Part shown: one piece after another, positions 1 through 64,000 of the stretch
Numbering within the stretch: the stretch's first letter is position 1
Layout: every line of letters starts with the position of its first letter
From: Hysterangium stoloniferum
Lineage: Eukaryota > Basidiomycota > Agaricomycetes > Hysterangiales > Hysterangiaceae
Direction of reading: 5' to 3'
Assembly: GCA_015178975.1 (NCBI GenBank)
Contig: WHVD01000025.1
Location: forward strand, 682,001-746,000
Length of the DNA stretch: 64,000 nucleotides
The notes under the pieces: generated by a model
Told to the model about the DNA's origin: nothing
Databases searched by the model: none
The model's input: only the letters and a program-made list of their open reading frames with translations
Made by a program: the position numbers and the translations under genes

Positions 1-518
1 TGCTATATATATGTACACATTCAGGCCAATTTTTAACAAAATGAGTTGTATGCAGGAATGTGTCCAATTAAGGGAGATAAAAAGGATGAACTTTTCAAAT
101 TCCACTTTTTTGCTATATATGACACTCCCATGCTTCACCCACTCTCCCGAAAATTATGAGAATTATTTTCAAGATTGATATCATGTCTATATGTGTAACT
201 ACAAAGTGATTAAGTGTTTGGATGAGAATTGAAGGAGTAAAGGCCAGGTGTGAAAAGGACCAGGGGTGTGAAAAGGACTGCCAAATCACTGTAGTCCGGT
301 CAGGATAGAATGACACAACTCTCTAGGGATGACAAACAGACTTAAAAACAAAAGGGGTGTTCATGATGAGTATATCATATTATACCCATTTGAATGGTGT
401 TTATTGCTATTGTTTGGCTGTGATGATGGTGACGAAGTGGGATGAGAGAGAAATTATTTAAAGTGGAGATTACTTACCATGTAGCAGAGCTTCAATTATA
501 ACAAAAATTGAGCAGGTT
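1..518. other. AT-rich intergenic sequence, nothing recognised
   Basis: I see no convincing gene, RNA or repeat end here. The short reading frames lack family motifs and splice context. The stretch ends at the small TA-flanked element that starts at 522. Confidence 0.5.
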
Positions 519-521
519 ATA

Positions 522-982
522 AGATAGGGCTCATGCACATTTGACCCCATCGCGTGGTCAAAGGGTGACAAAGGGTGACAAATGACCATTTTTCTAATTA
601 CTGCTTCAAACAAACCTTCTGTGACAAAAGGAAACCTAAAGTTGATGTAAAATTGTAATTCAAAGAGGGTTTAGGTTTCCAATCACTCAATTTCGAGGGA
701 GGAAAGAAGTTATTAGAGCTGGATCAATTTTAAACCAATTTAGGCTTGAATATTGGCAATAACATGGTCACATTTGGTCACAGTCCACGTGATGGGGTCT
801 TTTTCTTTTTTTTTTAATACATTTATATACCGCGTTGCATAACTAAGATACATAGCGGTTGGGAGAAAAGTACCCTAATGGTAGGTGGGGGCGGCAAGAT
901 GTGTATGTAGCTGGTTGGTATGGGCGAGAGGGTTGAATGTAGGGTGGGGCGTGATGGGGTCGAATGTGCATGAGCCCTATCT
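522..982. mobile_element. MITE-like element with TA target site, carrying a nested LINE tail
   Basis: Two inverted ends of about 31 bp match almost perfectly: the left starts AGATAGGGCTCATGCACAT at 522 and its reverse complement ends at 982. Both are flanked by TA (520-521 and 983-984), the target typical of Tc1/mariner elements. The inner part also shows imperfect mirror symmetry (GTGGTCA-rich left, GGTCACAGTCCACG right). No transposase is encoded. Without the nested insertion (150 bp plus one 12-bp duplicate) the element would be about 300 bp. It also cuts into the LTR of the neighbouring TRIM-like element. Confidence 0.75.
800..949 (-). mobile_element. 5'-truncated LINE 3' tail inserted in the MITE
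   Basis: A T-rich run at 800-815 (the A-rich tail read backwards) is followed by the complement of the 3' end of the LINE fragment at about 3855-4345. Shared landmarks are the GCGGTATATAAATG-like segment, the TACCTTAGT-like segment and the C-rich stretch upstream. The insertion is bracketed by a perfect 12-bp repeat, CGTGATGGGGTC, at 788-799 and 950-961, as expected for target-primed reverse transcription. Only 3' UTR is left, with no coding part. Confidence 0.8.
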
Positions 983-984
983 TA

Positions 985-1734
985 TGTGGGACGACAACAC
1001 GGGAGTCTCGCAACTTCTATGGCTCGCAGACTCCAACACTCCCCCTCGAGCCTTAGAAGCTCATACCACTATTCGACCATAGGTCGACCAGTCTCATTCC
1101 AATTGAACGACCAGGGAGCTATCTAGGTCATGTTTGGTGAGTGTCGCTCTCAGCAGCCTGCCCAGGGCCTCCTCCCCACCTCTGAAACTCTTCTGCAATG
1201 CATTACAGCTCCTCTAGTCACAGCATTTCCTCCAGCAGAGATTTCCTATCCCCCCAGTTCACGATACACCTGTCAGGCCACCATCCTCAGGCCCGACAAC
1301 TCTGGAACATATCTTCGGCACCTCAGTCAGCCAGGTCATCGCAGCGTTATTTGGAGCATATTATTATGTGCAAGGGATTACGTCAAACGACGCGTGAGGT
1401 GAGGACAATTGACAGTGTGCAATTTGAAAACTGCTGACCTTATGCAGCTTCACGCAGTGGCATCAGGTGACGATTCTGACAAAACATTGTCCAGCCAGGG
1501 TAACTGGTGGCTCTCCGGGATGTGCTCGCATTAAGACTCCACCACCTTTGCGGGTGGGGCCCATAACCTGTTGAATATTTTAGGAGTCTCAATGTATAAG
1601 GGCAAAGCACACTACTGTATAACACTGACTACATGACCGTTATACATATACCCAAATCCCTAATTCAATCTCAGAATCAAACATCTGAGACAACACAGGA
1701 GTCTCGTAGCTTCTATGGCTCGCAGACTCCAACA
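985..1734 (-). mobile_element. TRIM-like non-autonomous LTR element (fossil)
   Basis: On the minus strand a 166-bp LTR occupies 1569-1734. It starts TGTTGGAGTC, ends TTCAACA and is followed by a primer-binding site GGTTATGGGCCC (about 1557-1568). The start of the second LTR lies at about 994-1038, preceded by a purine-rich tract (1039-1046). Between the LTRs are only about 520 bp with no recognisable gag or pol, hence TRIM-like. The primer site resembles the initiator-Met tRNA anticodon region used by Ty1/copia elements. The far LTR is truncated next to the MITE. It is an old, broken copy. Confidence 0.65.
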
Positions 1735-1898
1735 CACCTCAATGAACTCCAGGTGCTGTGCACTAAAACCTATCCATTGCTATGTTTATCTAATAGTGTG
1801 CTTCTTATTTATTATAGATTGGCATGGGGTTTCCTCGACCTATGGTTCACCTTCAATGCAAGCTTTACTGCTGGAGGTGAAGAGGAGTCGTGTTAATT

Positions 1899-1943
1899 AA
1901 AGACGTTTAAGTATCTCAGCAAATAAACGTTCACTATATTATA
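1899..1943. repeat. LTR fragment, related to 3531-3572
   Basis: This segment, starting AAAGACGTTTAAGTATCTCA, is nearly identical to 3531-3572, inside the LTR of the adjacent minus-strand copia relic. It is probably a remnant of that element's other LTR, cut at the TA where the next small element inserted. The 160 bp before it (1735-1898) show nothing I recognise. Confidence 0.6.
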
Positions 1944-2154
1944 CAGTGGGTCAAAAAACTGCCCCAATGTTTGTGCATTTTAGAAAGATTGATATTGTGT
2001 GAAGGAATGACATCAGCAAAATTTCTGAAAAATTCACATGATATACTAGAACATGTTGGCTATCTACCAACTTAAGAAATCATGTGATTCCAATCAAAAC
2101 TCATCGCTCAATAAATCAAACAGAATAATCACTCATTGAGGCAGTTTTTTGGCC
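1944..2154. mobile_element. Tc1/mariner-type MITE
   Basis: The left end CAGTGGGTCAAAAAACTGCC follows TA (1942-1943). The right end near 2134-2154 reads as the complement of CAG-GCCAAAAAACTGCC. The CAGTG...CAAAAAACT pattern is typical of Tc1-like termini. About 170 bp lie between the ends, with no reading frame. The right terminus is imperfect and abuts the protease part of the copia relic. Confidence 0.6.
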
Positions 2155-3528
2155 TGACAAATCGACAATTGTAGAACCAGTTTTGCTCAACATAACGTGA
2201 TATCCATCCTTAAAAAGCTGCACGGGATTAAGGAGTCGCACTTTAACTTTGGGAGTCCATTCGACATTGGGAATTTCGCCTATAAACTCCAGACCATGTT
2301 CTGTAACTTTGAAACATAATGTTCCAATACCTCTGGCATAAATATAAGCGCCATTTGCCGTTTGAATTTTCTTCGGATTTTTGTATGCCATAAAATCGTG
2401 TAAGTCATACATACTCGGCACATAATGTCCTGATGCTGCAGAATCCAGGAAATATTTATGTGGCACACTCTCCTTGCTTAAGAAAAATGTGGATTCAATG
2501 GCGGTAAACATTCCCCTACTTGCGACTGAGGGAGATGGCGTATTTCCAGATGAGTCGTTACTTCTATTTTGGTTCTTCCAATTTTCAGATCACTGAGCAT
2601 ATCTCTGCTTTCTTTTAGGACAATCGCTTGCCCAATGCGACAAATCCCCACATTCGAAACAACCAGATTGTGGAGTACTCCTCCTGATCTGAGTTCCTCG
2701 TGGAATGGTGGCACGACCACAACCCCTATTATGAAATGCTCCTCGCTGCGTACTGATTCCCCTCTGGGGGCGAAATGTGGAACCTTCACCCCTCTGGGCA
2801 CGAAATGCAGAACCTTTGCCATAGCCTGGACGTATTTCTTTTCGAATCTCAACTTGACGCAGTTTATTGACTACTTCTTCGACAGTATCAACATCATAAT
2901 CGATTGTCATTGACATTATATCGAAATCCTCAGGTAGTGTACTCATGAATAGGCTGAGGTAATCAGCATTTGTGATGGCATGACCAGCCTCCAACAATTT
3001 AAGTCTGATGGAGTCCATTTGGGATTTATATTCGATAATTCCTGTACCGTCGTAACACATGCGAACGAGTTCGGAAAGTAGCATCGCACGACTATTGGCC
3101 AATCGTGTTCCGTAAGTCATCTCCAAATTTTCCCATGCATTGACCGGATTACTATCCACCATTATAGCCACCCTGGGCTCGTCTTCAACGCGGAGCATTA
3201 TCTCGCTGTAGGCCCTCTTCTTTCGAAGTTCCCAGGCCTCTTCGATCTCAAGTTCCTCCATTGTCGGAACCTTCGCATCTACGTGTATAGGATCCACCAG
3301 TTCTCCAGTTACGACCTTCCATTGATTCAAAGACTCCAGCACGGTTTTCATACTCGCGCTCCAAGTAAAATAATTGTCTTTGCGTAACTTCGGAAAAACT
3401 TGGTAAGCACTCCCAGTGCTTATTTCATAATTCTTAATTTTGTCCAGGGTAATCATTTCAGTGATTAATTAGGATGGCTTGTTAATTGTTTGCTATCAAT
3501 ATAAAGAGCCGGGGCCCATAACCTAAAG
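2155..3528 (-). mobile_element. Ty1/copia relic: gag and protease part (fossil)
   Basis: Read on the minus strand, the order is: primer-binding site GGTTATGGGCCCCGG at about 3509-3528; a gag-like frame 3456-2590 of the UBN2 type ending in a CCHC zinc knuckle (CFECGDLSHWASDC); then a retropepsin-like segment 2511-2160 with the DSAAS active-site motif. Integrase and reverse transcriptase are not present: the element stops at the small Tc1-type insertion. A related LTR follows at 3529 onward. The copy is broken. Confidence 0.85.
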
Positions 3529-3780
3529 ACGTTTAAGTATCTCAGCGAATAAATGTTCGCTATATTATACAATACCTAAAGACGTTTAAGTACTATATAC
3601 ATAGATAAGTTTTGTTTCGTGATGATGCAATAAACATATCACTTACTCTCAGCGAATAAACGTTCGCTGAGAGATTCCCTAGCTATACTACACATATATA
3701 AGAGTACATTTGAGAGGAGATTGAACATATGACGCATTGCGTCTTTTCGAGACATTTTGTCTCACCTTTTTCATACGCGC
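3529..3780 (-). repeat. Degraded copia LTR with internal duplication and hairpin
   Basis: This is the likely 5' LTR of the minus-strand copia relic. The AAAGACGTTTAAGTA motif occurs at 3531 and again at about 3574. A perfect 11-bp hairpin, CTCTCAGCGAA with TTCGCTGAGAG, spans 3646-3673. The stretch 3655-3780 resembles 40540-40690, which I call another LTR fragment of the same family. Confidence 0.55.
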
Positions 3781-3854
3781 GTTTACTTCTGCAATACTCG
3801 TTATACCTAATATTAATATATTCCCTACTCACGTAGTTCTTCGCAGCTCACCAA

Positions 3855-4345
3855 TTCCACAAGGAATACGGAGGGCCCCGCCACATCCACACCCGCGTCA
3901 TCCAGGCCATCACGGGCCATGGATTCGTTGGCACATACTACCACCTATTTCTCCCTGACCTCCCCTCATCCTGCCCCTGTGGCACATCAGACATTCAGTT
4001 CCGCCTTCACATACTATCTGAGTGCCCCCTCTACGAGGAACACCGCCACCTCCTACTCGCCACCTCTCAGGACCTGTCCCCCTCCGCCATCCTCAGAACC
4101 CACAAAGGGCTCACTGCCCTAGCAAAGTTCATCGACGCCTCCAACGCCTTTGGCAAGTCGTAGCCCCCTTGGTTTTTATCTCTCCCTCTCCTTCTTTCCC
4201 CCTCCCTACAATTGACCTTCATACCCACACCTACCCAGCATCTACTTACATTTCTCTACCTACCATTTTGGCCCCTGTTCCCAACCGCTATGTACCTTAG
4301 TTGTGCGACGCGGTATATAAATGTATTTATAAAAATAAAAATAAA
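3855..4345 (+). mobile_element. 5'-truncated LINE, C-terminal ORF2 end and 3' tail
   Basis: One open frame reads HIHTRVIQAITGHGFVG, then a cysteine/histidine cluster (CPCG, later HILSECPLY) and ends in LTALAKFIDASNAFGKS before a stop near 4160. This is the conserved region behind the reverse transcriptase/RNase H of basidiomycete non-LTR elements. A 3' UTR follows, with GCGGTATATAAATG and an A-rich tail AAAAATAAAAATAAAAA at about 4325-4345. The same tail occurs in the insertion at 800-949. The 5' end is missing and I found no clear target duplication. Confidence 0.8.
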
Positions 4346-4857
4346 AATGATTGAGGCACGTAATCTATGTCTTTGACAATGCTCAGTCTTTGACTGTGTG
4401 CATCTGTAGACATTTTGATTGATCTGGTTTTTCACGGTCTAGACCTGCGTGAACATCCTTCGTACCTTTTTGTATGTATATACTTACATAACTTATGCAT
4501 GCTGATGAGTCCTGAACTTCTACCTTAGACCTGTACTTCAGTGCTCTTACATATCAAATATACATTATTTGCCATTTTCTTCTTACTCCGGCTTGGAGCC
4601 CTTGAAATCAATATGTTGCCTTAAATTACATGAATTGCACTTGCAGTAAAAAATTTCAAGTGCATTTCAAGTGCGAAATGCTGGCTTATTCACCTTACTT
4701 ACCTTAAATATGATTAAGTGCAATAAGGGAGATCAAGTACCAAAACAATTTTCCTGATGAACCTTCTTCCCTGTAGATATATAATCCCCAGTAATTTACT
4801 CATAGATACAAGCCAAGTTATATTCTAATATATACTGTGCAATACTAAGTACTCTAT
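4346..4857. other. Intergenic, nothing recognised
   Basis: AT-rich sequence without motifs I can assign. A short stretch near 4640-4700 repeats the words AAGTGC and TTTCAAGTG, but no defined repeat unit emerges. Confidence 0.4.
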
Positions 4858-5185
4858 TCGCTGAGCAATATCCAAAGGAAACCAGTTGCCGAGAGGGCCG
4901 ACGGAGGACGACAAGCCAGGGAACGAAACCGAGACACGGTCTGTGGCTGGATAAAGCTGTGTAGTTACTCTCAGTGTGAACTTGTAAACGTTCGAGCGCT
5001 GGGGACGATTGTGGAGGAAGGTTGCGAAGTGGTTCACTTTGCAACCTTGCTCCACAATCATCCAACCATCGAACGTTTACGAATTCGCACTGAGATGTTT
5101 CAACTTCGTTCCCTAATACTTGGCTTACCGTCCTCCGTAGGCCCTCTCGGCGACTGGTTTCCCTTGGATGTTGCTCAGTAAACAG
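4858..5185. repeat. Imperfect inverted repeat of a gene-like segment
   Basis: The left arm (about 4858-5020) and right arm (about 5030-5185) are reverse complements with scattered mismatches and indels. Each arm translates to an LRR-like text: FLHNHP-type on one side, LATLLHNHPTIERLRIRTEM then LPSSVGPLGDWFPLDVAQ on the other. Both therefore derive from one exon of an F-box/LRR-like gene (inferred), arranged head to head. It is probably a duplicated and inverted gene fragment. Confidence 0.6.
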
Positions 5186-5189
5186 ATTA

Positions 5190-5593
5190 CTTGGAATGTT
5201 CGATAACAGTGAAATGCCTACTCACCATCCAAGCAATGACTTTATTTCGTGTCTTCAATGTCCTTGACATGAACTTGAAGATATTGAACACGTTGTTGAT
5301 GCTGTCCCACAAATCCCACAACTTCATATTCATTACGGATCATGGGACCGTTTTGAAGCAGTATGTCTACTTTGAGGTTCGTCGTCCATGGAAGTGATCT
5401 ATCTAAAATAGAATATGTCATCAGTCAAATAATGGAACATGAATGCCTCGTGTACATTGACTCTTTCACCCGGGAGCAATGGAACTTGTTGCTCAAGCGG
5501 GCCGCCCTCAGAGAGAGCTACAAGGTCCAGCTACCCTGTGTCACTGTCCGGAACGTAGAGGAATCTAAAGGTTTCTACATTAAGAACCTCTGA
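5190..5593 (+). pseudogene. Relic of an unrecognised (F-box/LRR-like) gene, 3' part
   Basis: The last part is open (about 5395-5593) and reads SKIEYVISQIMEHECLVYID, SFTREQWNLLLKRAALRES and finally NVEESKGFYIKNL before the stop. Two further relics carry the same text: 22381-22593 (minus) and 23160-23545 (plus). The upstream part is degenerate in all frames. I infer the C-terminus of the same gene family as the inverted repeat just before it. No enzymatic motif is visible. Confidence 0.45.
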
Positions 5594-5799
5594 CTAGCTG
5601 CTCAACTTTATCATCATACATATCTATACCTACCTGAAAGCATGCAAGTAAGTTTGTCGAGAGCAATAAACTAGATTTTGACGCAATTCTTGACTCTTGA
5701 GCAGCTGAGTCGCGTGTTCTTTCATGGTTCCCATTACAATTAAAACGGGGCTGCCCCTTGTGAGGCCTCAGTCTTCGATTTTCTCTTCGCTGGCACAGA

Positions 5800-6240
5800 A
5801 CACTACGTCAGTCGTGAGTTGTGACTAACTCAGGTTAGCAGGATCACGGGGGTCATATTATACCTAGATCTAGAGAGCAGATTTCGAGCTTGGAACCGAT
5901 AGTCCCTGTTTACTTGTTAGTCTATGAATATTTGTGTGTGTATTCACAAAATATGATCTTATCGAGTGCACGAACTCACTTTCAAAATGGCACAGCCGAT
6001 GACTTGGTTATGGATCTTTTAAGGATCCAAAAGTTCGTTGGATTCTAAACCCGCTAATCACATGTTGGATCCTTAACCGACTTTAAATCGGTTAAGGATC
6101 TGATGAGTGATTGGCCGAGTTTATATAAAATAAGCCCGTACTGAGGATCCTAAAAAAAGTTTGGAGCAAGGGCTTTTCCCGGTGATTTGAATCACGAATA
6201 GCTTTTTCCAGTTTTTCTGTTATTACTCAGTGGACTATAC
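5800..6240 (-). repeat. Partial F-box-derived repeat copy with a GGATCC-type repeat inside
   Basis: 5800-6000 is the complement of 7500-7690 (landmarks: CACGACTGACGTAGAGTG, CTAGATCTAGGTATAAT). 6190-6240 is the complement of another part of the same repeat. Between them, 6058-6195 is a GGATCC-rich short repeat with a perfect 13-bp palindrome arm GATCCTTAACCGA (6068-6080 and 6088-6100) and the end GCTTTTCCCGGTG. 6060-6420 is nearly identical to 21055-21400. 5594-5799 shows nothing. Confidence 0.6.
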
Positions 6241-6403
6241 AATATTGAAGGAGTTTATATTTAATGATATGGTTGATGCTTAAAGAATCCTATGTACACC
6301 TGATCACCCTCCCCTACCTTTGGATCCTTAACCAATTTTAAATCTTATAAGGATCCAATAGAGATTATTGGAGTTTATATAAGATAAGGCTCTACTATGG
6401 ATC

Positions 6404-6805
6404 TGTTAGAATTGGTGATGGAAACACCCTTTTACTAGGGGCGGTTCGTCCATTTCTTCACTTTTTCATATGAAGATGCTAATTGTGGACCATGCATTAT
6501 GAGGTTGATGCATTCCAGAACCAGTGTGTTAAAAGTGTAGATAATGAATGGCCAGACTGGGGATTGAACCCAGGGCTTCTGCATATATAGCAGGGGTGTT
6601 AACCATTACACCACCTGACCCTGGGAAGCACTGCTAGCATTACTCAAACTAACACAGTGTACACCTAAACTAACACCAAACCTATCATGTCAGAAGGTGA
6701 TTCACTAACTGACACATTGATTGACAAATAAGTACTATCATTACAAGTCTATTACCCACTTGTAGATTGTGTATTACAATAAGTCAACTCAAACTATTTT
6801 TAATA
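6404..6805. other. 402-bp insertion flanked by GGATC direct repeats
   Basis: The paralogous segment at 21331-21390 reads straight through CTACGGATCCTAAAATC. Here the same text is split by 402 bp, with GGATC at both edges (6399-6403 and 6806-6810). The insert starts TGTTAGAATT and ends TTTTTAATA, and contains a tRNA-like sequence on the minus strand. The ends are not a clean TG...CA, and the tRNA-like part is in the middle, so neither an LTR nor a standard SINE fits well. Confidence 0.6.
6549..6620 (-). pseudogene. tRNA-like sequence (probable tRNA pseudogene)
   Basis: Read on the minus strand it folds as a cloverleaf. The acceptor GGTCAGG pairs with TCTGGCC (including G-U). The D arm is GTGT-AATGGTTA-ACAC and the T arm CTGGG-TTCAATC-CCCAG. 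The pol III A box TGGTGTAATGG and B box GGTTCAATCCC match consensus. The anticodon arm is CCTGC-TATATAT-GCAGA with one mismatch and no U at position 33, so decoding is doubtful. The D-arm text resembles tRNA-Glu. It is either a decayed tRNA gene or the promoter part of a tRNA-derived element. Confidence 0.6.
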
Positions 6806-6839
6806 GGATCCTAAAATCATTTGGAGAGAGGGCTTTTCC

Positions 6840-9354
6840 TGGTGTGATGAGAGACAATGATAAGGCCACTGAGATCACAGGCCTTCCACCCGATTATGGT
6901 CAGTCACTTCTTGATGTCATCCACATTCGGTGCGACCCTCGACGAATCGAATTATGGTAATGGAATGCTTCTAAATCTCATCTGGTGAGGACCAAGTGGA
7001 ATCCCTTTCCGAGTTGTCGCCTCATGTCATTTGGTAATGACATAAATTGGAAAATCTATTCGTGATTCAAATGGCCCTTCAAGAACACGAGAAACCTAAC
7101 GTGTGAGTGCGGAATGGTTTCTTAAACTAGGTGACAATAATAATCCACCACCCTTCAGGTCAGATCTAGATGGGTGGGCACAGATTTGACGTCCTGTGGA
7201 ATCCGAACTATTTTTAAGGTTATTGTTGTAAAATAATGGGATTTGTGGAAAGAGACAGCTCATTGTTCGATCCCATAATGAGCAGTAATTGTGATTCATT
7301 TTATTTTGATCTAGATCTGTTGTTTGCGACGGCCAGTTTCTTCATTGTTATCGGACGTATATAAGGCCAGCACAAACTCGGATTCACATCAGACTCATAC
7401 TTCCCTATTCCCTCGCCACCTCTAGGCAATCTACTTCCTCAGTGGAGTCGTCTTACAGCCGATGACACAAATAGGAGGAGGACACAAAGGTATCCGGTAT
7501 GCTATTTTGATGGTGAGTTCGTGCACTTAAGATGATACATTGTGAATACATACAGAATTACACTCAGTATTCATAGACTAGCAAGTAATCAGGGACTATC
7601 GGCAACGAGCTCGAAATCTGCTCTCTAGATCTAGGTATAATCTAACCCCCGTGATCCTGCTAACCCCAGTTAGTCACAACTCACGACTGACGTAGAGTGC
7701 TGCGCCAAAGAAGGCCAATATGTATGTTGCCAGATAACCATAAAGTCAAAGTTGTCAGGTCTTGGCACATAACCATTTTCTGTGGAAGTATCATCTGGAA
7801 ATTCCTAGAGCTAACTTTTAACTTATTACTGAAATGTTTAGATGTTGTTTCCACAGAGAATGACTATTTCCACACTTCAAGCGAAGAGAGCCACTTGGGT
7901 TGTGGATTCAATAGCGTTACAGCGTGAAATAGTTTTACAAGTGCCCCAGTACTGCTCAACCAACTCGTCAATTAATTTGAGTGTCCGAGTTCTCGCAACT
8001 AGATGAGATTTAGAAGCATTAAATTACCATAATTCGATTTGTCGAGGGTCACACCGAATGTGGATAACGTCGAGATGAACTGGTGTAGCAGCGGCCACCG
8101 CTTTATCAGCAGTCCATCTTGACATTATCCACATTCGGTGCGACTATCGACGAATTGAATTATGGTAATGGAATGCTTCTAAATCTCATCTCGTTGCGAG
8201 AACTCGGACACTCAAATTAATTGGATAACGTCGAAATGGATTGCTGAAGAAGCGGTGGAAGGCCTTTGATGTCAGTGCAACATCAAAGGCCTTCCACCGC
8301 TACTTCAATTCTGAACTCACATGTCAGGTTTCTCGTGTTCTTGAAGGGCCATTTGAATCACGAATAGATTTTTCCAATTTATGTTATTACCGAGTGACAG
8401 GAGGCGACAACTCAGAAGGGGATTCCACTTGGTCCCCACAACTACTAGAAAATATAACCAGTGAAGGATTTCCGCAATGCGATATTCAACCATGACGGGA
8501 AGAAAAAATTAACCGGCTCAACATGTAGTTTCAGTCAATACGACACTTTACAATTTAGATGCACTGTTCCATTTTCCTGACGATGGAATGTCATCACCCA
8601 GCGACACGGACCATATCACCATGCCGTCACTGTAGCCTGTAGACAAATCTCAGCTAATATTTTCAGAATATTATATCATGGATGATAATGACAGACTATG
8701 TCTGATTAAACGCCGTCACCCTCGCAGCCTTCGATAAAGAATCATAAACGCTTGGTCTTCTGAGACATGCTATAGGTACAATGCTTTGATTTGCTCTTTC
8801 CACCCTCTTTCAGGCTCATTGTACTATAATTAGAGCGAGTAGGCCACAATTAGTCTTTATTTCCCACTCCCCATTATAAAACATGACGATGTGGCTTTTC
8901 TTGTAAGACGGCCAACGCTTGAAAGTTTTCCTGGTGACAAAATTGTGTAGGAAATATAATAATCTGCCAAATTTTATCAGCATTTGAGTTGGAGTGAGTT
9001 GTTTTAAATATACATTTCATAAGTATTTCTTTACTGAACTTGACAACACCCTGGTCAAATTATAATTTCATATAATCCTTGAGACAGAGCTTTATCAGTA
9101 AAATGGTTTTCAGCGCTCGTCCGGGAGCCTGACGGATCAAAAACCAATTTACTGGTGTTTAACGAAGTGGAACACGCGTCAGTAGGTTTTGTTGGGATAC
9201 AAAGCTATAACAACAATACTCAGTCGGTTACAATGTAAATGGGAGCTGAGGGAAAACTTTCTAACTCAGACTTACAGCATATAATGCTTTTGACGTCGTA
9301 TACACAAATGTGCGGAGGTTGTGGACCGTAGTGACCAAACTGACACGTCACGCT
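6840..9354 (-). repeat. Long F-box-derived dispersed repeat, copy A
   Basis: 6962-8580 is the reverse complement of about 44640-45990, and 8820-9200 is the complement of about 47830-48080. In order it holds: a piece with the word CAAATGGCCCTTCAAGAAC; a TATA-containing segment (GACGTATATAAGG near 7355); a short ATG-to-GTGAG stretch near 7461-7520; LRR-like coding text on the minus strand near 7700-8000; the F-box-like words IRCDPRRIELW around 8040; and a hairpin at 8246-8306. Everything is degenerate. No transposase or reverse transcriptase is visible. Confidence 0.65.
8246..8306. repeat. 26-bp-arm hairpin at the centre of the F-box repeat
   Basis: The arms 8246-8271 and 8281-8306 are complementary except at one position, with a 9-nt loop. 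The arm encodes LTSKAFHR (F-box end) when read outward on either strand. The same junction occurs as a hairpin at 44874-44936, 50614-50660 and 53799-53893. Confidence 0.75.
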
Positions 9355-9429
9355 GTATTCCAACAGAGTTTAAGCCTGTTTTAGTTTCACATTGAGGCAT
9401 TCTAGAGCTCTGTTGCCAAAGGTAAACTC

Positions 9430-9685
9430 TGTTGGAATACGAGCGTTACATAAGTTCGTAACACATATTCCTTTTGTTCTTTGTTCTTTGCTTCTTTACT
9501 CCCATTGTTCAATCCCTTTTTGTTGCCCCATTTGAGATTCTATTGTTTAGCAGACATATATAAGTAGCCTAGTGTTCATGTATCTACTCATTCGTTTGCC
9601 TAATCTTACTACAAGATATACGCACAAACGGAATTTATACACTGCTCTTATAGTTCATTCGGAGCTTCTATATTTTATTTCAACA
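9430..9685 (+). mobile_element. Solo LTR, 256 bp, with AACTC target duplication
   Basis: The element begins TGTTGGAATACGAGC and ends TTTCAACA. AACTC flanks both sides (9425-9429 and 9686-9690). The paralogous repeat near 44565-44600 is uninterrupted here, with GCAGAGTTTACC on the complement strand, which serves as an empty site. A TATA-like ACATATATAAG lies near 9555, consistent with an LTR promoter. No internal region remains. It appears whole as a solo LTR. Confidence 0.85.
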
Positions 9686-9690
9686 AACTC

Positions 9691-9990
9691 TGCTTTAACG
9701 ATAGCATAAATGCTTCTACCCTATTGTGAGGAGTCGTAGTCGTTTCCGACATAGGCGCCAGTTTCATTGTTCCACATTTCAGATTTTTCAGGCTCCTCCC
9801 GTTGATATTATTCATGTAAGCGTGGCGACCCAGACTTCCAGACTTACAACAAGGACCTTACTCGCCCGTGCTCGAGGAATACACGCTGGTCCTATCAATA
9901 TCTAGACTGAGGAAAACGTTAGGCTGCCTTGACAACAGCCTTTGAATTCATTTGCTTATACTGCCGGGAACATCCATCGCCTTGCTTGAA
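9691..9990 (-). repeat. F-box-derived repeat, end portion
   Basis: This stretch is the complement of about 44275-44570 with few differences (landmarks: GTAAGCGTGGCGACCCAGAC, CATTTGCTTATACTGCCGG). It continues copy A beyond the solo LTR and ends at the non-repetitive upstream region of the dehydrogenase gene. Confidence 0.7.
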
Positions 9991-10150
9991 GGTGCGCCAT
10001 GCTGACTCCAAATATGGTTGAATCAATAAGGCACACAGGCACTGCACAGCCCGTACAAAGATCCACAGACCCTTGTGAGACTTGCAGCTATGTGCAGTGC
10101 TTTTCGCACTACTCCCTATTATTTTGGAATTGCGTTAATATTCATTTTTC

Positions 10151-10325
10151 ACAACGGCAGCTGCAGTCTGCGTCACACAACGGCAGCAGTCCGCGTCATA
10201 CAACGGCAGCAGCAGTCCGCGTCACACAACGGCAGCTACAGCCCGCGTCAGCAGTCTGCGTCACACAACGGCAGGTTCACACAACGGCAGCCGCAGTCTG
10301 CGTCACACAACGGCAGCTGTATAAT
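10151..10325. repeat. Minisatellite upstream of the dehydrogenase gene
   Basis: About six to seven copies of a 25-30 bp unit, CAGTCTGCGTCACACAACGG followed by CAG, with variants (CCGCGTC for CTGCGTC) and one partial unit. It lies 120-300 bp upstream of the start codon and 70 bp upstream of the TATA box, so it could affect promoter spacing or factor binding. Reading frames across it are a by-product of the repeat. Confidence 0.85.
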
Positions 10326-10396
10326 CATGAACTGATCGCATTGATTCCTACTGGAACACAATTTAAACCATCACTTGGAAAGCCTCCAGCCAAAAT

Positions 10397-10407
10397 GTAT
10401 ATAAATA
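10397..10407 (+). promoter_or_regulatory. TATA box of the dehydrogenase gene
   Basis: GTATATAAATAAG lies about 45 bp before the ATG at 10447, which implies a very short 5' UTR. It is the only strong TATA match between the minisatellite and the gene. Confidence 0.6.
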
Positions 10408-10446
10408 AGGGCTCGACAGTCATGTAGGCATTATTCACACCACAAG

Positions 10447-12003
10447 ATGCCAATCATAAGCAACTTACTCGCCAAAGGCTTTTCGAATAGCACACTCTCT
10501 CATACCATATGTCCACCTCCGTCGCAATTCGACCCTGAGAGAGATATGCCAGATCTCAGCGGTAAAGTAAGGTTCCCAAATATCGTTGATCTCAAGTTGT
10601 TTGCAAATCTCTCATTGTATCCACTTCCTAAAGGTTACACTCGTAACAGGTGGAAATTCCGGGATAGGTTACCATACAGTCCGCCACCTACTTTTGAAAA
10701 ACGCCAAAGTTTATCTCGCCGCCCGGTCTGTCTCCAAAGCTGCCGAAGCCATCGCAAAGCTGAAGGAGGACACTGGGAAGGAGGCTATAATGTTGAAACT
10801 TGACTTGGGAGATCTACCTAGTATCAAAAAGGCAGCTGCGGAGTTTCTTCAGAAAGAAGAGGGGTTGGATATTCTGTTCAACAATGCGTAAGTAAAATGG
10901 GATTTCCCCCGAGGTATTGGTTTGACGGCTCGTCTTTCCAGGGGTGTGATGGTACCACCACTGGATCAGCTCACCAGCCAAGGATATGACCTTCGTACGT
11001 GATACACTGCTACAGTTTCATAGCTGAGAGGCTAATGCACCCTCCAGAATTTGGTGCGAATTAATAATGCTCCCCAACAAGCCAAGAAACTAATATCAAA
11101 TACATCAGGCACTAATGTCTTAGGGCACTATTATTTTACGGTAATTGTCCAGTTTATTCAATACGAGCACCCACTCATAATATACATCCACATTATACCA
11201 TGGTAGATGCTGCTCTTCCCCGCCCTCCAACGTTCCACCGCTTCCCGCGGTATTAGAGCTCGAGTGATCAATACATCCTCGTCAGCGCACGAATTCGCAC
11301 CTGGAAACGGTCTTGATTGGTCTGTCGTAAAAGGGGGACTCGAACGGGACGCTACAATCGCTAAGTGGGGGGCGTCGAGGATCCCTGGAAAAGGTGCTAA
11401 TTGGCAACTTTACGGGATCAGCAAGATGGTGCGACATTTGAATTAACCCGTTGTCCTCTATTTCCTTTCAAGCCGCTAATTTTGAACTAAAGGGGAATGT
11501 ACTCTTTACGCACATTTTGAATAGATATCATGGAGATGACGTTATTTCTATTACGCTTCATCCCGGAGTTATTCGGACGGATCTTGCGAGGTACGTGTGG
11601 TATTCATATTAACCATTTTCACACTCACATGGCCTTGACAGGCATGGTACATCCATGGAACAATACTTAGCAGAGAAGATGTTGTATCCTATTGAGTGCG
11701 TTCTGTGCCCGTTCCATTTCTCACATTATCGACTCACTTTTCAATGCCCAGGCTTGGACCGCTAAGTCAACTTTGGGCAGGGACAATGCCCGAGGCAGAA
11801 GAAACGGCCGTCGGAGCTGTACGTCCTTTTTTCCCGTTCCGCGTCATATAATACAAATTGTTGATTGGCTGGCACCTTAGTACCTCATTCCATGGGCCCG
11901 AATTGGCAAAGCCGACCCGCGTGCCGCGAACGAGGCCACGCAAGATGAGCTCAAGGGGTATCTGGAAGAACAAGTTAGGGTTTTCGAGACGTCTACTTCA
12001 TAG
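10447..12003 (+). CDS. Short-chain dehydrogenase/reductase (retinol dehydrogenase/WWOX-like)
   Basis: Probable NAD(P)-dependent SDR of 342 aa; substrate unknown. Exons: 10447-10566, 10634-10887, 10942-10994, 11048-11053, 11109-11140, 11207-11428, 11493-11590, 11642-11695, 11752-11818, 11881-12003 (1,029 nt, all GT-AG). Visible motifs: the Rossmann motif TGGNSGIG near residue 45, LFNNAG, a serine-rich active-site strand INTSSSAHEF, the catalytic YGISK (Tyr-x-x-x-Lys), and LHPGVIRTDL. There is no clear signal peptide. Exon 4 is only 6 nt (AATTTG); with its neighbours it gives DLQFGTNV, the conserved SDR text. The start is supported by the nearby TATA box. I am sure of the family, not of the reaction. 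Confidence 0.87.
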
Positions 12004-12630
12004 TAAATCCCTTAAGATGCTTACTAGCCTCTCAGTCGGGACATGTGATTTCTTTTCTTGCATTACACCTTTTGATGAAGTTCCACAGTGTATATTTATC
12101 TCACGTATACCATGCCCATTATTTATTAATCAACTACAGTTTTCTATTTACTTCGAGCTCCTTTGTTGTTTAATTATTCTGAGGCTTTCCCTGGAATCAA
12201 ATATCTTTTAGACCTCCACCTGTCACTTCTAATTTGTCAAGACAGGCCCACTGGAATTTCTTATTTAACCACTGGGAGCAAGTGACGTCCATTATTTATG
12301 CTTCCGTCATAGGACTCATTTGCAATTGCAATTGCAATGAACTAGATCTTTCTTACAATAATGATCTGCGTGCTGTGATATTAGTAGTGCCACACCGGTT
12401 CTGTATACTTCGGGGGACTGTAAGTCTCGCTATTCCGCACTTGACTGGAACACAAATGCACGGGAGATATACAGTGTGAATAGGGCTAATATCCATTGAA
12501 TTGAAAATTCATGAGCAGAGGTGGAATCAGAACGGTACTACACTAATCTATGCCCCATCATGTAACTCGTCCCCGTCGCACGGCTTCAATCCAAAAATCT
12601 GATCGAGTATGGTGTGGACTTTTCGATCTA
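12004..12630. other. Intergenic between convergent genes
   Basis: This holds the 3' flanks of the SDR gene (plus) and the BTB gene (minus), which converge. Small reading frames are present without motifs. No repeat found elsewhere in the window was seen here. Confidence 0.5.
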
Positions 12631-13759
12631 TCATTGCACGGCGGAAGAATACATAAAATCAATCATAGCGATAAGACATGCCAGTGTCGAAGGGTGAAAC
12701 TCACGTTTGACATAGTTCTCTGTCGAGGGAAGCTCCGTCAGGTAAACCAAGCATTCTCCATAGATAGTTTGACACCATTCGCTGCGCTGACCGGTCCTCA
12801 TAACTTCACTTCTTATTCTTTCCCTGGCACGGGAAATATTGAGAATATCAGACAGCTCAAGAGTGATCCCCTCATCATCTGTCAACGGTTCACTCCGCAA
12901 AGAGATTTCGACAAGTCCCTCCCGTACCCAATCTGGTAATTCTGCAGATCGTCCAATAGATATCTTGGTGAAAGGCGAGGCACAGGCTCGCAACCGTGTG
13001 GATGATTCGGCCAGGAGATCAGACATTTGCCATTGTCGGGCAAAGTGAAATATTGGCTTCCACTCTGCTTCGGTCCATCGTTCGGCGCATTTAGGGTAAC
13101 CGGATATAGTTCTGTATAGAAAAATGGGAAGGGGGTGATGGGTGAGCTCCGGGGAGGAGCAAAGTTAAAAAAAACGCACAGTGGATACAAAATCTCGAGA
13201 ATATGGAGGAAATCAGTCTCTGACATGTCATTCACAGTAATAGGGTCATCATCGGAACTTCCGTTTTGTGCTGTATCTTCCGGGGTGGGAAGTTGGCAAA
13301 GTTGGGAAAAGTAGGCCGAGTCCTTTGTGAACATGTGTCGCGGCACTTTGAAAAGCGTTTCTTCGACCTGGAAAGTCCTCGACAACGGTTGTGAATGGCT
13401 GAAAAAGCGATGAACGAAATACCTGGAATATGATCCCGTCGTCGAGATAATATTCGGCATGTCGGACCGGTTTCAAGTCTGCAACTGGGGATGCGGGGGA
13501 TGGAGGTACCAGGGGAAGGGACCCAAGGTACTCAACTGTCGTGAGATTTCAGTATGCTACACTGGACATAAGTTCAAGTCCGACCTGGAGATCCAAGACT
13601 ATCAAAGGACCTCCGACCGGGAATTGGAATTATGGGAACGCAGGGGGGGGTTTTTTGAGAAGGAGGGGGTGACCAGATCGACGGCATTTCCTGTGGAGAG
13701 AAAACTGGGCTTCTCTCAATGCTTGGAGGCGGACGATAGGCTGCGCGATTTCGTGGCAT
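12631..13759 (-). CDS. BTB/POZ domain protein
   Basis: A 318-aa protein. Exons on the minus strand: 13759-13585, 13535-13423, 13367-13180, 13111-12631 (957 nt). The first ATG, MPRNRAAY, follows a GTG that is not needed. After a proline/serine-rich N-terminus (to about residue 75) comes a BTB fold: RHAEYYLDDGIIFQVEETLF, VPRHMFTKDSAYF, an acidic loop, then FLHILEILYPL. A helical part follows: WKPIFHFARQWQMSDLLAES, and ISIGRSAELPDWVREGLVEI. This arrangement is common in large agaricomycete BTB families, where roles are mostly unknown. BTB domains usually mediate dimerisation or cullin-3 contact (family knowledge). The gene looks intact. Confidence 0.85.
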
Positions 13760-13771
13760 TGCAGCTGACAC

Positions 13772-15128
13772 CGGAAAGGGGACTGGGGTGGATGCTGAAA
13801 GAGGGGAAGAGACAGCGGTACACGAGTCCGTCCGTGGTATTTTTACGAAGCCATGCCTTGAGGTAGAATGCAGGCACGGCTAGTGATTCGATTCGGTGAC
13901 CAAGGCTAAATTATTAATCAATAGCAGCCAGCTCCCGTTTATGGCATATACTTTTAGAAGGTGTGATAAAGGAATTACGCAGGAAGAAGGGAATCGAGCC
14001 GTCAGAAAATTGTATATAACACAGAACTGCCCCAGGGGTTGTAAATAAAGTGTGCATGTGGTGGCGGCGAGTCCGTGACAACTGACATCACGACATACGC
14101 TAGGGAGGCAGAAGATGCGGAGGCACCGTATACAAACGGCGAGGTTTGTGAGTATATTATTAAAGTGTTCGATTTAGCACCTGTCCACAAGTACTCGATA
14201 CCTCGAAGCTCGGCACACTAACCCTAACCCTTGTAATACGTAATGGCGATTCAAGGGTGGTTCGGATTGATTCGACAGTATCTCACGTGTATAAACATCG
14301 CCATGGTAGAGTATCTGCAAGGTGGTGAGGGAACTACCAAGCGGTCCATCTATAGTGGCGACGTTAAGGTGGTTGATAAATTATATCACCACGGAGGCCG
14401 ATATAGGAGTCCGACATTATACGTATGTAGGCCTCGTCTAATAGCTGACACAATCTGTTGCTCATAGGAAAAAGAACTTGGAAATGTTGAGTAAGGTTTA
14501 ATATGCCGTCAGACATCTCTTTCTGATTTTTTTTACTCCTAAGATGCCGTGGCAATTAGGTAAGGGAAAAAAATATAAGGGAACAATATGGAACCTACAT
14601 GTATCCATAATAGCTCTTATCCATGACTTTGGCTCTGTCTACCATGCAGTCATCTGAGTTCGGTCACTTCTGGTGCCAGTCTATATCTGTGTCTGAGTGG
14701 TGGTTTATTCGTCCACTAGGGTCACTATTTTGTGCTCCAATCCCCCCCTCTATTTTATCATTCTAACAAATTCATTGCCACCCACCTGTCCAGCCGCACT
14801 GTTACATTCTTATCGCAATACTCATTCTTTCAAGGTTACGGCATGAATGAAGTAAAGTATGTTAAATTTTTGGTTGTTTGGCCGTAATCTCATTCGATGG
14901 ACACCTGTGGGTCCTCAGTAAAGTAGCTGAGTAACCTAACTATACCAGCGTATAGGTACCTCCTCCTGCGTCAACAAAGCAAGCTGTCTCTGTTAGTATG
15001 CTGTTACATATATGCAACATTCTACATCTGATCTATGATAGGATCCTACTGAGTACCTGGAGAATGATAGATGCGATTCAGAACGTCACATTAGTTAGGA
15101 CCATCTGAATCCTCTACTTATTTACTTA
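13772..15128. other. Intergenic, nothing recognised
   Basis: This 1.36-kb region separates the divergent BTB and F-box genes and must hold both promoters. I see no tandem repeat and no element end. A T-rich run near 14525 precedes AT-rich sequence. No gene motifs occur in the short frames. Confidence 0.5.
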
Positions 15129-16601
15129 ATGTTGATCTTAACAAACCAGCCGATAGAACTTCTGGATCAAATTATTTTTCATGTAGAATCTCCTCCAGAT
15201 TTATTGTCGTTTGCGCTTACTTGCCACATACTCCATGACATCATTGTGCCTAATCACATACAGTTTCGCCGCGTTTCTTGCCGTTCCAAGGAGACTGAGG
15301 TATGGGAGAAGCTATGCCACTATCCCCACTTGACAGCTCGTATCCGAAGAGTGGATTTGAGTAATGAAATGCACAATTTCCCCTGTTTCCACCTCCCTTC
15401 TACGAAGGCACAAGATCAAACAAAGTCATTGTCAGCACAAGATCTCGATATACCCCCGCTGATCCGTGCCATGCGTACTATGATCTCCGTGGAACAATTC
15501 TCGTGGTCCTATGACGGAGAAACTGGTGTTGATATCGCGGTACTCGCAAAGGCGCTGCGAGATTTTTGCCCGCGCCTGCGGGGGTTATCTCTAACTTCAT
15601 GGAGCAGTGACGATCTCATTTCCGTGTGGTTTCATGCGATGAATTCTGACGTATGTATTCTCTTCATATGAGGAACATGTGTGAAAATAACTCCCTGTCA
15701 GCAACTCTCAAATCTCACCCAGATCTCCATCTGCACGAGTCATCTCACCGTGATTGCTGATGGAACTATAATAGAATCAGTTTTTGGCATGTTTACAAAC
15801 AATTTTATTCGATTAAAGGATTTAAGACTATCAGTTACCAACTGGGACGTACTTCACCCTATACTCGAACTGTCATATCTGCCAACTCTACAAAGGTTAT
15901 GCATCGTTTTCGCACAAAGTGTTGCGGCCCCACATAAAGATTTTGTCTGCTTCATTCAAAATCATGGATCTATTGAAGCCCTTTCCCTTGGTTTTTCAGC
16001 CGAATTACCGTTGTGGATGCCTAAACTGCGCAAGTTAGAAATGCGTCCAGGGTATATCCCTCCGCAGATTGCGATTAATATCAACTGTCTAGAATTAACG
16101 CATGCCGTAAAAGATCTTACATTCCTTAGTAACATGCCGCAGCTTCGATACTTGACTCTCGTAGGGATGGATGCTGTCTCCCACGTGGCACGCTACGCAC
16201 CACACATAGAACGTTTATCTCTGGGGCATGGATGGATTGCTCTAGGGGTGTGTAATATTAAAGATATAATCGTATTAAAGGCTCACGCTCGCCTTCAGAA
16301 ATGTTTTGACGTTTTCATAGAACATCTTACCAACCTCTCGCGTCTCACCCATCTCTGTAGTTTTTACGTCAATCCTCGGGAGAGTGCAGCCATTAAAATA
16401 CGCATGGCAGAGTTGCCACTGTTGACTTATTTGAGGATTCTATCCAATATATGGGGCGAGACTGACGATGGAGGAGAAGATGGATGGCTGATGGTCAAGA
16501 GGGATGAAAGTGGGAAATATTTGGACTGTGTTTCTCCGCCGTCGTTGCGGAATGTGTCGCAAAAAGGATGGGGTGGGCATTTTTATTCCCTCGGGTACTG
16601 A
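15129..16601 (+). CDS. F-box protein
   Basis: A 473-aa protein from two exons, 15129-15650 and 15702-16601 (1,422 nt; intron GTATGT...CAG, 51 nt). The F-box lies at the N-terminus, residues about 5-50: NQPIELLDQIIFHVESPPDL then LSFALTCHILHDIIVPNHIQ. The rest is LRR-like, with repeated L-x-x-L spacing (LTQISICTSHL, LKDLRLSVTNWDVL, LRYLTLVGMDAV, IERLSLGHGW). F-box proteins recruit substrates to SCF ubiquitin ligases (family knowledge); the target is unknown. The reading frame is clean. The gene may be an intact relative of the F-box fragments amplified in the repeats of this window, but sequence similarity is weak by eye. Confidence 0.87.
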
Positions 16602-17101
16602 CATCGTTGGGAAAAGACATGTGTCCTTTTCGTTTATTTTCATTTGTCTACTTTATTTTACCCTTGCATCACGTTCAATTTATGGAAAACGCAGTTACAA
16701 TGAAATGTTATGTAACTATAATCATTAATTTCTGCTCTGTACTTACTTCCCATATCCACTTACCATTACCAGTACTGTTCCCCGGAGTAGGATCGTGCAA
16801 AGTCAATATGATGCCATGGCACTTGTGTATTTGCGATAAATCATAGGAACTCGAAGTTTTAAAGTACTACCGGAAACTTGAATAGGCACTGCAGGATGCA
16901 TCACAAGGCTAATCGTATATAATCTTCATTTAGTTTTTCCAATCGGTCCCATCCGATGTCTTGTCATCTACACTGGACAAAGCGGGCTCTAGGTGTTGTG
17001 AGTGCCGGTATTGGGGATTGATCATAACATCTGTGTGAGTCGTGACATGGACGCCAAGCATCTGTATGGCGAACATCAATTCCAATTGACAATATCTCAG
17101 G
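16602..17101. other. Intergenic between convergent genes
   Basis: 3' flanks of the F-box gene and of the minus-strand DUF6534 gene. Only short shadow frames are present. No repeats recognised. Confidence 0.5.
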
Positions 17102-18829
17102 TTAAGAGGGACCTACTTTGGTATTGTCTTGTCTTCTTGCGAAGGAAGAAAGTGAAATGCCTTGTGCGTTGTTGAAATTGTCTTCGAAATTACGACGGTT
17201 ATTTAATCTGAATCGGTAGGAAGTGTGTAACTCATCATTTATTCCATGAATTATTTTTGAAGTTGGAGACTCACGTCGCAAGCAAAGTATTTGCGTAGAA
17301 TTTCGCAAGCATGATAGTGCAGAAAACGTCGATGAGTGTTTTATCAAAGGCGGTGAACTGGAATGTTGCGAACAAGGTCAGATCAATAATGTGGGCGACA
17401 AGGAAGAAAACCCTCACAAACACGATGTCAAGGATGGCCCACAAACTATTTATGTTAAATACGATCGGCACTCCTTTCAACGGGTATACGAAGAAGAGAC
17501 GGACCTGGTGAGAATCCCAGTGTTGATTGTCCATGTAATAAGTCTCGTGATGAGATTGTTTGTCCGGGAAATGCCAGTGCGCGATCTCCAAAGCGAACGC
17601 ACAGTGGCCGCGCTGACTAGAATATCACAAAGCGCAGCCGATCCTAGCCATGTATCTACTGCCCACTAGGAAGCGTAGTTGAGATGCAAAGAGCAAACAA
17701 AATATTTGATTTGTGACGAACTGTATATTTAGAGAATTGTGTATACTCTGTTGAGACGAATCTTGGCTGGATGTTAGGAAACGATTTTTGAAGAAAATGC
17801 AAGAGTAAGCGCACGCAAATGCTGCGGAAGCTAAATTTGAGTAGGAATGTTGATATCATTGGTCAATGTATAAGTATAATAAGTTAAGAACATCAAGACG
17901 TACCACACCCGAACGCTGCATTACTTATGGGAGGTCAATTCGACAGGAAAAGGAACAAGACGCCTCACCAATCTGAACCAACGCGAGCACTAAAATGAAA
18001 GCGGACACTAAGGTGTTGAATCTACCTTTGTCCACTGCGGCAAGAGGTTAGGAGAGTAATCGCGCAAACAAAACAATACCTACGCATCCAGCATCGGTGA
18101 ATGAGAAATACTTGGGAAATGCAAGCCACGATTGTCTTGTGAAACAAAATACATTAACATCTTTCCGAAAGATGTAACAGATAATATTACGCACTGTAAT
18201 CACGACATGTAACTGTGGGGAAGAATGTCGAATCAACATTTTTCACGAGTATCCACAATGTTTACATACGTTAAATGACCAAATATTTCTTTGGATTGCT
18301 GCATAATCTCCGAAGTTCGTGATAAGATACTTATATGTCATATGAGTGACCAACACCATATGGAACGTCTCCAAAACCCTGTATAGACGAAGTGAGCGAG
18401 GAATACAAACATTCGCTATGAACGGATATACCAAACAGAAGCCACAAGGCTCTTCACATACGGCCGGTCCTTGGGATACTGTTGATAATACGAGAATGTC
18501 TGTTCCAATGATAAATGTGAGCACAGCTTTGAGCCTGGGACAGGTACTGTACTACCTGTAGCGTCAGAATCCCGTATCTTTTTGAGGTTTCAGTGGCATC
18601 ATCAACTCATGTCCCAATAGAAATGTATTATGGTTACGAGATGACTTACAGACTGGATATTTCATGTCAGGTGTGTGCGAACCAAGGGGGACACTATACT
18701 CACATTAGGGCGAGAAAGACGCCAATAAGGACAATTCCTATACCAAAGTTATTCGAAAACGGTGTAACAAAATAATAAATTAAAGAGATAGGTACCCCAA
18801 GTATTATCCAGAGGAATAGCTGCAGGCAT
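17102..18829 (-). CDS. DUF6534-type seven-helix membrane protein
   Basis: A 289-aa multi-pass membrane protein of a family abundant in agaricomycetes; function unknown. Fourteen exons on the minus strand: 18829-18796, 18737-18704, 18577-18556, 18499-18432, 18378-18270, 18212-18195, 18135-18084, 18034-17969, 17915-17904, 17830-17747, 17658-17505, 17445-17418, 17357-17275, 17207-17102 (870 nt). Family landmarks in order: PLDNTWGIVLIGVFLALIYG, ILTLQTFSYYQQYPKDRPYV, VLETFHMVLVTHMTYKYLIT, CISQVFLIHRCWMLDK, WLGSAALCDILVSA, NNLITRLITWTINTGILTS, and MLAKFYANTLLATLN. Exons of 12, 18, 22 and 28 nt make it hard to predict automatically. All junctions are GT-AG and the frame closes exactly. Confidence 0.82.
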
Positions 18830-20550
18830 CTTCTAGTTAGTTAGAAAGATGTGGAATCAGGGAGCGAAAGGGGGCAAAGAGTAAAGCCGTAGAATCCGTT
18901 TGTCAGAAGATGTAAGAATCCACCCTCACTCATATACATTATTTAGCGACGGCAAACTTATTCAGCGGATGCCAACTAAGCCTCACCGAGTTAGCTTAAA
19001 GCTCATCATGAACATTAGATTCAACCGCTCAAAATTCACTAAAAATGTAGCTAGCGGATTGCATTGATATTGAGAGAAATTTATGCACTTAATTTCATAT
19101 GTATTCTCAAGAAATTATTTGTCATCAAAGACGATAGATTGGGTCCTCCAGATACACACCAAATCGAGACCATGAGGAAGTGACCGAAGGAAAAACATAA
19201 GTCCAACCAAGGTATTCTATGATCCATCAGTATTTGACACCCGTCAAAATATGAGGCTCGGACAAACAAGTAGACGCCTTAGGAAAATTGTCAGTATACA
19301 GTTCACATGTCAGATGATTTTCAATGTACTTAGTATATTTGTAGGAGGCCAAGAATATCTGCATCTATTTATTTGTCAAACAGCTAGTGGATGGTTCGAC
19401 GTCTCGACTGCTGTTCACGCCAACTGTTTCCTATGTGATGTTCAATTTTTGAGTTGGTTTTCCGGTGCGAATTGACTTTTTGAGTTGGTTTTCCTGTGTG
19501 AATTGACTTTTTGAGTTTGACAAATGTCCAACCCCGTGTCAAACAGGAAGATGCCGGCGGTAGGGCCACCGCAGATGGCCGAGCATTCCCGATTCTTGTC
19601 TATTACAGTTCGGCAATTAGGCATCGGACGTAACTACATATTACGTGCAACCGCATTCAAAGCGGTAGGGAGTTTCAAAATCAATTTCATACACGTCTTT
19701 CTCTCAAAATCTGTTAAGATCGGAAGATGAATACCTTGTACAAAGTTGCCTGACACCGCATGGAAGACACCGCATGGAAAATATATCATGGATCTTACGG
19801 ATAGCAATCTTTGGGTGAGATACAGCAAATTTAGCAACTACGTGACTAGGCTCAAATATCGACTAGAATCTTAGAGTCAGTAACACCGACTCTATAGGAG
19901 GCAGGGGCGGTGTGCCTGACCCGATGACGAGTTGCTGAGGTACTACATATTTTAGCCAATGAAAGTTTTATCGCCTTAGTTGCTCACCTAAGGGCTACAA
20001 TTAAGGCTTATAATATATAGTTCCGTGCTCTTATATCTCTACACAGAAATGTCCCTGATTTTTTCTTTTTTTTGAGGGGGTCTGTCATATATGTATGAGC
20101 AATCATGGAAAGTTATAAGATAAGCTATATCGTCATCCCGCTGAAAAGATACGAAGGCAAGACCATTTGGCGTGACAGGGGAGATTCAAACTCCACTGAT
20201 CTACGCGAGGTGACTATGTTGACGCGATGCGAATTTTTTTCTTGCAGTACGCCAAAGGTCGTGTCTGACCCTTTGGTGACCTCTCAGAGAAAAGCTTGCT
20301 ACGGAGAGAGGGCAACATCACATGAGCGATATTTGCATACCGCGTGACAATTTGATGTATGTCGTGCAAAGTCGTCAATGTCGACACGCTGTTGGAGGGA
20401 TGAAATTGTCGCATTAGCCAAGATTCTACACAACGTGCGAAAAATGACCCGAAAAAACTGGTCACCAAAACGCCATGGGAAAAATTTCGGACACTTTTTT
20501 TCAACCAACCGCTGGAGTCATTTTCTCGCCGCAAAAATCAATGACGGATA
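18830..20550. other. Intergenic with a short tandem repeat and unassigned frames
   Basis: A 30-35 bp unit containing GACTTTTTGAGTTGGTTTTC is repeated two to three times at about 19445-19515. On the minus strand 19837-19384 has open stretches (for example GNFVQGIHLPILTDFERK and ICGGPTAGIFLFDTGLDI) that could be joined by a 45-nt GT-AG intron, but I do not recognise the product and see no convincing start. The remainder shows nothing. Confidence 0.35.
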
Positions 20551-20895
20551 TTAAATTTGTTTAACCGTAACTGTAGTTGCCGGATTGAATGTGATACAAA
20601 CCCCGCCAATCACATATACCGAAGTAACATTGGTTAAGGATCCGGCGGATGATTTATATCTACTTGATCTTTTGAGTTTTTGGACTCCAGCCGAGAGAAG
20701 CGTCTGATAGTTCCCTTTAGTCTCATAGTATGAAGCTTGTAGGTTAAGGACGTTAGAGACCGCTTCAATTGTTGATTGATAGTCTGGCTCAATACAAGTG
20801 CCTCTTAGAAGATCTTCCTTTGGATGGTCACAATAGATCTTGGAATTGGATAGATCCGAGTCGGGAAACAAGGAGCTTTTTGTTGGCAAAGCCAT
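20551..20895 (-). CDS. Small unrecognised open reading frame
   Basis: 114 codons from an ATG at 20895, beginning MALPTKSSLFPDSDLSNSKI and ending NPATTVTVKQI. The frame is also open upstream of the ATG through a hydrophobic, cysteine-rich stretch (KCCCVFAFLLCSCYHGS) without its own ATG, so a missing first exon with a signal peptide is possible. No family motif is seen. It could equally be chance or a relic, because it sits at the edge of repeat sequence. Confidence 0.25.
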   Translation of the reverse strand: MALPTKSSLFPDSDLSNSKIYCDHPKEDLLRGTCIEPDYQSTIEAVSNVLNLQASYYETKGNYQTLLSAGVQKLKRSSRYKSSAGSLTNVTSVYVIGGVCITFNPATTVTVKQI

Positions 20896-21054
20896 CCTAG
20901 CTAACAGATGTGTAGCAAGGTGGCTTCCATGATAACAGGAACAAAGTAGAAATGCGAAAACACAACAACATTTGAGGCTATATCGTCCAATCCGATCAGA
21001 AAAGTCCTCGAAAGAATATTGACTAATATCGATCGCTTCGGGTCTTGTTTTCCT

Positions 21055-21405
21055 TATCCTTAACCGACTTTAAATCGGTTAAGGATCCGATGAGCGATTG
21101 GCCGAGTTTATATAAAATAAGCCTGGAGCAAGGGCTTTTCCCGGTGATTTGAATCACGAATAGCTTTTTCCAATTTTTCTGTTATTACTCAGTGGACTAT
21201 ACAATATTGAAGGAGTTTATATTTAATGATATGGTTGATGCTTAAAGAATCCTATGTACACCTGATCACCCTCCACCTACCTTTGGATCCTTAACCAATT
21301 TTAAATCTTAGAAGGATCTAATAGAGTTTATTGGAGTTTATATAAGATAAGGCTCTACTACGGATCCTAAAATCATTTGGAGAGAGGGGTTTTCCTGGTG
21401 ATAGA
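21055..21405. repeat. GGATCC-rich repeat cassette, direct copy of 6060-6420
   Basis: Nearly the same text as 6060-6420, including the CCTTAACCGA/TCGGTTAAGG palindrome, the ends GGCTTTTCCCGGTG and GGTTTTCCTGGTG, and GTTTATATAAGATAAGGC. Related pieces occur at 40193-40282, 41025-41108, 43955-44040 (minus) and 47185-47215. The end CACCGGGAAAAGCCC (complement) may be a terminal motif of a small DNA element. No coding capacity. Confidence 0.65.
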
Positions 21406-22330
21406 CTGCCATTATCATCTATGATAAAATATTGTTAAAATATTTATTGAGATTTGTTCACAGGCTACAGTGACGGCATAGGGATATGCTCCGTGTCGCT
21501 GGTGATGACATTCCATCGTTAGGAAAAGGGAACAGTGTATCTAAATTATAAAGTGTTGTATTGACTGAAATAACACGGTGAGCCGATTAATTCTTTCTTC
21601 TCTCCATGGTTGAATATCACATTGCGAAAATCCTTCACCAGTTATATGTAGTAGTAGTTGTGGGGACCAAGTGGAAATCCGAGCCACCGCCTCCTGTCAC
21701 TCGGTAATAACATGAAATTGGAAAAGCTATCCGTGATTCAAATAGCCCTTTAAAATGCAAGAAAGCTAATGTGTGAGTGCGGAATCGTTTCTTAAACTAG
21801 GTGACAATAATACCCCACCACCTTTCAAGTCAGATCTAGACAGATAGGCGAAGATCCCCCGGAATCCGAACTAATTTCAAGGTTATTGTTATAAAACAAT
21901 GGAGTTTGTGGAAAGAGACAGCTCATTGTCCGATCCTATAATGTGATCGACGGCGACTTTCTTCATTGTTATCGGACGTATATAAGGCGAGCACAAATTC
22001 GAATTCACATCAGACTCATACTTCTGTGCTATCTCGCTACCTCTAGACAATATACTTCCTGAGTGAAGTAGTCTTATAGCCGAGAATGTGAATGGGAGGA
22101 GGGGGCGCGAGGACATAAAGGTATCTGCTGTGCTATTTCGAAAGTGACATCCACGATTACACTACGTATTCATAGACTAGCAAGCAAGCAGGGACTATCG
22201 GTTCCAAGCTGGAAATCCTCTCTCCAGATCTAGGTATAATTTAACCCCCGTGATACTGCTAACCTGAGTTAGTCACAACTCACGACTGACGTAGAGTGCT
22301 GTGCCAGAGAAGAGAATTCGAAGGCTGAGG
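21406..22330 (+). repeat. F-box-derived dispersed repeat, copy B (partial)
   Basis: This copy runs parallel to 49290-50170, with the same landmarks: GCTACAGTGACGGCAT, GATGACATTCCATCGT, CAAGTGGAA, GACGTATATAAGGCGAGC near 21975, then CACGACTGACGTAGAGTG near 22285. It lacks the hairpin and most of the F-box/LRR coding part. It is degenerate throughout. Confidence 0.65.
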
Positions 22331-22380
22331 TCCCGAGTATATGTATTCACGGATGGCGGAGATATAAATGACGATAAATA

Positions 22381-22640
22381 TTAGCAGCTAGGCACAGGGT
22401 TCTTAATGTAATCTCCTCTAGATTCCTCTATGTTTTGGGCAGTGACAATCTTGCAGCTCTGTCTGAAGGCGGCCTGCTTGAGCAACAAGTCCCATTCCTC
22501 CTCGGTGAAAGAATCAATATACACGAGGCATTTGTGTTCCATTATTTTACTGATGACATATTGTGTTTTAGATATCACTTTGATGGACGACAACCTCCCC
22601 CTCCAACCGAACGAGATGCTTCAGCTCGAGGAGACAGTTG
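22381..22640 (-). pseudogene. Relic of the unrecognised (F-box/LRR-like) gene
   Basis: Minus-strand text YVISKIMEHKCLVYIDSFTE, then EEWDLLLKQAAFRQS and NIEESRGDYIKN, matches the relic at 5395-5593. Upstream (22640-22700) a further matched stretch follows as an inverted copy of 23345-23440. It is a fragment, not a whole gene. Confidence 0.45.
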
Positions 22641-23500
22641 ACAATTGTATCTGCCAAGTGACACTATAACATCGACGCTAATATTACTATGCGGGAGCTC
22701 AATGCCTGGAAGTAGACGTACTGGTTTAAAAGGGGCACCACTGTAATCCTGGCCGTCTCACCACATCCGTCTCACCACATCCGTCTCACCACATCCGTCT
22801 CACCACAACATGGATTACTCCACCATTGTCCATCGATTTCTCATTCCTTTTGTTCCCCCGATCCGATCCCACCATTGTCTACTCGATCTCGATTGCTCGT
22901 TCCTTTTGTTCTCCCTCACCCTCAGATCTCTTTTGTTATACAAGCCTCATTGTTCCATTCCGATATATAGTAGGTCTAACCTTTCACAAGAAAGGGCATC
23001 TTTTACGCTCCCGCCGAGCTTTACTGTAAATCTCTACATTTCACTATCTTCAATAAAGACAAACTTGTCCTGTCTGTTACCAACCGAGTGAGGTTGATAC
23101 AACAACCTTTCAACCACCACAATAAGGAATATATTTGTGGGATAGCCTCAACAACGCATTTAAATATCTCCAAGTCTCCGAGCAATGACTTCATGGTGTG
23201 CCTTCCATGCCCTTTGTATGGATTTGGAGATATTCGAACGCTTTGGTGAGGGTGTCCACACATCCAACAACTTCATACTCCTTACGTGTGGTGTAAGCCT
23301 GCCCTTTTTGAACCAGGACATCTACCTCGAGGCATTGAGCTCACATATATGTATAGTAATGTTGATGTTATAGTGTCACTTGGCAGATACAATAGTCAAC
23401 TGTCTCCTCAAGTTCAAGCATCTCATTCATTTGGCAGGGGCAGTTCCTTGTCCATGAAAGTGATTGATCTAAAACGCAATACATCATCAGTAAAATAAAG
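22530..23500. repeat. Inverted repeat around a short unrelated core
   Basis: About 22530-22700 is the reverse complement of about 23345-23500; the word GTATCTGCCAAGTGACACTA marks the left arm. The 640-bp core holds four copies of a 14-bp unit, CGTCTCACCACATC, at 22753-22808, and C/T-rich sequence that I do not recognise. It may be a separate insertion between inverted gene fragments. Confidence 0.6.
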
Positions 23501-23545
23501 GAATACGAATGCCTTGTCTACATTGACTCTTCTCAGGCTGCCCTC
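23160..23545 (+). pseudogene. Third relic of the unrecognised (F-box/LRR-like) gene
   Basis: It parallels 5220-5470 on the same strand, with shared words such as TTCATGG...GCCTTC, CCAACAACTTCATACTCCTT and AATGCCTTGTCTACATTGAC. No long frame is open. With 22381-22640 it forms a head-to-head pair, as at 4858-5593. Confidence 0.4.
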
Positions 23546-24890
23546 ACAAGGTTCAGTTACCATGCATCAGGAAAATGTTTTCTGTCCTTATATACCTTAA
23601 ATGCACTTGAAAAATGTTTAAGTAGAATTAAGGAAAATTTTGGTAAGGTTGACCTGGCTTGCAGCAAGGACTTTGGATCTTAAAACTACCTTGAAATGCC
23701 CTGGAATGCCACTTACCCCAAGGAAATAGATGTGGATATAAGGAGTGTTCCTACTGCTAAGTGGATCTGTGCCACCATAAGGAAATACCTTCCTGTCAAG
23801 GGGAGTGTAAGGAAAATACCTTATGGCCAAAGGGTGAATAAGGAAGATGCCTTCCGGCCAAAAGGTGAATAACAATGCTTGTATATTAATGATGTTTAAT
23901 AATTTATTTTTCATTCAATTAACACTACAACCATGCCTAATATAAATACGACTTCAGAGGTGGCTGCCAGTGATACTCAACCTAAATAACCATTGTACTA
24001 CTAGGTAACTGCACCAATGCCAATAGTGATGCCACCAGTGGTAATGGTGCCAGGTCTTTTTGGATTAACAGAAAGTTTCATAATGTAGTGTGTGCATTTT
24101 TCAAAGACCTACCATGTGTCAAATATTGTGAAATTGGCTGTGATCAATTGTCAGCTGGATTCCAATCCCATTAAGAGACATCCCACCTTGTTCTGAAAGC
24201 TTGACCAGTGCCAATACTCCATTGTGCTGAATGGAGTCGTCAGTGTCCTTCAAAAGTATGACAATGTCGGGAATGGCAATGGCAGTTCAAAATTTGCCCT
24301 GAAACCCAAGTCAACACACTTACCAAACACATGGAGAGTAATGACCACCTGTACAACTCAGAGAGCCAATTTTCCTTCATGCACTCTAAGGGTTGAAGCT
24401 GGGCAAGGATTTGTCCCAGTGATGCAAAAGTGTAGTGATCTCAGGAATAGTATCCACAATTGCAGTTCAAAATTCAGCTGTGGTCGAAAGGGCAGGCTGA
24501 AACTCAACTGTGGTCAGATGTCACTTGGATCCCGTCCCATTATGTGGCACTGTACCTTGTTCTGAAAGTTTGACCAGTGGTAATTCACCATTTTATTGAA
24601 CAGTTGCATTGGAGTCTCTCAAAAGTATGACAATGTTGGGCACAATGGCAGGTTAAAATTCGGCTGTGATCAAATGTCAGCCAGATTTCCAAACCCTTAT
24701 GATGTACCGCACCAGGTCAAAACAATCAAGTTCAGACCTAATATCCCAGTTTCAAAAATGCTAACAACAATGCCCCTCGCTGCCAATTCACGTGTAAGGT
24801 GCACAAGCTATATTGTCTATGGATAATTCAATAAGAAGAAACTTAATGCTGAACTGAGAAGAAAATGACAAATGTTATACAACAGAAATA
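23546..24890. other. Degenerate tandem and low-order repeats before the copia relic
   Basis: 23580-23880 is rich in AAGGAAATACCTT-like words. Around 24120-24720 a unit of roughly 200-330 bp recurs two or three times in decayed form, with words such as AAAAGTATGACAATGT, CTTGTTCTGAAAG and TTGACCAGTG. No gene motif is seen. It may belong to the upstream part of the copia element, but I cannot show this. Confidence 0.4.
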
Positions 24891-26289
24891 CAATGGCTGC
24901 TGAGATGGCTCATTGCTGTGTTTGCTTGGACAATTTTTGGGAGTGATGAAGTCATGGGTGTCCGTGTCTATTGGCCAGACAAACAGACTGTCACAGTTGA
25001 ATGGAATGTGTACTATGATACAACAGGAGCATCAGCTTCTCATCTTGAGGGGGAGGATTGGAAACTTGTCAAAACAATAACTGAAACTTCTGACATACCT
25101 CAAGGCACCTCCTCGCAGGCCCAAAACATTCCCACAACTCCTTCAACAGCTCCCATAGTTGTAGAAAACCTAATGCATTCTGGCGACACTGATTCAGACA
25201 ATAGCAAACATTCAGACATGAAAAAAACCACCAAACGAACCCGGAAACCTAGCAAAATTATCCAAGACCTTCTCCAAGGCCAGGGATATCATTCTGCATG
25301 ACCCTCAGATCCCATTATCCCCACAGGAATTCAACTCCCACCTCCTGTTCCTAATCCTCTTACTGTTCCTGCATCAACACAGCTCGTTGAAAGTGAAATT
25401 CTTGAAGGTGAAGGCCAAGCAGACTGGATAATGTCTGCAGAAATATTAGGACATGCACTAGTAGCAAAAATCAGTGAAACCAAAGCAATTGAGCCACGAT
25501 CACTCACTGAGGCTCAGAAGTGTCCAGATTGGCCACTCTGGCAAGAAGCCATTTTCGAAGAACTCACAACTTTAAAGGCTGCTGGCACTTGGGAACTAAC
25601 TGATCCACCTGTTGGTGCAAACATTATTGGCTCAAAATGGGTATTCCGTGCCAAAAAGGATGCAGCAGGAAATATCATGCGCTACAAGTGTTACAACCGG
25701 AAATCCCACCGGACTCCAGGCACTAACTTATATGCACCCACACCCTATACGCACCCATTATCAGTTTACTGGAATTCCCGCCAGACTCTGCACATCAGAT
25801 TTGTCTATGTTCGACTTCGTTACGTTGTGTTTCAGTCACCAGAAAACCCACCAGACTCTGTCTCTGTTTATGTCCGACCTCGTCCCATGTGTCAGTCACC
25901 AGACCCACTCAGTGTGAGAGGTACGGCGAAATATACTCAGGAAATATAGTCTGGATGAGCTCATACTATATTCCCTTTATTATTTCTACTCTCTCTATTT
26001 TATTATACACTTATAATTAGTTCGACAACCTATGTATGCAGTACATCAACTCTTGTGGGCTGCATACACACCAGACTTATGTATTCTAGTGCCCATAGTT
26101 AAAACTCAGACACTTTTTTACCTTGCAACCACGACTTACCCAGACACACAGTTAGTGTCCTGTAAGTCATTATTGAGGTATCGTCTCGACCATCACAGAC
26201 AGGCTTCAACAATCTACATAATCTTAGTTTCGAACTGTACCAGTCAAAACCCCATTTATATCTCAATCCGTGTGGACAACATCCACACT

Positions 26290-26505
26290 ACTCTATCATT
26301 CGACTCTCGTTACTCTATCATTCGACTCTCGTTACTCTATCATTCGACTCTCGTTACTCTATCATTCGACTCTCGTTACTCTATCATTCGACTCTCGTTA
26401 CTCTATCATTCGACTCTCGTTACTCTCTCGTTACTCTATCATTCGACTCTCGTTACTCTATCATTCGACTCTCGTTACTCTATCATTCGACTCTCATTAC
26501 TCTTT
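26290..26505. repeat. 22-bp tandem repeat inside the solo-LTR-like element
   Basis: Nine copies of CTCTATCATTCGACTCTCGT plus TA, with one short unit near 26425, are nearly identical. The unit length is not a multiple of three, so the reading frame rotates and the array is open in more than one frame. No function is implied. Confidence 0.9.
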
Positions 26506-26703
26506 TCTACACTCGAGCAGTCACTCAGAATCACACCTAATGGTCGATTCCTTTATTTCGTTGTAGCTATCTACTCTACCTTAGATAGTTACTTCACCCA
26601 GACGTATTGAACTAAATAGTCAATACTTGTTCAGCGTGTATTGAACTTAGACAGTCAATACAACTACATGTCATACCTAAACAGTCGATATTCTTCATAT
26701 ATA

Positions 26704-28305
26704 CAGTGAGGGACAAAACTCTTCCAATGATTTCTAGTTGTGCAAAGATTCTTGACTAACTCAAGAACCACTGTAGCTACAGACCTAAGATTTGGGGAGT
26801 GGTTAGGTCTATATGTTGTCTATTTGCCCTTAAAGTATTATTACATAAGCATCAGTATTTCCCACACTATAAATAAAATACTAATTAAACTGCATTGGAA
26901 GGGTTTTGTCCCTGTCACATGAGTAACATATAACCATATTGTTTATATGCAAATAAGTGCAAATAAAAATCATCTGACCTGTCAAAATTATATATATATA
27001 CATCTGTTTACTTTCCAATCCAAAAACATCCCCATAGCTCAACATTCTACATCATGAAGGCTCTTACTCCTCCTCAGCTTAGCCGTATTCTCACTTTTCT
27101 CAATAAGGGCAAGTCTGCTCCTCAGACCTCTGAAATCACTGGCCAGGATCTGTCCACTATATCCAGAATTCATTCTACCCATTGCTCATCACTTGCCAAC
27201 TCATCTGGTGGCTGTTTATGCAAGCTTTCCTCCTCAGATATTCATTATTCTATTCAACAAATCACTTCTCAAAAGGCTGAAAATGCCACTGAGGTCACCA
27301 AACCATTCAAGATATGACTGGAGAGTCTATTTCAGTTAGAACTGTTCATAGGGCATTCAAGAAGGCTGAAATGAGGGCTATGGTGAAGAGAAAAAGGCCT
27401 TTACTCAATAAGAGGTATAGGAAGGCAAGGATGGACTTTACTCTGGCACACAAGGACTGGACTGTGGATGATTGGAAGAGGGTTGTTTGGTCAGATGAGA
27501 CAAAAATCAATTGTTTGGGATCATATGGGAGGAATTAGATGTGGAAAAGGGCAGGAGAGGGGCTCAGTGGTAGGCTGGTCAAGGGCATGGTCAGGTTTGG
27601 GGGAGGAAATCTGATGTTGTGGAGCTGTATGTTGTGGGAAGGCCCAGGATATTCCACCAAGATTAATGGGAGAATGGAGACTGACCTTTATGGTAGCATT
27701 TTGGAAGATGAACTTCAAGCAACTGTGGAGTATTATAGCAAGAACACAGAAGATGTGGTCTTTCAGCAGGACAATGATACCAAACACAAGAGCACAAATG
27801 CCATTAATTAGTTCAAAGACAATTGATTTATGGTCATAGTATGGCCACCTCAGTCTGCTGACCTTAATCCAATTGAACACCTCTGGTATTACCTCAAAAG
27901 GAGGTTGGGAGAGTATGAAGTGGCACCCAAGAGTATTCATGAGTTGTGGGAGAGGGTTCAGACAGAGTGGGAGAATATCCCTGCCTCTACTTGTCAGAAC
28001 TTGATAGAGAGTATTCCTAGAAGGGTTGAGGCTGTTTTGAAGGCCAAGAGAGGCTATACCAAGTACTAGATTGTTTGATTTGTTCTTTTTATACCAGGGA
28101 CAAAACCCTTCCAATGTGATTATATTAGTGTTTTGTTTATAGTGTGGGAAATACTGATGCTTATGTCATAATATTTTAAGGGCATATAGATAACATATAG
28201 ACCTAACCAATGCCCAAATTTCAGGTCTGTATCTACAGTGGTTCTTGAGTTATTCAAGGATCTTTGCACAACTAAAAATCATTGGAAGGGTTTTGTCCCT
28301 CACTG
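26704..28305 (+). mobile_element. Tc1-type DNA transposon, 1,602 bp, nested in the LTR-like element
   Basis: Flanked by TA (26702-26703 and 28306-28307). The terminal inverted repeats are about 208 bp long. Each carries the motif CATTGGAAGGGTTTTGTCCC near its outer and inner end (inner copies at about 26893-26914 and 28095-28117). This is the IR/DR arrangement of Tc1 elements such as Sleeping Beauty. The transposase between them is broken. The two arms differ at a modest number of positions, so the copy is not very recent. Confidence 0.9.
27054..28069 (+). pseudogene. Tc1 transposase, DD34E, inactive
   Basis: Starts MKALTPPQLSRILTFLNKGK with a helix-turn-helix N-terminus, then ISVRTVHRAFKKAEMRAM. 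The catalytic motifs are VVWSDETKIN, VVFQQDNDTKHKS and SADLNPIEHLWYYLKRR; exactly 34 positions separate the second Asp from the Glu. The gene is inactive: one frameshift near 27305, TAG at 27536 and 27809, and TGA at 27824. Two of the stops sit where the family usually has Trp and one where it has Gly, so all three fit G-to-A changes. About 338 codons in total, normal for the family. Confidence 0.9.
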
Positions 28306-29221
28306 TAGAACAGTTAGAACTTCCACCACTCTGCTCCACTCCGTTTCCCATTATGGTTTATGATTTGTCACTATTCAGACTCCACTCCATTCTGTCCCAT
28401 TCCTAATGCCAAATTTGGTGTTTACTATTCCCATTTTATGTTTTGCTCGTTTCATTTCATCATTACTGGATTTGGTATGTCATTCACTCCACGGTCTATT
28501 TAAAACTGGCAGATGTTGTACATACAATCCAGTCAGAAAATCAGCTTAGATTCCCCCCAGTAATCTAATACATTTTCTGCTCTAAACTCCTACTTGAATC
28601 ACACCACTCATGCTAGTCAGAGCCCACAGGCTCCGGCACATCTATCTCTCTCACCTACCTCGACTCACGACCCACGACCTCTGACCTATGACCCCCGCCC
28701 GGACTCCCCAGGATTCCCGTCCACCTGTCTGAAATTGGACGACACGATCTAGTGAGGGCGCAGCCTATAAGCTGAAGCCAAGTCCTACCGGATATTCTGT
28801 GGGTTTCTCCGGAGACCTGTTGTGTACGTACCCTAACAACAAGGCACAACTGGTCACACAAGGTTTTTCACAGGTCCCAGGTGTCAATTACTTTGATACA
28901 TTTGCTCCGGTTGCCAAGCTCACATCAATACACACAGTCCTTGCAATGGCAGCCGAGCTAGATCTTGAATTGCATCAGATTGATATTAAAGGTGCATATT
29001 TAAATGGAGAACTCACCGCTAAAGAGCAGATTTACATGAAACAACTACCCGGTTATGCTGAAATCAACTCTACTAGCAAAGTCTGCCATCTTTTGAAGAC
29101 ACTGTATGGTTTAGAACAATCTGGGTGGTGCTGGTACCTGACACTCTTACTAAAGCACTCCCATCTGGCAAAGTTAAGCACTTCGCTTCGGAGTTAGGAC
29201 TTACAATGATTTGAGGGGGAG

Positions 29222-29624
29222 TGTTGAATAAGCAAATACATCGTAAGCTCCATGCATCAGCTGCCTTGCCTAACCAGATTAGTTCCGTTACTTGTATTCA
29301 GAAATATAACTTGCTGTCTTCTTGGTCTATTCAATCTTAAACACAAATGATCATGCTTATTTACAGAACTTACTTGTAGTATCACAAGCCATGTAGTTCC
29401 GAATCTTACTTATACTCGTTTATTAGTTAGTTTCATCTCAGCTGTTTAGCCCCGCTCTTGCGTGCAAACACTGAGGTGAGCTAGGTTACATACATACGCT
29501 CTACCCTTTGTACTCACAAATGTACACCTAGATAACTTCATTATCTAGGTAAATATCAGCTGTTTAGCCCCACTCTCGCGTGCAAACACTGAGATAACTT
29601 CATTATCTAGCACCCACTTTAACA
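29222..29624 (+). repeat. 3' LTR of the copia relic
   Basis: It starts TGTTGAATAAGC directly after the purine tract and ends CTTTAACA. Inside, a segment with CAGCTGTTTAGCCCC and GCGTGCAAACACTGAG occurs twice (near 29438 and 29556). No matching 5' LTR is in the window. Confidence 0.75.
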
Positions 29625-30862
29625 ATGTCAATATCATAACTGATTGCAGTCAGGATGTGTCACACACCCTCTTCTTCCTGCTTCCATTCTTAACCAATGT
29701 CCTCCAGCTCAATCAACCTGCCAAGCCTTCTCAAAGTGGCAGGAGGTGACATTATCAGAGCCTATCAGACAAAAGTGAGTGTATAAATACACCTTGGAGT
29801 GCAGACAACAGCTAAATTGACTGTTAATTCTTTCAGTACTTCTCTACTATTATTGATGCATCTGATGACTTTCTTTCCATCAAGAATGCTATAAATTGGG
29901 TGAATGCTGAAAATCTCCAGAATTTCATAGTTGAATGGCTCCAGGTTCCCACATGGTGTACTCCACAGATTGTTGAGTCTTCAACACCTGTAAGTGTGCT
30001 TCCATTGAGACAGCATAAATGACAGCAGGGATCATCAACATCTTCTGAGCATTCAATGGTGATAGCCAGTAAGCTTCATATTCTCTCTGGATGTTCTTCT
30101 TTGCTAATTTTCATGAGCAGTGGAACCAAAGAAGCTGGCCCTGTTGTCTTCTCCCTTGGCAAGATCAAAACTCAATGAGCCATTCATGTTTGCATGCCAC
30201 TTGTCCCTTCACAGCACAGCTGGATGGCATGCCCAATTATAGTCTGCTTATCGCCACCACAATGGGATTGGACTTGAAAGTAGAGGTTCCTAACCTCTAT
30301 CAAATCCTTCTAATGTTGTTGTACGAATGAAAATCAGAGTATCTTAATGCCAGGCTAATAAGAACCAGTCCACCCTCGAGATTCTTTCTCTTACTAGATG
30401 CGGTTGTCTGACACAGACTGCCGTGTGATCAAAATCCTTGAGTGTGTTCGATGTTATGTTTTGATAAGGTTCTACTCTCATAAAGGAACACTCTAAAACA
30501 CCAGGGATCTGGGTCCTTGGTGCTGTGCATATGATGAAACCCCAGGGGATAGGGGGAATTATATTGTAGGTCAGGAATTCCACTTTGATAGTGAGAGGGA
30601 GCTGAAGAGAGAACTCTTATATTCTCGGGGTACCAGGTATGCAACCTTTCTACTAAGCCACGGCTTGCGGCTTAAGACTCGACATATACTTGGAACTGTG
30701 TACATCACATTGAACGCTGGGAGATATCACAGACTTTTTTATCGTGCCATAGAGAACGTTCTATATCATAATCACCAAAGATTGTTACAGTATTATGAAA
30801 AATCAATAGAACAACTTCAGTACCCTCGTATAAGGTGTTATGGAGTCAAAACAGTATATAGG
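29625..30862. other. Intergenic, nothing recognised
   Basis: Sequence behind the copia LTR. Small frames (30091-30330 and 30665-30910) have no family motif. No repeat shared with other parts of the window was noticed. The end overlaps the 3' end of the next gene. Confidence 0.4.
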
Positions 30863-32472
30863 CTAAGGCTGAGGAAGAAATTTCGACCACTGTACTGTAG
30901 CATATGCTGAAGCAGGAAGCGATCTCATACAAATGATAGCCTGAATAAGAAGACAAAGACGCACTACTATGTAACACATTGCTAATACACATCGCCACAC
31001 CAACCTAGCGACGTAAGTGTACCTCATCGGAAGACAAGTATTTGGGGGCGAAGTCTTACCAACTGAGTCGGTAATCAGGGTCGCCAGTGGTAGTAGCACG
31101 AATATTGTTGAACAGGTTCTCCACAACTGCTTCTCAAAGAGTGTAGGAAACTCCCAATTCCATGCAATGCAATGAATGGCCCCCAATAATCCCGCACAGC
31201 CCAGCGTGATATATACCACCGTCTGTAGGACGCTTTTCCCTAATATATTTGCATGAAGAGCGTAAAAAGTCGGGACTTTCTTGGAAGATACAAAAAAACC
31301 CGTTGCTCCAGTCATACCACCAATTGGCGCTAAAATCATTCGTTGAAATGGACATGTGACGAATATGTGGGTTGAGATAGTTTGAAGTCGTTTCTTGAGG
31401 TTTGTCAGGGAATTTTTAAGGAAAACCACACCAGTACGAATTGAGGCTAGAATCGCGTCACTTGTAGGAATCGATGATAGGAAATGAACGAGAGACCAAA
31501 CAACCTCCCCAGTCAGAATATGCCGTACTAGGCGACTTCGTTCGGGTGATGACGAATGGGAAGCGAAGTGGGTGGGTTGATTTTGGACTGACGCGGATGG
31601 TCTTGAAAAAGTACTACTGAATGTTGAAGGTGACATTGTTCTAGATGAGGTCCGTTGCGTTGTTGCCTGCGTTTCCGATGCCGAATTGTTTATGAGTTGG
31701 ATATGAATGGGAGTACGCACATCGAGGGGCTTGTTCCACCAAAAAAAATACATGACTCCGTTGAGAACTGCCAGAGCTAGCGTTGCAAGTTCCAATTGAG
31801 TAATGAGAAGATGCTGAATATGTCTGGTGAGGCACTGGACAATGAACCATGACGTTTGAATAATGACGAAGGATTTAGACAAGGCGTCGCTTTTACCCCT
31901 GTCCATGATTTCCTCCTTTGAGACATGAGGAAATTCAATCACCCCCTCTTGGAGCAGGGTATACAGGTTCTCTGATTCAAGCGTCTGCAGTATGATTTCA
32001 TTCCTACAAAGCAAAAAACCGCCCATTTGGAGGAAGTGACCGTGAAAAGTAGTCCACCCCTGCTCTGAATTTATGTTAGGCAGTAGCCCAAGGTCGTGAT
32101 AAGATCAAAATCACCACTAAATTGCTCTGATATTCTCTTCGCTCCATAATATTGTCTCATCGCCCAGATGAGAACAAGCTCTGGAGCGATCAGAGCCCAA
32201 AACATGATCTTGAGGCGTTGCTTCCCGATTGTCCACCACGAATCGTCCGGCGAAGGGATGTTCGGATGAACAGAGACCCAAGAGCAGGCCAGTATCGTGG
32301 TAAGGCAACTGCAAACTATATCGGCTGCGGATCTGAGGTTTGTTGGTTGGGCTTCATATATTGTGGTCGATTTCGTGAAGTCAACCATTACCCAACACTC
32401 TTCAGGAGGGGAAAGAGGTACCGATTTTGCTCTACTGGGCAGGTAGAAAAATAATATTATGAGGAGAAACAT
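30863..32472 (-). CDS. Uncharacterised basidiomycete multi-pass membrane protein
   Basis: A 519-aa protein from two exons, 32472-32115 and 32064-30863. The chosen start gives a signal-peptide-like N-terminus, MFLLIILFFYLPSRAKS; the frame extends upstream but without an ATG. Landmarks: SCLTTILACSWVSVHPNIPS, then ALIAPELVLIWAMRQYYGAK, MGGFLLCRNE, and LELATLALAVLNGVMYFFWW followed by NKPLDV. About six hydrophobic segments follow, to SAYATVQWSKFLPQP. This text recalls a large basidiomycete family of unknown function. The 50-nt intron (GTGATT...TTCAG) is chosen for frame and homology; an additional small intron in the last third cannot be excluded. Confidence 0.75.
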
Positions 32473-34069
32473 AGGGGGGAGCGTGGAAAGAGTGATGATA
32501 CTAAGCAGCTCCTGATATTGAAATATGTCGTATAGCAGGCATGTTATTGGAAGCAGCAACGTGGTGTGGTGAACCGGCGCTTTAATACCGCCCTCGATGA
32601 AAAAGCGTGGTTCATGCAGGTTTCATAATAATTAAGTCTTCATAGAGGACACGGCAAAATGCATTGATGGAAGCATACAAGGTAAATATCCGTCAGCATC
32701 ATGTGACTTAGGACTGCTTCAAGGCAGGATGTGGATCGAACAGTTCCAACGCCGAACTCCCAAGCTGAACGCTATGTCATACGATGCAATTGAGTAATAT
32801 AGCGTATATTTAGCGTTATTGTGACGGAATAATGGCCACGGGATGCAAACCAGCATTTCTCCGCAGGAGCCGTACATATGCAATGTCGCCTCAACTGTCA
32901 ATAGGGGAGGAGCAAGGACGACCAATGGTCGCGTTTACCTAACGCAAAGAAAGGGTGTGTGCGACTCTCAACGTGCGGATGTCGGGAAGGATAGCAGAAA
33001 CGAGGATACGATCGTATGTGCCAATGGTGTGACAGACACCGAGCCATGCATGTCAGTGGGAAAGGAAAAGCTTGTAGGTATCACCTCGGAGTCTGGGGGA
33101 GCATCTTCGCCGGTGTCTGCGTCATTTCTGAATTATTTCATCACAAATTGACCTCAACTACAGTATACTGCATGGACGTACTAGCAAAGTCGGCTCGACA
33201 GCGATAATAAAGCGCAATCCGATGCAGGTCCGTTTTTTCGGCTCGTTTTTCTTGTGATGACGTAACGAAACGTAGATCGATCTGCTATAGACGAGGGGTG
33301 AACCCGTGCGTGGGGGACAAGCCCCCACATACCCCACCTCCAGCTTTACTCTGTATCAACGATTTTAATTAATTTAAAATGATTTAAAATGATTTAAGGA
33401 TTAAAAACTGTTCAAAATCATTTAGAAAAATATAAAATGAATTATTAACATTTAAAGTTGTTTACAATATTTGAAGCCTCCAAAATCATTTAACAACCAT
33501 TTTAATGCGTTTGAGAACATTTAAAAGTGTTTAAAATTGATTAGAAATATTTATACTCATATAAAATCATTTAGAAACCTCTAAAAGCACCTGAAATGTT
33601 CGGATTTGTTTAAAAAATATTGAAAGGCTTTAAAACATTTAGAGACAGTTTAAATTGTCTGAAACCATTTACAACCTTTTAAAAACCTTTCAAGTGTAAT
33701 GTGGTTAAAATTGTTTAAAATTGTTTGAAATCATTTAAGAATGGATGAGCATGGATTGAGCATTGATAGAACTTTGATAGAGCATTGATTGAGAATGGAT
33801 GAAAATGGATTAATAATTGATAGAGCTTTGATGGAGCTTTGATAGAGTATTGATTGAGAATTGATCAACATTGATGGAGCATTTATTGAGAATTGAGCAT
33901 CCGTGGAACATTTATGGAGCATGGATTGAGCATTATTGCAAATTGATGAGCATTGCCAGGATTTTATATGCATGGCTGGATTTGATTGGTATGTATTTCA
34001 GCGACCGCAAACTGACACTGGACTGGAGGCTCCTCGGCAAGCCGTCCAGCCTTGCTTGACTAAAAAGGG
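32473..34069. other. Intergenic with AT-rich decayed repeats
   Basis: 32473-33290 holds the promoter side of the membrane-protein gene and unassigned frames. Near 33325 a small hairpin GTGGGGGACAAGCCCCCAC occurs. 33360-33720 is very AT-rich, with scattered AATCATTTAAAA-like words. 33725-33960 is a loose tandem array of the word GAGCATTGATTGAGAATTGA. None of these codes for a protein; frames over the array are by-products. Confidence 0.6.
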
Positions 34070-36128
34070 ATGCACAAATTTTTATCTCTCATTTCCCTTT
34101 CCAACATGCACCTATTGGCATTCGCTCTCGCACTTGTTTCTATATCCTATGTAGCCGCGCGGGTAATCGAAAATCATATTTGGAAACGCATGTCTGCGAT
34201 GAGTGACCTCGGTGTGTTAGGTGAAGAGAGGAAAGGGGCACGTAAAATCCTCGGGACGGCTGTTATCTGCGGTGGAGGGTACTCATTACTTTTCGCTATT
34301 GTATCACCTTGCCATTCAAATTTCCTGAATCGACCTTCTAGAATTGGCGGCCTATTTTGCGCACGCGTCTGCTCAGACCACTTTAAGAATGTCATCATCG
34401 TCGAAGCTGAAGAGTCAGTGACAGCTAAAACAGGGTACATGACAAATACAGATCACAAGCGGTCTCATGTAGCGCAATATCGCGCTGTTCATCAGTATCA
34501 TATGTTTATGGTTGTAGCACTTCGCAAGCTGTTTCCGGACTTTGACAAAGAAATCGAGAGTAGAGGTGGACGGTATGCTTTCATGATTGCGGACATCCAC
34601 GCATAATTGATAGATCCTCAAGTATCCTCCACCACCGACAACGCGTGCATGTTTCAGGTTTACCCATTCCACCACCCGCAGACTGGTCGACGGAACGGTA
34701 TCCTCCGAATTTATGGATGAGTCGTCCTGCATTTGAGCCAGCGCTGCGAAAATTGGTAGTAACTCACTGCAAAAATGTTCAATACCTGGCCGGAACAGTT
34801 GCTGATCTACAACGGGAGGGTAGGCTGGTCACAGCTGTCACCGTCAACTCGAAATCAGGCACTGAGAGTATTCCCGCAGCCTTTGTGATCGGTACACTCA
34901 GATTTTCTGTCCTACTTTGCCGACTGGACCCTCACTTACACCACAGATTGCACGGGTCTTGTGCTAGGAGGCTTCCGATGGCTGAAATCCTCAATCCCCG
35001 ACAAAATACCATTCAAAATAACACACGAACCTAAAATGGCATATACAACCGCTATATTTGATGTTCCACCCAAACTCATCCCCGAAATCAATGCCATTGG
35101 ATTTCCAGACTATCACACTGCAGCAAGCCTGTACGCGTCGTCTCCGGTACCAACCGTCGATCAGCGTACCATTGTCGTACAGAGGAAGGAGAATAATATA
35201 CGTCTGTCTTTTGGTTTAATTGTTCCTGCCACTATTTACGCGCTTTCTATAGTCAATATTGCATGCGGAGGGTGGGCGATAACTAACCGAATTACATGCA
35301 TTGAGGAGCTTCGAACCGCTATCAACGCAATCGTTGTGCTAAGGCCCATGCCGTCATGGATACAAGAAACTCTGAATATATTGGAGTCACATGGGATTGA
35401 GGGCACGTATGTATATTCACGATGTCGTATGTGCCATTTGAACCGTAATGCATGCACGCTACTCATGACATGTTTAGCTCCACCATCGTGCGTTCAATAT
35501 CATAGACTCACAAAATACCTGCCGTCCAACTTCGTTGCTGTTGGCGATTCATGGGCAGCAGTGAATCCCCAAGGAGCGTACGTGTAACCACATTCCAACC
35601 CAATCGTTCTACCTGGCTTACAACATCATTCAGCCAAGGATGTACTAAGGCATGTGCAGAGGCCGTAACCCTCAATGCCCACTTGTCACGCTGTCATAGT
35701 GCTATTCCCGCTCACTTCAGTGAAAAATATTTCACTGCCGCATGGCACCGTATTCAGCATGTCTGGTGCATCTTGACTACCCCAAATATAACACTCGGAA
35801 ACTCATCAAATTGACCTTCAGGAACGGGTATAAAGTCGTTGACTACAGTTTCCCCACGACTATCCCGACAGTGGGAGAAACATTGACGTCGGCCGATGGC
35901 CCCTCTTGGCTCAAAATTTACATGCGTATATACAATAAACTTTTGCTGAAGGTAAGAATACATAGTTAAGATTTTACAAAATGTCCTGAATTTCTCCGAT
36001 AGGACGCGGAGGTTGCTGCTGTAGCTTACTGTATAACGGGGTGGCTACGTCCGCCTACGTCGAAGTTTGCTCTAAGGGTTATGGGAAAGGTGCTTATGGA
36101 GTTGATTAGAGAACTGCTGGATCTTTGA
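34070..36128 (+). CDS. FAD-dependent oxidoreductase (monooxygenase-like)
   Basis: A 545-aa flavoprotein; substrate unknown. Nine exons: 34070-34278, 34342-34572, 34623-34891, 34947-35213, 35253-35426, 35478-35577, 35634-35765, 35822-35951, 36003-36128 (1,638 nt, GT-AG). A hydrophobic N-terminus (about residues 10-30) suggests a membrane anchor. The FAD-binding Rossmann motif is AVICGGGIGGLFCARVCSDH, near residue 65-85. Later motifs: a DCTG turn; GGWAITNRITCIEELRTAIN; LNILESHGIEGTYVY; and the second FAD motif VAVGDSWAAVNPQGAQGCTK. The pattern matches a common agaricomycete FAD/NAD(P)-binding family. The gene looks intact. No partner genes of a biosynthetic cluster are adjacent. Confidence 0.83.
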
Positions 36129-36753
36129 TTGGTTTGCAATGGGACTCCTGCTTTCATCCTATTCTGCGGAGTCACTATCAAAAAAACGATTTAAATTAAT
36201 CATCAATAGATGACCACGATATGTGGAAAAAGTGCCTGTGTTATTTAATTTCCGAAATGAATTGTAAGAGATAGCCGTAATGCGTGCCGTAGTGTAAGAC
36301 TTAGGTCCGCCACAGATCTCTCTAGCCAAATTGAACTGGTGGAGATCAGCCTCAACGGTGATCATAATGTAAGTATCACCCGCCGGGGGAATCGACCTTT
36401 TTTGCTTAAGGCTTCTTGTTATTAATACCTGGATGTCACAAAATTATTTGTGAAACAGCTGTGGAGTTGTATGAAGCTGATTTGAATGCATTTACCTGGC
36501 AGGTTTACGGCAGGTATGTGGACTGAAACAGCTCGGCGTGGTCATTTCTTACTACATAACTACATGTCCAATACAATGTTACAAGTTCACTCAGTTTGGT
36601 ACCATGATAATTCACTTGATATGTATTAAAATAAATATACAAAGTTACAAGATGATTGGTTAACATTTGAAGCAGCCATGGGATTCACAATTTTCACGCA
36701 ATATTTCCAGGTATTCTAGCGCGCTCCTTACGTAATGCAAGCTGCTGTAAAGC
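36129..36753. other. Intergenic between convergent genes
   Basis: 3' flanks of the FAD gene (plus) and of BiP (minus). AT-rich. No motif or repeat recognised. Confidence 0.5.
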
Positions 36754-39486
36754 TTACAGCTCGTCTTCCCATCTATGCGCTAACGCATCCTCCTCCCCTG
36801 CTTCCCGTCCTTGCCCCGCCTTTCCATCAGCTTCGTAAATTTGCGAGACGAGAGAATCCATGATCCTCTGTATTTCTATAGTATGACCCGTATATTAGCC
36901 TTGCGAGACGATAGGGTCACATCATTCAAACATACCTGCTCGCTTGTCTTCAAGAGCATCAACAGTAGCTGTTGCGCCTTCCATGTCCAACCAGTCTGAT
37001 GCATTTTTCAATGTCTCATGGATTTTTTTCTTCTCATCCACGCTCAACTACCAAACATTGTTCAAGTGTCAGTGCCACGGGCAACGCCTCGTGTGCCTCT
37101 TCAACACACCTTTCCTCCCAATCCTTCGTTGTCTTCTAATTGCCTTTTTACAGTCGAGATACACTCAACGAACGAGTTCAATCCTTCAATATGGGATTTA
37201 TGAATTGCGTCGACGCTGGCGTAGTCCTCAGCTTCTTGAACCATCCGTTGTATCTCTTCTTCCGAAAGTCGGCCTTCGGCGTGCGTCTTGATCGTGATTT
37301 GGTGAGATCTGCCACTGGATGGAAGGACATCAGTATTTATGTACCACATCCTTGACGCTGTAACTCACGTTCCACGATCAACAGCTCCGACTTTCAGAAT
37401 ACCATTCACATCAAGTTCGAATATGACGTCGATTTGGGGGATTCCGCGTGAGGCAGGTGGAATATCTGTCAAATCAAATTGTCCAAGCGGGTGGTTGTCT
37501 TTTGTCATTGAGCGTTCTCCTTCAAAGACCTGGATGCGAACTGGTTGCAGTAGTCAGTAATCAGAAACCGCCCTCCGAACGAGGCGGAAGTCAAACCTAC
37601 CTGTTGATTGGTTGTCAGTTGCTGTAGAGAATATCCGGCTCTTTTTAGTTGGAATGGAAGTCCCTCTTGGGATCAGCTTTGTCATGAGACCGCCTGTAGC
37701 GTGAGTTAGGTTAGCGGTGGCTTCTCTTGGTCATCGATCTTAAGCTTACCTGTCGTCTCGATCCCCAGTGTCAAAGGACATATGTCCAATAATGTGACGG
37801 AGTTATCCTGAGTGTCGACGCCCGATAACACACCCCCATGTACAGTCGCACCATAGGCAACTGCCTCGTCAGGGTTGATCCCCTTCGATGGCTCTTTGCC
37901 GTCGAAGAAGTCCTTCAATATCTGCTGCACTTTTGGAATACGCGTTGATCCTCCAACTAGGACGATCTATCTTGCTATTAAAATACCTCACGTAAGACAA
38001 GCACCGACCATACTCACTTCATCAACCTTTTTCTTCTCGACCTTCGCATCCTTTAGTACCCGCCTCACAGGGCCCAACGTCTTCTTAAACAGATCCGCAT
38101 TCAGTTCCTCAAACTTCGCTCTCGTCAGCGTCTCCATCAAGTCTCTCCCTCCCTCAAACGCTTCAATCTCGACCTTTGCGCTCGTTTGTGAACTGAGTGT
38201 TCGTTTCGCACCTTCGACAGCGCGCTTGAGCTTACTCATCGCGCGCATGTCCTTTGTGACATCCGTACCGGTCCTGGTGCTATAGAGCTTGGTGAGATGG
38301 TCAATGACTCGGTTGTCGAAGTCCTCCCCACCGAGATGGGTGTCTCCTGCTGTGGCGAGCACTTCGAATACGCCATCCTCGATGGATAACAAGGAGACGT
38401 CGAACGTTCCGCCGCCAAGATCGTACACGAGAACCACCGACTCCCCATCGCCGTACTTCTTATCCAATCCGTATGCAATAGCAGCAGCTGTAGGCTCATT
38501 AATGATGCGGAGGATCTCGAGCCCTGCGATAGTGCCCGCATCTTTAGTGGCTTGGCGCTGTGCATTGTTGAAATAGGCCGGGACTGTGACAACGGCGTGG
38601 GTGACCTTTTCGCCTAGATAAGCTTCGGCTGTCTCTTTCATTTTATTGAGGACCATTGCGCTGATTTCCTCAGGGGTCTGAGGGTTGGTTTCATGTCTGC
38701 TACCAGGAAAGAATGTGAAACAGGCAAACGTACGAAGTTCTTTAACTTGCCGTGGTGTGTAACTTGAATCGATGGTTTTCCGCCTTTGTCCTCGACCTTA
38801 AATGGCCAGTGCTTGGTATCCCTCTGTACATCTGGATCATCAAATTGACGACCCATGAGTCGCTTGACATCGAAGATCGTATTTATCGGGTTTGAGTGGA
38901 AGGCGTTTTTTGCGCTTTCCCCGATCCTTTTTCGGGAAATAAAATCAATGATGGCGGGAACAACGTATAGACGAAGGCGGGACGTACAGGCGCTCATTCT
39001 CCGTGAAGCTTACCCAGGAGGGGGTTATCCGATTTCCCTGGTCGTTGGCAATAATTTCGGCACGACCTGCACGAGGTATTCTGTGTTGCGGGTGTCAATG
39101 AAGACGGATGCGATGTTAATGCGAAAAGAAGACATACCCCACACATGAATATCTAGTTTATTGATTCTCTTGGTAAGCGTTCTTGATAGTCACTATAGGT
39201 AATAATAGTAGAGCTCACGTTGTTCCCAAGTCTAGACCACAAAAATTGATTTAGGCATACTTGAATGAAAGCGAGGAGACGTACCTATACCGATAACGGT
39301 TCCATAAGCACTCCGCTTTGTGGAATTTGTTTCCTGTGCTTTCACAGCGAGAGGACAAAACGCTAGAGTTGCGAAGATCATAAAAACGACGAGAAGAAGC
39401 GTCCCGGACGTCGTTCGACAATCTAGGCCTCGTTGGACCGACAGCGAAGGCGATGATCTTCTTTTTGAACTTCGGGGTAATTTCAT
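36754..39486 (-). CDS. KAR2: ER chaperone BiP (HSP70 family)
   Basis: A 698-aa ATP-driven chaperone of the ER lumen. Twelve exons on the minus strand: 39486-39285, 39231-39219, 39152-39138, 39080-38988, 38926-38734, 38677-38018, 37966-37750, 37693-37601, 37540-37369, 37314-37110, 37047-36936, 36875-36754 (2,097 nt). The N-terminus has a basic stretch and a hydrophobic signal ([19 protein letters not shown]). ATPase motifs: [31 protein letters not shown], and [14 protein letters not shown]. The substrate-binding part has [28 protein letters not shown] and the lid SDWLDMEG. The protein ends AHRWEDEL, an ER-retention-type tail (usual HDEL). Two exons are only 13 and 15 nt. The gene is intact. 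Confidence 0.93.
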
Positions 39487-39706
39487 TGTTTGAAGAGGCG
39501 TAAGCTAAGCTGGGCTTGGAGTGCAGTTCAATAAATGAGTGGGTCCGGGAATAAGTGCCGTAATCTCGGTGAATGTGTGTATGAATTCAAAGCAGGTTGG
39601 GAGCTGGAAGGCCGAGCTAGAAGGCCACTTTCATACCCATTTTAAATGTCGAGATAACCTCAGATAGTAAGACAGAAAATTCTGACTCAGCAACATTGCG
39701 GAGGAG

Positions 39707-39745
39707 TGACGTGTCGGCAACGTGTCCCGTAACATCTTGACGTGG
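39707..39745 (-). promoter_or_regulatory. Putative unfolded-protein-response elements of BiP
   Basis: Two ACGT-core boxes, TGACGTGT (39707-39714) and TGACGTGG (39738-39745), lie about 220-260 bp upstream of the BiP start codon. TGACGTGG is the known UPRE core bound by XBP1/ATF6-type bZIP factors in animals; fungal Hac1 sites also have ACGT-type cores. Binding here is inferred from sequence and gene identity. Confidence 0.45.
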
Positions 39746-41236
39746 ATGTGTCCAGACAATAAGGAGTATTTGCTCTATTCCTGATGCACTTATTGTTTTG
39801 AAATATAATTAGTGGCCATTACCCTTTCGATTTTATTTTCTGAAAACATTACGCTTCTGCGAAGACTGAAAGTATCCAAGCTCCGCCTCCGGCATACGTG
39901 TTCGTCCCTCGCATTCTCCTCGGTATGTCAATTCCCATCAGATACAAAGATATGACAATCATGAAGCTGAAAGATGGTGAAATATAGCCGCTGAGTCTCT
40001 CATGTATCGCGGGCGACTCACACTTCCACATTCCTATTCTACCTCTTCACAATCTAGTTCCTTACTGTAGTCGAAGGAGGGGGTGCGGCACAAGTACGCA
40101 AAGGTATCAGCTGTGTTATTTTGGCCATAGGGCACTTGGGATGTGTTGTGAGACTGACGAGGAATGTTTGACACTAAACCTGCCCGGTTACGTAAGGATC
40201 CAATGAGTGATTGGCAGAGTTTATATAGAATAAGCCTGTACTGAAGATCCTAAAAATTTTCGGAGCTAAGGCTTTTCCCGGTGTAACCCATAACATCGTG
40301 TAGCACTTGCTCTAAACGGGGATTGGGGATCCAAGGGAAGAATTATTAAGGCTATCTGAATTGATTAGGCGTCTAACTTGAGGGGTGCTTTGAACATAAA
40401 AAAGGCCGTCATTCTGGATCCCGAGTAAACATGGTGACCGGTCAGTCGTCTAATTTGACTATCCACAGAGTTCATTCCCCATGGTATGCAGTGCGTAGGT
40501 TAATGAACCTTCAACACGATAGTATTTCGAATAGCAACTTCGTGTCTCAGTTCAAAGTTCGCTGAGAGATGTACTGAAATACACTATATGTATATAATAG
40601 TACATTCTGGAGGAGATAGAATATGAATGACCCTTGTTGGGTCTTTTCGAGACATACTTTCATCTTTCCATTTCAAACTAGTTCACTAGTTCACGACGCA
40701 GTCCATAAAAAGTATTGCCGTGCATGCCCGTATGAATATTGTATATAGGGTGTTTACGAAAAAGGCAAGATGGCTGACGACAAATTGATGGTAATAGTGC
40801 TTACCATACAACGCCTACTCTCATTAGGTTGGTAGACCATCTTTGGAGCGTATATGTTCAAATGCATTCCGTTGTCTTCAGTTACCCCATTGCGAAATTA
40901 TGCCTTAAATATATTTGAATGTTTGAAAGCTCAAGAGAAGTCACCTTCGTGGTTTGAATTATTTACATTGAGGCAAAATGGAGAGATGGTGGTAAGACAA
41001 TTGTACACTGAGACACTCCGAATATAGGATTATTGGTGGAATTTATATAACATAAGGTTCTATTAAGGATCTTAAAATTTTTTCGGAGAGGGGGGTTATC
41101 CCGGTGTTACCAACAAGTATGTCACTCGAAAATGGAACTATATCCATTTGACTCCACTAATGCTTAGTTCCGAGAATGGCCTGCTGGCAGGCTGGAAGGT
41201 ACGGTAGAGCTGGCCATCACGACTCAAGTAGCGCAC
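39746..41236. other. Repeat fragments beyond BiP
   Basis: About 39990-40140 is a diverged copy of the F-box-repeat promoter/exon segment (GGAGGGGGTGCGGCACAAG, AAAGGTATCAGCTGTG). 40193-40282 and 41025-41108 are GGATCC-type repeats ending TTTTCCCGGTG and TTATCCCGGTG. 40390-40535 is the complement of about 47335-47462. 40540-40690 resembles the LTR piece 3655-3780, with TTCGCTGAGAGAT and GTCTTTTCGAGACAT, so it is an LTR fragment. No gene. Confidence 0.55.
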
Positions 41237-43950
41237 TTGTTCATTCATATGATAGGTACCGTCTGCCGTCGCCTGAGTGACGCCGAGGTCGTTTTGTCCC
41301 CACTATCCGATAAGAATAAACGGGTTCGAATACGTGACATCGAATTTGCAGCGCGGTTGGTTTTCGATGGTACGGTGGATTTAAACATTGTTGACAATGA
41401 CTGCTCATTTTATACAGAGGGAAGGACTGGGAGGTGACGAGGAGGGAATTCGAGACTCTTCTTGGGCGTCAGTGCAATACATTTGTAGAAGTAGTATGTT
41501 GTTGTGATCCTCGTCAGAGGTATCGACTCAGATTATCAAATCACCTGGCGCATCATGGTGGAACCGCATTTCATTGGATCTTATTCGAAACTATGGATTT
41601 TCAGTCAAGTGAGGGTGCGCCACCATTGAGTATACAACCGCGACGACACAATATGGTAAGCCCCGCACAATATCCGCTAATGTAACCCAAGCAACGACAG
41701 ACGAGTTGCGGAGTCATATCTTATCCTTTAACATCGTCAAGTGTTGTGTAAGTGCTCTTGCAGCGGATCTCACTTGGAAAGAATAAAGTTTGTACATTCA
41801 TTGCCTGTACACTTGATTGGCACCTCACGTTCACCGATGGAAATAAATCCTGTCGTCCGGCATTGTCGACGCTGTTGTGAACCGCATTCTCCTTAACGGG
41901 AACGCTGTGAATTACACTTGGGTCGATGTAAATAATTGGAAGCAGCTACGATGAAGACGCTTGACCTAAAGTATTTTTCGGCCCGTCCTCATCCTCAAAA
42001 ATCGATTATATGCGTGCCAACATCCTAAGCCGACTTTCGGGACATGGTGAATATCTCCCGATTGACATATGTTAAAATATATAATGCGGCTACATACGAA
42101 TCTGCTCCCAAATTCCCACTCAAGATATCCAAATCTTCTAAGATGATGCCTGACAATCCATACACCCCCAAATGCGCTAAACGTCTTGAAGTGGTTGTTG
42201 TGAAATATGGCTTTGGCGTTATAACATGGAATACTTTCTATTTTTGGCGTCCTCAATCCTGATGTATTTAGATGAACCTCAGATGAGCAGTCCAGGACAC
42301 GATGGTCCACCCGCCCTACCGGAGGTGCGATCGATGTCTGGAGTACACGATCGTATGAATAGACCATGAAGTGATAGAAATAATCAACAGTTTTATTGCT
42401 TGAATTTTCCGACATTGCAGCGCCAGCGCAGCTATGCGGGATAGCCACTTCGGGTGTAGGATAACTCTGCTATCACTTTGAATATAATGAAAAATCGATA
42501 AATTAGTTAGTGCTAAGCTTAATGTCTCAAGACAATTATACTTGCACCCTATTTAGAAATGTTCTATTTCTTATCTATTCATTTACAACTCAACGCGGGA
42601 TATATAAATCCGTTCAGCAATTATTCGCTCTTTCTTAAGTTTGTTAGTATTTCTTCATTGTGGTGTCGGAATGTTACTGAGTCCGCACATTACACGGAAC
42701 ACCAGTCTGTTGCATAATATGCCGACGAGTCAACTCCAAATGTACTAATCTGTCAGAGCACCGTGTTCTTAAGCTCACGATCACGATGAGCCGCTTGATG
42801 TCTGTTTCGTCAATAGGCCGTCATTCCATACAGCAAATAGAGAGAAAAGCCTTCGAAGCATGTTTGGCGATGAAATAGAAACGCCCCCTCCCTTCACCAG
42901 GACAGCTCATATTCATATCGACCTTTCGCTTTGGGTGGTTAGAATACGAAACAGAAGAGCTGGATGTGTGGAAGTTTCCAGTTGTTAACTACAATGGGGC
43001 AAATAAACAATTTAACATACTCACAGTACCCGTGGAAAAGAAGTGCCGGGAGGTGTAGGAGGAGATGAGTGTTGCTATCTGTACATTACAAATAAAATCC
43101 CACCAAAAATGCCGCGGAGTGTGCAATCGGCGACGCCACCGAGGCGACGGCCGCAATTTGGAATTTGGGATAAAGAAAACCCGGCAGATGGCAGAAAATG
43201 GGCCCCGTGCTGCAAAGAAGCTTAGATTTCCGTGAGTGAACTCACTACGTATCACACTTCAAGCTTCCATAGGGTTAATTTCCTCTCAGGTTTCTGGGAC
43301 CGGACAGAAAAACGAGTGGAGATTAATGGTCTGCCGGAAGTACTACATTACGATGGCACCAGAATGAAGGTTGCAGGAGAGAAGACCATATCTGTTCCGA
43401 ATCCCTTGGAGTGGATGCCTCTTCCCAGCTGTCTGGATGATGTTGAGGATCGACCTCTTAAACTCAAAGATGTGGGTGTTCCAGTTTCCCGTCATTGTAT
43501 AAAAATTCTGTTAACACTTCTGATATTGTTAGTGGTGTAGTGTATTACCAGAAATGGAAGCGAACGGATACATATGCGGAAAGTCAGGAAATTGACCCAA
43601 AGCCCTATATTGAGCAACTTCAAGCGTACGTTGCCCTTCCTCATTTGTCATGTCTGTTGCTAAATAGTTCTCGGCAGACGAGTAACGAGAGGTGCCAGAG
43701 GGTTCAGGAGCAAAGTATCTCTTTACGGCCAGTACGCAAGCCGATTTCTCACAAACGCTTTTTGGGATAGTTCTGTGTGAACTCTTCGATTAGGTGGGAT
43801 GAGCTTTCGTGTACCTCAACGCAATCGTTGCGTGCGAAAAATGTGTAGAATTTTGGATCATTGGAAGGTGTCCGTAATAACATCCGTGGTATCTTGGTTG
43901 TACTCTCCCCGTCCTTAATGAGGCTAATTTATGACGTTACAAGGTGGGAA
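41237..43950. other. Unassigned region with several open frames
   Basis: Plus-strand frames at 41237-41437 and 41434-41685 (text RVRIRDIEFAARLVFDG and REFETLLGRQCNTFVEVVCC) may be exons of one gene, but I cannot place a splice that keeps frame. The 160-codon minus frame 42448-41966, starting MAIPHSCAGAAMSENSSNKT, has no motif I know. Plus frames at 43232-43540 (PNPLEWMPLPSCLDDVEDRP) and 43495-43770 are also unassigned. One or two real genes may be here. Confidence 0.3.
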
Positions 43951-43954
43951 CGAA

Positions 43955-44040
43955 CGGGTCACCCGAAAAAACCATCACTCAAAAACATTTTTGGATCCTT
44001 AGTAGAGCCTTATTTTATATAAACTCCAAAATTGATGTTA
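43955..44040 (-). repeat. GGATCC-type repeat, inverted copy
   Basis: The complement of the 21330-21400 type: CACCCGAAAAAACC at its end, TTTTGGATCCTTAGTAGAGC, and TTATTTTATATAAACTCC. It is the only minus-oriented copy noticed and it borders the next F-box-derived repeat. Confidence 0.55.
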
Positions 44041-46010
44041 CATTTACTTACTATTAGTTTGGCATGCTCTTGGGGCCCGCTCTTGTCCCCCATCAGCATG
44101 TTTCGCGTGCGGCCCCTGGATTTGTTTCCACCGGAAGTGAGCATGCTGAATACAAGACTGAATATTCACCCATATTTTGAAAATATAAACTAATAAAAAA
44201 ATTAAATTTAAAGGCTAATAATTATCTCCGCAGATAACTTGTATAGGATGCTCTTACAGGGAGCGAGGCACTCGTGCGGTCGACAAGACGATGGATGTTG
44301 CCGGCAGTATAAGCAAATGAATTCAAAGGCTGGTCAAGGCAGCCTAACGTTTTCCTCAGTCTAGATATTGATAGGACCAGCGTATATTCCTCGAGCACCG
44401 GCGAGTAAGATCCGTGTTGTAAGTCTGGAAGTCTGGGTCGCCACGCTTACATGAATAATATCAACGGGAGGAGCCTGAAAAATCTGAAATGTGGAACAAT
44501 AAAACTGGCGCCTATGTCGGAAACGACTACCACTCCTCACAATGGGGTAGAGGCATTTATGCTGTCGGTAAAGCAGAGTTTACCTTTGGCAACAGAGCTC
44601 TGGAATCAGGAAAATGGAACAGTCATCTAAATTGCAAAGTGTCGTATTGACTGAAACCACACGTTGAGCCGGTTAATTTTTTCTTCCCGCCATGGTTGAA
44701 TATCGCATTGCGGAAATCCTTCACTAGTTATATTTTCTAGTAGTTGTGGGAACCAAGTGGAATCCCCTTCTGAGTTGTCGCCTCCTGTCACTCGGTAATA
44801 ACATAAATTGGAAAATCTATTCGTGATTCAAATGGCCCTTCAAGAACACCAGAAACCCGTGTGAGTTCGGAATTGAAGTAGCGATGGAAGGCCTTTGATG
44901 TTGCACTGACATTAAAGGCCTTCCACCGCTTCTTCAGCAGTCCATCTCGACGTTATCCAATTAATTTGAGTGTCCGAGTTGGTTGAGCTGTACTGGAGCA
45001 CCTGTAAAGCTGTTACACGCTGTAACGCTATTGAATCCACAACCCAAGTGGCTCTCTTCGCTTGGGTTGTGGAAATAGTCGCTCTCTGTGGAAGCATCAT
45101 GTGGGAACTTCGGGAATATCCGCCTCGAGTTAGTTAATTCAACCAAGGAAGACCAATATGCATGTTGCCAGATACCCATGAAGTCAAAATTGTCATGTCT
45201 TGTCACAAAGGTTAGCTGTCGGAATTTCCAGATGATACTTCCACAGAGAACGGCTATGTGATAAGACCTGACAACTTTGACTTTATGGTTATCTGTGAAC
45301 ATGTATATTGGCCTTCCTTGGCACACCACACTACCTCAGTCGTGAGTTGTGACTAACTGGGTTTAGTAGGATCACGGGGTTGAGATTATACCTAGATCTA
45401 GAGAGCAGATTTCTAGCTTGTTGCCTATCGTCCCTGATTACTTGCTAGTCTATCAATACTGAGTGTAATTCTGTATGTATTCACAACGTATCATCTTGTG
45501 AAGTGCACGAACTCACCTTGAAAATAGCATAGCTGATACCTTTGTGTCCTCCTCCCATTTGTGTCATCGGCTGTAAGACGACTCCACTCAGGAAGTAGAT
45601 TGTCTCGAGGTGGCAAGGGGATAGGGAAGTATGAGTCTGATGTCAATCCGAGTTTGTGCTGGCCTTATATACGTCCGATAACGATGAAGAAACTGGCCGT
45701 CGCAAAGAACAAATCTAGATCAAAATAAAATGAATCACAATTGCTGCTCATTATGAATCGGACAATGAGCTGTCTCTTTCCACACTCCCATTGTTTTACA
45801 ACGATAACCTTAAAATTGGTTCGGATTCCAAAGGACCTCAAATCTGCGCCCACCCATCTAGATCTGACCTGAAGGGTGGTGGATTATTATTGTCACCTAG
45901 TTTAAGAAACCATTCCGCACTCAAGGAGTACTCAGCTTTTCCTTGTGAAATTTTCTTTTTCCTACCATCCCACCCCTTTCTGCTCCTTTATTGCCCCAAA
46001 ACCTGTAGTT
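44041..46010 (+). repeat. F-box-derived dispersed repeat, copy C
   Basis: 44275-44570 and 44640-45990 are the complements of 9691-9985 and 6962-8580. In plus orientation the order is: a short arm, the hairpin at 44874-44936, LRR-like text to about 45330, then the promoter-like segment in minus orientation (CTTATATACGTCCGATAACG near 45662). A single inverted-repeat-centred unit is thus present in both orientations in the window. 44041-44185 is directly repeated at 46025-46180. Confidence 0.7.
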
Positions 46011-46024
46011 TAGATTGATTTGAC

Positions 46025-46660
46025 ATTTATTTGCTATTAGTTTGGCATACTGCTGAGGCCCGCTCATGTCCCCATGAGCATGTTTTGCATGATAAAGCCT
46101 GCGGCCCCTGGATTCGTTTCCACCGGGAGTGAGCGTACTGAATACAAGACTGAATATTCACCCATATTTTGAAAATATGAGGACGGCGTTTAATCAGAGA
46201 CAGTCTGTCATTATCATCCATGATATAATATTCTGGAAATATTAGCTGAGATTTGTTTCCAGAGTGACGGCATGATGATATGGTCTCTGTCGCTGGTGAT
46301 GACATTCCATCGTCAGGAAAACGGAACAGTGCGTCTAGATTGTATTGACTGAAACCACACGTTGAGTCGGCTAATTTTTTCTTCCCGCCATGGTTGAATA
46401 TCGCATGGTGGAAATCCTTCACTAGTTAGATTTTCTAGTAGTTGTGGGGCCCAAGTGGAATCCCCTTCCGAGTTGTTGCCTCCTGTCACTCAGTATTAAC
46501 ATAAAATTGGAAAATCTATTCGTGATTCAAATGGCCCTTCAAGAACACGAACTCAGAGGATGGTGGCAAGAGACAAAAGGCGGCAGGACAATGGGGGAAC
46601 TTAAAAGGGAAGCACTCCCGTTACAAAGAACACGGGCTAATGAAATTAGTCCGTTCCAAC
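46025..46660 (+). repeat. F-box-derived dispersed repeat, copy D (partial)
   Basis: Begins with the same 150-bp lead as 44041-44185 (GTTTGGCATACTGCTGAGGC, TTCACCCATATTTTGAAAAT). It runs through GATGACATTCCATCGTCAGG and CAAATGGCCCTTCAAGAAC, where the similarity stops. Only the outer arm of the repeat is present. Confidence 0.65.
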
Positions 46661-47820
46661 TGTTTAGTTAGAAATATGCCCACGGCAATTGTCACGGCAG
46701 GTTTCTCATGCACCAAAGTGCCGCGAGAGTCTATTCCAATGGTGTCTTCTCAAAAAAAGCCAAAAATAAATATAGAATAAACGTGTAAATGTATTAATAA
46801 CTAAATAAATTAGACGGAAATGCTTTGTGCCATATATAATTCATTTTAATCCCACCCAAGACCATAGCGTTGCTAATAATGTGTCGCATAATACTGTGAT
46901 AGACTAAAGACACCTGTTTGGTTTTGAAGGACAATCACGGCACCCTTTCCAAATGTTGTTTTTATAATTGATTCGCACTATTTTCGAAGGTTGTCTGTCG
47001 GTTCCAATTGAGCCCCACTACCATTTTAAAAAATAATGCTCTTACGAATCACGGGAAAGTTATGTAAAGGATACAAAATCCTACTGAACTATAAGGAGTT
47101 AATCTTTATTGGTAGATGTATAAACGATACTCTGTACACTTGGCCGCTGTCCAACCACCTTTTGGAGTCCTAAAACAACTTTACCCTTATAAGGCTCTAC
47201 TAAGGATCCAAAAAAATGGTGCCTTATCAAAAAAAGCCAAAATTAAATAAACGTGTAAATGTATTAATAGGTAAATGAATCAGATGGAAATGCTTTGTGT
47301 CATATATAATTCATTTTAACCCCCCCCTAAGTTGCTATTAGTAATACTATCGTGTTGAAGGTTCATTAGCCTACACACTGCATGTCATGGGGAATGAACT
47401 CTGTGGATAGTCAAATTAGCCGACTGATCAAGCACCATGTTTACTTTTTTTATGTTCAACGCATTTACCAAGTTGGGCACCGTATCAATTAAGGTAGCCT
47501 TACAGCGCTTTGCATTACGTAAGGCGAGCGCTACATTTACAGTCATATATAGTAGCTTAGTAATATCAACGCTTTTTGCTCGCACCCACGGTGTACCGAT
47601 GTATACCCTTTGCATCAACAAACTTTTCAGCAAAATATGACCAGATCTCTAAAGTACGAGCGCTGAGTGATATTGTTGGTTATAAATGCATGAGGGTGTC
47701 ACATGCATAACTACGGGGATTATATACTCAGACAAGAGCAGTAATGAATGTGGGTAATAATGATTCCGGTCACTATACGACTCCGACTGCTCGCTTTACC
47801 AAAAAAATCTAACATTCGTA
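46661..47820. other. AT-rich spacer with a direct repeat pair
   Basis: About 120 bp recur in direct orientation at 46735-46855 and 47215-47330 (AATAAACGTGTAAATGTATT, CATATATAATTCATTTTAA). 47185-47215 is a fragment of the GGATCC-type repeat. 47335-47462 is the inverted partner of 40390-40535. No gene recognised. Confidence 0.5.
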
Positions 47821-48079
47821 TCCCAACAAAACCTACTGATGAAGTTCAGCCTCAAGGATTACATGAAATTATAATTTGACCACAGTGTTGTCAAGTTCAG
47901 TAAGGAAATACTTATGAAATGTATATTTAAAACAACTCACTCCAACTCAAATACTGATAAAATCTGGCAGATTATCATCTTTCCTATACAATTTTGTCAC
48001 CAGGAAAACTTTCAAGTGTTGGCTATCTTATAGGAAGAACCACATTGTTATGTTTTCTAATGGGGAGTGAGAAATAAAG

Positions 48080-49119
48080 TGTTAAGTTCCGGATCTCGGG
48101 GCAGAATTTCCGCTGGATATTCCGGATACTTCCCAGAAATATGTCCTCAGAGTTTCGGAGAATTAGTCTGGGAGTTTCTGGGGATTAGTAACGGGAGTAT
48201 CGGAATAATACCAGAGTACAGATGGACTTGGCTTCAGCTTATGTGCTGCGCCCTCGTGCACTCACTCAGGTGTCCATATTTCAGAGGATGAATATATGTC
48301 GGAATGTTTACAGATACTTGGAAGTTCCGGGAGTTCTGGATATCTGGAGTCCAGAGAGTTCCGAAGATTGAGCGTACAGAAAGACAGAAGAGATACAAAC
48401 TAATTCGAGATTAAAACTAAAGAGTAAGTACATGGCTATGGAAGACTATATAGATGTTCCAGTAATTGTACTACAAATCTAGAAGTATAATAAGACAGAT
48501 TAGGATGAAGATTCTGAAATGGGAATACAACAAGAACAATAAACAAGCGAATGAATAACTGTTAACCTGTCAGTTACTAAATACAGAACAAGGATGAGGT
48601 TCGGAAATATGGAAACTATAAATGTTCCATCGTTGGAAGTCAGGTCAGATTTTGAGGTGGATGTCAGAAAGTCGGATTGGAGACTTGGGGTGGAAAGTCA
48701 GATCAGAGATGGGAGTCTGAGTGGGAGTCTGAGTGGGAGTCTGACTGGGAGTCTGACTGGGAGTCTGACTGGGAGTCTGACTGGATGTCTGACTGGATGT
48801 CTGACCAGATGTCTGACCAGATGTCTGACCAGATGTCTGACCGGATGTCTGACCAGATGTCTGACCGGATGTCTGACCAGATGTCTGACCGGATGTCTGA
48901 CCAGATGTCTGACCGGATGTCTGACCGGATGTCTGACCGGATGTCTGACCGGATGTCTGACCGGATGTCTGACCGGATGTCTGACTGGAAGTCACCTTGA
49001 AGGGATGAGGTTCAGGTTCCAGTGGATTCCGGATCTTGATACTGGTCTGGAAGATGGTTCGGACCCAGAGATAATATCCGGGAAATACTCTGAAGAGTTT
49101 CCGGGAACGGATCTTTACA
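48080..49119 (+). mobile_element. Solo LTR, 1,040 bp, with internal minisatellite
   Basis: Starts TGTTAAGTTCCGGATC and ends CGGATCTTTACA. TAAAG is duplicated at 48075-48079 and 49120-49124. In copy A (8820-8880, complement) the same site is uninterrupted. The LTR is rich in CCGGA and TTCCGG words and holds the 12-bp array at 48714-48985. It shares words with the element at 25689-28838. No internal domain remains. It appears whole as a solo LTR. Confidence 0.85.
48714..48985. repeat. 12-bp minisatellite inside the solo LTR
   Basis: About 22-23 units that shift along the array from GGGAGTCTGAGT through GGGAGTCTGACT to GGATGTCTGACC and AGATGTCTGACC, the last two partly alternating as a 24-bp higher-order unit. 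The period is a multiple of three and has no stop in several frames, so long frames on both strands (SDWESDWE, TSGQTSGQ and GSLTGSLT types) are artefacts of the array. Confidence 0.92.
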
Positions 49120-50682
49120 TAAAGGCTAATTGTGGTCTACTGGCTCTAATTATAGTACAATGAGCCTGAAACAGGGTGGAAAGAGCAGATAAAAGCATTG
49201 TACCTATAACATATCTCAGAAGACCAAGTGTTTATGATTTTATATCACAGGCTTCGAGGGTGATGGTGTGTAATCAGACATAGTCTGTCATTATCATCCA
49301 TGATATAATATTCTGAAAATATTGGCTGAGATTTGTTTACAGGCTACAGTGATGGCATGGATGGTCTGTGTCGCTGGGTGATGACATTCCATCGTCAGGA
49401 AAACGGAACAGTGCGTCTAAATTGTATTGACTGAAACCATACATTGCACTGGCTAATTTCTTCTTCCCACCATGGTTGAATATCACATTGTGGAAATCCT
49501 TCACTAGTTATATTTTCTAGTAGTTGTGGGGACTATGTGGAATCCCCTTCCGAGTTGTTGCCTTCTGTCACTCTGTATTAACATAAAATTGGAAAATCTA
49601 TTTGTGATTCAAATGGCCCTTCAAGAACACGAGAAAGCTAACGTGTGAGTGCAGAATGGGTTCTTAAACTAGGTGACAACAATAATCCACTACCCTTCAG
49701 GTCAGATTGTAAAACAATGGGATTTGTGGAAAGAGACAGTTCATTGTCCGATCCCACAATGAGCAGTAATTGTGATTCATTTTATTTTGATCTAGATCTA
49801 TTGTTTGCGATGGCCAGTTTCTTCATTGTTATTGGACATATATAAGGCCAGCAAAAACTCGGATTCACATCAGACTCATGCTTCCCTATTCCCTCGCCAC
49901 CTCTAGACAATCTACTTCCTGAGTGGAGTCGTCTTACAGCCGATGACACAAATGGGAGGAGGACACAAAGGTATCGGGTATGCTATTTTGAAAGTGAGTT
50001 CATGCACTTAAGAAGATAATACGTTTTGAATACATACAGAATTATACTCAGGATTCATAGACTAGCAAGTAATCAGGGATGATTGGCAAAAATCTCAAAA
50101 TCCACTCTCTAGATCTAGGTATAATCTAACCCCTGTGATCCTGCTAAACCCAGTTAGTCACATGGGTTGTGGAAATAGTCGCTCTCTGTGGTAGTATCAT
50201 GTGGGAACTTCGGGAATAAGTTAATATCCACTTCGGGGGTTAGTTAATTTAACCAAGGAAGGCCAATATGCATGTTGCCAGATAACCATGAAGGCAAAGT
50301 TGTCAGGTCTTGGCACATAGCCATTCTCTGTGGAAGTATCATCTGGAAATTCCTACAGCTAACTTTTAACTTATTCCTGATAATTTTTCCACAGAGAGTG
50401 ACTATTTCCACACCCCAAGCGAAGAGAGCCACTTGGGTTGTGGATTCAATAGCGTTACAACGTGAAACAGCTTTACAAGTGCCCCAATACTGCTCAACCA
50501 ACTCGTCAATTAACTTGAGTGTCTGAATTCTCACAACGAGATGAGATTTAGAAGCATTACCACAATTCGATTCGTCGATGGTCGCACCGAATGTGGATAA
50601 CGTCGGGATTGACTGATAAAAAAGCGGTTCCTGGGAAGCGGCAGGAACCGCTTCTTTATCAGTTCATCTAGACGTTATTTAA

Positions 50683-53682
50683 TGTTGGAAAGCATCATGG
50701 ACAACAGTGTCTATTTTTAGAATGACAAAGGGGTGGTCTCTGGAACTTGTAGACACACGGGGATGTAGGGCCGCGTCACCTTGTATAAATACTATGAGTT
50801 TGTTACTATGTTACCTAGTCTGTTATACTTATCCATGACTCCCTATTAATATGGGTCTTGAATTCTAACAGGTTATGGGCCCCGGCTTGCGCCGTATAAC
50901 CAAGTCACAAAACACTGTCCAATCGTGTTTTCAAGCCACAAGACCTTATCATACATTCTCATACCTAGTCGAACAACTTTCTGCACAGGCTGCATATTCG
51001 TCAAAGTTCTTACACATGGTGTTGATCACCCATTCCCGCCATGGCACCACGACTATTATCATTCGAACACACGTCCATCACATCCATCACATCTACCATA
51101 ATTCTATTCGAATATTAAACACAACTACATTATCCTCTTCCAACGTCATCTCCTTGTACCCCACCAGCTTTTTTGAGACAGCAGTCTTGCCCAATCCATA
51201 CCTCTCGAGCGTCGCTACAATTACTCGACTACTTTGCGGATATCTCATGCACGATGACTCTACTCAAGGACTGAACAACCAATATGGCAACATCTTTGAA
51301 TTAATTACACAAACTAGGATATATTTCATCCACAAGACTTTACACCCTGTTCTACAATCGACAACTTATATAACGTAACTCATCACCATCAATTCGACAG
51401 ACAGCTAGGAGCTTTCCTTCACGACGAACCGATCATATCCTGTCTCGCGTCAACCAATTGATTCGGTTGTATTTTTTTTAGGTCTCCGGTAGTAAACTAC
51501 ATGGCAGGAGGAGCAGAGCAGTGAGGAGGAGTGTTGAAGAAAACACCACACCATGGAAAGAAGCGGCGCCCCTGTGTTTAGTGAGGCCGAATCTGACACC
51601 ACTTAAAACACCTTCCCTCTTGACTTCGCGCGATCACAACGACTTTCCACACCTAATCACATCTCATCGTATCTGCCACATCCACTGCCCTTCGAGATCC
51701 CTTTCAACTCTTGACCTGCACGTAATTGGGTCCACTTCATCGTCTTGTCTGCGCTCGACATCCTCAATTTTGTCGCCTTATCTGGACTAGACTATCCAAT
51801 CACGTCTGTCCACCAATTTTCGTCGGCGTCGACCCCAAATTCCGCCCACATCAACTAGTCGTGTTGGCCATCCTTATTGGCTCAGCATTCTCAACACTGT
51901 TCCTAATCGTGCCTGCCACCAATTTCCGTCGATCGATTCCAAATTCCGCCCACATCAACTCATCATTTCACTGTCACCTCTGAGCGAAATTATTTGGTGC
52001 TACCTTACACCACCATCCTTTTGTGTCATCTACTCCACTCAGTCTCCATCGCATTGGTTCCTATCATATAATGGCCACGACACTTATCTTATCCGTCCCT
52101 TTGCATGGCTGTGGTGGTGAACTACGCAACAGGAAGAGTAGCGTGGTGAGGAGGAGTGTTGAGAAGAAAACACCGCACCACAGAAAGAAGCGGCACCCCT
52201 TTGTTTAGGGTTACGACGCTCAGCAATCAACTATTCAGCATACCATGGAGCCTGAGCCGTTCATGGACTTACTATTCTTAGCCTGGCATGTAGTCGCGTC
52301 CGCTTCATTGTCTCATTGTCACCACATGTTTTGACAGCGTCTGCGCTCAACGTGCTCAACTTTGTCACCTTATCTGGCCTATCCAATCGGCGATGCAAGG
52401 ACGTCTGCTATCACGACAACGTCCATTTCAAACACTGCCCACAACATTACGATGCATAAACATCGTTTTATTATCGCCTCTGTGCGAATTTTTAGTGTGC
52501 CAATACGCACCATCATCTTACATCGCCTCTGAGCGCAATTTTACAAACATTACGACGGATAAACGTCGCTTCATTATTGCCTCTGTGCGAATTTTTAGTG
52601 TGCTAATACGCACCATCATCTTATATCGCCTCTGAGCGCAATTTTCACCGTCATTTTTCTGTCAGCTATATTTTCTTGGAACCGCCTGTTCCAAAGTCTA
52701 CCGCAACCACTCCTCAATAGGAACTAGGTAATTTCTGGGACAAAATTTATGGCAAAATTTATAGAGCTTAAACTTGAATTCTTTCGGAACCGCCTGTTCC
52801 AAGTTAATCGTGACCACCTCTGTCTGGCCGGTGATGAAGCTTATGGCAATATAGCTCAATTTTTTATGGAACCGCTTGTTCCAAGTCCACCGCACCCACC
52901 TTTGTGTGGCCATTTCGGCGACAAAATTTATGGCACAATTTATTGAGTATAAAACTCATATTTCATTTCCTTGACATTCAATCCTTCTATTTTTTGACAG
53001 GCGTATGCATAATTAGGAAACAACAATCTATGCCAGCTTAACGGCACATTTATAGGGCGGCAGGAAGCTTCGACATCTTGCCTTATGGATTTCTTTTAGG
53101 CCAAATCCGACTCTGGAATACCCTGAATAATCTACTATTTTTTATGACTTGTCTAGCAATGCATTGGTCCTTATACAAGACATACATGGGCTGAGGAGGA
53201 GAATTTTGGACCTACATTATACAACCCAGAAAGCTGTATTTTGGACCTACGTTATACGACCCAAAATTCACTTCAAATTTTGTACTCTCATCGGTGCACC
53301 AAAGCTATGCGATTCGAGGAGGAGAATTTTAGTCCTACCTTATTCAACTCCGCAAGTTTGTCTGGCTGACGACTGTAGGGACCTGACAAGGCGGATAAAA
53401 AGTTGATCCCAAATTTATTCCGGAGACTCGTCCAAAGGAAGACTCCTATGCGTGAGGAGGAGCTTACCTTAACTGTTGTCCACGCTGAGGAGGAGTGTTG
53501 GAAAGCATCATGGACAACAGTGTCTATTTTAGAATGACAAAGGGGTGGTCTCTGGAACTTGTGGACACATGGGGATGTAGGGCCGCGTCACCTTGTATAA
53601 ATACTATGAGTTTGTTACTATGTTACCTAGTCTGTTATACTTATCCATGACTCCCTATTAATATGGGTCTTGAATTCTAACA
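50683..53682 (+). mobile_element. Young non-autonomous LTR element (LARD-like), ends whole
   Basis: LTRs of 188 bp (50683-50870) and 187 bp (53496-53682) differ at only about three positions, so the insertion is recent. Both start TGTTGGAAAGC and end ATTCTAACA; TTTAA is duplicated at 50678-50682 and 53683-53687. The primer-binding site GGTTATGGGCCCCGG follows the first LTR, and the purine tract GAGGAGGAG precedes the second. The 2.6-kb interior has no recognisable gag, protease, integrase or reverse transcriptase. It is made of decayed internal repeats: two blocks at 51505-51600 and 52125-52215, a pair of about 80-110 bp at 52480-52645, and three units with CCGCCTGTTCCA or its variant at 52680-52935. 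Confidence 0.88.
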
Positions 53683-53798
53683 TTTAATTAATTTGAGTGA
53701 ACGACATGAGATTTAGAAGCATTCCATTACCATAATTTCGATTCGTAGATGGTCGCACTGAATGTGGATAACACCAAGAAGTGACTGCTCATAATGGG

Positions 53799-53893
53799 GT
53801 GGAAGGCCTTTGATGTCAGTGGACTTATCATTGTCTCTCATCAAGGAGCGTCGTGATCTCCTGAGTTTGGCACTGACATCAAAGGCCTTCCAC
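53799..53893. repeat. Hairpin with perfect 23-bp arms around F-box text
   Basis: The arms 53799-53821 and 53871-53893 (GTGGAAGGCCTTTGATGTCA and its complement) enclose a 49-nt loop that encodes part of an F-box (ERRDLLSLAL). It is the same junction as the hairpins at 8246, 44874 and 50614, but with a longer loop. Confidence 0.8.
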
Positions 53894-53970
53894 TGCATTA
53901 TCATCCGTTGTTTCTTGACATTATCATTATCCACATTCGGTGCGACCGTCGACGAATCGAGAACTTTATA

Positions 53971-55861
53971 TTTCGTTCAAGAGATCGTCCCAGACCTATC
54001 ACCAGCAAAGCCCCTTGACCCGGAAAAAGGTTTCAAGGACACTTTCTCGAGAAAAGAGTACGAGTGCATTTTACTGGGGTCTGGTACAGTTCATTATGCT
54101 GGTCACTTCATCTTCCCTGTTAACAATGCCCTTGCTTTTTCAGGGATACCGTCTCTTCCATAGGGATTGTAAGAGGTCCCAATCGTCCCGGACCGGTCAA
54201 ATTGGATCATATGTAAGCCTGGCGCCCCAGTCTTACGCATTCTCCTTTTGTTTCACTCTTTTGTGCCACTCTTTTGTGCCACCCCTTTTGTTCTAGCACG
54301 TGATCACAGCACATATAAGCCTAGGTAGTTTTTCTTTCTCTTACCTTACCATACACTGCATCTGCCTGTATCCTGTTCTTGTTCTGGACAATACACTGTG
54401 GTCCTGTCAACTCGTGTGACCGCCAGTGATCCCAATTGATGATGGGATTACACTTTTTTTTTTGACACCAGCCACTTCTTACTACTTCCTTCACTCTGGA
54501 CAACACTGCTGTACCTTGGTTCACTCGTCAGACCACCCGCTCACATTCCCTAGCACTCCACACTCCCTTGTCTCTTCCTAAGAGACGTCAACCCCTGTTG
54601 GCACCCGTACTTCTCCAATTGGACGACAACGATGGATTACCAGTACATTTTGAGAACAGATAACATCATGATGATACTAGAAAATCCATGAAATATATAA
54701 GATAGACAATGATCTCATACTCATGCCCGGCTTCATTACCAGTTTTCCTAAAAATAGTTCATATGTTGGGAAGTTAACTAGGATGGTGCAGGCGGACATA
54801 ATGGAAGTCCCTTGCGACTGTGGTCCCGTTCATCACTCTATTTTTAATTTAGCCAGCTGATAGAGTTCGGTTCTCATGATCACCTCTGGCACCTTGAACC
54901 TGCCTATGAGTATGACAATGATCAGGTCAGAGATCATCCCGTTAGAGGTTTCACACAATGCGAATTCATGATGCTTGACGAGGTATCAAAAATAGCATAT
55001 TGCAGACGAATGTATCTTAAAGAATGTTCTGGCTAAGAGGCCCCTGGGGACTCAGAGAGCCGTCTACTGATGCATCAGCAAGTACCACAGATCCTCTATC
55101 TCACACCTCTTTAATTTTCACTTCCCGGCTTCATACTGTCTCCAACCTCGGCCTGTGGCAAACCCTCAACTCGATTCAAGCCCAGTTCAAATCGTCCAAA
55201 TGGACAGCCTGGTGAAGCTTACCACAACGGACCTTTGATATTTAGTATCCGCTTCCTTAGATAATTAGGATAAACGCGCGTAGTAGTTTTTTCATTATCA
55301 TTTTTACCTACCGTCACTATCGTGTACTGCCGTCTCTGTTCTTAGACGAATATACAGCGAGAGATGAGATGGTACTGGATGTACATTCAAGTTGATAACA
55401 ACTTTTCTTGGGGTCCTACTACTTTTTGACTATGGTAGCGGACCTGACGTGCTAGTAAATGATCGGGGACCGAATTTCACTGCAAGATCCCACCGTCATT
55501 AGCAAAACTAGGTATGATATATTTTATGACGACAAAGAAGTTTCAGAATGGGCAAAACTTTTTTAAGGCCTAACGGCCATTTCAACTTCTGTTTGGCTAA
55601 GTAGGTTCAACCAAAATGAGGTCCCTGGGAGTAACAGAGCGGTGAGACTTATACAACTTCAGCCAACAAACTATGTAACAAGTTGGACATGGCGGGCACA
55701 AGATCCAAAAATAACCAAGATGGGGGGCACATCATACTCAATAGTAAACTACTGGGCTTGATAAGATACAGGGTAGATAAGCATCATGTTAAACGTACAT
55801 AAATGATGGCATTAAACAACATATCAATCGTAGCGTTCGGATACAACAAGGTGCACAGGGA
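53971..55861. other. Intergenic, no gene recognised
   Basis: Unassigned frames occur (for example 53810-54163 continuing from the F-box fragment, and 55024-55215). C/T-rich sequence near 54210-54600 with ACATATAAGCC could be a decayed LTR or promoter, but I find no second copy. Otherwise nothing. Confidence 0.35.
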
Positions 55862-57559
55862 AAGCTTGTCAATGGGCCTTTATGTTTTAAAAGCCATTGA
55901 ACCAACGCAAACACTCCGGGTAAGGGCTTTGCGAGGTAATCCCAGCTACCTGCTGCCTTGGTCCGTACACATAACGCTCCACACGATTGATGCTGGTCAT
56001 GATGTATCAGAATGAGTCCGTTTAAGATTCAAAAGAAGAACGCTTGAAAGAAGACTGACGTTAAAGAGATTCTGGCCAACGGCAGGGAGATCCTTGATCA
56101 CTTCAATTCCCTTTTCCTCTAAGTCTGCAGCCGGCCCGATCCCAGATAAAAGCAAGACTTGTGGGGTATTGAAAGCCCCAGCACAGATGATGATTTCCTT
56201 CCTGGCATGAACACGGTACCGAGGCGAATTGCGGGCTTGGGAGAATTCGACCCCGATGGCCCGAGGCCGTGAGATGGCGGTTCCGTCTTGAGAGGACATC
56301 AGGAGTAAGATATGCAGTTGCAGAAGAGCTTCGTAAAAAAAATTTTAATGCAACAGCTTGGGAAAGAAATTATAGGGCGGCGTACGGCGGCCTTTTGTAT
56401 CAATGAAAGCGGTGAAAGAGCTGGCACCCAGAGTTCCATTTGGCGTGTTCAAGTCTCTGTACAAAAAATATAATTTCGAGTCTGAGTTCTGCTATTACTG
56501 CTTACGGGCTCCACGGAATGCCTAATACTGCGCAGGCTTCCATAATAACATGGTATAGAGACTATATAATTCTGGAATCAGATAACAACTTGCAATCAGA
56601 CCAAAATATCTAAAACCATACGGCGACATCCGGTTCGCTTGTTTTCCAAGGGCCATTAAAACCATGATCTTTCAGCTTTACGTCGGGTTTTGAGGCGCTG
56701 GCGGCATATCCTTCAGACTTCATGAAATAGCTACAATCACATAATCTGTCAGAGTTTGGCATCAGTGATATACACGACACGCACGGATGAAGTTCATCAT
56801 AACTCCAACCTTCTGCACCATTTGCAGCCCACGAATTAAAATCTTTAAAGTAATCTCAGACGATGCGGGGTAAAACGTTGGTAAATGAATGAATTATGCA
56901 GTACAACCTTGGGGGGAGTAACGGTGGTAAATACACGCGTTGAGTGGACTTGATGATGGTTAATATGGTCTATATTCACAGCGTGAAGGTCGTAACGCAT
57001 AACGCAAGACATACCTGGTTCCTCCAAGTATCTTTCCTCGGGGCATATAAACTTGACGATTATTCAGATTTTCTTGCGGGGAACGTGATTGTTGGCGATA
57101 GCAGCGGCTCATATTAGACGGCGTGACTTATTTTGACGCACGCTAACGAACGCACACTGAATAATATTCCCAATCAGCCTTTGTTTTCAGCAATTTAGCA
57201 AACCCCATAGGAAATTTCGTAAAGAATGTTCGTTTGTGACTGCGTGCAGGTCAGTTATTATATATGTTTGTCATTTTCAGGCATTAAACGCAAAGTTCAC
57301 CTCTGTCCTGCCTCCACAAGAAGTACCGTCGCATTTGGATTTTCTGATAAACGTGATGCCAAAACGCATCCAGCAGTTCCTTAACAAACGAATGAGCGGG
57401 ATAAATTATTTCTATGCCCAACAACTGACCACCTCCTACAATCACATAGTCGTAAGTCTTCCACTGGGATGGTGCTCGATAAGAGTCCTTTGGATCGCTT
57501 CGAGTGCCAACCAGGGAAGGATCAGAGCCAATAGTGTTCTTTGACAAGGTGATACCCAT
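55862..57559 (-). pseudogene. GMC oxidoreductase, truncated and decayed
   Basis: Minus-strand homology starts at ATG 57559 with WKTYDYVIVGGGTAGCVLAS (FAD-binding motif split by an intron). It continues ATVLLVEAGQS, NLNNRQVYMPRGKILGGTS, DFNSWAANGAEGWSYDEL, LNTPNGTLGASSFTAFIDTK, then [20 protein letters not shown] (GMC signature 2) and SWDYLAKPLPGVFALVQWLL. Problems: a TGA and a lost INAM-type segment after GGTS, a one-base phase shift after FIDTKGRR, about 25 residues missing before RAIGVEF, and no C-terminal domain with the catalytic His pair after about 55862. Related to aryl-alcohol oxidase/glucose dehydrogenase types. A functional protein is unlikely. Confidence 0.8.
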
Positions 57560-59251
57560 GGTATTTCGATGTCGAAGGTATGAAAACACTAACCACTAGC
57601 AAGCACTTTATAGTCAGTACTAGTCATCTTCCCACACCAGTATCGCACTTCGAGGGATCGATCTTGGCCAAATTTCAAATAGCGAACTGTCCTGTACAGG
57701 GACTAGTGCGCTACGCCCTAGTGCAGTAGGGAGGTGTTCAGCGGATTATGAGATGGGCTTGCATAAGAAGGCCAATTAAGGGAAAGTGCAATCGAGTGAT
57801 TACGCCTATAGAATCAATGGGAGGCTATGGAAAGCCGCTCGATCAGGGTCAACACCAGACTCGACATTCCTTACATGTACTAGTCCTTCTTAGTAAAAGA
57901 TAATGAATAAATGGACTGTCTACACAAGGATATAATTTCATAAGGCTGAAGTTGGACTGTTCGGCAGTAGGATCTGAATTAGTTGCCCGCTTGTGCTCGG
58001 GAAATAGCCATTGGCTTGCATAATCACGTGATGCAACGCGTCTGATGTTTGTCTATCATCCTTCCTGGTCGCCTGAAACAGGGTGTGTTTCAAATTCTGT
58101 CACAGAATGTCTGCTGTCGTTCAAAGGTGGCACACCTCAAATGATGTCTGTCCGATGGAGGAAAATTAATCGCCAACTGTGTCAACAAAGTCACCCCGTT
58201 TGTATCGGATAGCCATACATCCTATTACTTTACAATATTATTTATGCAGATGTGACAGGAGTGGAGCGCAATCTCTGCTTGCGATACCGTTGCGGCTGTT
58301 GTGTTGAGTTGCTGTGTTAAATTCGGGATTCGAGACGGGTTGACCGATGAGTGATGTCGGTGTTTTTTGTGACGCCGGAGGAATGCTGGATAGGTCTCTT
58401 AAAATGCCAGCCTCTAGAGGTGGGTACCGATTAGTTAGTAAGCTATGGCCCTATTGTCGCCCAGCCACACAACGTTGCCCCTTATCGCCCTCCATAATCT
58501 TACCGTTGACTCCGCTGCTCCTTTACCTCAGACTTTCAACAATGTCAACACCGTTTTGCCATATAAAGAATTTTCGTTACATACTTTTGGAATATCGCCT
58601 CGGAGTGGGACCCTCTGTGGTTTCAGACGAAGAATTCGCCACTTTGGTTTCCAGTCTGAAGCACATGGATGTAATGGATGATCTGATTATATACCGTCAA
58701 ACCAAGGGATCACTTGGGGTCACACGAGATAAGCACGAAGAGTGCATGTCGGCACTTTTTCTGTAATAGCGTTCATTGGAAACGCGATTCTCAATCTCCC
58801 TATTGCTCTCGCTAGAGTCTCAAGCACGACGTGGGGCTGTCCGTGCATGGGAAAATGTAGCGAAGGCGTGACTTTCGAAATGCAAGCTCACCCCTCTCTT
58901 AATCGCGTGAACCTGACTGGAATAGACCCATTATTTATGAATGTGTCACATCAGGAAGACAATTAACAGTGAGAGGGAGTACGGGTACAAAGCAAACGGC
59001 GATCTTCTATACAACTTGTCAGGTATTCTCATATGGTTGGTTGTCCACCCGTCAAGCTCCGTCGGACATCCGCCAGGCTTAATACCAGTGGATCCTTGAC
59101 AGCAAACTATGCGGTGACTCAATTGACCAATGCCACATTAGACGCCCGGGAAGATCAACTTATTGATTTGTCGGAGATCATAGTCCACTCGCAACTCAAC
59201 CTTGCTCTCAACCTCAACTACTGAATTTTACCACCCTCCAAAATCAACGCC
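57560..59251. other. Intergenic, one unassigned frame
   Basis: A 139-codon plus frame at 58347-58766 (text EYRLGVGPSVVSDEEFATLV) lacks a family match; 58742-58966 and 59033-59224 are shorter. Nothing repetitive is seen. The last 50 bp before 59252 are C/A-rich without a TATA box. Confidence 0.35.
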
Positions 59252-62200
59252 ATGGTCATCAAAGCTATGGCTCGCAACATTGGTCCTTTGGCCAATGTTG
59301 TTATTCTCCTTCTGGGAGTCATTTATATAGTCAAAATACTTGTCCATGGCACATTGTGAGTTCATTTTCCTCGTCTCCACACATAACCTTAATGTCCCCC
59401 GTATAGTATTCCGCGACTTTCCCATTACCCTCAACCTGCTGAACTCATTGCCCACCTCCGTCGCTTTGCAACACACGCTCTCGCTGTTTCCATTGCCACA
59501 GTCAAAATACTTGTCCATGGCACATTGTAAGTTCATTTTCCTCGTCTCCACACATAACCTTAATGTCCCCCGTATAGTATTCCGCGACTTTCCCATTACC
59601 CTCAAACTGCTGAACTCATTGCCCACCTCCGTCGCTTTGCAACACACACTCTCGCTGTTTCCATTGCCTCCTACGTTAATATGTGCGAATATAGCCTTCA
59701 CATGTTACTTGTGGTTTCTTGGTTCCCACTCCATCAGTGGAGCATTCTGAAGTTTCTCAGCTTTGTGGCGGAAAAGATCTTCGGTCCATCGCTGCTTCCT
59801 GCGCCTGTAGCGGATGTGTCTTCTTCCTCAAAATTCATGGCGCTTTTCAAGGTTATGACAGGAGCGAAGATTGAGCCATATTACGCGAATGTTCTTGTCA
59901 GCTTGTTGCCTGTCAGTATCTCCTCGCAACTGATGCTGCGTACCTGCTATCGTCAAAGGTGAGCCAGTCATCCGTTTATTTAGCAACCCATACTGTAATC
60001 TAACCATGTCCGCTAGCCTTGCCCCTGTCAGGGGTTCTCTCTGGAAGATGTTGCCTGCAATCCCATACATGCTGGCTCAGAGTCCGATGCCCGCAGATGT
60101 TGTAGATCAGGTCATCAGCTTGTTCTCCAGTGTTGAAGACTCTCTTGTGGCAGAGGCTTGCCCCATGGTTACTTCAAGGTATATCCCCATCCCTCATTTA
60201 TGTCCCGGTCATTGACAAGCTGCACATTCAGGATCACAGCAACATTTGCATATGTCGTAGTTACACCACTTATGGTAGTGTATCTCCGCAGACCCATTTG
60301 GAACGTTTGCCATCAAGCGTTGTGCCTTGTGGCACGAGCCGCAGGAATGATGTTGTTTTGGTTGCTCAAAATCGCAGCGACAATTGTGTTTAAGTTGCTG
60401 AAATTTTTTTTGGGATGTATCTGCACGGTCTCAGCGTACCGGTCATATTCTCTTGCAGACGACCTCATGTCATCCCCCCTTGTCCCCATCCTCATGTGCA
60501 ATCCTATCGCCGTTCGCCGCGTATGCATTCTCTCCTCACAGCTGATGCTACATACCTGCTATCATCAAAGGTGAGCCAGTCATCTGTTTATTTAACAACC
60601 CATCCCGTAATCTAACCATGCCCATAGCCTTGCCCCTGTCAGGGGTTCTCTCTGGAAGATTTTGCCTGCCATCCCATACGTGCTGGCTCAGAGTCCGATG
60701 CCCGCAGATGTTATGGATCAGGTCATCAGTTTGTTCTCCGGTGTTGGGCGCTCTCTTGAGGCAGAGGCTTGCCCCATGGTTACTTCAAGGTATATCCCCA
60801 TTCCCTCATTTAGTCCCGGTCATTGACAAGCTGCACATTCAGGATCACAGCAACGTTCGCATGTGTCGTAGTTACAGCACTTATCGCTGTTCGCCGCGTG
60901 TGCATTCACGCCACAACCAACAGCATCAACACAGTGAGCGGAGCACAGCAGGGCGCCCCTGAGAGCATCAATGAGGACAAGGACGATTTTTTCAATGAAG
61001 AGATGACCCGCCGCATGAGCGCCTCTTCCAATGCCAAACCTACTATATCCACTGCCGCTGCCACTGAGGCAGACCCCACCCCACCCGCCACCCCCACCTC
61101 ATCCGCCACCACCAAGACTGCAGCAGAACCCACCCCATCCACCACCACCGACACTGCAGCAGACCCGCCCCCATCCGCTCCCACAGTTCCTGCAGCAGAC
61201 CCCACAGCCGACAGTGTCGACACACTCGGCCTGGAGAACATCAATGATGATGAGGACGACATATTCATTGATGAAGAGATCACCCCAGCCGCTACCACCG
61301 CTACGGCAGCAGACCCGACCCCATCCAGCATCACCGCCATTGCAGCGGACCCGACCCCATCCGGCACCACCACCATTGCAGGAGACCTGGCCCCATCCGC
61401 GACCACCACCACTGCAACAGACTCGACCCCATCCGCTGCTACAGCTCCTGCAGCAGACCCCACAACCAACAGCGTCAACACACTTGGCGGAGCGCAGCAG
61501 GTCGCCCCTGAGAACATAATTGATGACGAGGATGACATATTCATTGATGAGGAGATCACCCCAGCCGCTACCACCACGACGGCAGCAGAACCGACCCCAT
61601 CCGGCACCACTGCCATTGCAGTAGACCCGACCCCCTCCAGCACAACCGCCACTGCCGACCACATTCCACCCGCAGATACAACTGCCTCTGGCGGCGAGGG
61701 ATCGGAGGCCTCGATATGGGCCCCGGGAAACCAACCTGTGGAATACCCCGCTAAAGAGGAACAAGCCGACATCTGGGGTGCATTTCACGCAATGAAGAGG
61801 CAGGCCAAGGAGGAGCTTGCCGCCACCGCCAAACCTATGGCATCCCCATCGATAGATACAAGTGCCTCTGGTGGTGAGGGATTGGAGGCCTCGATATGGG
61901 CCCCGGGAAACCAACCTGTGGAATACCCCGCTAAAGAGGAACAAGCCGACATCTGGGGTGCATTTCACGCAATGAAGAGGCAGACCAAGGAGGAGCTTGC
62001 CGCCACCGCCAAACCTATGGCATCCCCATCGATAGATACAAGTGCCTCTGGTGGTGAGGGATTGGAGGCCTCGATATGGGCCCCGGGAAACCAACCTGTG
62101 GAATGCCCCACTAAAGAGGAACAAGCAGACATCTGGGCTGCATTTCACGCAATGAAGAGGCAGACCAAGGGGGAGCTTGTTGCCACCGCCAAACCGATGG

Positions 62201-62538
62201 CATCCACATCCACAGATACAGCTGCCTCTGACGGTGAGGGATTGGAGGCCTCGATATGGGCCCCAGGAAACCAACCTGTGGAATGCCCCACTAAAGAGGA
62301 ACAAGCCGACATCTGGGGTGCATTTCACGCAATGAAGAGGCAGACCAAGGGGGAGCTTGCCGCCATCGCCAAACCGATGGCATCCACATCCATAGATACA
62401 GCTGCCTCTGATGGTGATGGATTGGAGGCCTCGATATGGGCCCCGGGAAACCAACCTGTGGAGGAACAAGCCGACCTGCCCGCATCGCATTCAACGAAGA
62501 GGCGGAAAGGTGGGAGGCGGAGGCGTGTGCAGAGCTAA
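59252..62538 (+). CDS. Unrecognised membrane/repeat protein built by exon duplication
   Basis: 987 aa from seven exons: 59252-59355, 59407-59526, 59578-59958, 60017-60178, 60232-60570, 60628-60789, 60843-62538 (2,964 nt, all GT-AG, frame closes exactly). I do not recognise the family. Residues 1-75: hydrophobic NVVILLLGVIYIVKILVHG, then a 40-residue block starting IPRLSHYPQPAELIAHLRRF that occurs twice. A 54-residue block, SLAPVRGSLWKMLPAIPYML onward, is encoded by exons 4 and 6, each followed by a hydrophobic ITATFAYVVVTPL-type segment. Exon 5 has a strong hydrophobic run (AAGMMLFWLLKIAATIVFKL). From about residue 450: an Ala/Thr/Pro/Asp-rich linker with EDDIFIDEEIT repeats, then 60-residue tandem repeats (about 700-965), and a basic end KRRKGGRRRRVQS. 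It may be membrane-anchored with a long polar tail; function unknown. Confidence 0.75.
59331..59672. repeat. 171-bp tandem duplication covering exon 2
   Basis: Units 59331-59501 and 59502-59672 are almost identical, including the intron with its GTGAGT or GTAAGT donor and the TATAG acceptor. The duplication adds a complete, in-phase intron-exon unit to the gene at 59252-62538. Confidence 0.92.
59925..60890. repeat. 610-bp-offset duplication covering exons 4 and 6
   Basis: About 59925-60290 recurs at about 60535-60890 with few differences, including both flanking introns. Exons 4 and 6 are both 162 nt and phase-matched, so the copy is spliced in frame. Confidence 0.92.
61670..62475. repeat. 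180-bp coding tandem repeat
   Basis: Four full units and one shortened unit, with an exact 180-bp period (61681, 61861, 62041, 62221, 62401). Each encodes 60 residues containing LEASIWAPGNQPVE, KEEQADIWGAFHAMKRQTK and ATAKPMAS. The first two units are almost identical and the later ones carry shared changes (ECPTKEEQ, KGELVATA or KGELAAIA), which shows stepwise expansion. Antisense frames of 463 and 288 codons over this part are by-products. Confidence 0.95.
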
Positions 62539-64000
62539 CTCAAGCAGAGGTCAAACTAGCCCAGTAGTGGGTAGTTTTCTTTTTCGTTTTTCATTTTTGT
62601 TTTTTGTTTTCATTTTCACTTTCGTTTTCGTTTTCCTTCCCTTTTTCTTCTATTATTTCTGCCCTCCTATTTACTTTCTTGGGTGATCGGCTCGGCTGGT
62701 TCTGGCTCTTGTCTTTAAGAACAAGGTGCGCCGTTGTTCACCTTCCTGCCTCAGTTTACCTATTCGCTGTCATGTAGCTGTGTCTGTTTCGTGAGTATTG
62801 TGTCTTCAGAGTCTCCTAGGCCACGGGCTTGCTGTGCAAGCCTGTGGGACATTGCTATGAGGACGTGCTGCACGCTGGATGACTAAACGTACGTCCTTTG
62901 TCTTAAGATAGCGGAGTCTACTCTAACAAATGTGTTCTTTCTTTCTTCGTCTTTCAGCGGCTTGGGTGCAATGGGGCATCCGTGCAAGGGATTACTGCTA
63001 ATTCCCGACTGGTTGGGTATGCATGATTCTCACATTTCTTTTCATTTATTTTAACACATTTTTTTTTCCAGTCCCATAACCAGGGTAGGACACTTTCGGC
63101 ATCCACCTTTGGCAAATATTGGCGTTCTACCGAGCGGACTCGAGGCTGGATGGAGCACCTGCAGAAAGCATTCAAACGATACCCGGTGGGTTTTATTGTC
63201 CTATGTATTGCATAATTTGGGTACTGATCCCATTCTACTCTCACACCTTTGACGCAGGACGTCAAGACTGGCTACTGACTTGATTTTTAGAGTCTTCTCT
63301 TGGCACCGACTTCGGCAAATTGTCTAGGCTTTGACTTTTTATTCATTTATCGACCTCTGTATGTCCAAATATTGGCTCGTATGCTTATCTTCTGAAAATT
63401 TGACGGATTTCTTTATTAATTTGTTAGCATCCTACCTTGGAGCGTATCAGCTAGTACGGGTCAATCCGGCAAAGGGCGACCCTGCATCGATGTAACTGTG
63501 AGTTTCTCTCACTCCAGTACAATTATGCTCTCATACTCACCTCATCATATCTTAAGCGGCCCCAAGGAACGGTTTTGTTGTCTGGCGGAAGCACTCCTCT
63601 AGTCGTCCCATATGGTCTTGAGAAGTTGGACTCGTACAAGGCCTCTCATCGCACTCTGTCTCTTTAAGAGTGTAGCCTGCCTACGAGTCCGACTGAGATT
63701 TCGGTGAGTTTCCATTCATGGTAAAATTATTTTAGTCTGACCTCTCGTTTAGACGACACGAAACTACTAACAGACAGACTTTCAAATCCAGCGACGTTCT
63801 TGAAGTTCACGAGATGAACCAACCGAGCCACAAGGTTTCTTTGTGTTATTGACTTTAATTTCTTGTTGAATTTTCCGAGATCAATTTTATTGTTTTGTTT
63901 TGTAGTCTGTTTTGTTTCTTCTCGTTTTGTTCTGGTTGTTTTGTTCTGTGTTTCGCTATGCCGCAACTTTGCTCTGCTGTTAATTGCTCTGGTATCAAGG
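62539..64000. other. T-rich 3' region and possible exons of a further gene
   Basis: 62575-62660 is a T-rich TTTCGTTTT array, probably the 3' UTR. Between 62940 and 63280 open stretches (SASTFGKYWRSTERTRGWME, HLQKAFKRYP) are separated by GT...AG segments of intron size, so part of another gene or a decayed one may lie here. I cannot find its start or recognise it. 63300-64000 shows nothing firm. Confidence 0.3.

Follow-up and report, generated by a model that had tools for sequence, protein, structure and literature searches.

A large, dispersed gene family in Hysterangium stoloniferum that probably encodes fast-evolving, membrane-type repeat proteins

The stretch of Hysterangium stoloniferum DNA analyzed here (the window; 64,000 nucleotides, positions 682001-746000 of contig C168 in a genome of 111 Mb and 554 contigs) carries a seven-exon gene that is likely to belong to a large, fast-evolving mushroom multigene family of membrane-type repeat proteins, a family that has no name in the databases and that would have spread by duplication of stretches of chromosome. 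In a preliminary description the gene had been presented as a protein grown by duplication, with an order of parts that was not known from any family. Growth by in-frame duplication of exons and repeats is indeed present and is seen in relatives as well, but the gene did not grow in isolation: it is a single member of a large family dispersed through the genome, and its order of parts recurs in the close copies.

We envisage that the products of this family would have a short membrane-type segment at the N terminus, then a core and at least one further hydrophobic segment and, in the members that were read, a long low-complexity C-terminal tail made up mostly of tandem repeats. Duplication of chromosome stretches would carry introns and neighboring sequences along with the gene, and the copies so created would be reshuffled through exchange and would decay through mutation. 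The tail of the protein, for its part, may change through the gain and loss of whole in-frame repeats, some of which would be units of an exon plus an intron.

Structure of the gene and its predicted product

The proposed gene model at window positions 59252-62538 stands, with seven exons totaling 2964 nt (987 codons and a stop) and six introns of 51-58 bp, all of them GT-AG (Table 1). The three in-phase duplications that had been reported within it are also present. The first is a 171-bp unit, consisting of 120 bp of exon and 51 bp of intron, whose two copies are 98% alike; the second is the block that gives rise to exons 4 and 6, for which we measured an offset between exon starts of 611 bp (previously given as 610) and whose underlying direct repeat, 59919-60273 versus 60531-60884, is 91.6% identical over 356 aligned bases; and the third is the array of 180-bp repeats, the copy number of which ranges from 3.4 to 5.4 in five sister copies of the gene. 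An antisense open frame of 463 aa (window 61102-62490) crosses these repeats. It is probably a by-product of repeat composition, and its presence means that open length within the repeats proves little.

Table 1. Features of the gene and its surroundings, in window coordinates
Feature	Position	Strand	Description
Duplicated block	54635..64000		Common wholly or partly to other copies; against C168b it extends to ~65104 in window numbering
GMC-oxidoreductase fragment	56000..56344	-	Pfam PF00732, E 2.5e-13; inside the duplicated block
Exon 1	59252..59355	+	Holds the start codon and the first of the membrane-type segments (peak LANVVILLLGVIYIVKILV)
Exon 2	59407..59526	+	Additional exon from the 171-bp exon+intron tandem duplication
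Exon 3	59578..59958	+	Family core (ALFKV..GAKI...LLPVS......CYRQ); alignment A1 of 9 members, 10 invariant columns
Exon 4	60017..60178	+	54-codon block (PADVxDQVISLFSxVE...CPMVTSR)
Exon 5	60232..60570	+	More hydrophobic segments, then the beginning of the second block
Exon 6	60628..60789	+	Duplicate of exon 4 through the ~611-bp block duplication
Exon 7	60843..62538	+	Acidic part rich in Thr, Ala and Pro that contains 36-bp repeats and the EDDIFIDEE motifs; then the 180-bp repeats, the basic C terminus and the stop codon
180-bp (60-aa) coding tandem repeats	61674..62462	+	4.4 copies
Conserved 3' tail	62575..63850	+	Pyrimidine run, then short stretches with conserved splice-like sites at their borders

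An alignment of 16 rows (the window and 15 copies, up to window position 60950) indicates which of these parts are general. The start codon of exon 1 is present in 14 of the rows, full-length exon 2 is confined to the window and C168b, a copy 95 kb off, and exon 6 is unaligned in seven (C24, C177, C112, C334a, C334b and two second copies at which the fetched stretch ended). Exon 4 has a counterpart, with 44% protein identity, in the distant members C268a and C268b.

The hydrophobic segments, the EDDIFIDEE motifs (two, plus a diverged third) and the basic KRRKGGRRRR terminus that had been described for the product were all found. Membrane-type segments are predicted from a hydropathy scan at residues 6-37, 59-77, 256-275, 285-325 and 419-447, and in residues 441-700, which have a net charge of -35, Thr makes up 20%, Ala 18% and Pro 12%. 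The acidic-aromatic motif takes the form DDEDDIFIDEE in the window and DDDDEEFNYEEM or DEDEDDDVFIY in relatives, and a repeated acidic stretch adjoining an aromatic core occurs in the window type (including C124), in the C268 type and, as seen by eye in the translation, in the C112 type; a search for it in C206 and C72 found none. AlphaFold, run on exon 3 with a nine-sequence input, returned a mean pLDDT of 50.6. As a working picture we infer a membrane anchor bearing a multivalent disordered tail, in which the repeated acidic-aromatic motif would serve as a multivalent docking site; both the membrane location and the disorder are predictions.

Copies of the gene and the constraint upon them

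When the 180-bp repeats were used as a DNA query against the same genome, 17 matches were obtained, and the N-terminal part yielded 41 matching pieces which, grouped by hand, represent at least 22 places at 80% identity or more and three others at 65%. The nearest copies in the N-terminal part, on C168 itself (95 kb away) and on C74, are 99% identical to the window. Distant members occur on C268, C535, C206, C72 and C348, with a core exon that is 25-41% identical to that of the window, and with single proteins as queries the C268 type yielded 31 matching pieces and the C348 type 155, some of the latter being overlapping pieces of one place. No relatives were confirmed among the viral contigs and prokaryote genome contigs that were searched. 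The small contig G000:C348 (L037, L038, L033) contains two arms in inverted orientation, at least 6.5 kb long, 99.95% identical and ~1.9 kb apart, each with one family gene and its tail, and the same pattern of opposed tails is seen on C338 and C320; these arrangements may be young palindromes or an assembly effect.

Among the 16 aligned rows the projected exons are open in ten and broken in six, two of the broken rows also stopping short where the fetched sequence ended. In the open rows exon lengths vary by multiples of three (exons 5 and 7 being counted jointly in C112, which lacks exon 6) and introns vary by one base; the introns are kept in the open copies that were aligned. Even the distant C268a has three donors and one acceptor in positions that correspond to those of the window, along with recognizable intron sequence, its exon 4 acceptor being uncertain; in C348 the end of exon 3 differs. 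In a simulation, the frame of a near copy stayed open by chance in 24-30% of trials, which is not improbable, and only for C112 was this outcome unlikely, at 0.019.

Estimates of dN/dS for the N-terminal part lie between 0.37 and 0.74 in 15 pairs by the NG86 method, with bootstrap values of 0.46 (0.31-0.66) for the window and C112, 0.47 (0.33-0.68) for C517 and C112, and 0.40 (0.22-0.83) for the window and C517. By YN00 they range from 0.53 to 1.10 in the 14 of 15 pairs that could be computed (0.95 for the window against C212a and 1.04 against C544), and values as high as 1.10 imply that the constraint is weak. Over the last 113 codons NG86 gave 0.55 for C24, 0.48 for C212a and 0.58 for C544, all three intervals lying under 1, and 0.82 (0.51-1.35) for C334b, an interval that includes 1. 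The comparison of exon 4 with exon 6, which the preliminary description had named as a test, gave 0.54-0.84 in six copies, with intervals reaching far beyond 1, and nine pairs of C268-type members gave 0.50-0.77, with upper bounds of 0.93-0.99 in three pairs and 1.07-1.41 in the other six. The earlier suggestion that preservation of the frame points to a protein is borne out to the extent of some constraint, which is backed by the intron sites, the exon lengths in threes and the NG86 ratios below 1. Our reading is that the sequences describe a fast-evolving protein under weak or relaxed constraint, for which the detection of weak purifying selection depends on the method.

In-frame repeats are also a common feature of the other members. 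Tandem repeats occur in the longest frame, which is not always the family frame, at 17 of 21 loci, and in 15 of these 17 all of the periods (9 to 342 bp) are multiples of three, the exceptions being C268a (14 bp, 1.9 copies) and C72 (17 bp, 41.6 copies). The C268a gene contains six consecutive exon+intron units, 264-270 bp in length. The donor of each unit intron is GTAAGT, and because these introns contain in-frame stops, splicing is needed for the frame to continue. The subfamilies differ in their repeats, those of the C268 type being acidic and without Thr richness.

Segmental duplication, exchange and the conserved 3' tail

The block that the window has in common with C168b is ~10 kb long, from 54635 to ~65104, and the ends of such blocks differ between pairs of copies, which fits segmental duplication better than a transposon with fixed ends. 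A GMC-oxidoreductase region (55856-57842, minus strand) was duplicated along with the gene in several of the copies; one of the two frames scanned in it (56000-56344) matches Pfam, and its PDB matches include aryl-alcohol oxidases, with a choline dehydrogenase as the best. At L020 and at L025 two family genes stand in tandem with an identical junction, window 64424 being joined to 59168, which suggests a common tandem duplication. Elsewhere in the window there are Copia-type gag and reverse-transcriptase fragments (2593-3468 and 28733-29194), an HSP70 fragment (37991-38797) that is nearest to BiP among solved structures, and a 12-bp tandem repeat of 23.7 copies (48710-48993) that is open in frame and encodes a WESDWESD-type peptide.

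Different segments of the same copies have different closest relatives. Across the N-terminal segment, the identity of C517, C34 and C124 is 97-98% to C212a, C212b, C544 and C24 and ~95% to the window; in the tail the same three copies are 98-99% identical to the window and ~93-95% to the other four. In AU tests the N segment rejects the tail grouping (p-AU 0.0045, an optimistic value because the groups were picked once the identities in these sequences were known), and the tail in turn rejects the N grouping (p-AU 1e-47), which itself has only moderate support (74/78). Together, the variable ends and the conflicting trees point to segmental duplication accompanied by exchange among copies.

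From 62575 onward, the tail is 69-74% identical to C268a and C268b, the coding comparison with the same relatives giving 65% for an N-terminal stretch (59828-60182) and 71-72% for a 90-base stretch of exon 6; the tail thus aligns to distant members no worse than most of the coding sequence does. A tail match was sought in the fetched part of C535 and none was found. Across the genome, a 29-base tail pattern, allowed up to two mismatches, occurs at 128 places, 71 of them in forward and 57 in reverse orientation, and its reversed control at none. For 54 of the 100 listed tails a core match lies within 8 kb upstream on the same strand, compared with eight for which one lies on that side on the opposite strand, so that roughly one tail in two comes after a recognizable family gene; this count drew on 131 core places, namely 28 of 31 C268-type and 103 of 150 C348-type matches listed, with the weaker ones omitted. 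The other 46 have no core in that set, and the DNA upstream was examined for three of them: on C430 it holds a C348-type copy truncated at its 5' end, and upstream of C24:345386 (L034) and C25:199356 (L032) the window protein found no match.

Indels in the tail alignment are 1-5 bases long, which argues against ordinary coding. Folding of alignments of eight tail stretches gave no clear energy gain over column-shuffled controls (z -0.4 to 1.3), and Rfam gave nothing above threshold on the tail, a lax search yielding two chance-level hits. A conserved RNA structure in the tail is therefore not supported, and neither is a hairpin that had been spotted by eye. Judging from its sequence, the tail may be a spliced 3' untranslated region.

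Alternative explanations and comparable systems

As for the purpose of such a family, we offer a low-confidence guess, which we would expect to fail more often than it holds, that the proteins act in recognition or genetic conflict, be it in self/non-self discrimination, cell fusion or a selfish element and its suppressor. We favor this kind of role because the same pattern of change is seen in families of that sort.

The products might otherwise be cell-surface or cell-wall glycoproteins in which the Thr/Ala/Pro-rich repeats form an O-glycosylated stalk outside the cell, a proposal that we regard as unlikely. It would account for the composition of residues 441-700 and for the differences in repeat number among copies, and repeat number also varies in the yeast adhesins, but it sits poorly with the several hydrophobic segments ahead of the tail, with the strongly basic KRRKGGRRRR terminus, which is more cytosolic or nuclear in kind, and with the acidic, Thr-poor repeats of the C268 type.

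That the genes form a selfish killer family of the meiotic-drive or spore-killer sort seems to us quite improbable. Such a family would resemble the wtf genes of fission yeast in encoding many-copy, multi-exon membrane proteins that act as poison and antidote or as suppressors, with repeat number determining specificity. Kept introns, broken copies, exchange, variable repeat number, hydrophobic segments and co-duplicated flanks are all consistent with it (PMC6526906), but the tails here are long and acidic. In an equally improbable and fuller version, a killer-type family of at least 100 intact or broken loci would use repeat number and shuffled segments to set recognition or neutralization, and its spliced 3' region would be both a control element and a source of homology for exchange.

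There is little to recommend a discrete transposable element that carries the gene as its own. The many dispersed copies, the ~10-kb blocks and the retrotransposon fragments in the window would fit one, but the block ends vary by pair, a GMC-oxidoreductase fragment travels along, and the introns retained in open copies speak against retrotransposition. The frames scanned, which were part of those in the block, contained no transposase or polymerase domain, and a short-word search of the two ends of the window block against each other gave only 7-12-base matches. A transposon with fixed ends or terminal inverted repeats was rejected on the basis of these matches and of the pairwise variable ends. 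Least plausible is non-functional repetitive DNA with frames open by chance, for which the six broken rows of 16, the ease with which length stays open within repeats and the YN00 ratios that reach 1 in some pairs could be cited, but which is opposed by splice sites kept in C268a despite 31-44% protein identity, by NG86 ratios below 1 N-terminally against C112 and C517 and C-terminally against three of four copies, and by exon indels in threes versus single-base intron indels.

A large family of membrane-type repeat proteins with exon+intron repeat modules and with a common, apparently non-coding 3' region, conserved no less than the coding sequence and in places more, would provide a natural series for the study of how proteins lengthen without loss of frame. 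If it is indeed a conflict or recognition family, its members would be candidate genes for such a process in mushrooms, for which we know of no cloned genes.

The claim that the protein fits no known family has held up against Pfam and NCBIfam profiles and PDB sequences. Pfam-A and NCBIfam profiles gave nothing above the curated cut-off in the gene's window frames and the relatives scanned, the strongest of the weak matches below it was to Ets, at E 7e-4, from the repeats of C112, and PDB sequence searches returned no matches for the core profile (E<=10), the C348-type core (E<=1) or exon 7 (E<=0.1). Full-text literature searches, made with limited combinations of terms and covering few subscription papers, did not find the family.

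Three systems invite comparison. DUF6535 (PF20153) is a large uncharacterized membrane-type family of mushrooms and, to our knowledge, is confined to mushroom-type fungi; it has 75 matches in this genome and none in 14 control genomes, which, like the short introns and the GMC-oxidoreductase fragment, fits a mushroom-type host. The present family is like it in being unnamed and in occupying many places in the genome, but the window exons and relatives scanned do not match it at E<=1, nor does the core at E<=10. Adhesins of the FLO11 type in fungi have long Thr-rich tandem repeats in variable number, as here, but the gene in the window places its hydrophobic segments first and ends in a basic stretch, and it has no adhesin domain according to Pfam. 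The third system is the wtf genes of Schizosaccharomyces pombe, whose pattern of change is also known from families without drive. As published, wtf is a multi-exon dispersed family with intragenic repeats of variable number, exchange and broken copies, spread by segmental duplication together with flanking sequence, and with repeats of 33 and 21 bp that often overlap predicted transmembrane domains (PMC6526906). Set beside that account, the present family differs in its periods of 9-342 bp and its acidic tail, and is alike in its multi-exon structure, its variable intragenic repeats and its exchange between copies.
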